Shown piece by piece: positions 1-32,321 of a stretch of DNA of 32,321 bases. Each line of letters starts with the position of its first letter. Position 1 is the first letter of the stretch. The position numbers and the translations under genes were made by a program. The stretch spans positions 1 through 32,321 of the forward strand of contig JANYAU010000004.1 in NCBI GenBank assembly GCA_025361165.1, written 5' to 3'. This DNA is from Betaproteobacteria bacterium (GTDB taxonomy: Bacteria; Pseudomonadota; Gammaproteobacteria; Burkholderiales; Thiobacteraceae). The notes beneath the pieces are model-generated. The model did no database searches. It saw only the letters and a list, made by a program, of their open reading frames with translations, and was not told the origin of the DNA.

Positions 1-303
1 AAAGTCCGTCCCGGTAGCGCTGTCTATGCGGCGACCAAGCACGCTGTCCTCGTGATATCCGAAGGTCTGCGCCAAGAAGTTAAGCCGTATAACATTCGCA
101 CTACCGTCATTTCACCGGGCGCGATTGCGACCGATTTGCCCAATAGCATCACCGAGCCGGATATAGCCGACAGTGTCCGCAAGATTTATGAAATCGCTGT
201 TCCCGCCGATTCGTTCGCCAGAGCCGTGGCCTTTGCGATGGGTCAGCCAGACGAGATCGATGTAAACGAAATCCTGTTTAGGCCGACCCGTCAGGAGATT
301 TAA
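1..303 (+). CDS. Short-chain dehydrogenase/reductase, C-terminal part (5' end outside window)
   Basis: C-terminal part of an SDR-family NAD(P)-dependent oxidoreductase. The reading frame is open from base 1, so the gene begins upstream of the window; the ORF-track start at 52 is an internal GTG. The catalytic motif YxxxK is visible right at the edge (YAATK), followed by the helix that packs at the subunit interface and the usual [10 protein letters not shown] segment that closes over the cofactor. The end ([10 protein letters not shown]) is typical of classical SDRs of the YdfG-like type. The Rossmann glycine motif and the catalytic serine lie outside the window, so cofactor preference and substrate cannot be judged. 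Family assignment is secure; the specific reaction is unknown. Confidence 0.9.
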
Positions 304-397
304 GGAAACGTTGCAACCTTCGCCTTGCGCCAGTTCAGGGAGCCGCTATTTCACCCCAACCCGCTCCCTAATATCCTTGCCAGAAAGAAGTTGAGAA

Positions 398-652
398 CTA
401 CGATATCTTCAACACTGTCTTTGGTTTTCTGCCTGGTGCTGCTGGCGGAATGTATCCAGCTAACCGGCAACTTATTCCCTCGACTTTCTTGCCCTTCTCG
501 AACCGAATCGAATGGCACGTCATCACCTCTCGTTTGGCAGCGAGTTCAGCCAATTGGAGGCGCACGTTAGCAAGTGAGATACCGGTACCTACCGCAATCT
601 CCGTGTCGAATTGCTCACCATGATTTTTCAGATATTGCAGAATTTCTTTCAT
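398..652 (-). CDS. Small winged-helix-like DNA-binding protein, hypothetical
   Basis: 84-residue protein. The first 45 residues look like a helix-turn-helix: a leading helix (EILQYLKNHG), a second helix ending in GTGIS, and a likely recognition helix with ANVRLQLAELAAK. This is the pattern of small winged-helix proteins of the FaeA/MarR-like kind. The C-terminal half holds a possible wing (CHSIRFEKGKKVEG) and a basic, proline-rich tail (PPAAPGRKPK). A GAGG purine stretch lies about 10 bases upstream of the ATG. It stands alone, convergent with the SDR gene. I infer a DNA-binding role from the fold pattern only; target and ligand are unknown. No competing ORF in the region looks more plausible. 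Confidence 0.6.
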   Translation of the reverse strand: MKEILQYLKNHGEQFDTEIAVGTGISLANVRLQLAELAAKREVMTCHSIRFEKGKKVEGISCRLAGYIPPAAPGRKPKTVLKIS

Positions 653-742
653 AGGTTCATTACCTCACCACCAATATCATCGAAGTTGTTAATGTACAGT
701 TACGCCAAATGCAATGCGGGGTCTTCTTCGGCGGCACATCAC

Positions 743-1108
743 TCACGCCTGCCAAACCCCATACCCTGCTTCACGCAGACCAATCGCCAACTCCACTTCC
801 ATGTCGCGCGCGCCGTCATAGGGCATCGGATTATAAACTTCATAGAGCTCAGGCAATAAGCGCAATCCGAATTGTTGTACGTATCTATTGGACTGGATAC
901 CTGCCTTGTGTTTGTCGAAGCGCAAGTCAGGATCCAATCCTGTCATACCGACGTAAACGCACGGCTTGTCCATAACGTAATCAGGGTTGGCCTTCTTGAA
1001 TCTGTCTTTGTAAAGAACGTCTTTTGACAGTTCGATCACATAGACGTGGTAGTGGTTGCGGCGTCCCATGGTTACGTTCAAATGAGTGGAAATGTGGCTT
1101 GTAGGCAT
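743..1108 (-). CDS. GIY-YIG nuclease-like protein, hypothetical
   Basis: 121 residues. The second strand of a GIY-YIG fold is suggested by CVYVGMTG, followed by a conserved-looking arginine and lysine region (DLRFDKHKAG) and a helix with acidic residues near the end (MEVELAIGLREAG). The first strand would be HVYVIEL near residue 22. The gap between the two strands is about 29 residues, clearly more than the usual 10 or so, because of a lysine-rich insert (KDRFKKANPDY). A GGAG motif six bases before the ATG supports this start, although an internal ATG at codon 14 would also keep the fold. Nuclease activity is not shown. It sits alone between the winged-helix gene and the c-di-GMP cassette. 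Confidence 0.55.
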   Translation of the reverse strand: MPTSHISTHLNVTMGRRNHYHVYVIELSKDVLYKDRFKKANPDYVMDKPCVYVGMTGLDPDLRFDKHKAGIQSNRYVQQFGLRLLPELYEVYNPMPYDGARDMEVELAIGLREAGYGVWQA

Positions 1109-1345
1109 AGTGTACTCCGCCGCAAGTCCAGCGGAAACCCGGCAGTCAGGTTTGCCGATCTGTTCTTTGTTCTCGGTTTTAGCTAGATTTAATCACCCCA
1201 ATAGTTCTGACAGATGAATGGCGGCTATGGGAAAAATACTCGGCTGTCTTTTTTGGCACTAGGCTGATGAGTCCTCTTGTTTTTTCGAAACAGTCATTCT
1301 GTTACACGTAACTGCTCGGCCCCACCGCCCACCACCATCCTTCCT

Positions 1346-3445
1346 CTAAGGCAATTTCCCTATCAATAAGCTGGATAAGGGTTGCGGCTCTTGTAGCCAA
1401 TCGCCTTGCACGTAGTCAACATGAATTTGCTTCAAGTGGTCGAGAATCACTTCGGATTCCACAAATTCGGCAATCGTCTTGAGTCCCATCACATGGCCGA
1501 TGTGGTTGATGGCTTCCACCATGGCGCGATCAATCGGGTCGTTTTCCATGTCTTTCACGAACGCGCCGTCGATCTTGAGATAGTCCACTGGCAAATTCTT
1601 GAGATACGTAAAAGACGACAAACCACTACCGAAGTCATCCAATGAAAATTTGCACCCCTTCGCCTTAAGAGCGCGGATAAATTCAATCGCTTCTGTCAGG
1701 TTGGTGATCGCCGCGGTCTCCGTGATCTCGAAGCAGATCGCCGCATACGGAATTTTATTGATCGTGAACTGGCGTTCGACGAACTCAAGAAAATATTCGT
1801 CGCACAATGTATGCCCTGAGAGATTAACGGTACAAATCGACTTCCCGCCATTCGAGTGGGGAAAAAGCTGGTGAAAAGCGGAAAATGCCGCGCTGACCAC
1901 CCAACGATCAATCGACGGCATGAGATTATAACGTTCGGCCGCAGGAATAAATGCCATCGGCAATATCAACTCGGCATTATCGTCGAGCATGCGCAGCAGT
2001 ATCTCGTAATGCACATCCGCTTCGGCGTCGGGGAACAAGGGTAAAATCGGCTGGACAAACAGGCGCAGCCGGTTCTCCTCCATGGCGCGCGTGATACGCG
2101 TCACCCATTGCATCTCGCCATGGCGTTTTACCAGATCGACGTCTTCCAACTGATACACATGCACCCGATTACGTCCACGATCTTTAGCGGTGTAACAGGC
2201 GGCATCAGCCGAACTCAGCAAGCTCGATAGATTTTCGCTCTCGGCGGTAATCGACACTAAGCCAATGCTCACGCCGATGACGAAGGATTTATCGTGCCAC
2301 ACGAAGCGAAATTCTTTCACCATTTGCCGTAGCACTTCGGCGATTGGCTGCGCCTGCTCCAGTGCGCAATTTTCGAGCAGTACCCCGAACTCATCGCCCC
2401 CCAGCCGCGCCAAGGTATCGCGGTCGCGTAGCTTGGCTTGCAACAATACCGCGAGCTGGCGCAACAATTCGTCGCCCGCGCTGTGGCCGCAGGTATCGTT
2501 CACCACCTTGAATTGATCCAGGTCGAGATAGCACAAAGTATGCAATTGATTTTGCTCACGCGCGCCGGCCAATGCGCGCTCCAAACGCACCTCGAATTCG
2601 CGCCGATTGGGTAAACCGGTCAGCGTATCGTGCGCGGCTTGATAGGAAAGGCGCGAGGTCGCCTCTGCAATCCGCTCCTGCATGGTCTCATGCGACATTT
2701 TCAGCGCCGTGCCCATGCGGTTGATGCCACGTTCCAATACTTGCAGCTCGCCCGCCGATTCTTCCGCTACCCGCACATCAAGATTGCCCGCGCCGATCTG
2801 TTGCACCGCACTGGACAAGCGCTCGATCGGGCGCGTCACTTCACGGCTCATGCGAAACGCGAATAATCCGCTCGCCGCCAATCCCAACAGTGTAATGATG
2901 AGTCCGTTCCGAATCAGTTCGTTCTTACGTTGCACGGTGCTGGCACGGCTCATTTCCACATAGACGCGGCCGATACTCCGGCTATGCGGGACTTCGTTCT
3001 TAGCCGCACCCATTAGACTGCCCGAGATGTCTTCGATTTCGATCTGGCTCACTTGCACCGGCGCACTAAAGATCAGTGCGGAAGTGGTCTCTGCCATCGC
3101 AAAATTCAGCCCGGTATGCGCGTCTACCACGCGCGGCAAGCGATCTGGCTTGCCGCTCCCTACCAGGATGTCATTGTTGATATCTGTCACCACCACCCAA
3201 TTCACATCCGCTTCTTTGAGCGCGGCGTCGGTCAAGCGTTGCAGAATTTGATGGTTGCCGGAGAACACGCCGTATTCGCTCGCTGGCGCGAGTTGGCGTG
3301 CAATGGCCAAACCGCGATCACGCAGCGACTGCTCCAGATCGGCGATCCGGCTATTCACGAAATGAAAAGCCAGCACCGCGGCGATTAATGCCGCCGGTGC
3401 GAGCGCGAGAAACAATACCTTGCCTTTAATGCCCCAACGATTCAT
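1346..3445 (-). CDS. Membrane-bound HAMP-GGDEF-EAL c-di-GMP enzyme with periplasmic sensor region
   Basis: 699 residues. A membrane segment at about 8-28 is followed by a periplasmic region (about 30-175), a second membrane segment near 180-198, a HAMP linker, and then GGDEF and EAL domains. The diguanylate cyclase signature is intact (GGDEF at 349-353) and is preceded by an RxxD inhibitory site (RDRD, five residues earlier). In the phosphodiesterase domain the signature is EIL, not EAL (E481), but the other expected residues are present: N in VNLSG, E in EITET, DD in SLDDFG, K in LKID, E in IAEFVES and Q in YVQG. Both activities are therefore plausible, with one perhaps regulatory. It starts one base after the stop of the substrate-binding protein, so the two are co-translated; this suggests that protein feeds the periplasmic sensor region. 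Confidence 0.93.
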   Translation of the reverse strand: MNRWGIKGKVLFLALAPAALIAAVLAFHFVNSRIADLEQSLRDRGLAIARQLAPASEYGVFSGNHQILQRLTDAALKEADVNWVVVTDINNDILVGSGKPDRLPRVVDAHTGLNFAMAETTSALIFSAPVQVSQIEIEDISGSLMGAAKNEVPHSRSIGRVYVEMSRASTVQRKNELIRNGLIITLLGLAASGLFAFRMSREVTRPIERLSSAVQQIGAGNLDVRVAEESAGELQVLERGINRMGTALKMSHETMQERIAEATSRLSYQAAHDTLTGLPNRREFEVRLERALAGAREQNQLHTLCYLDLDQFKVVNDTCGHSAGDELLRQLAVLLQAKLRDRDTLARLGGDEFGVLLENCALEQAQPIAEVLRQMVKEFRFVWHDKSFVIGVSIGLVSITAESENLSSLLSSADAACYTAKDRGRNRVHVYQLEDVDLVKRHGEMQWVTRITRAMEENRLRLFVQPILPLFPDAEADVHYEILLRMLDDNAELILPMAFIPAAERYNLMPSIDRWVVSAAFSAFHQLFPHSNGGKSICTVNLSGHTLCDEYFLEFVERQFTINKIPYAAICFEITETAAITNLTEAIEFIRALKAKGCKFSLDDFGSGLSSFTYLKNLPVDYLKIDGAFVKDMENDPIDRAMVEAINHIGHVMGLKTIAEFVESEVILDHLKQIHVDYVQGDWLQEPQPLSSLLIGKLP

Positions 3446-3446
3446 G

Positions 3447-4391
3447 TTATTCGTGCTCCGCGCTCACCTTGATGCGTTCCAGCAACGTCGCTTCATCGTC
3501 CAGCACCAGACCGAGCGAACGCGCCACTTGATAATTCACACTGACTGAAAAATATTCCGGATATTGGGGTGGTGGCAAAGCGCCGCCGCCTGCCTGAAGG
3601 TAACGCTGAATGATCTCCCCCGCTTGCTGGCCGATTTGCGCCGGCGTGGAATACACCGCCGCCAAAGCGCCGGCGGTGACATAGGATTTTGAGAACGCAA
3701 AGAGTGGCGCCTTTGCGCGATAGCTGGTTAACAACACATTTTGCGCAGTATCGCGGTTAAACACTAAAGGGTCCGGCACCGCCAGCAACACATCGCTATC
3801 CATCAGCACTTTTTTCAGCGCCGGTAGCAGTTGTTCTTCCGAATTGACGAGTTCGATCTTGAGCTTCATATGACTTTGCCGGGCGCTGGTTTGTAACTCC
3901 CGCAAGCGGTCTTGAGATGTCGGCCCAAGCAATATGCCCACATTGTCGCGCGCCGGTAATGTCGCCTTAATCAGTTGCAGTTGGCGCACCATCGGTTGAT
4001 CGAGATAGAGCGCGCTCACCCAATTCTTCCCTGCGCCACGGGGCAGACTCTCGAAGCTCTGGCGGGGAATCAACAGATTGAACGTCGGCACAGAAACAGT
4101 TGAGGCCGCCACCGCTTCCGCGGCTTTCACCCCGACAGTGACCAATAAGTCACCCGGCAATCCCGCATCCAGTTCGTTCAACTGGCTCGTTTGCACAGTC
4201 TGGAATTTTTTTACCCAGCCCTTTTTTTCCAAACTGGCGCGCAACACTTGCGTCAACTCGACATAGGGTGCAGTGGTTTCACTCAGCACGACGAGGACGC
4301 GCCACTCGCTAGCGGCAGCCGCAGCGTCCGTATAGAGCGCCGTCCCCAAGTACAGCGCGCATAACGCAAGTATTGTTTTTATCAGGTTCAC
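3447..4391 (-). CDS. ABC-type substrate-binding protein, orphan (ABC_sub_bind family)
   Basis: 314 residues with a clear signal peptide (MNLIKTILALCALYLGTALYT, then an AAAAA stretch near the cleavage site), so it is probably periplasmic. The body has alternating strand/helix segments like two-lobed type I binding proteins of the PF04392 type: VLVVLSE near the start, DLLVTVGVKAAEAV, NVGILLGPTSQDR, DVLLAVPDP, LFAFSKSYVTAGALAAV and a C-terminal VNYQVARSLGL. No ABC permease or ATPase gene is next to it. It lies 15 bases after the TonB-dependent receptor and one base before the GGDEF-EAL gene. I infer a role as ligand sensor for the latter, though loss of its transporter, or transport through distant genes, remains possible. 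Ligand unknown. Confidence 0.85.
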   Translation of the reverse strand: MNLIKTILALCALYLGTALYTDAAAAASEWRVLVVLSETTAPYVELTQVLRASLEKKGWVKKFQTVQTSQLNELDAGLPGDLLVTVGVKAAEAVAASTVSVPTFNLLIPRQSFESLPRGAGKNWVSALYLDQPMVRQLQLIKATLPARDNVGILLGPTSQDRLRELQTSARQSHMKLKIELVNSEEQLLPALKKVLMDSDVLLAVPDPLVFNRDTAQNVLLTSYRAKAPLFAFSKSYVTAGALAAVYSTPAQIGQQAGEIIQRYLQAGGGALPPPQYPEYFSVSVNYQVARSLGLVLDDEATLLERIKVSAEHE

Positions 4392-4406
4392 AAGTAAGCC
4401 GAAGCG

Positions 4407-6362
4407 TCACCAGCCATAACGCATGGTCGTGAAATACTGCCGCTTGAAAACATTATCGTCGCGAAATTCGCGATACGAATCAAACACGCTTTGGCCAACC
4501 AGTGCGATCTCCAGCGGCTTGCCTGCCCATTTGAATTCCTTCGCCAGTTTGACGTCGGTGCGCCGGTAAGCCTTGAGCGTGCTGCCATCGCTCAATGGCG
4601 TCATGTCGGATACGTGGTACACCCCGATACTCACCTTCCATGCCTGCGGCAAGGAATACGCGGCAAGCAAATTGTAAACATGAATCGGCGTCGCGCTGAC
4701 GATGGACGCATAATCGCTCTCGACATGGGTATAGGAATGCCCCAGCCATATTTTCAAACGATCCCATTGCCAGCGGGCTTGGGTTTCAACGCCGTTCAGC
4801 GTCGCGCTATGCATGTTATGGAAGACGTAATATTTGGTATTGGTTGGCGCATTAAGTTGCGTGGTGGTGTCGATCAGATCATCTAACTCATCCTTATAAA
4901 TGCGCACGTCTAAACTTAGCCCAATACGCGGAAACTGTCCCAAATAAGCCACCTCGCGGCTGGTAATGCGCTCGGGTTTTAAGCCGCCGCCACTGAGGAA
5001 CCTCGGCACCGCTGCAGTGCTGGTAACGCCGCCCACACTAACCGGTAAATACAGGGTGAAATTGGCGTCGTCTTCGAGCAACGTCGGGGAACGTAATGCC
5101 TTGGAAACGCTTACGCGTAAACTGTGTTGCGGGCTCAGGTGGTAGGCGAGCGCAAACCGTGGAGAAAAATCGGTTCCGGTCAGGCTATGCCGCTCCAGCA
5201 TGCCCCCCACATTCACGACCCAAGCAGGCGTGGCGCGCCATTCCATATTGGCGAACAGGCTGCTCTGATGGGTATAAAAATTGGCTTGCGATCCGAGATA
5301 GAGCGGCGCCGCTACGCGATCCACCCGCGTCGTCAGTCCCCACGCCAGGCGCACGGTATCGGCCAAATGCTGTGTCCGCTGCAGTTCCAAATCATAGCGC
5401 TCGGCATCGGTATTCAACTCTAAATAAGTCGGCAACACCGTGACCACGCCGCTCGTGCTCTGTTGTGTCTGCGTCGCCTCATGCGAGGTCGTGACGGCGT
5501 GGTGGAACTGCACGCTCAACTCATCATCTGGCCCATACGTGCGTTGCCAACGCAGTTGCTGGAAATGACTAGTGAGACGCTGATCGTGGGATGGGTCTAG
5601 CGACTGGTCGGGAAAACCTTGGCCTTGATTACCGAAGGTGAGGCCCGCCTGAAATTGAAGTGCATCCGCCATGTTGAGGCGATAGTCGGCACGAGTGGTG
5701 AGCAGACCGATACGCTTGTCATCATGCCGGTCGGGAAATCCGCCGTCGCGCTGATACCCCAAGGTGACACGGTAAGCCAGATTATCTTTTACCCCCCCAT
5801 GACGCAGCGTCGCATCGGTTACGCCCTGGCCGCCGGTAGTCGCGGAGAATACGGTGCCGCGATCTTCCTGCGCAGTGCGGGTAATGATATTGATCACGCC
5901 GAGGAAAGAATTAGCACCGTAGCTGGCGGCATTCGGCCCGCGAATCACTTCGATGCGCTCGATATCTTCCATCGCGAGCGGCAAGGCGCTCCACGGCACT
6001 TGGCCGAACAAGGGCGTATACACCGAGCGGCCGTCCACCAGCACTTGCACGCGGCCGAAGTAATGGTCTACCAAACCACGCGCCACTACCGGCTCGTTGC
6101 CGCTATAGCGCCCCACGTAAAAACCCGGCACCAAGCGCAACAAATCGGCAATCTCGCGAAACCCCGAAGCGCGGATCATATCGCGATCGATGACCGTGAC
6201 CGCGCCCGGCGCATCGGCGACCGGTTGAGCCAGACGCGACGCCGAGAGGACAATCGGCACATCCTCCAGGTAATCTTGCTCAGAAACCGCCGCCCACCCC
6301 AGCCGGCTGTGCAACACGGTTAGCAATAACAATAGATCGAGCGCACGCCGTTCTGCTCGCAT
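4407..6362 (-). CDS. TonB-dependent outer-membrane receptor
   Basis: 651 residues. A leader with a leucine-rich core (LLLLLTVL) and a WAA cleavage region is followed by a possible TonB-box region (EDVPIVLSASR), a plug domain (about 40-155; QVLVDGRSVY, RIEVIRGPNAASYG, GVINIITR) and a beta-barrel that ends in an aromatic residue (MRYGW), as expected of outer-membrane barrels. The plug sequence resembles colicin I/vitamin B12/catecholate-type receptors, but the substrate cannot be called. A strong ribosome site (AAGGGGAGGGG) precedes the ATG. The gene starts 58 bases after dnaQ and leads the three-gene set with the substrate-binding protein and the GGDEF-EAL protein. I infer that it brings in, or detects, the ligand of that set. 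Confidence 0.92.
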   Translation of the reverse strand: MRAERRALDLLLLLTVLHSRLGWAAVSEQDYLEDVPIVLSASRLAQPVADAPGAVTVIDRDMIRASGFREIADLLRLVPGFYVGRYSGNEPVVARGLVDHYFGRVQVLVDGRSVYTPLFGQVPWSALPLAMEDIERIEVIRGPNAASYGANSFLGVINIITRTAQEDRGTVFSATTGGQGVTDATLRHGGVKDNLAYRVTLGYQRDGGFPDRHDDKRIGLLTTRADYRLNMADALQFQAGLTFGNQGQGFPDQSLDPSHDQRLTSHFQQLRWQRTYGPDDELSVQFHHAVTTSHEATQTQQSTSGVVTVLPTYLELNTDAERYDLELQRTQHLADTVRLAWGLTTRVDRVAAPLYLGSQANFYTHQSSLFANMEWRATPAWVVNVGGMLERHSLTGTDFSPRFALAYHLSPQHSLRVSVSKALRSPTLLEDDANFTLYLPVSVGGVTSTAAVPRFLSGGGLKPERITSREVAYLGQFPRIGLSLDVRIYKDELDDLIDTTTQLNAPTNTKYYVFHNMHSATLNGVETQARWQWDRLKIWLGHSYTHVESDYASIVSATPIHVYNLLAAYSLPQAWKVSIGVYHVSDMTPLSDGSTLKAYRRTDVKLAKEFKWAGKPLEIALVGQSVFDSYREFRDDNVFKRQYFTTMRYGW

Positions 6363-6420
6363 ACAACCCCTCCCCTTAATGACGCAAATATTTGTGCAAT
6401 GCCGAGCGAGTATCCCGCTT

Positions 6421-7113
6421 CTATTTATTCCACAAACACGTGCCTTTGCATTCTTTATCGATATCCGCCAACAATGCTGCGTGTGCGGTCAATTCTTCCG
6501 CGCTGGCATGCAATACACGCTGCGGCAAGGTTGCCGCAAAACCTGCGTCTGTCACACTCGTTTGCGCAGCCGAGCTCATCTCTATCATCAAGCTCTCCTG
6601 GCCGCGCGTCATGGCAAGGTACACCTCGGCCAACAACTCTGCATCGAGTAGCGCGCCATGTAGCGTGCGATTGGAATTGTCCACGCCATAGCGCTTGCAC
6701 AAGGCATCCAAATTATTTTTCTGGCCCGGGTGTAATTCTTTAGCCAGCTTCAAGGTATCGATCACCCCCGCACAACAGGTATTGATCGGATTTAAACTGA
6801 GCAATGCCAGTTCGTGATCGAGAAACCCCACATCGAAGGGCGCATTGTGAATGACCAGTTCGCCCCGTTCCACGAAACGCAGAAATTCCTGCACCACGTC
6901 GCCAAATTTAGGCTTGTCTTGCAGAAACTCGAGGGCGATGCCGTGCACTTGCTGCGCGCCCGCGTCGATCTCGCGCTCTGGATTCACATAACAATGAAAG
7001 TGATTGCCGGTGAGCCGGCGATTGATCATTTCCACCGCCCCCACTTCAATGATGCGATGGCCGAGTGCGGGGCTGAGGCCCGTGGTTTCGGTATCCAGAA
7101 TAATTTGTCGCAT
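6421..7113 (-). CDS. dnaQ: DNA polymerase III epsilon subunit, 3'-5' proofreading exonuclease
   Basis: 230 residues, near the usual length of about 240. It removes mismatched 3' ends during replication as part of the Pol III core. All three exonuclease motifs of the DEDDh family are present: Exo I with DTETTGL (D7, E9), Exo II with HNAPFDVGF, and Exo III with the catalytic histidine (HGALLDAELLA). The C-terminal part, which in the family binds the alpha subunit, is present (about 180-230). It lies 15 bases after rnhA, and the rnhA-dnaQ pair is common in proteobacteria. The call is secure from motifs and context. Confidence 0.95.
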   Translation of the reverse strand: MRQIILDTETTGLSPALGHRIIEVGAVEMINRRLTGNHFHCYVNPEREIDAGAQQVHGIALEFLQDKPKFGDVVQEFLRFVERGELVIHNAPFDVGFLDHELALLSLNPINTCCAGVIDTLKLAKELHPGQKNNLDALCKRYGVDNSNRTLHGALLDAELLAEVYLAMTRGQESLMIEMSSAAQTSVTDAGFAATLPQRVLHASAEELTAHAALLADIDKECKGTCLWNK

Positions 7114-7128
7114 AGCCTTCTCTCGCTT

Positions 7129-7569
7129 CTATTGAGTCGCACAACCTTTGTTGGCCAACTGATCCGCGCGCTCGTTGCCGTCATGCCCGGCATGCCCCTT
7201 GACCCAAAGCCATTCGACATCGTGTTGACTGGCAAGCTGATCCAACTCCTGCCACAGGTCGACGTTTTTCACTGGCTTTTTGTCGGCGGTTTTCCAGCCG
7301 CGTTTCTTCCAGCCAATAATCCACTCGCTGATACCTTTTTGCACATACTGCGAATCGGTGTGTAACTTCACCACACAGCGCCGGTTCAGAGACTCCAAGG
7401 CGCGAATGACGGCTAATAGCTCCATGCGATTGTTGGTCGTAGCGGGCTCGCCACCGCACAATTCTTTTTCCGTCTCGCCGAAGCGCAGTAACGCACCCCA
7501 GCCGCCCGGGCCGGGATTGCCTTTGCATGCGCCATCGGTAAAAATTTCCACGACTTCAGACAAGCTCAT
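7129..7569 (-). CDS. rnhA: Ribonuclease HI
   Basis: 146 residues after choosing the ATG at 7569; the ORF track begins 19 codons earlier with an arginine-rich stretch that does not belong to the family. An AAGGAGA ribosome site just before this ATG supports the choice. The enzyme degrades the RNA strand of RNA-DNA hybrids. The four catalytic acids are present: D12 in [16 protein letters not shown] in NNRMEL, D in HTDSQYV, and D in the [11 protein letters not shown] loop. The basic handle region ([16 protein letters not shown]) is intact. The start overlaps the end of the methyltransferase gene by 14 bases, and dnaQ follows directly, so the three are likely one transcript. Confidence 0.95.
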
Positions 7570-8332
7570 TCTCCTTGCGCGTGCGGCAATGCCCCGCCTC
7601 TTTTTGCGCCGCCGGGGCGATACCACGCTGCGCCGCCAAGCGTTCGCTCCAACTCGGCAAAATTAAACGCATCCCCGCTACGCGTTTTTTGGCGAGCAGA
7701 TAAAACACGCCGCCTCCCAGCGGCCACCAACGATCGCCCGCCGCTTCCATGAATTGCAGCCGCGCCAACCATTGCGCGCTTTGCAGCGGCGGCACATAAC
7801 ACGCCAATTGCCCCGCGACCACCTCGAAACCCAGTAGCGCTAACCAATCTTTTAGCCGGGGCAGGCCGATGAATTTACCGCACCAGGGATAGTCCACGCG
7901 GCGACGGCGCAACAGATGACACGCGCCCCAAAAGCTCAAAGGGTTAAAGCCGGTGATGAGCACCTGCCCTTCGGGCATAAGCACGCGCTCTACCTCGCGC
8001 AAAATTTGATGCGGCGTGGCAGAAAATTCCAATACGTGCGGCATGAGCACAAGATCCACACTTTGACTGGCGATAGGCAGGTGGTTGAAGTCGGCCAACA
8101 ATGAGGCGGGGCGATGCGTCCCCAGCGTGAGGCGCAAAGGAATGCGGCTGGCGCGTAACATATCATGTTGCGGCAAACCCAGTTGGAGTGCATTGAAGCC
8201 GAAGATATCGCTGACGATCTCGTCGAAATATGCTTGCTCGCGCGCCAGGACGTAGCGGCCCAAGGTCGTCTCGAACCACTGTCGCGCATCGCGTCGGCGT
8301 TCCTCGCCATGCGGCCCATTTAGATTTGGCAT
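7556..8332 (-). CDS. Class I SAM-dependent methyltransferase-like protein
   Basis: 258 residues. It resembles the Methyltransf_11-type gene that often lies beside rnhA and gloB in proteobacteria. The SAM-binding motif II and following segment are visible as [28 protein letters not shown] and [13 protein letters not shown] (shown here as landmarks near residues 95-140). Motif I is weak: no clear GxGxG is seen, only LRLTLGTHR followed by LLADFNHLP, so cofactor binding may be reduced. The C-terminal tail is basic and poorly conserved. The ATG has only a weak ribosome site. The gene is divergent from the gloB remnant, with about 20 bases between the two starts. Substrate unknown. Confidence 0.8.
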
Positions 8333-8352
8333 GCTCTACATTCTACTAATAT

Positions 8353-8703
8353 ATGCCGATGATGATGCATGTCCTCACCATTCCGGCGTTTGAAGACCAT
8401 GACAGGGGCTGCTCGTGGGCGGCCATGCTACGATCGTCGACCTGGGCGACACCGTGTTGCTGCCGGAATTGGAACTGGAATTGACCGTCATCAATGTGCC
8501 TGGCCGCGCTGCCGCGCTGCCGGGCTGGTGGCCTATTATGGCGCAGAATGCCTATTTTGGGGGATACGCTGTTCGGTCACGGCTGCGATAAACTGTGCTC
8601 AGGTACGCTGCAGGTACTATTCCACGACGCCCAGTTTCCGGGCCTGGTAAAAGTGCACCATGATCCGCGCGTGAAACAATACATTTCGTTAATGTTGTTC
8701 TGA
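8353..8703 (+). pseudogene. gloB: Decayed gloB (hydroxyacylglutathione hydrolase, glyoxalase II) remnant
   Basis: Pieces of GloB appear in order but in three different frames. The start reads MHVLTIPAFEDH (frame 1, the usual IPAFxDN start). Frame 3 then gives LLVGGHATIVDLGD, which runs straight into GDTVLLPELELELTVINVPG. Frame 2 gives VAYYGAECLFWG, and frame 1 again gives GDTLFGHGCDKLCSGT. The whole segment with the metal-binding HxHxDH motif is missing, and the join falls at a repeated GD, as expected for an internal deletion. After SGT the sequence no longer resembles GloB, so the C-terminal third is gone too. At least three frameshifts plus a deletion make it non-functional. Its place, divergent from the methyltransferase and before mltD, is a usual place for gloB. 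Confidence 0.85.
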
Positions 8704-8777
8704 AAAACGCCTTGACGCTTAAGACCTTACGCCATTACCATCGTGCCCGACAGTCACTAAAAAATGAAAATTATTCG

Positions 8778-10460
8778 ATGCAAGTAACGGGCACCAAGCT
8801 GGCGATCGCAACACTGATAGCCAGCTTATATGGATATAGCGGAGGCGCATTAGCGGCAGATGCGACCGCTATTCCCGCTGCCGCCGTTACCCTTTCTTCC
8901 AAAGCACTGGATGAAATGCCTGCTCAGTCCGCCGCTGGCCCCGCACAATTAGAAAACGTTGCCATTGATCCGCCGGATTTACCTGCGGCGGATCAGCCTT
9001 CCATTATCAGCATCGAGCCCGCCCCGGCTGGAGACGCCGCGCCGCTGCTCAAATCGACGGCTAGTTTGGGTGATCCGCAGCACGATTTATGGGCGCGCAT
9101 TCGCGTCGGCTTCGCGCTGCCCGAGCTGGATACCGCCTTAGTACAACAAAACGAAAAATGGTACGCCGACCGTCCTGAGTATGTCGCGCGCATGCTGGAA
9201 CGCAGCAAGCGTTATTTGTTTTATATCGTTCAAGAAGTCGAAAAACGCGGCATGCCGACCGAAATCGCCTTACTGCCGATGATCGAAAGCGCATTTAACC
9301 CCAAAGCCTATTCGCCGAGCCACGCCGCGGGTATTTGGCAATTCATCCCTTCTACCGGCCGTAACTATGGCTTGAAGCAAAACTGGTGGGTAGACAATCG
9401 GCGCAACGTGATCGCCGCTACCAGCGCGGCGTTGGATTATTTGCAAAACTTACATGATATGTTCGGCAGCTGGGAATTGGCGCTCGCTGCTTACAACTGG
9501 GGCGAAGGCTCGGTGTCCCGCGCTATCGCCAAGAACGAAGCTAAGGGCTTGCCCACTGACTATCTCAGCCTGCGCATGCCGAAAGAAACGCAACAATACG
9601 TACCGCGCCTGATTGCAGTCAAAAACTTAATTCAACATCCGCAAGACTTCGATATCGATTTAGGCGTCGTGCCGAACGCACCCTATTTCGCACAAATCAC
9701 CCTGACGCAGCGTATCGATGTGGCGCTCGCAGCCAAGCTTGCGCAAACCACGCTGGAAGAATTTACCTCGCTCAATCCGCACTATAACCGCCCCGTGATA
9801 CAAGCCAAGGGCCCCACCACACTCTTGCTGCCGGTGGATAAAGCGGCGATATTCGCGACCAATCTGGAAAATTACAGTAAACCTTTAGTTTCTTGGCAAC
9901 CGTATTACGCTAAACGTGGAGAGAAGTTAGCCTCTATTGCCAGCCACCACGGCATCTCGAGTGCGCGCCTAAAAGAAGTAAATGGCACCGTCCTCAAGCG
10001 TGGCCGCCTCACTGGAAATCAAGTCTTGCTGGTACCGGGCTATGGGGGTGCTAAGTTTGAAAACGTGTCATTTAGTGAAATACCAGCCGCGCCGGAACTG
10101 CGCTCGAGCACGGAAATTTACACTGCCCGAAGAGGCGATACCCTACAGTCCATCGCCAAACATGCCGGCGTCAAAGTGACGCAGATTAAAGCCTGGAACC
10201 ACCTTAAATCGAATCGGGTCGCACTGCATCAGAAAATTTATCTCAGTGCGGCCGGTAAAACCCTCAAATCCTCGCACCGCGCGGTGGCCGTTAGCGCAGC
10301 GAAACCCAGGCGCTACACCGTGCGCCGCGGCGACACGCTCTTCTCTATCGCGCAGCGCTTCGATGTCGAACTTGATGATCTACTGCGTTGGAACAAACTC
10401 TCTTCCAAAAAGCATCTGCATCCCGGGGATAAAGTCAGCATCTTCGCCAAGAACGGCTGA
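8778..10460 (+). CDS. mltD: Membrane-bound lytic murein transglycosylase D with three LysM domains
   Basis: 560 residues from the ATG at 8778, chosen because it opens a signal peptide (LAIATLIASLYGYSGGALAA); the track start is an upstream TTG with no leader features, and neither start has a good ribosome site. The enzyme cleaves peptidoglycan glycan strands to 1,6-anhydro products in the periplasm. The GH23 domain (about 140-270) has the catalytic glutamate in PMIESAFNP, followed by AAGIWQFIPSTGRNYGL and LALAAYNWGEG. Three LysM peptidoglycan-binding repeats follow: YYAKRGEKLASIA, YTARRGDTLQSIA and YTVRRGDTLFSIA. No lipobox cysteine is seen, unlike E. coli MltD. It converges on ygfX with only 11 bases between the stops. 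Confidence 0.93.
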   Translation: MQVTGTKLAIATLIASLYGYSGGALAADATAIPAAAVTLSSKALDEMPAQSAAGPAQLENVAIDPPDLPAADQPSIISIEPAPAGDAAPLLKSTASLGDPQHDLWARIRVGFALPELDTALVQQNEKWYADRPEYVARMLERSKRYLFYIVQEVEKRGMPTEIALLPMIESAFNPKAYSPSHAAGIWQFIPSTGRNYGLKQNWWVDNRRNVIAATSAALDYLQNLHDMFGSWELALAAYNWGEGSVSRAIAKNEAKGLPTDYLSLRMPKETQQYVPRLIAVKNLIQHPQDFDIDLGVVPNAPYFAQITLTQRIDVALAAKLAQTTLEEFTSLNPHYNRPVIQAKGPTTLLLPVDKAAIFATNLENYSKPLVSWQPYYAKRGEKLASIASHHGISSARLKEVNGTVLKRGRLTGNQVLLVPGYGGAKFENVSFSEIPAAPELRSSTEIYTARRGDTLQSIAKHAGVKVTQIKAWNHLKSNRVALHQKIYLSAAGKTLKSSHRAVAVSAAKPRRYTVRRGDTLFSIAQRFDVELDDLLRWNKLSSKKHLHPGDKVSIFAKNG

Positions 10461-10471
10461 TCACGCGACGG

Positions 10472-10936
10472 CTAGAGGCGCCCAGCCCAAGCCGCGTTTG
10501 CTTCGGGTTCGACACCCCGCCCTATGCCCCATTTAAGCCAGACCCGCAACTGCCGATATAACTCCGGTTCCACGGCGTCCGGCAGTATCACCACGGCGCT
10601 TGTCAGCCATCGCTGATCCGGTTTAAGAAGAATAATGGTGAGATAGGGCGCGACGAAACTACTGCCTAATACCCGTGCTGCGCGCACAGTGCCATTTCGA
10701 TATTCCACCCTCACCTCGCCATCGCGCTCGAACAGCAGCCCGACGATACTGGTGGGCCAACGCCGCCACGCTTGATAGGTGAGTGTGTAAATCAGGTTCA
10801 ACAGCAGCGCCATGGCGAGTAGCGCCTGCAACCAAAGCGGCATAGCCACGATCAATACACACACTGCGGCGGCGATATGGCCAAACAATAGCCATGCGCT
10901 CAACTGGCGTGAAGGCTTGAGCGCCAGCCTTAACAT
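10472..10936 (-). CDS. ygfX: YgfX-like inner-membrane protein (CptA family)
   Basis: 154 residues from the ATG at 10936; the longer track start reads through the end of sdhE. Two membrane segments lie near residues 12-50 (LSAWLLFGHIAAAVCVLIVAM and a following leucine-rich stretch), then a soluble domain with LLFERDGEVRVEYRNGTV and VILPDAVEPELYRQLRVWLKW. This layout, with a start inside the last codons of sdhE (7-base overlap), matches the YgfX family that pairs with SdhE (YgfY). YgfX was described in E. coli as the toxin of a membrane toxin-antitoxin pair affecting MreB and FtsZ, but SdhE is now known mainly as a flavinylation factor, so the role here is open. Family call is from topology and context. 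Confidence 0.75.
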   Translation of the reverse strand: MLRLALKPSRQLSAWLLFGHIAAAVCVLIVAMPLWLQALLAMALLLNLIYTLTYQAWRRWPTSIVGLLFERDGEVRVEYRNGTVRAARVLGSSFVAPYLTIILLKPDQRWLTSAVVILPDAVEPELYRQLRVWLKWGIGRGVEPEANAAWAGRL

Positions 10937-11163
10937 GCGCACAACCGTTCCACCACCAGATGGCATCCGGGCACGGAGCACGGCACCTCGCCGCTCACCA
11001 TGGCCCAGAGTTCTTCATCGCCAGACTCGAGCAGCGTCTCAAAAGCCTGCTGCGCCGGGCGATCGAGCGCAGCGTAGTCACGTTCTAAAAATTGTTGTAG
11101 CACCAAATCGAGTTCCAGCGTGCCACGCCGGCATTTCCAGCGCAGACGATTCATTTCGCTCAT
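10930..11163 (-). CDS. sdhE: Succinate dehydrogenase flavinylation factor SdhE
   Basis: 77 residues from the ATG at 11163; the track start is 27 codons upstream inside sdhB. SdhE helps attach FAD covalently to SdhA. The family motif RGxxE is present as R13-G14 to E17 (RRGTLELD), followed by the short helices of the five-helix fold (VLQQFLERDY, FETLLESGDEELWAM). Its ATG overlaps the sdhB stop in an ATGA, so translation is likely coupled to the operon. Its position directly after sdhCDAB fits its job on the SdhA product. The call is strong from size, motif and place. Confidence 0.93.
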   Translation of the reverse strand: MSEMNRLRWKCRRGTLELDLVLQQFLERDYAALDRPAQQAFETLLESGDEELWAMVSGEVPCSVPGCHLVVERLCAC

Positions 11164-11855
11164 ACGGTGCGGTTCACCAACAGTGCTTTGATGTTGCCGA
11201 TGGCTGCGGTGGGATTGAGCCCTTTCGGGCAAACCTCGACGCAATTCATAATGCTGTGGCAGCGGAACAAGCGGTAGGGATCTTCCAGATCGTCGAGGCG
11301 CGCATTGGTGGCTTGGTCGCGGCTATCGGCGATGAAACGGTAGGCTTGCAGCAACCCTGCGGGGCCGACGAATTTATCCGGATTCCACCAAAACGATGGA
11401 CAAGCAGTGGAACAGCAAGCACACAGGATGCACTCGTATAGCCCGTCCAATTGCGCGCGTTGCGCAGGCGATTGCAGGCGCTCGATTTCGGGCTCGGGGT
11501 CGTGATTAATCAGATACGGTTCGATCGACCGGTACTGTTGATAAAACTGAGTAAGGTCCACGATCAGATCGCGGATCACCGGCAAGCCAGGCAGCGGACG
11601 TAAGGTAATCGGTTGTTTTAATTCGGCCAGCGGTGTGATGCAAGCCAATCCATTTCGCCCATTAATGTTCATTGCATCCGAGCCGCACACGCCTTCGCGG
11701 CAAGAGCGGCGCAATGACAAAGTAGGATCGATATCTTTTATCGCGAGCAAGGCGTCCAGTAGCATCTTGCCCTCGGGCAGGATGTCGAGTTCAACATCCT
11801 GCATCGCGGGCTTCTGCCCGGACTCGGGATCAAAACGATAAATTGAGAAACGCAT
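11160..11855 (-). CDS. sdhB: Succinate dehydrogenase iron-sulfur subunit
   Basis: 231 residues, the usual length of about 235. It carries electrons from the SdhA flavin to the quinone site. Cysteine sets for the three clusters are all visible: the plant-type [2Fe-2S] group in SCREGVCGSDAMNING with the trailing LAC, the [4Fe-4S] group in CILCACCSTACPSF, and the [3Fe-4S] group in RCHSIMNCVEVCPKGLNP. The start lies 20 bases after the sdhA stop and the stop overlaps sdhE. No odd features. Confidence 0.96.
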   Translation of the reverse strand: MRFSIYRFDPESGQKPAMQDVELDILPEGKMLLDALLAIKDIDPTLSLRRSCREGVCGSDAMNINGRNGLACITPLAELKQPITLRPLPGLPVIRDLIVDLTQFYQQYRSIEPYLINHDPEPEIERLQSPAQRAQLDGLYECILCACCSTACPSFWWNPDKFVGPAGLLQAYRFIADSRDQATNARLDDLEDPYRLFRCHSIMNCVEVCPKGLNPTAAIGNIKALLVNRTV

Positions 11856-11875
11856 AGTGTCTCCACGACATCCGG

Positions 11876-13639
11876 TTAATAGACCCGAGGCTTGGGCGGA
11901 AAAGAGTCAACCGTCAGCGGTTTGAGCCGCACCGGTTTGTAATCCAGACGCTGGCCTTCCATAAAATACAGGCTGTGCTTGAGCCAGTTGTTGTCGTCAC
12001 GCGCGGGAAAATCGACACGTGAATGCGCGCCCCGGCTCTCGTCGCGGGCGCAGGCCGAGACGATGCTGGCAAGTGCCGTCTCCAACATATTTTCTAGTTC
12101 CAAGGCTTCGATGCGCGCGGTGTTAAAAATTTTGCTTTGGTCATGCAACACCGCGTGCGCTAAGCGTTCGCGCAAGGCGAGCATTTTATCCACGCCTATC
12201 CGCATGCTCTCGCCACTGCGGAATACACCGCAGTGATCTTCCATGATGTGGCGCATGGCTTCACGAATCTCGGGAATACTTTCACCACTACCGCTGCGCT
12301 CCCAACGCGCTAGCCGTGCGAGCGCAAATTCGGGCGCGTCTTTTGGAATCGGGCGCGGATAAGGATTCTCGCGCAGATACTCCAGCATATGACTACCCGC
12401 GGCGCGGCCGAATACCACAATATCGAGCAGCGAATTGCCGCCCAAGCGATTCGCGCCATGCACCGATACGCAGGCGCATTCGCCCACTGCGTACAAACCC
12501 GGTACTGGCTCTTCCGGCCCGGTGATGGTCGGCGCGACTACTTGGCCATGGCGATTGCTGGGAATGCCGCCCATCATGTAATGCGCGGTGGGGAATACCG
12601 GAATCGGCGCTTCGATCGGATCGACATGCGCAAAGCGCCGCGCTAAATCGCGGATGCCCGGCAGCCGTGACATGATTTTGTCTGCGCCCAAATGATCCAT
12701 CTTCAGCAACACATGATCGGCGTTCGCGCCACACCCACGTCCTTCGCGAATCTCGGCGAGAATAGAGCGGCTGATCACATCGCGGCTGGCCAAGTCTTTG
12801 TTGTGCGGCGCGTAGCGCTCCATGAAACGCTCGCCTTGGCTATTCACGAGGTAACCGCCCTCGCCGCGCGCCGCTTCGGAAATGAGATTGCCCACACCGG
12901 CGATGCCGGTCGGATGAAATTGAAAAAACTCCATGTCCTGCAATGGAATGCCCGCGCGCAAGGCCATGCCGAGTCCGTCACCTGTGTTGATGAGCGCATT
13001 GGTCGAGGTGCGGAAAATGCGCGCCGCGCCACCGGTAGCGATGAGCGTCGTGCGCGCTTCGATCAATAGGGGCTGGCCGGTTTCGATTTCCAAGGCCACC
13101 ACGCCGAGGACATAACCTTCGCTATCCTTCACCAAATCGATGGCGAAAAATTCATCGAAAAAATGTGTCTTGGCGCGGATATTTTGCTGATACAAACTAT
13201 GCAGCATCGCGTGTCCGGTGCGATCGGCGGCGGCGCAAGTGCGTGTCGCCTGACCTTGACCAAGCTCGGTGGATTGCCCGCCGAAAGGCCGCTGATAAAT
13301 TTTGCCGTTATCTAAGCGCGAAAACGGCAAGCCGTAATGTTCCAGTTCATACACCGCCTGCGCCGCGGCGCGGCACATGAACTCGATGGCGTCTTGATCG
13401 CCCAAATAATCCGAGCCCTTGACGGTATCGTACATATGCCAATACCAGTTATCCGGTGTGACATTGCCCAGCGCGGCATTGATGCCGCCTTGCGCAGCCA
13501 CCGTGTGCGAGCGCGTCGGAAATACTTTGGACACCACCGCCACTTTGAGATCGGCCTCCGCCAATTGCAGCGCAGCACGCAAGCCACCGCCGCCGGCACC
13601 GATCACTAAAGCATCGAAGGTGCGCTTGGGTAAACTCAT
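11876..13639 (-). CDS. sdhA: Succinate dehydrogenase flavoprotein subunit
   Basis: 587 residues from the ATG at 13639, which has GGAG seven bases before it and overlaps the sdhD stop in an ATGA; the longer track start lies within sdhD. It oxidises succinate to fumarate in the TCA cycle. The FAD-binding [11 protein letters not shown] is at 14-24, and the histidine that takes the covalent flavin is H45 ([10 protein letters not shown]), the same position as in E. coli. The active-site regions HPTG, RGEGGYL and [13 protein letters not shown] are all intact, as is the C-terminal [11 protein letters not shown]. Full length and normal. Confidence 0.97.
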
Positions 13640-13986
13640 TTCACGCTCCAGAGTATCGTCACGATCCACATGGTGTACAACACCAGTGCGACGATGGTGG
13701 CGACTTGCAAAGTCAGCCGTATCCACGTCAGGCGCACATAGTCCATTAAAATATCACGCACCCCGACCCAAGCATGCAGATACAAGCTCAGTGCAAACAG
13801 CAGCGTAAAATAGCGCATGCTAGCGTAGCTGAATAGCGCGTGCCACATTGCGTATTGCATCGGTTGATGCATCACCAAGTAAGCGATCAGCGTCACGCTA
13901 TAGACCAGCATGATGACCGCGCTAAAGCGTTGCACCAGCCAATCGCGCACGCCGTAATGCGCACCGCTGACCACCCGGCTCACCAT
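13636..13986 (-). CDS. sdhD: Succinate dehydrogenase membrane anchor subunit
   Basis: 116 residues from the ATG at 13986; the track start lies 30 codons upstream inside sdhC and is not needed. Three membrane segments are visible, near residues 20-38 ([19 protein letters not shown]), 55-75 ([19 protein letters not shown]) and 88-110. The second segment carries the expected histidine ([16 protein letters not shown]), a heme-ligand candidate by homology. The start overlaps the end of sdhC by 7 bases and the stop overlaps sdhA. It anchors the SdhAB part and forms the quinone and heme b site with SdhC. Confidence 0.93.
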
Positions 13987-14345
13987 AGCCAGGCGCCAAT
14001 GAGGAAAGTACTGATCAAGGCGATGCCCAGCACCGCCCAAGCAGAATAGCGCGCCTGTTTCAGCGCGATGCCCCAATGCAAATCGAGCAAGAGAAAGCGC
14101 ACGCCGGCAAATAAATGGTAGCCAAAGCCTGCCAGTAAGATGAACAGCATGAATTTTAAGAAAGGGGCAGACACCAATGCGGCAAAACTATCCGGACCGG
14201 CAAGCGAGGCGTCCAATGCCTGGAGCAGTGGCGGAATCCCGAGAAATAATAAGGCGCCGCTTACACGATGCAAAAACGACACCACCGCCGGCACTGGCTG
14301 GCGGATACGCAGTAAATCCAGATAAATGGGGCGGTTTTGTTTCAT
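13980..14345 (-). CDS. sdhC: Succinate dehydrogenase cytochrome b556 subunit
   Basis: 121 residues, typical length. The N-terminal RPIYLDLLRIRQPVPAVVS and the HRVSGALLFLG motif are family hallmarks, with serine and arginine near the quinone site. Three membrane segments follow, and the second contains GYHLFAGVRFLLLDLHWG, where the heme-ligand histidine is expected. It is the first gene of the minus-strand sdh operon. The 112-base gap to the divergent ygfZ must carry the operon promoter, but I see no convincing minus-strand -35/-10 pair in it. Confidence 0.95.
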   Translation of the reverse strand: MKQNRPIYLDLLRIRQPVPAVVSFLHRVSGALLFLGIPPLLQALDASLAGPDSFAALVSAPFLKFMLFILLAGFGYHLFAGVRFLLLDLHWGIALKQARYSAWAVLGIALISTFLIGAWLW

Positions 14346-14351
14346 GGATGC

Positions 14352-14380
14352 TTGTAAAATAGCGCCATCACCCTTATGTT
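14352..14380 (+). promoter_or_regulatory. Possible sigma-70 promoter for ygfZ
   Basis: TTGTAA and TATGTT are separated by 17 bases in the sdhC-ygfZ gap, each matching four of six consensus bases. The location is right for ygfZ, 78 bases before its start, but matches of this quality occur by chance. Confidence 0.25.
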
Positions 14381-14457
14381 AGCAGGCAGCCGCGCATGCT
14401 TATTATTACCCCTAGCCGCTACCCCATTTTTCATCCACTCACACCGGGCAATCAAAC

Positions 14458-15495
14458 ATGATTCCAAGCTGGCAAGCTTTTCTCATCGCCCAAGGCGCCA
14501 CAATTCAAAATGATCACGTTGCACACTTCGGCAACGCCGCGGCCGAGTTACAACAAGTCGCGCACGGGCCTATTGTAGCCGATCTATCGCACCTGAATTT
14601 GATCCAATTCGCGGGCGAAGACACGCAAACTTTTCTGCAAGGCCAGCTTTCCAATGACCTGCGTCTGCTTGACAGCAGCAACACGCAATACACTAGCTAT
14701 AACACGCCCAAGGGGCGCATGCTCGCCAATGGCTTGCTGTGGCAAAATGCACCGAGCAGTTATCTGTTGCAGCTTCCCGCCAGCTTAAGCATCGCCATCC
14801 AGAAACGGTTGACGATGTTTGTGTTGCGCGCAAAAGTCAAAGTGACGGATGTGAGTGATGCTTGGGTGCGTCTCGGCGTCGGCGGCCCGGGCACGGAAGC
14901 CGCGGTTGCCAGCGTCATGGGTGCCGCACCGGCAGCCGTACATGGGCTGGTGCAAACCGCTCAGGGCAATGTGCTGCGCTTGTCCGGCGACAACTTCGAA
15001 TTACTCATCGCCCCAGATCAAGCACCCAGCGTATGGACGGCGCTCCTGTCGCATGCCAAACCGGCCGGCACAGCATGCTGGGACGGCCTTATGATCCGCG
15101 CCGGCATACCCACCATCTTGCCGCCGACCCAAGAGCAATTCGTGGCGCAAATGGTGAACTATGAACTCATCGGCGGCGTGAATTTCAAAAAAGGTTGTTA
15201 CCCCGGTCAGGAAATTGTGGCGCGCACCCAGTATCTCGGCAAACTCAAACGCCGCATGTATCTCGCCACACTGGCTGGCGACGCTACGCCCGCTCCAGGC
15301 GACGAATGTTATAGCGTCGACATGCCGGACCAAGCCATCGGCATGATCGTCAACGCCGCGCCCGCAGCGAGCGGCGGCTTCGATGTGCTGGCGGTGCTCC
15401 AAATGTCGAGCGCGGAAAGCAACCCCATCCATTGGAAATCACTCGATGGGCCGGTGTTGAAGTTGGAAACGCTGCCTTACCCGCTATCCGCTTAA
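14458..15495 (+). CDS. ygfZ: tRNA-modifying/iron-sulfur protein YgfZ (folate-binding, GcvT-like)
   Basis: 345 residues. The family motif K-G-C-Y-x-G-Q-E is exact (KKGCYPGQEIVARTQY, with the key cysteine at C247). The N-terminal folate-binding GcvT-like domain is seen in LIQFAGEDTQTFLQGQLSND and in PKGRMLANGLLW. YgfZ supports the repair or assembly of certain iron-sulfur enzymes, among them MiaB and, in E. coli reports, succinate dehydrogenase and fumarase. Its divergent place beside the sdh operon fits that role, though shared control is not shown. Only a weak ribosome site precedes the ATG. Confidence 0.94.
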   Translation: MIPSWQAFLIAQGATIQNDHVAHFGNAAAELQQVAHGPIVADLSHLNLIQFAGEDTQTFLQGQLSNDLRLLDSSNTQYTSYNTPKGRMLANGLLWQNAPSSYLLQLPASLSIAIQKRLTMFVLRAKVKVTDVSDAWVRLGVGGPGTEAAVASVMGAAPAAVHGLVQTAQGNVLRLSGDNFELLIAPDQAPSVWTALLSHAKPAGTACWDGLMIRAGIPTILPPTQEQFVAQMVNYELIGGVNFKKGCYPGQEIVARTQYLGKLKRRMYLATLAGDATPAPGDECYSVDMPDQAIGMIVNAAPAASGGFDVLAVLQMSSAESNPIHWKSLDGPVLKLETLPYPLSA

Positions 15496-15498
15496 AAA

Positions 15499-15774
15499 TT
15501 GCTGAATTACTACATCTACTACCGTATCCAGCCTGAGCATAGCGCCGCGGCCGAGGCGGCGGTACAACAAATTCAAGACGAGATCGCCACGCGCTGCGGC
15601 ATCACCGGCCGTTTACTCAAGAAGCGCGATGAGCCCAATCTGTGGATGGAAATCTATGAACAGGTAAGCAGCGCCACATTCGAAGAAGCCCTGGCATTGG
15701 CAGAAAATAAAGCGGGTATCGCGGCGTTACTGGGGGGCGACGGTACAAGGCATCGGGAGTGCTTTATCGCTTGA
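15499..15774 (+). CDS. DUF4936-like small protein, hypothetical
   Basis: 91 residues. Start is a TTG at 15499, four bases after the ygfZ stop; the first in-frame ATG is about 50 codons in and would remove the conserved part, so a TTG start is likely. The sequence has a strand-helix pattern (YYIYYRIQ, AAEAAVQQIQDEIA, GRLLKKRDEPNLWMEIYE, FEEALALAENKAGI) and ends in RHRECFIA, as in the DUF4936 family, a ferredoxin-like alpha-beta fold of unknown role. The placement suggests translational coupling with ygfZ. No function is known to me. Confidence 0.8.
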   Translation: MLNYYIYYRIQPEHSAAAEAAVQQIQDEIATRCGITGRLLKKRDEPNLWMEIYEQVSSATFEEALALAENKAGIAALLGGDGTRHRECFIA

Positions 15775-15859
15775 ATAGCGCCCAAATTAAATGCGAAAGT
15801 CATGCGGCAGGTGTAAGCTAACTTATTGAGCGGGGCCTAAGCTGGAAGCCGACGGCCTC

Positions 15860-15887
15860 GTAGCGCAGGCGAGGGCGCCTGCGCTAC
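15860..15887 (+). repeat. REP-like hairpin with GTAG at its foot
   Basis: A perfect 12-bp stem (GTAGCGCAGGCG / CGCCTGCGCTAC) with a 4-base loop AGGG. It lies in the 203-base gap between the DUF4936-like gene and the histidine kinase. REP elements mobilised by RAYT transposases are palindromes with a GTAG foot, and this fits, although here GTAG is part of the stem. It could also act as a terminator-like structure for ygfZ-DUF4936, but no T-run follows (ACAAAA). Confidence 0.7.
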
Positions 15888-15977
15888 AAAATGTTAAGAC
15901 TTTGGCCGTTAAGAGACTAAGCCTGGGGGAAGCCAGATGCAAAACGTCCGGATGCTTTCGATCCAAGGTAGGCCGCG

Positions 15978-18104
15978 ATGAACGACAACGCCCTCGACCT
16001 CATACGTAATCCCGATCGACTCGACTCCCTACGCGCATTAGGTCTACTCGACACGCCTGCGGAAGAAGCATTCGACCGCTTGGCCCGATTAGCTGCGCGT
16101 CTCCTGCATACCCCCGTCGCGCTGGTGAGTTTGGTGGACGAAAATCGTCAGTTTTTCAAAAGTTGCTTCGGGCTGCCAGAACCCTGGGCAAGCTGGCGCG
16201 AAACACCCTTGTCCCATTCCTTCTGTCAGCATGTGGTGACGAGCAACGAGCCATTAGTGATCAGCGATGCGCGCATTCACCCCCAGTTGTCCACCAACCT
16301 GGCCGTCCGCGACCTAGGCGTTATCGCTTATCTCGGCATCCCGCTGACGCTGCCAAACGGACGGACTATAGGATCGTTCTGCGTGATCGATACCATCCCG
16401 CGTGCCTGGACCGAGGAAGATATTCATACGGTGCGCGATTTTGCCGCCTCGGTCATGAGTGAAATCGAATTGCGTACGCTACGCGGCAAATTAGAAGCGC
16501 GCGTTGCGGAACGGACAGCAGAACTACAACGCGCACTCGAATCCCTAAAAACTGCTCGTGCGGCGACCACCGTGGCGCAGGAGCAGCTCGGCGAAATTTT
16601 TGTGCGCATTACCGATGGCTTCGTCGCGCTCGATAAGAATTGGCGCTACACCTATGTCAACCAACGCGCAGCCGAGATGTTCGAGCGTACACCCGAAGAC
16701 TTGATCGGCAAGCCTATCTGGAGCGAATTCCCGGAGGGCGTGGGGCAGCCTTTCTATCATGCCTACCACCGCGCCTTAGCCGAGCAAGTCGCGATCACCA
16801 TTGAGGAATACTACGCCCCCTGGAAGCGCTGGTTCGAGAACCGCATCTACCCTTCGCCCGAGGGGATTTCGATTTATTTTCATGAGATCACCGAACGCAA
16901 GCGGACGGAAGCCTTGCTGAGCGGCGAGAAGCAGGTGCTAGAAATGATGGCGAAAGGCGCGCCCTTGAGCGATATCCTGACAACCATCGTGCGCAATATT
17001 GAAGCGCTGTTACCGGATATGCGCTGCTCCATTCTGTTGCTCGATGCCGATGGCGTCCACTTGCGCCACGGCGCCGCACCCAGCCTGCCGGACGCGTACA
17101 ACCGCGCTATCGACGGCGCGGAAATTGGCCCGCAAGCTGGTTCCTGCGGCACCGCGGCTTATCGCAACCAGGCGGTCATTGTCACCGACATCGCGACCGA
17201 CCCGCTGTGGGCCGATTACCGCGCACTGGCTTTGCCACACGGGCTGCGTGCTTGTTGGTCCACGCCCATACGTTCGGCGCATGGCCTGGTGTTGGGCACC
17301 TTCGCCTTGTATTACCGTGAGCCGTGCGCGCCCGGCCCGGCTGATCTCGAACTCATTGAGCGTGTCACACACCTGTCGGCTATCGCCATCGAGCGCAAGC
17401 AGGCCGAGGATCAGCTGCGCGATTTCGCGCATCAGCTCGAGCTGCTGTCGCGCCGCTTGTTGACGACACAAGAAGCCGAGCGCCGCCACATCGCGCGCGA
17501 ATTGCATGACGAGATCGGCCAACTGCTCACCGTAATAAAACTCGATTTGCAGGGCGTGTTGCGCCAGCCGGGCGTGCAGTCCGCGGTGCCAGCCCTGAAC
17601 GAAAGCATAGACACGATCGATCAATTGGTCGGTAAAGTGCGTGATCTGTCACTCAATTTGCGGCCGTCGATGTTGGACGACTTAGGATTGATACCCGCGC
17701 TACGCTGGTACGGGCAGCGCCAAGCGAAGCACCTAGGGCTCGCGATCGATTTGCGCTTACCGGCCTCCGCGCCGCGCCTGCCGGCGGAGATGGAAACCGC
17801 GTGCTTTCGCATCATTCAAGAGGCGCTGACCAATGCCGCACGCCACGCCCAGGCAACGCAAGTGACAGTGACCGTGCTCATCGGTCCACAGTACGCCGAG
17901 CTGACGGTGCGCGATAACGGTGTCGGCTTCGATGTTTCCAGCACGCAATACTCCGCGATCGCGGGCGGAGGCTTCGGCCTGCTCGGCATGCAAGAGCGTG
18001 CGCAATTGGTCGGCGGCACATTGCAACTGACGTCTACTCCCGGCGCAGGCACCTGCATTGCGGCACGATTTCCGCTGCCCATTGCCGAGGCACCACATTC
18101 GTGA
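15978..18104 (+). CDS. Cytoplasmic GAF-PAS-GAF sensor histidine kinase (HisKA_3, NarL type)
   Basis: 708 residues, no membrane segment. Domains in order: a GAF domain (about 20-165; VALVSLVDENRQFFKS, AYLGIPL, IGSFCVID), a coiled linker (about 168-205), a PAS domain (about 205-315; ITDGFVALDKNWRYTYVN, ISIYFHEITERKR), a second GAF (about 325-475; RCSILLLDADG, ACWSTPIRSAHGLVLGTFALYY), a HisKA_3 dimerisation region with the phospho-accepting histidine at 510 (ARELHDEIGQ), and an HATPase domain (NAARHAQA, DNGVGFD, GGFGLLGMQERA). The GTGA overlap with the next gene shows that the response regulator is its partner. Two GAFs and a PAS suggest a soluble intracellular signal, not identified. It starts behind a REP-like hairpin. 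Confidence 0.94.
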   Translation: MNDNALDLIRNPDRLDSLRALGLLDTPAEEAFDRLARLAARLLHTPVALVSLVDENRQFFKSCFGLPEPWASWRETPLSHSFCQHVVTSNEPLVISDARIHPQLSTNLAVRDLGVIAYLGIPLTLPNGRTIGSFCVIDTIPRAWTEEDIHTVRDFAASVMSEIELRTLRGKLEARVAERTAELQRALESLKTARAATTVAQEQLGEIFVRITDGFVALDKNWRYTYVNQRAAEMFERTPEDLIGKPIWSEFPEGVGQPFYHAYHRALAEQVAITIEEYYAPWKRWFENRIYPSPEGISIYFHEITERKRTEALLSGEKQVLEMMAKGAPLSDILTTIVRNIEALLPDMRCSILLLDADGVHLRHGAAPSLPDAYNRAIDGAEIGPQAGSCGTAAYRNQAVIVTDIATDPLWADYRALALPHGLRACWSTPIRSAHGLVLGTFALYYREPCAPGPADLELIERVTHLSAIAIERKQAEDQLRDFAHQLELLSRRLLTTQEAERRHIARELHDEIGQLLTVIKLDLQGVLRQPGVQSAVPALNESIDTIDQLVGKVRDLSLNLRPSMLDDLGLIPALRWYGQRQAKHLGLAIDLRLPASAPRLPAEMETACFRIIQEALTNAARHAQATQVTVTVLIGPQYAELTVRDNGVGFDVSSTQYSAIAGGGFGLLGMQERAQLVGGTLQLTSTPGAGTCIAARFPLPIAEAPHS

Positions 18105-18757
18105 ATGCGATCCGGGTTGTGCTGGCCGATGATCATCACCTGGTCCGCGCAGGCATCCGTTCTTTGCTGGAGACCCTCGCTGGGGTCGAAGTGGTAGCGG
18201 AGACCGGCGATGGACGCGAAGCGATCGAACTCGTGCGCAGGCACCGGCCGAATCTCGTGCTCATGGATATCACGATGGACGGTATGAACGGCCTCGATGC
18301 CACCGCGCGTCTCCTCAAGGAGTTCCCGCAACTGCGCGTCATCATTCTCTCCATGCATGCCAACGAGGAATACGTACGCCAGGCATTGCAAGCGGGCGCC
18401 GCGGCATATTTGCTCAAGGATGCCGCCACCGCCGAACTGGAGCTCGCCGTGCGCGCCGTGGCGCAAGGACAAACCTATCTTTCGCCGGCCATTTCACGCC
18501 AGGTCGTCGAAGAGTATCTGGGCGGGCAAAGCGCGCCGGCAGCGGGGCCGCTTACGCAACTTACCGCGCGCCAGCGCGAGGTGCTGCAACTCATCGCCGA
18601 GGGCAAGACCACCAAACAGACCGCGGCGCTGCTCAAGGTGAGTGTCAAGACCGTCGAGACTCATCGTGCGCAACTGATGGAACGACTCGGTATCCACGAT
18701 GTGCCGGGGCTGGTGCGCTACGCCGTGCGTCACGGGATGGTACACATCGACTCCTAA
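18101..18757 (+). CDS. NarL/FixJ-family response regulator
   Basis: 218 residues, starting at a GTG that overlaps the kinase stop in a GTGA. The receiver domain (about 4-120) has the acidic pocket (VVLADDHHLV), the phospho-accepting aspartate D56 (LVLMDITMDG), the switch residues (IILSMHANEEY) and the conserved lysine (YLLKDA). The C-terminal LuxR-type helix-turn-helix is complete (LTARQREVLQLIAEGKTTKQ, VKTVETHRAQLMERLGI). It is the expected output of the adjacent kinase. Target promoters are unknown; the adjacent c-di-GMP gene is the first to consider. Confidence 0.95.
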   Translation: MNAIRVVLADDHHLVRAGIRSLLETLAGVEVVAETGDGREAIELVRRHRPNLVLMDITMDGMNGLDATARLLKEFPQLRVIILSMHANEEYVRQALQAGAAAYLLKDAATAELELAVRAVAQGQTYLSPAISRQVVEEYLGGQSAPAAGPLTQLTARQREVLQLIAEGKTTKQTAALLKVSVKTVETHRAQLMERLGIHDVPGLVRYAVRHGMVHIDS

Positions 18758-18897
18758 GCCCTGCGGTTCACGGCTTGCGCCTGTTTCAGGTATTTAGCAG
18801 CCCTGATCTCAGGCATTACCCGATAGGCGGCGAGACGGCCCGCGCGGATACTTCTGGCTATCGACATAGGTGCGTCCTTCGCACTTGGAGCCATGCC

Positions 18898-21447
18898 ATG
18901 AATGCCAGCGCCCGCAATGAATCCCCCACCGAGTCGCCGCTAAAAGTACTGCTGGTGGATGACTCCCCGAGCTTCCTGTCTGCTGCCCAGCGGCAGCTTA
19001 GCTACCAGGCCGGTATCCAGTTTGTCGGTAGTGCCACCTCTGGCAGCGAGGCGCTCCGGCTAATCCAAGAACGCGCTCCCGATCTGGTGCTGATGGATAT
19101 CGTGATGCCGGACATGAACGGCATCGACGCCACCCGCCGCATCAAGCGTCATGCCAATGCGCCGCGAGTAGTGATGCTCACTTTGCATGACAACGCCGAG
19201 TATCGCTATCACGCGCAACTCGCGGGCGCCGATGGCTTCATTGCCAAACCCGAATTTGAGATGGCACTGCCGGCGATGATCGATCGCTTATTCAATTACT
19301 CTGCCGACGCAGAGACGCAATCTCATAGCGATGCATTGACGAAACAAACATTTGCACGGAATACAGCGCAAGAAAGCGAGGACCGCTTGCGGCTCGCGCT
19401 CGAGGCCGGCGAGGTGGGCATCTTCGACTGGAACCTCGAAACCGGCACCGTTACTTGGTCGCAAGAGCATGCGAAGCTGTTCGGGCTGCGCCTTGAGCAA
19501 TTCGATGGCACATATGCAGCCTTCGCGCGCTGCGTACACTCGGAGGATCTCCCGGCACTCGAACACGCTGTTGCCGACGCGCGCCAAACGCGCGGCATGT
19601 ATGAGCACAAGTTCCGCGTCATTTGGCCGGACGGTACGCTGCATTGGGTCTGTGGTAAGGGACGATTTTCCTATAGCGCGATAGGCCGTGCCGTGCGTAT
19701 GACCGGTATCGTGATGGACATTAGCGAGTCAGTGCATACCTTGCTCGACCTGGCAGAAAAATCCGCGCGTCTGCACGCCATTTTCAACGCCGATCCGCAA
19801 TGCATCAAACTGCTTGATGGCAACGGAATTATTCGGGAAATGAACCAATGCGGCTTGGATATCCTTGGTGTCACCGACCTACATGCCGTGATTGGAAAAT
19901 CACTGCTCGATTTTATCCTACCTCAGTATCACGAATCGGTAGCAGCATTCCTCCACGGTGCGCTGCAGGGAAATCGCAGTACGCTGGTGTTCGAGGTATA
20001 TTCCGCCGATGGCCGGCAACGCTGGGTAGAAAGCCACGCCGCCCTTCTGGACAGCCCCACCCATGGCGAAAATTTGATACTTAGCGTGACGCTGGATATA
20101 ACCGAACGTAAGCAAGCGGAAGAGCAATTAAGTTTTCTGGCGCAGCACGATGCGCTCACCGGCTTACCCAATCGTTTGTTGTTCACCGACCGTTTGCAAC
20201 AAGCCATGATCGAGGCAGAACGCCATCAGCGCTTGGCCGGCGTCGCCTTTCTCGATCTCGATAGCTTCAAAAACATCAACGATAGCCTCGGGCACGACAT
20301 CGGCGACGTAACGCTGGTGGCGGTGGCGGCACGCCTGCGCGAAGCCCTGCGCCCGGGCGATACCGTCGCGCGCCTGGGAAGCGATGAATTTGCGATCGTG
20401 TTATCCGACGTTGCTAAGGTGGAAGATACGCCGATGATCGCGCAACGCATTCTGGAAATCTTCACCGAGCCGTTTCACGTAGACGGGCGCGAAATGTTCA
20501 TCAGCGCAAGCCTCGGTGTCACGCTTTACCCGATGGACGGAAACGACGCCGAAACCTTGTTGCGCAATGCCGATACCGCGATGTACCGCGCCAAGGTGCA
20601 TGGGCGTTCCACATGCCAATTCTATACTGCCGAAATGACGCAGCGTGCCAACGAAGATATGGCGCTCGAAAGTGCATTGCGGCATGCCATTGCACGCAAG
20701 GAATTGTTGCTCCATTACCAGCCTATCGTCGATCTGAACAACGGCCGCATCCTCGGCGTGGAAGCGTTAATGCGCTGGCAGCATCCGCAACTCGGCCTTA
20801 TCCCGCCCGCGCGTTTTATACCATTGGCGGAGGAAAGCGGGCTGATCGTGCCCCTGGGTAGCTGGGCTTTGCGGCAAGCGTGCGAACAGACGCGCGCTTG
20901 GCGTAACGCCGGCTTCAACGATCTCTATGTCGCGGTCAATCTTTCTTCGCGGCAATTCCGGGAACCGGATCTGGCTAAAAGTATCGCGAAAGTTCTTACT
21001 GATACGGGTGTTGAAGGCATTCATCTGGTGCTCGAACTGACTGAGAGCATGCTGCTCACGAATATCGAAAATACGACCCAGATGATGCAGGAACTCGATG
21101 CCATGGGCGTACGCTTCGCGCTCGACGATTTCGGCACCGGCTATTCGAGTCTGAGTTATCTCAAGCGTTTTCCGATCGACGTGCTCAAAATCGATCAGTC
21201 TTTCGTGCGTGACATCACCACCGACCCTGACGATGCCGCGATTGTGCGCGCGATCATCACCATGGCGCACAGCTTGGGCATGCGCGTGGTGGCGGAAGGC
21301 GTTGAAACCCGTGAGCAGTTAAGTTTTCTTCACGCGAACAGTTGCGACGCGATGCAAGGTTATTATTTTAGTAAGCCCTTGCCGGCTAACCGGATAACAG
21401 AATTGATCGCGGGGAATACGCGGCTGGCTTTAGGATTTTGGCACTAA
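18898..21447 (+). CDS. REC-PAS-PAS-GGDEF-EAL c-di-GMP response regulator
   Basis: 849 residues from the ATG at 18898, which has GGAG seven bases before it; the longer track start is an upstream TTG without domain support. A receiver domain (about 15-130) has the DD pocket (LLVDDSPS), D67 (LVLMDIVMPDMNG) and K in FIAKPEF. Two PAS domains follow (about 160-285 and 290-415). The cyclase domain has GSDEF at 494-498, not GGDEF, a form found in several active enzymes, with an RxxD inhibitory site (RPGD) five residues before it. The phosphodiesterase domain has EAL at 622-624 plus NLSS, ELTES, DDFGTGYSS, LKIDQSFV, VAEGVET and QGYYFSKPL, all complete. I infer that the receiver is phosphorylated by the upstream kinase. 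It ends two bases before the stop of ftsB. Confidence 0.95.
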   Translation: MNASARNESPTESPLKVLLVDDSPSFLSAAQRQLSYQAGIQFVGSATSGSEALRLIQERAPDLVLMDIVMPDMNGIDATRRIKRHANAPRVVMLTLHDNAEYRYHAQLAGADGFIAKPEFEMALPAMIDRLFNYSADAETQSHSDALTKQTFARNTAQESEDRLRLALEAGEVGIFDWNLETGTVTWSQEHAKLFGLRLEQFDGTYAAFARCVHSEDLPALEHAVADARQTRGMYEHKFRVIWPDGTLHWVCGKGRFSYSAIGRAVRMTGIVMDISESVHTLLDLAEKSARLHAIFNADPQCIKLLDGNGIIREMNQCGLDILGVTDLHAVIGKSLLDFILPQYHESVAAFLHGALQGNRSTLVFEVYSADGRQRWVESHAALLDSPTHGENLILSVTLDITERKQAEEQLSFLAQHDALTGLPNRLLFTDRLQQAMIEAERHQRLAGVAFLDLDSFKNINDSLGHDIGDVTLVAVAARLREALRPGDTVARLGSDEFAIVLSDVAKVEDTPMIAQRILEIFTEPFHVDGREMFISASLGVTLYPMDGNDAETLLRNADTAMYRAKVHGRSTCQFYTAEMTQRANEDMALESALRHAIARKELLLHYQPIVDLNNGRILGVEALMRWQHPQLGLIPPARFIPLAEESGLIVPLGSWALRQACEQTRAWRNAGFNDLYVAVNLSSRQFREPDLAKSIAKVLTDTGVEGIHLVLELTESMLLTNIENTTQMMQELDAMGVRFALDDFGTGYSSLSYLKRFPIDVLKIDQSFVRDITTDPDDAAIVRAIITMAHSLGMRVVAEGVETREQLSFLHANSCDAMQGYYFSKPLPANRITELIAGNTRLALGFWH

Positions 21448-21449
21448 AC

Positions 21450-21761
21450 TTATTTCGACTGGGTTAGTGGTTTTTTTGCTGCTAGTTTCGGATCTTCCAG
21501 TACTTGGAAGAAGATCTCGTCCTGCTTTAGCATGCCGAGTTCCGTGCGGGCGCGTTCCTCGATCGCTTCGTAGCCGGTTTTCAGGTCTTTCACCTCGGCA
21601 TCCAGAGAAGCATTGCGCGCCTTGAGGCGGGTATTCTCGACATTTTGCTTGCTCAGCTCCTGATCCACTTCCCACGCTTTGAGCCAACTCCCCTTGCCGA
21701 GCCATAAGGGGTATTGCAGCGCAGCGATGAGCAAAGCCAGAGTGAGGGTGAGCAGGCGCAT
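21450..21761 (-). CDS. ftsB: Cell division protein FtsB
   Basis: 103 residues. A membrane segment at about 3-20 (LLTLTLALLIAALQYPLWLG) is followed by a periplasmic coiled coil (about 30-70; QELSKQNVENTRLKARNASL) and then the family landmark EERARTELGMLKQDEIFFQV. FtsB joins FtsL and FtsQ at the septum. It begins three bases after eno, the usual order. The tail (KLAAKKPLTQSK) is a little longer than in E. coli. Its stop lies two bases from the stop of the convergent GGDEF-EAL gene. Confidence 0.93.
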   Translation of the reverse strand: MRLLTLTLALLIAALQYPLWLGKGSWLKAWEVDQELSKQNVENTRLKARNASLDAEVKDLKTGYEAIEERARTELGMLKQDEIFFQVLEDPKLAAKKPLTQSK

Positions 21762-21764
21762 GAC

Positions 21765-25606
<3,842 letters not shown>

Positions 25607-25695
25607 TTATGATACCGCAAAAGGCGCATCCATCGGCGAAGAAACAATAACTTTCTTCCCTGCTGCTTGGGGAATGCTTCTGCGCCCAAAACATT

Positions 25696-25723
25696 TTGCC
25701 AAACCCGGCGTTTGTGAGATAAT
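25696..25723 (+). promoter_or_regulatory. Probable feoAB promoter
   Basis: TTGCCA (five of six to consensus) and GATAAT (five of six) are separated by 16 bases, and lie 43 bases before the feoA ATG. The -10 overlaps the Fur box, the usual layout for iron repression. Start of transcription not determined. Confidence 0.6.
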
Positions 25724-25736
25724 AAGAACCATTATC
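25718..25736 (+). promoter_or_regulatory. Fur box (ferric uptake regulator operator) upstream of feoA
   Basis: GATAATAAGAACCATTATC matches 16 of 19 positions of the classical Fur box GATAATGATAATCATTATC, and both outer arms are perfect. It covers the -10 of the feoAB promoter candidate, so Fur with iron would block transcription there. Confidence 0.85.
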
Positions 25737-25766
25737 ATTTAGGTTCAGGGCAAACACCCCGTCACG

Positions 25767-26000
25767 ATGACTAATCTAGCTAATTTGCAGCCCGGTGAAT
25801 CCGGCATCATCCACGCCATCCATTCCGAACAGGCGCTCTATTATCGCCTAGCCGCGCTGGGCTTTCGTATCGGCAAACGCATCGAAGTCGTGCGTAGCGC
25901 GCGCTTTCAAGGCCCCCTACATGTGCGCGTCGGCTCTACCGACATCGTGCTGCGCCGCAATGAAGCGCAGTATATCGAAATCGCTGCAAAACCCGCTTAA
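25767..26000 (+). CDS. feoA: Ferrous iron transport protein A
   Basis: 77 residues, the normal size. An SH3-like small cytoplasmic protein that works with FeoB in ferrous iron uptake. Landmarks are LANLQPGESGIIHAI, LYYRLAALGFRIGKRIEVV and GSTDIVLRRNEAQYIEI. It is the first gene after the Fur box, and feoB follows after six bases. Confidence 0.93.
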   Translation: MTNLANLQPGESGIIHAIHSEQALYYRLAALGFRIGKRIEVVRSARFQGPLHVRVGSTDIVLRRNEAQYIEIAAKPA

Positions 26001-26006
26001 TCCCGC

Positions 26007-27794
26007 GTGAAACGCATCGCCCTGTTGGGCATGCCCAATACGGGCAAATCCACTTTCTTCAATCGCATCACTGGCGCGTCCGCGCGCGTGGGTAACTGGC
26101 CCGGCGTCACCATCGATCTCATGGGCGCGAAGGTGTTGATCGGAAGCGAGATGGTGGAAATTGTCGATCTGCCCGGCATCTACGATCTGCACGGCTTCTC
26201 CGACGACGAACAAGTGGTGCGGCATTTTCTCGAAAATAACGCCATCGATATGGCGCTGATCATCCTTAATAGTTGCCAGCTCGACCGCCAGTTAAGCCTC
26301 GCCTTGCAGCTCAAACAACTGCAACTGCCCTGCCTATTACTGCTGAACATGGCGGACGAAGCCAAACGCTTCGGTGTGAGCGTGGATGCGGAAAAAATGT
26401 CGCAACAACTCGGCATGCCGGTCTTAATGATGAGCGCTAAATACGGCGAGGGGTACAAGGCAGCATTCGATGAAATCACCCGTGTTTTGCGTCATGCGCT
26501 GCCGGTTCGCCCCGAGCGCATGCGCGAAGTCTTGGCGGCCGACGATCAAATCGAACAGGCGATGGAGCAGGTGCTAAAAGACTCGGTGCATATTCCACCG
26601 CGGCTCTCGGACGATCTCACGATGCGGCTCGATCGCGTCATGCTCCATCCCTGGTTCGGCTTGCCGATTTTCTTCGGCGTGATGTATTTATTGTTTCAAG
26701 CCATTTTTCTGCTCGGCACACCGCTGCAGACCGGCGTCAACTGGGCGCTACTCGCCTTCAAAGACTATGCCCTCATACCGCTGCTGGCATCGGCACCGGC
26801 TTGGCTCTCCGGCTTGCTCATCGACGGTATTTACAACGGCGTCGGCACGGTCGCCGCGTTCGTACCCATCATCATTTTGTTTTTCTTGTTTATGGCGATC
26901 GTGGAGGATACCGGCTACCTCTCGCGCGCGGCGTTCTTGATGGATGCGCTGATGGCGCGCATGGGCTTAGACGGGCGTAGTTTCGTTATGATATTGATGG
27001 GCTTCGGCTGCAACGTGCCGGCGCTGATGGGCACACGGGTAATGCGCTCGCGCGCGTTGCGGCTGCTCACCATGCTAGTGATTCCGCTCTCGCTGTGCTC
27101 GGCGCGCCTGCAAGTCTTCATCTTCATCACCGCCGCCTTGTTCTCCCCCAAGGCCGCACCGCTGGTGCTGTTCAGCCTGTACTTGGTCAGTTTTAGCGCC
27201 GCCTTTCTGACGGCGGTCTTGTTCAAGCGCCGCTTGGTGAGCCACGAACCGTTCGTGTTGGAATTGCCGCCCTATCGCTTCCCGACGCTACGCCAAATGG
27301 TGTTGCGCGGCTGGCACGAGGTGCGACATTTTCTCCATCGCGCGACTAAATTCATTGTCGCCGGTGTGGTCCTGGTGTGGCTCTTGACCCATTTTCCCAG
27401 CGGCGTCGCCCCGGGCAGCAGCGCTACCTGGGCCGGGGATATCGGCGCCTTACTGGGACCGATACTGGACCCAGTGGGGATTAACCACCAACTGGCGATT
27501 GCCCTGATCTTCGGCTTCGTCGCCAAAGAAATCGTCATCGGCTCGCTCGCCGTCATTTACGGCATGGAAGGCGCGGCGCTGACGCATCACATGGCGGCCA
27601 GCCTGGACTGGGTGCAAGCGTATAGCTTCATGCTGTTCACCCTCATCTACACGCCTTGCTTGTCCACCGTCGCTACCCTCAAGAACGAATCGAAAAGCTG
27701 GCGCTTCGTCGCCACTTCGCTCGCTTGGTCTATCGGGCTGGCCTGGGTCGTGAGTTTCGCGTTTTATCAAACGGCACGGGCGCTGGGTTACTAG
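26007..27794 (+). CDS. feoB: Ferrous iron transporter FeoB, compact form
   Basis: 595 residues from a GTG start, shorter than the E. coli protein of about 770. The N-terminal G-protein domain has G1 (GMPNTGKST), G2 threonine in NWPGVTID, G3 (DLPGIYDL), G4 as NMAD and a G5-like SAKYGEG. The membrane part has the two Gate regions, with GFGCNVPALMGTRVM, FVAKEIVIGSL and TPCLSTVATLKNE, and about eight membrane segments ending at YQTARALGY. The reduced length seems to come from shorter loops and no C-terminal extension, not from truncation, since all core motifs are present. No feoC is visible. Likely Fur-repressed through the box upstream of feoA. Confidence 0.93.
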   Translation: MKRIALLGMPNTGKSTFFNRITGASARVGNWPGVTIDLMGAKVLIGSEMVEIVDLPGIYDLHGFSDDEQVVRHFLENNAIDMALIILNSCQLDRQLSLALQLKQLQLPCLLLLNMADEAKRFGVSVDAEKMSQQLGMPVLMMSAKYGEGYKAAFDEITRVLRHALPVRPERMREVLAADDQIEQAMEQVLKDSVHIPPRLSDDLTMRLDRVMLHPWFGLPIFFGVMYLLFQAIFLLGTPLQTGVNWALLAFKDYALIPLLASAPAWLSGLLIDGIYNGVGTVAAFVPIIILFFLFMAIVEDTGYLSRAAFLMDALMARMGLDGRSFVMILMGFGCNVPALMGTRVMRSRALRLLTMLVIPLSLCSARLQVFIFITAALFSPKAAPLVLFSLYLVSFSAAFLTAVLFKRRLVSHEPFVLELPPYRFPTLRQMVLRGWHEVRHFLHRATKFIVAGVVLVWLLTHFPSGVAPGSSATWAGDIGALLGPILDPVGINHQLAIALIFGFVAKEIVIGSLAVIYGMEGAALTHHMAASLDWVQAYSFMLFTLIYTPCLSTVATLKNESKSWRFVATSLAWSIGLAWVVSFAFYQTARALGY

Positions 27795-27842
27795 CTCTCG
27801 GCCGTAGTCATTCGCCGCGTTCGCACGTATGATTCCGCGACT

Positions 27843-28262
27843 GTGGATCACGAACAAGTATTCGCTCTTGCCCTTACCCCAGATTCGCCCGAAACTTGGA
27901 ACAATCTGGGCAACGCTTTGCAGCATTTGTATCGCCTGAATGAAGCGGAATCGGCCTATCGCCAAGCACTTGCGCTCAAGCCGAATTTCGCCGATGCCTG
28001 GTACAACTTGGGCACGGTGCGTGGGTCTATCGGAATTGATACAAATAGTTTTGCGGAATATGAAACACTTGCGTTGCGTCTGGCAAGCGAGCCCATGCAC
28101 CTCCGTGCAATAAAGCATTGCTTGCTCGAAAATCGTGCCTTTGCACCGTTATTCGACGCGCCGAAGACGGTGCGCAATCTAGAACGCGCTTACCTACAAA
28201 TGCTCATGCAGTGGATTGCAGGCAATCCAGCTATCAGCTTCGACGTATCCGCTACCCACTAA
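27843..28262 (+). pseudogene. Internally deleted TPR/O-GlcNAc-transferase-family protein (remnant)
   Basis: 139 residues from a GTG start. Residues 8-60 form TPR repeats (TWNNLGNALQ, EAESAYRQALALKP, ADAWYNLG). Residues about 68-135 resemble the extreme C-terminus of TPR-linked O-GlcNAc-transferase-like proteins (FAEYETLALRLASEP, then LFDAPKTVRNLERAYLQM). The several hundred residues that would hold the catalytic glycosyltransferase domain are absent between them, yet the frame stays open. The simplest reading is a large in-frame deletion leaving a probably inactive stub; a real small TPR protein remains possible. It follows feoB by 48 bases and converges on cheB. The C-terminal likeness is from memory of the family and not from a search. 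Confidence 0.55.
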
Positions 28263-28317
28263 CTCACAGTCACCTATTGCGATACCTCACTCCGCTCCGC
28301 TCACCGGGAAGCCAAGA

Positions 28318-29394
28318 TCACCGTAGCCTTCCGCGCCCGAATTGCTCTATATCGGCATGAATACTGGTCAGCGCCAGACTGCGATCCACACCGCCTAGCT
28401 TCACCGCTTCCTTCGGCATGCCATACACCACGCAGGTGGCTTCGTTCTGCGCTATGGTTACGGCACCTGCGTCTTTCATTTCTTTTAAACCGCGCGCGCC
28501 GTCGTCGCCCATGCCGGTCATGATGATACCCAAGGCATTCTTCCCGGCGAATTTGGCCACGGAGCGGAACAGCACATCCACCGAAGGGCGATGTCGGTTC
28601 ACCACCGGGCCATCGACCACTTCCACGTGATATTGCGCGCCATTGCGCTTGAGTAGCATGTGTTTGCCGCCGGGCGCGATCAGCGCGCGGCCCGGAATCA
28701 CGCGGTCGTTGTTGGCGGCTTCCTTGACCTCGATCTGGCAAATGCCATTGAGGCGTTCCGCGAACAAGGCGGTGAATTTTTCCGGCATGTGCTGCACGAT
28801 CACGATGCCGGGCGAGACGCGCGGCAGGGCGGAGAGCACCACTTCTAGCGCTTGCGTGCCGCCGGTCGAGGTGCCGATGGCGACCACGCGATCCGTGGTC
28901 TCGCTCATGGCGTGGTTGGTGGCGGGGAGGATGGCGTCGGCGTTGAGTTTTTTCGCGACCATCGCCGGGGCTGCAGAGCGCACATTGCGCATATTGGCGC
29001 GCGCGGCGGCTTTTACCGTTTGCAGCAGGTCTTCCGAGGCGTCTTGTAAAAAACTTTTCAGCCCCACAGTCGGCTTAGTGACGATGCTGACCGCGCCCGC
29101 TTCGAGAGCCTGCATCGCGGTGGTCGTGCCTTTGCCGGTTAGCGTAGAGCAGATCACCACCGGCGTCGGGTGTTCGACCATGAGTTTTTTCAGGAAGGTA
29201 ATGCCATCCATGCGTGGCATTTCTACATCGAGCACGATCACATCCGGCCATTGCGTCTGCATGCGTTGCAACGCAAACAGTGGATCGGAAGCCGCGCCGA
29301 TGACTTCAATCTCGTGATCGCGACCCAGTACGTCTTGCAGCACTTGGCGCACCACGGCCGAGTCATCGACGATCATCACTTTTATTTTGCTCAT
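28318..29394 (-). CDS. cheB: Chemotaxis protein-glutamate methylesterase/deamidase CheB
   Basis: 358 residues, standard length. The receiver domain (about 1-125) has the acidic pair ([11 protein letters not shown]), the phospho-accepting aspartate in [13 protein letters not shown] and the lysine region IVTKPTVG. The methylesterase domain has the catalytic serine in [12 protein letters not shown], the histidine in [10 protein letters not shown] and the aspartate in [11 protein letters not shown]. It removes methyl groups from MCP glutamates. It starts one base after the cheD stop and is the last gene of the visible che operon. Confidence 0.96.
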
Positions 29395-29395
29395 T

Positions 29396-29932
29396 TTAAG
29401 ATACCTGTTCCATGATTTCAGTATGCTTTACCCACACATGCCCGCTCCAGATATCGAACATGATCTGTCGATGTCCGGCACCGCCCACATGCGAGGCGGT
29501 AATATCGAGTCCTTCGCGTTCGAGCATAGCGTGACCGATCATGTTGTTTTTGCAGGACACATTGCGGCAGCTGTCGATCACGTCCTTGCATGGCTTGGAT
29601 TCGCATGGCAGATGTGCTCGGTGCTTGGGAAACATATTGCCGCCACCGAAAATTTTGACGACATAATCTTTCGGGTGGGTATTTTGGCGAAGCGCTTCTT
29701 GAAAAAACATCAGAATCGCATCTTCGCCATACTTGCCATTGAGTTGACCTGTCTTGCGCTGCGGATTCGACGCCAACATGTAATGGCACATGCCACCAAT
29801 CAGCAGCCTCGGATGCCATAGGGTGATGGAAACGCAGGAGCCAAGCGTCGTGCGAATGCGCGTATCGCGATCGCCGAAATAAAATTCCCCCGGCTGCAAG
29901 AAAATATCGATGACATGCGGCGGCTTTTTCAT
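29396..29932 (-). CDS. cheD: Chemoreceptor glutamine deamidase CheD
   Basis: 178 residues. The catalytic cysteine-histidine pair is visible in [11 protein letters not shown] and GGMCHYML, with the downstream motifs KIFGGGNMF and [13 protein letters not shown] also normal for the family. CheD deamidates specific MCP glutamines so that they can be methylated by CheR, and in some species it partners CheC. It sits between cheR (45-base gap) and cheB. Confidence 0.95.
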
Positions 29933-29977
29933 CCTATGGATCGCGGTTGAACGAGATGAAATGTACTGTTTTTAGGT

Positions 29978-30784
29978 TCACGGCTTGCGATAGATCGAGG
30001 GTTGTACGACCGGCAGGGTATCGACAATGCCGTTCAGGCTTTCGGAATGGCCGATGATGAGATGGCCGTTTTGACGCAATGTCCCGCACAGCCGTTGCAC
30101 CACTTGACGCTTGGTGTCTGCGTCGAAATAAATCATCACATTGCGCAGAAAAATCACATCGAACTCGCCCACATTCGGCAAGCTCTGGTTGAGATTAATC
30201 TGGCTGAATTTAATCCGGCTACGCAAGGCGCGATCGACGATGAAAGTGCCTTCTTGCGCTCCCACGCCTTTCAGGCAATAGCGGCCGAGATAGTGCTTGG
30301 GCACTTTTTCCGCCTGCTCCAGCGCATATTGGCCGGTGCGCGCGCGATCCAGCACGCGGGTGCTGATGTCCGAGGCGAAAATTTCCCAGGCCGCTTCGCC
30401 CAAACTTTCCGCCAACACCATGGCTAGGGTATAGGGCTCCTGGCCCGAAGAGCAGGCCGCGCTCCACACGCGGAACGGGCGCCCAGGACGGTAGTGCGGC
30501 AGTATTCGATCGCGCAGGAATTCAAAATGCTTATGCTCGCGGAAAAAATAGGTTTCGTTAGTGGTGAGCAAATCCACTGCGATTTGCAGCTCGCCGTGCT
30601 GGCCGTCTTTTTGCAGAATACGAAAGTAGTCGCCGTAATTCTGCACGCCATGCTGCGCCAGCCGCTTGGCCAGCCGCCCGCTCACCAGGGGTTTCTTCGA
30701 CGACGAGAGGCTGATCCCGGCAATGTCGTAGATCAGCTTTTGGAATTGGGCGAATTCTTGATCGTTAATGGTTCTGGCGTGCAT
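29978..30784 (-). CDS. cheR: Chemotaxis protein methyltransferase CheR
   Basis: 268 residues. N-terminal helical domain (about 1-70; EFAQFQKLIYDIAGISLSS), then the SAM-dependent domain with ETYFFREHKHFEFL, the motif I region VWSAACSSGQEPYTLAM, DVIFLRNVMIYFD and GHLIIGHSES. It methylates MCP glutamates with SAM. The ATG shares one base with the stop of the small upstream ORF (TAATG), so translation is probably coupled. Length and motifs are normal. Confidence 0.96.
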   Translation of the reverse strand: MHARTINDQEFAQFQKLIYDIAGISLSSSKKPLVSGRLAKRLAQHGVQNYGDYFRILQKDGQHGELQIAVDLLTTNETYFFREHKHFEFLRDRILPHYRPGRPFRVWSAACSSGQEPYTLAMVLAESLGEAAWEIFASDISTRVLDRARTGQYALEQAEKVPKHYLGRYCLKGVGAQEGTFIVDRALRSRIKFSQINLNQSLPNVGEFDVIFLRNVMIYFDADTKRQVVQRLCGTLRQNGHLIIGHSESLNGIVDTLPVVQPSIYRKP

Positions 30785-31095
30785 TATTCCGATTCCGCAT
30801 CTGCGCTGAATTGTCTTATGCCCGCCATGACCCGCTGCGTAATGGCGTCGATCTCGCCGACCGCCCGCTTTAGTTCCGCCGCCAACTCGCCGCAGTACAT
30901 CGGCTCAACAGCTGCACGCTGTGCAAATTCCAGCGCTGTCTGCAATAGGAGATAGGCGTGGTGCAATTCATATCCAAGCGCGGTCCAGCCTTCCTTCAGG
31001 CAGCCTTGGGCATGCTGCGCGCCTTCTTCCCTGCGCCGCACGGAGAGCCCCCGCAGCGGCGGGGTGGCTTCTTCGGTTTTGATCGCCAGTTCCAT
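30784..31095 (-). CDS. Uncharacterised small protein encoded between cheW and cheR
   Basis: About 103 residues from the ATG at 31095; the track start is a TTG two codons earlier. The protein looks entirely helical: a disordered start (KTEEATPPLRGLSVRRREEG), a helix with YELHHAYLLLQTALEFAQRA, and an amphipathic acidic helix ELAAELKRAVGEIDAITQRV. No membrane segment and no motif that I recognise. The TAATG overlap with cheR and its place after cheW support translation and a chemotaxis link. It could be an adaptor or a regulator of the Che proteins, but that is a guess from context. Confidence 0.6.
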   Translation of the reverse strand: MELAIKTEEATPPLRGLSVRRREEGAQHAQGCLKEGWTALGYELHHAYLLLQTALEFAQRAAVEPMYCGELAAELKRAVGEIDAITQRVMAGIRQFSADAESE

Positions 31096-31121
31096 TGTCA
31101 ATTCTCTTCTCTCGCGATACC

Positions 31122-31145
31122 GGGCGAAGCATGCTTCGCCCCTAC
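31122..31145 (-). repeat. REP-like perfect palindrome with GTAG foot
   Basis: A perfect 20-base palindrome, GGGCGAAGCATGCTTCGCCC (31122-31141), read on the minus strand directly after GTAG (31142-31145). This is the layout of RAYT-associated REP elements. It lies between the cheW stop and the start of the small ORF, so it would be a hairpin inside the che transcript. Confidence 0.75.
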
Positions 31146-31154
31146 TTAAGCCCC

Positions 31155-31709
31155 CTACGTCGACTGCGCCTCCAGCAACGGCGCCTCAGCCGCCGCTGCG
31201 TGTTCCAGCAAAGCCAGATCATCCAGCGACAACACGTTATTCACGCTAAGGATGATGACGAACTTGCCGTTCACCTTACCCATGCCGGCGATGAAGTCGG
31301 CGCGAATCTTGGCGCCGAAGCTCGGCGCGGGCTCGATTTCGGTGGCCGGGATTTCCAGTACTTCGGAAACCGAATCCACCACCACGCCTACGTCGTGCTT
31401 TTCCTCATCGGTTTCGACTTCGATGATGACGATGCAGGTGCGCCGGGTAATCTCCGTGCGCTTCTTGCCGAAGCGCGCCGACAAATCCACCACCGGCACC
31501 ACTGCGCCGCGCAGATTGATCACGCCGCGAATGTACTCCGGCATCATCGGCACTTCAGTCAAGCTGCCGTACTCGATAATTTCTTTGATGTTGAGAATAC
31601 CGATGGCGAACATCTCGCCGCCCAAAAGGAAGGTCAGATATTGCCGCGCCTGCTCTTCCGCCGCCAGCGCTGCAATGTCCTGTCTCGTTGCTTTTACCAG
31701 TGCGCCCAT
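31155..31709 (-). CDS. cheW: Chemotaxis coupling protein CheW
   Basis: 184 residues, a little longer than the E. coli protein because of an N-terminal helix and an alanine-rich tail. It bridges MCPs and the kinase CheA. The CheW fold is clear: QYLTFLLGGEMFAIGILNIKEI, EVPMMPEYIRGVINLRGAVVPVVDL, and CIVIIEVE, then VGVVVDSVSEVLEIP and the late SFGAKIRADFIAGMGKV. A GGAGAG site precedes the ATG by seven bases. It starts 10 bases after the mcp stop. Confidence 0.95.
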   Translation of the reverse strand: MGALVKATRQDIAALAAEEQARQYLTFLLGGEMFAIGILNIKEIIEYGSLTEVPMMPEYIRGVINLRGAVVPVVDLSARFGKKRTEITRRTCIVIIEVETDEEKHDVGVVVDSVSEVLEIPATEIEPAPSFGAKIRADFIAGMGKVNGKFVIILSVNNVLSLDDLALLEHAAAAEAPLLEAQST

Positions 31710-31719
31710 GATGGCTCTC

Positions 31720-32321
31720 CTAGAATTTAACGAAATCGGATTCGTTCGGCTCGCTCATTGCCGTCGCGAGTTTGTTTGCGCGCTTGGCGGGCTTGGCCGA
31801 TTTGGGCGCAAGCTGCTGCACGCGTGAGGTGATCGCACTGGCTTCGAGCTTGAAGAAGCTCATGGACTGCTGCAACTGTTCGGCCTGGCCGCTCATCTCT
31901 TCCGCAGTGGCGGCTAGCTCTTCCGATGACGAGGCATTTTGCTGCGTGATTTGGCTGAGCTGGTTCATGGCGGTATTGATCTGCGCCACGCCCGAGGATT
32001 GTTCCTCAGAGGCGGCGGTGATTTCCTGCACCAAGTCGGAAGTCTTCTTGATCGAAGGCACCATCTCATCCAGCAGCTTGCCGGCTTTTTCCGCCAGACC
32101 CACGGAGCCCTTGGCCACTTCGCCGATTTCCTGCGCGGCGACTTGGCTGCGTTCGGCCAGCTTGCGCACTTCCGCTGCTACCACCGCGAAGCCCTTGCCA
32201 TGTTCGCCGGCACGCGCCGCTTCGATGGCGGCATTGAGCGCCAGCAGATTGGTTTGATAAGCGATGTCGTCGATGATGCCGATTTTTTCGGCGATGGATT
32301 TCATCGCGGCCACGGTTTGGT
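31720..32321 (-). CDS. Methyl-accepting chemotaxis protein, C-terminal part (5' end outside window)
   Basis: The frame is open through the window end, so the ATG at 32313 in the track is internal and only the cytoplasmic signalling part is seen. The hairpin tip that binds CheA and CheW is nearly canonical ([20 protein letters not shown], then [18 protein letters not shown]). The methylation helix continues with [20 protein letters not shown] and [17 protein letters not shown]. The tail (NESDFVKF) lacks the NWETF-type pentapeptide that tethers CheR in some receptors. Its sensor region lies outside the window, so the ligand is unknown. Confidence 0.94.

Follow-up and report, generated by a model that had tools for sequence, protein, structure and literature searches.

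The window, i.e., the whole stretch of 32,321 nucleotides that was analysed, carries on its minus strand three genes that form one unit: those for a TonB-dependent receptor (TBDR), a substrate-binding protein (SBP) of the PF04392 family, and a sCache_4-HAMP-GGDEF-EAL enzyme, separated from one another by 15 bases and 1 base. No ABC permease or ATPase gene lies within the unit. A tight receptor/binding-protein/GGDEF-EAL arrangement without ABC genes had been proposed in the sequence-only reading, and the open reading frames, the gap lengths and the Pfam assignments bear it out. Promoter and terminator scans gave scores no better than those of shuffled sequence. In the lineage of the window, the trio occupies a fixed site beside rnhA-dnaQ.

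The TBDR gene (4407..6362, minus strand) encodes a protein of 651 amino acids composed of a Plug domain and a beta-barrel (Pfam Plug and TonB_dep_Rec). A TonB-box-like segment, DVPIVLSASR (residues 34-43; 6234..6263, minus strand), was recognized from the sequence and a comparison of N-termini, and the Plug domain (PF07715) is encoded at 5895..6221 (minus strand). A TonB box of the form [DE]xPxVL[ST]x[ST]R is conserved among the trio TBDRs sampled. TonB is present in the host genome (93.65% complete), and the trio TBDR is the sole Plug-domain protein found there. The nearest NCBIfam family is TOL_0244 (NF053590), but the score of 250 bits is below the curated cut-off of 645 and membership was rejected. 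Genes of this nearest named TBDR family likewise occur in receptor/periplasmic protein/sensor trios, in which the periplasmic partner is YfiR-like, whereas the window TBDR is partnered by an SBP. A YfiR/HmsC-like protein comes next in 23 of the 28 related TOL_0244-type loci with downstream DNA, followed in most loci of this kind by a CHASE8-HAMP-type sensor. The alkane-linked TBDR OmpS was reported to be necessary for alkane detection (PMC6304351). As in the FecA-FecR-FecI system, the window TBDR would head a trans-envelope signal; however, Pfam detected no N-terminal STN signalling domain in it, and neither FecR nor an ECF sigma factor is encoded among the flanking genes scanned. FecA-style cell-surface signalling was rejected on these grounds.

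The SBP (314 amino acids; 3447..4391, minus strand) was assigned to ABC_sub_bind (PF04392, 5.6e-15) and is predicted to be secreted, having a signal peptide and no lipobox. Its predicted fold is that of a type I SBP (AF2 pLDDT 94.5), in which both lobes and the cleft are kept, and the nearest structures are the TrpX-type proteins 3lft and 3lkv, and CD0873. Proteins of the PF04392 family normally serve ABC transporters. A search of the host genome turned up no other PF04392 gene and no permease of the kind that PF04392 operons encode.

The third gene (1346..3445, minus strand) encodes an inner-membrane sensor enzyme of 699 amino acids, with the Pfam-based architecture TM-sCache_4-TM-HAMP-GGDEF-EAL. 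The periplasmic sCache_4 domain (PF09984; residues 33-171; 2933..3349, minus strand) is PDC/PAS-like and of the GacS-detector type; its profile matches the GacS periplasmic domain 5o7j (E 6e-13), and Foldseek returned CitA and WalK matches. This domain is the presumed docking site of the SBP. Over the whole input half, the sCache_4 sensors are homologous to CHASE8 sensors (hhalign 99.4%). The HAMP linker (PF00672; 2699..2851, minus strand) is followed by a GGDEF domain (2165..2638, minus strand) and an EAL domain (1385..2098, minus strand), both assigned by Pfam and inspected for motifs. The GGDEF motif and the RxxD I-site are intact, as are the catalytic motifs of the EAL domain (EILLR, VNLSG, FEITET, LDDFGSG, LKIDG, TIAEFVE and YVQG).

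Gene neighbourhoods were counted at the 141 unique SBP loci whose flanking DNA was long enough. A sensor gene lies directly downstream of the SBP gene in 133 of them and a TBDR gene directly upstream in 108, and the complete TBDR-SBP-sensor order is present in 101; the conservation of the trio is far above chance. The search among relatives that had been suggested as a check of the sequence-only reading has therefore found the neighbourhood to be conserved. None of the 141 loci has an ABC permease next to the SBP; together with the lack of a PF04392-operon-type permease among the genes found in the host, this upholds the earlier view of the SBP as transporter-free. The trio remains intact beside rnhA-dnaQ, beside fabAB and at further places on the chromosome, with differing outputs and in many families. 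The TBDR is missing beside the SBP-sensor pair in 32 of the 133 sensor-bearing loci, e.g., in Aromatoleum, which indicates that import through the TBDR is not obligatory. Moreover, the pair is present in two genomes (G340 and G406) in which no Plug-domain protein was found, and therefore the pair can be regarded as the core and the TBDR as its front end. Natural SBP-sensor fusions, sought as proof of contact, were not found. Tree-distance correlations were high for all pairs (SBP-sensor 0.80, SBP-TBDR 0.81) and thus unspecific, and the mirror-tree approach was dropped as uninformative about contact.

The input half of the trio sensors (membrane segments, sCache_4 and HAMP) is constant, while the output is swapped. 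Across the loci it is GGDEF-EAL, as in the window, a GGDEF domain by itself, or a histidine kinase, in many cases joined to a receiver (REC) domain. On the SBP tree the type of output changes at least 16 times, and the output differs even between SBPs that are 70-77% identical. For instance, the SBPs of loci L073 (GGDEF) and L076 (HK-REC-Hpt) share 77% identity and their sensor input halves 71%, yet the outputs are unrelated. A constant input half with swapped outputs implies that the SBP belongs with the periplasmic domain of the sensor and not with c-di-GMP as such. The locus had been read as a candidate outer-membrane-to-c-di-GMP signalling system; that proposal is partly supported and has to be broadened, as what is conserved is the combination of TBDR, SBP and sCache_4-HAMP sensor, and c-di-GMP enzymes are just one among several interchangeable outputs, with histidine kinases being commoner.

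One of the kinase-bearing forms connects the family to Pseudomonas. The Pseudomonas-type trios (L266-L272) have the TBDR-SBP-sensor order and the sCache_4-HAMP input half of the window, and their representatives L266 and L269 are located immediately upstream of fabA and/or fabB. The receiver domain of L266 matches the crystallized PA1611 REC domain (7c1j) with 213 bits over 122 residues, and the kinase of these trios is the orthologue of PA1611, a hybrid sensor kinase of the RetS/HptB network. PA1612 and PA1611 have been reported to form an operon that is co-transcribed with fabA (PMC3462791), and the HisKA-HATPase-REC output of PA1611 acts on RetS and HptB (PMC4866733, PMC7467158). From the gene order in Pseudomonas-like genomes, we infer that PA1613 is the TBDR of a PA1613-PA1612-PA1611 trio, which would share gene order and input half with the window. 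The little-understood PA1611 sensor thus appears to fall in the same family as the window trio. The outputs differ, being HisKA-HATPase-REC directed to HptB in PA1611 and GGDEF-EAL in the window, so the window enzyme is a sister with another output rather than a PA1611 orthologue. No report of a signalling role for PA1612 or PA1613 was found in the literature searched, and searches of open-licence papers for the trio and its parts returned no paper describing it.

Signalling through an SBP and a membrane receptor has precedent in general (PMC9602780), and two described systems resemble the window trio more closely. In NspS-MbaA of Vibrio cholerae, known also from Sinorhizobium, a transporter-less periplasmic binding protein acts on a GGDEF-EAL protein through the periplasmic part of the latter (PMC8967002). 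The window SBP likewise has no transporter of its own and shares its unit with a GGDEF-EAL protein possessing a periplasmic domain; in contrast, NspS is a polyamine binder from another SBP family, and the system is described without an outer-membrane receptor. YfiBNR (TpbB) of P. aeruginosa, like the window, combines an outer-membrane partner, a periplasmic go-between and a PAS-type sensor with HAMP-GGDEF, and YfiR-YfiN is a precedent for a periplasmic protein acting on such a sensor (PMC4655355). The differences are that YfiR is a small DUF4154 (PF13689) protein, whereas the window SBP matches PF04392 only; that YfiB is an OmpA-like lipoprotein and not a TBDR; and that the sensor domain is CHASE8 (PF17152) rather than sCache_4. 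By analogy, the window trio can be read as a trans-envelope relay of the YfiBNR/NspS-MbaA kind with TonB-gated entry.

We consider a relay through three compartments reasonably probable, and infer for it the import of a ligand, direct contact between SBP and sensor, and the sign of the response. The TonB-driven TBDR would govern how much of a scarce ligand enters the periplasm, where the transporter-less SBP would catch it and, in one of its conformations, dock on the sCache_4 domain. The change would then travel via HAMP and tilt the enzyme towards either its diguanylate cyclase (GGDEF) or its phosphodiesterase (EAL) activity. In relatives, histidine kinases, among them the PA1611 orthologue in Pseudomonas, would be driven by this input module instead. 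Such a relay would probably inform the machinery that controls biofilm life about something outside the cell.

YfiBNR also offers a different mechanism, in which the SBP would act in the periplasm to restrain (or activate) the sensor, and the TBDR, when ligand-occupied or TonB-engaged, would capture the SBP at the outer membrane or release it there, as YfiB does with YfiR. Sequestration of this kind agrees with the data nearly as well as a ligand path does, and we hold it to be possible if rather unlikely. It draws on the YfiR/HmsC-like proteins beside the related receptors, on the homology of sCache_4 and CHASE8 input halves, and on the published YfiR structures, whose best Dali matches, 3LFT and 3LKV, are PF04392 SBPs (PMC4655355) and are also those nearest to the window SBP. 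However, homology between YfiR-like and SBP profiles was not detectable by sequence (hhalign 0.6%), so that the published structural similarity alone stands. The SBP also retains both lobes and the cleft, the SBP-sensor pair exists without a TBDR too, and TBDRs are, to our knowledge, not known to sequester periplasmic proteins.

Alternatively, the sCache_4 domain might read the imported ligand directly, while the SBP merely buffers it or passes it to an unlinked importer. SBPs usually serve importers, and sCache/PDC domains such as CitA, which is among the Foldseek matches, bind small molecules directly; nevertheless, the permease results for the host and the flanked loci, and the tighter tie of the SBP to the sensor (133/141) than of the TBDR (108/141), make this improbable. 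That the SBP serves an ABC transporter encoded elsewhere, as the family name and the TrpX-type fold would suggest, is scarcely credible for a lone PF04392 gene whose host yielded no cognate permease. On the tree, the trio SBPs group together (100% SH-aLRT), separately from PF04392 proteins encoded in genuine ABC operons, and the genuine ABC-type genes (L055, L056, L057, L062 and L282) adjoin permeases and fall outside the trio clade. The ABC-importer reading was rejected, as no permease occurs near any trio SBP and none of the right type was found in the host. It is also very improbable that the genes are co-transcribed without functional coupling, in a neighbourhood merely inherited. The fixed rnhA-dnaQ site would agree with inheritance, but the conservation of the order at unrelated sites, in many families and with differing outputs, largely refutes it.

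Beyond the relay itself, the comparison suggests that PF04392 SBPs and YfiR represent two variants of a single kind of periplasmic go-between. The chances seem evenly balanced that TonB-gated trans-envelope sensors make up a broad class not described so far, in which a dedicated TBDR clade signals through a PF04392- or YfiR-type go-between to a GacS-type (sCache_4 or CHASE8) sensor whose output, a c-di-GMP enzyme or a kinase, can be exchanged, with P. aeruginosa PA1611 as a member and PA1612/PA1613 as its missing input, and, jointly with this, that the only TBDR detected in the window organism serves signalling and not nutrition. For PA1611 and other GacS-type detectors feeding biofilm decisions, such a class would supply an input that is concrete and can be tested, and it would give TonB receptors of the outer membrane a part in second-messenger and kinase control that involves neither transport nor sigma factors. 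If it exists, many annotated "orphan ABC binding proteins" and "iron receptors" would be mislabelled signalling parts. A plasmid collection searched for annotated trios gave just two weak Massilia matches, and the trio is spread over at least 65 of the 273 sampled genera of the class, as well as occurring in another class.

The three genes noticed in the sequence-only reading were confirmed as one unit on the minus strand, with intergenic gaps of 15 and 1 bases and the expected Pfam domains. They encode a TonB-dependent receptor (TBDR) of 651 aa (4407-6362; Plug and TonB-dependent barrel), a secreted periplasmic binding protein (SBP) of 314 aa (3447-4391; ABC_sub_bind, PF04392) and a membrane enzyme, the sensor, of 699 aa (1346-3445; sCache_4 at residues 33-171, HAMP, GGDEF and EAL). 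The TBDR has no STN domain in Pfam, and its TonB-box-like segment, DVPIVLSASR, follows a pattern ([DE]xPxVL[ST]x[ST]R) that recurs in sampled family members. The SBP carries a signal peptide without a lipobox, and its model (AF2 pLDDT 94.5) has a two-lobed type I fold, nearest to TrpX-type and CD0873 SBPs. Sequence inspection found the GGDEF motif and I-site intact and the full set of EAL catalytic motifs retained, so both activities are plausible for this enzyme.

To keep neighbouring genes from biasing the set, loci for comparison were chosen on SBP similarity alone. They came from relatives, from named genomes in a collection and from samples taken across the class and the phylum, and 5-9 kb of flanks were read per locus. 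After removal of identical SBPs, 162 loci scored 120 bits or more against the trio SBP profile, and 141 of them had enough flanking DNA. An sCache_4-HAMP sensor lies directly downstream of the SBP in 133 of these 141 loci, a TBDR directly upstream in 108, and both in 101; the neighbourhood is thus conserved in relatives. The reported lack of an ABC transporter also held, as no PF04392-type permease adjoins the SBP in any of the 141 loci and none of the PF04392-operon type was found in the host assembly. This zero is not a detection failure, because the same script detected a permease beside five low-scoring PF04392 proteins (L055, L056, L057, L062, L282), which split from the trio-type SBPs in the SBP tree (100% SH-aLRT). 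Within the class, 65 of the 273 genera sampled carry the system, which also extends, with weaker matches, into another class of the phylum.

Several variants were observed. The GGDEF-EAL version has a conserved site next to, and on the same strand as, dnaQ and rnhA (window 6421-7626; L032, L034, L041-L045, L067-L072, L082), with which it might be co-transcribed. A divergent second trio (L063:4327-9522; TBDR, PF04392-like SBP, GGDEF-EAL with weak sCache_4) shares a genome with the main trio L040. An SBP and histidine-kinase sensor lack an adjacent TBDR in L090, L097, L104-L106, L117, L122 and L128 (mostly Aromatoleum/Azoarcus), and a TBDR and SBP lack an adjacent sensor in L250, L251, L252, L279 and L280. 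L250 and L252 adjoin fabA-fabB, the site of the full trio in Pseudomonas-type genomes, as if the sensor had been lost or moved.

The proposed receptor-to-c-di-GMP signalling was supported in part; its tie to c-di-GMP output was too narrow, since outputs are exchangeable. Among the 162 loci, 113 sensors end in a histidine kinase with or without receiver, 30 in GGDEF-EAL and 6 in GGDEF alone (missing, cut off or unclassified in 13). In example sensors, sCache_4 and HAMP are followed in Pfam by HisKA-HATPase-REC, HisKA-HATPase-REC-Hpt, HisKA_3 or GGDEF. At least 16 output changes were counted on the SBP tree, an approximate minimum as several branches are weak. Independently of the tree, L073 (GGDEF), L076 (HK-REC-Hpt) and L078 (GGDEF-EAL) have SBPs 70-77% identical and sensor input halves 65-71% identical; the SBP's constant companion is therefore the periplasmic-to-HAMP module of the sensor. 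The core is the SBP-sensor pair, with the TBDR as a front end, because two genomes without a detected Plug-domain protein, G340 (L227) and G406 (L232), retain the pair.

The seven Pseudomonas-type trios (L266-L272) end in a hybrid kinase, and the two read in detail, L266 and L269, lie immediately upstream of fabA and/or fabB. The L266 kinase receiver matches the crystallised PA1611 REC (PDB 7c1j) with 213 bits over 122 residues. Since the gene upstream of the L266 trio reads as GpsA, which we take to be PA1614, gene order points to PA1613 as the TBDR of the PA1611 trio. Published work describes PA1612-PA1611 as an operon that is transcribed together with fabA and seems unrelated to it (PMC3462791). 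PA1611 is reported to relieve RetS inhibition of GacS (PMC4866733) and to phosphorylate HptB (PMC7467158), and the diguanylate cyclase HsbD to be under the control of the HptB pathway (PMC5085249); the kinase version thus also ends near c-di-GMP. No signalling role was assigned to PA1612 or PA1613 in the open-licence papers searched.

A parallel is offered by TOL_0244, the named TBDR family nearest to the window receptor. Of 28 loci whose downstream DNA could be read, 23 have a YfiR/HmsC-like gene next to the receptor on that side, and in the majority of these 23 a homologous sensor follows. Scanned examples combine a DUF4154 protein and a CHASE8-HAMP sensor, with HisKA in one; such trios lie among L284-L313 (e.g., L299:1417-4813, L287:133-3700). 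With hhalign (99.4%), CHASE8 sensors align with sCache_4 sensors over the full length of TM-PAS-TM-HAMP; the sensor profile also hits the periplasmic detector of GacS (5o7j, E 6e-13). YfiR-like and SBP profiles gave no sequence match, so their likeness rests on a published Dali comparison, in which the best matches of the YfiR structure were 3LFT and 3LKV (PMC4655355). Both are PF04392 proteins, closest to the window SBP by sequence and among the closest by fold. By analogy, docking of the SBP on the sensor would be the natural reading of the window trio.

Most likely, the trio is a ligand relay: the TonB-powered TBDR would supply a scarce ligand, the SBP would bind it, one SBP state would dock on sCache_4, and HAMP would transmit the change to GGDEF-EAL. 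Anatomy, gene order, transporter absence, modularity and intact motifs are observed parts of this relay; we infer ligand import, SBP-sensor docking, the sign of the response and the ligand. On the same YfiR analogy, sequestration by the TBDR is a serious rival to import. No natural SBP-sensor fusion was found, and distance correlations among the trio proteins were unspecific. Hints at the ligand of the relay are all weak. The SBP fold is TrpX-like, the receptor has an alkane-linked family among its relatives, the trio adjoins fabAB in gammaproteobacteria, and the window encodes an iron importer of the FeoB type. The trio is a variant of NspS-MbaA-type SBP-to-sensor signalling and of YfiBNR-type three-compartment signalling, marked by a TonB receptor on the outer side and by interchangeable outputs.

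The window SBP is the only PF04392 protein found in the host assembly, which has two TonB C-terminal domains and 37 GGDEF domains. The window TBDR is likewise its only detected Plug-domain protein, but another may be missed at an assembly completeness of 93.65%; two or three occur in near relatives, and up to about 19 in more distant genomes. The FeoB-type ferrous iron transporter (26007-27794) would make a siderophore role for this lone TBDR of a signalling trio less needed. A 121-aa ORF without a Pfam match (743-1108), with no relative in other trio loci, resembles by eye a small GIY-YIG-type protein. A GAF/PAS HisKA_3 kinase, a LuxR-type response regulator and a REC-PAS-GGDEF-EAL protein, arranged in tandem, make up a second signalling block (15978-21447).

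Follow-up and report, generated by a model that had tools for sequence, protein, structure and literature searches.

Decay of the glyoxalase II gene gloB at its ancestral locus in a betaproteobacterium of the Thiobacteraceae

Type II glyoxalase (hydroxyacylglutathione hydrolase), the product of gloB, is described by the family model TIGR03413 and by the domain HAGH_C (PF16123), and a functional GloB needs a single open frame of about 250 aa. The single-domain protein GloC/YcbL is known as a minor glyoxalase II (PMC7884692, PMC8431146). Ordinary bacterial pseudogenes carry small indels and undergo progressive deletion once the gene is no longer selected (The Extinction Dynamics of Bacterial Pseudogenes, PMC2916853). 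A literature search for pseudogenes of gloB returned nothing relevant.

We analysed a window of 32,321 nucleotides of a betaproteobacterial genome (GCA_025361165.1, contig JANYAU010000004.1), in which the stretch 8353–8703 is almost certainly a non-functional pseudogene of gloB. It resembles GloB in that pieces of the MBL part can be recognised and in its methyltransferase/mltD locus, but a continuous frame of the required length is absent from 8353–8703. The HxHxDH metal-binding motif is likewise absent from the remnant, having been removed by an internal deletion, and HAGH_C, which is present in the relatives, had no match in the whole assembly of the source genome. Small indels and progressive deletion are features that it shares with ordinary pseudogenes; it differs from them in that traces of gloB can still be recognised in two species separated by about 0.5 substitutions per 4-fold site.

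Pieces and lesions of the gloB remnant

The remnant lies between a methyltransferase gene (7556–8332, minus strand) and mltD (SLT and LysM domains; 8778–10460, plus strand), both serving as synteny anchors, and thus occupies the orthologous place of gloB. The methyltransferase, rnhA, dnaQ and mltD genes around it had been taken as intact from the letters alone, and their Pfam matches agree with this. In length the remnant is 351 nt, against 768–774 nt for the gloB genes of the relatives. DNA alignment of window positions 8460–8615 to the relatives' intact gloB gave E = 1.8e-24, and a single match that crosses from the methyltransferase gene to the 5' region of gloB gave E = 2.9e-28. Piecewise alignment to the relatives recovered gloB at 8377–8403, 8409–8444, 8451–8504, 8513–8557 and 8560–8625.

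The sequence-only reading had described GloB pieces following one another in frames 1, 3, 2 and 1, separated by at least three frameshifts. The frame translations confirmed this order, and alignment to the relatives confirmed three frame changes. All the pieces are on the plus strand. The N-terminal piece in frame 1 (8353–8408; MPMMMHVLTIPAFEDHD...) aligned to the start of the relatives' gloB and ends in a net loss of one base at an AGGGG run (about 8403–8408). It is followed in frame 3 by a piece (8409–8450; LLVGGHATIVDLGD) on the N-terminal side of the internal deletion, whose in-frame junction reads GGCGAC (8445–8450), and frame 3 continues beyond the junction (8451–8504; TVLLPELELELTVINVPG). 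The second frame change is a gain of 8 bases at a perfect tandem duplication without any homopolymer (8506–8521; copies of GCGCTGCC at 8506–8513 and 8514–8521). The frame 2 piece (8513–8559; RAAGLVAYYGAECLF), in which GloB reads GLVAYYGAECLF, ends in the third change, a one-base loss at TTTTGGGGG (about 8558). The last piece, again in frame 1 (8560–8703; GDTLFGHGCDKL...), runs into a stop, and HAGH_C is deleted.

The lesions were defined against G004, which has the closest intact gloB (74% identity over 228 sites). The join from GD to GD with loss of HxHxDH, which had been proposed earlier, held: about 61 codons are missing, and in G004 the stretch that they occupy is bordered on each side by GGCGAT. 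The deletion fuses VD(P/L)GD to (E)GD in frame and takes away a stretch that includes THHHxDH; the automatic alignment sets the gap slightly elsewhere. The reading from raw sequence alone had therefore placed this short-repeat deletion correctly. Its placing of two frame changes at or near G runs also stood. It had missed that the remaining frame change is a perfect 8-bp duplication, and it had mentioned neither a 3-base loss near 8417 nor that the C-terminal half, with HAGH_C, is gone.

Differences between the remnant and G004 fall at codon positions 1, 2 and 3 in 17, 15 and 28 cases, compared with 12, 6 and 36 between the intact genes of G003 and G004. The remnant's differences are thus less focused on the third position than those of the intact pair, although with 228 sites the contrast is a weak one (Fisher p = 0.07). 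Among first or second codon positions invariant in five intact genes, 20 of 122 are altered in the remnant.

The locus in relatives and the course of decay

The source assembly (G000; 2.8 Mb in 169 contigs, 93.65% complete) was compared with seven other genomes of the same genus. HAGH_C is found in an open frame in six of these seven, with five complete genes of 768–774 nt and a sixth (G001) partly masked by N. A comparison with the locus in relatives had been suggested, and it shows that the five keep an intact gloB there; the relatives' gloB is at the equivalent locus wherever its position was checked. The order methyltransferase–gloB–mltD also occurs in outgroups (Methylotenera and other Betaproteobacteria), with gloB intact in nearly all the named outgroup loci. 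By motif, the gloB frame is open in 30 outgroup loci and in two genomes of a sister genus, and most of the remaining loci have near full-length matches. The ancestral order is methyltransferase–gloB–mltD, and the window represents the derived state, since relatives and outgroups retain gloB at this locus.

A smaller gloB remnant is present at the equivalent site in the sister species G006, which comes from a separate assembly. What survives there is a few bases at the beginning of the gene, one block around GTGGCCTATTATGGCGCAGAA..CCTATTTTGGG and the final codons, and the remnant lacks one base at the codon that matches the one-base loss at TTTTGGGGG in the window. The grouping of G000 with G006 is well supported (SH-aLRT 98.7, bootstrap 96), and the two have diverged by 0.51 substitutions per 4-fold site.

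As two of the three frame changes occur at G runs, an intact gene broken by sequencing or assembly errors in the G runs of a metagenome assembly has to be considered. Such errors cannot explain the second frame change, because it is a perfect 8-bp tandem duplication, and the 61-codon deletion, the loss of HAGH_C and the substitutions at otherwise invariant positions also speak against them. Above all, G006 holds a remnant of its own at the same locus in an independent assembly, by which error is practically excluded. We rejected this explanation as extremely improbable on the strength of the duplication and the G006 remnant.

The loss of gloB here is ordinary gene decay. Both deletions and the duplication would have arisen by slippage or by recombination between short repeats after selection had been relaxed. 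As the one-base deletion falls at the same codon in both species, the onset of decay probably lies in, or close to, the ancestor shared by G000 and G006, after which different pieces would have been lost in each lineage; a single loss in that ancestor, with erosion proceeding separately afterwards, is the simplest reading. The substitution load of the remnant (about 0.18 per site, corrected) is below that of the G000 neutral branch (about 0.25–0.3, estimated from 4-fold distances), so that the later decay may also have been partly independent in the two species. For the dating of the loss, the shared lesion and the substitution load point slightly different ways.

A sigma-70-like promoter, probably that of mltD, is located immediately 3' of the remnant (TTGACG-18-TACCAT; 8712–8741, plus strand) and is untouched by the decay. 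In this block 19 of 33 columns are invariant in seven genomes, compared with 9 of 40 upstream and 4 of 34 downstream. Silencing of mltD by the decay of gloB is not expected, because mltD has this conserved promoter of its own beyond the remnant. The proximity of the promoter, together with a 93-aa ORF that exists mechanically at 8369–8650, could suggest that the remnant has turned into a novel, short but functional gene or into a leader for mltD. This is very improbable: the 93-aa ORF is almost wholly absent from G006, and the conserved promoter begins past the end of the remnant. The listed TTG start of mltD (8712) sits inside the –35 box of the promoter, so that the true start is probably the ATG at 8778. 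Elsewhere in the window, a short TPR-like ORF (27843–28262; 139 aa) may be a truncated or decayed gene for a TPR protein.

The glutathione-dependent methylglyoxal route

Following the decay of gloB, either the glutathione-dependent methylglyoxal route would have been abandoned or its second step would have been taken by another hydrolase. The sequence-only reading had named these alternatives, a second glyoxalase II elsewhere or loss of the route, and had proposed looking for gloB and gloA in the rest of the genome. That search gave no match to HAGH_C or gloA in the 94%-complete assembly, and a second intact gloB was not found by the HAGH_C and MBL-fold searches of the assembly.

Loss of the whole route would mean that without gloA no S-lactoylglutathione is formed, leaving gloB useless and free to decay. 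Consistent with this, glyoxalase I (gloA, TIGR00068) had no match in G000 or G006, none of the five VOC proteins (PF00903) of G000 matches glyox_I, and methylglyoxal synthase (mgsA, TIGR00160) had no match in any of the eight genomes of the genus. Glutathione synthetase is present in all the genomes of the genus that were searched, including G000; a loss of the route would therefore not stem from a loss of glutathione. On the other hand, G007 has an intact gloB although gloA was likewise not found in it. The incompleteness of the assembly also counts against this explanation: contig C56 breaks off 482 bp beyond YgjP, in IS-transposase-like sequence, near one gloA site of the relatives, and ftsX, a neighbour of gloA in some relatives, had no match in G000 either, most likely owing to an assembly gap. 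The absence of gloA is unproven because of this break, and an attempt to prove its loss from an empty site failed, as the position of gloA varies in the genus and the break is near one of the sites. We rate loss of the whole route as quite plausible, a little short of an even chance.

The end of C56 (L038:7205–7686) comprises a PAAR-like ORF and the IS-transposase-like stretch, and 266 of its bases are repeated in contig C148 (L007:2289–2553) at 87% identity.

A lineage-specific MBL-fold hydrolase

Among nine MBL-fold matches in G000 is a 230-aa single-domain hydrolase, L003 (G000:C20:33211–33900, minus strand; L101:7209–7901). It is confined to the two gloB-less genomes, G000 and G006, in which it is 90% identical; in the six other genus genomes searched, its matches were only GloB or more distant proteins. 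In G000 it is flanked by a PEBP-like (PEBP/YbhB-like) gene and a YlqF-like GTPase gene, and the counterpart in G006 also adjoins a PEBP-like gene. The two copies differ at 22, 8 and 77 sites at codon positions 1, 2 and 3, which indicates strong purifying selection. Its GC3 is below that of the neighbouring genes and its orientation is opposite to theirs.

We compared L003 with the described families. Only MBL-fold families match it in Pfam, without HAGH_C, and it scores 126.4 bits against TIGR03413 (GSH_gloB), where the cut-off is 200.8; GloB was rejected as its identity on account of this score. All seven metal ligands are in place (motifs THSHADH, PGH, GDTLF and PGHNY), so that L003 has the single MBL domain and complete metal ligands of a GloC/YcbL-like glyoxalase II. 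GloC/YcbL (2xf4) is among its best matches to solved structures, the top ones being persulfide dioxygenases. L003/L099 is like 2xf4 in having the MBL fold without HAGH_C and the full ligand set, and unlike it in that the overall score is closer to persulfide dioxygenases and that the helical insertion of YcbL near the metal site (PMC8431146) is much shorter, with a shared FW..QG.P stretch.

Type I persulfide dioxygenases are marked by a T-H-hydrophobic-H-A-D-H-hydrophobic-T/S motif and a conserved C-terminal Cys (PMC6060420). In L003 the stretch is THSHADHVN and the C-terminal part lacks Cys, and the protein was rejected as a member of this type. Another hydrolase of G000, L008, carries the PDO-like GCGRTDFQNG.

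These features raise the possibility that L003 took over the hydrolysis of S-lactoylglutathione and so freed gloB from selection, which is conceivable since a single-domain protein, GloC/YcbL, is already known as a minor glyoxalase II. The restriction of L003 to the gloB-less pair, its complete ligands, the 2xf4 match, the purifying selection and its deviating GC3 and orientation are in favour. Against it are the low GSH_gloB score and the better structural fit to persulfide dioxygenases. Moreover, gloA was not seen, so the substrate may be lacking. The co-occurrence of L003 with gloB loss counts once, G000 being the sister of G006, and since the search covered the genus and left out the outgroups G008/G009, gain here and loss elsewhere look alike. 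We consider the takeover rather unlikely, and hold it slightly more doubtful still that the G000–G006 ancestor gained this single-domain MBL-fold thioesterase horizontally in place of the two-domain GloB. The lack of gloB may be accommodated either by abandonment of the entire route or by substitution of L003.

The loss of gloB provides a natural test case for the ways in which a bacterium with apparently retained glutathione can do without glyoxalase II, and it names one specific gene, L003, for assay. Judged from its sequence and distribution, this hydrolase, exclusive to the two gloB-less genomes among those of the genus that were searched, may have assumed the role of gloB; if so, it would be a case of non-orthologous replacement in which the displaced gene can still be recognised at its locus.
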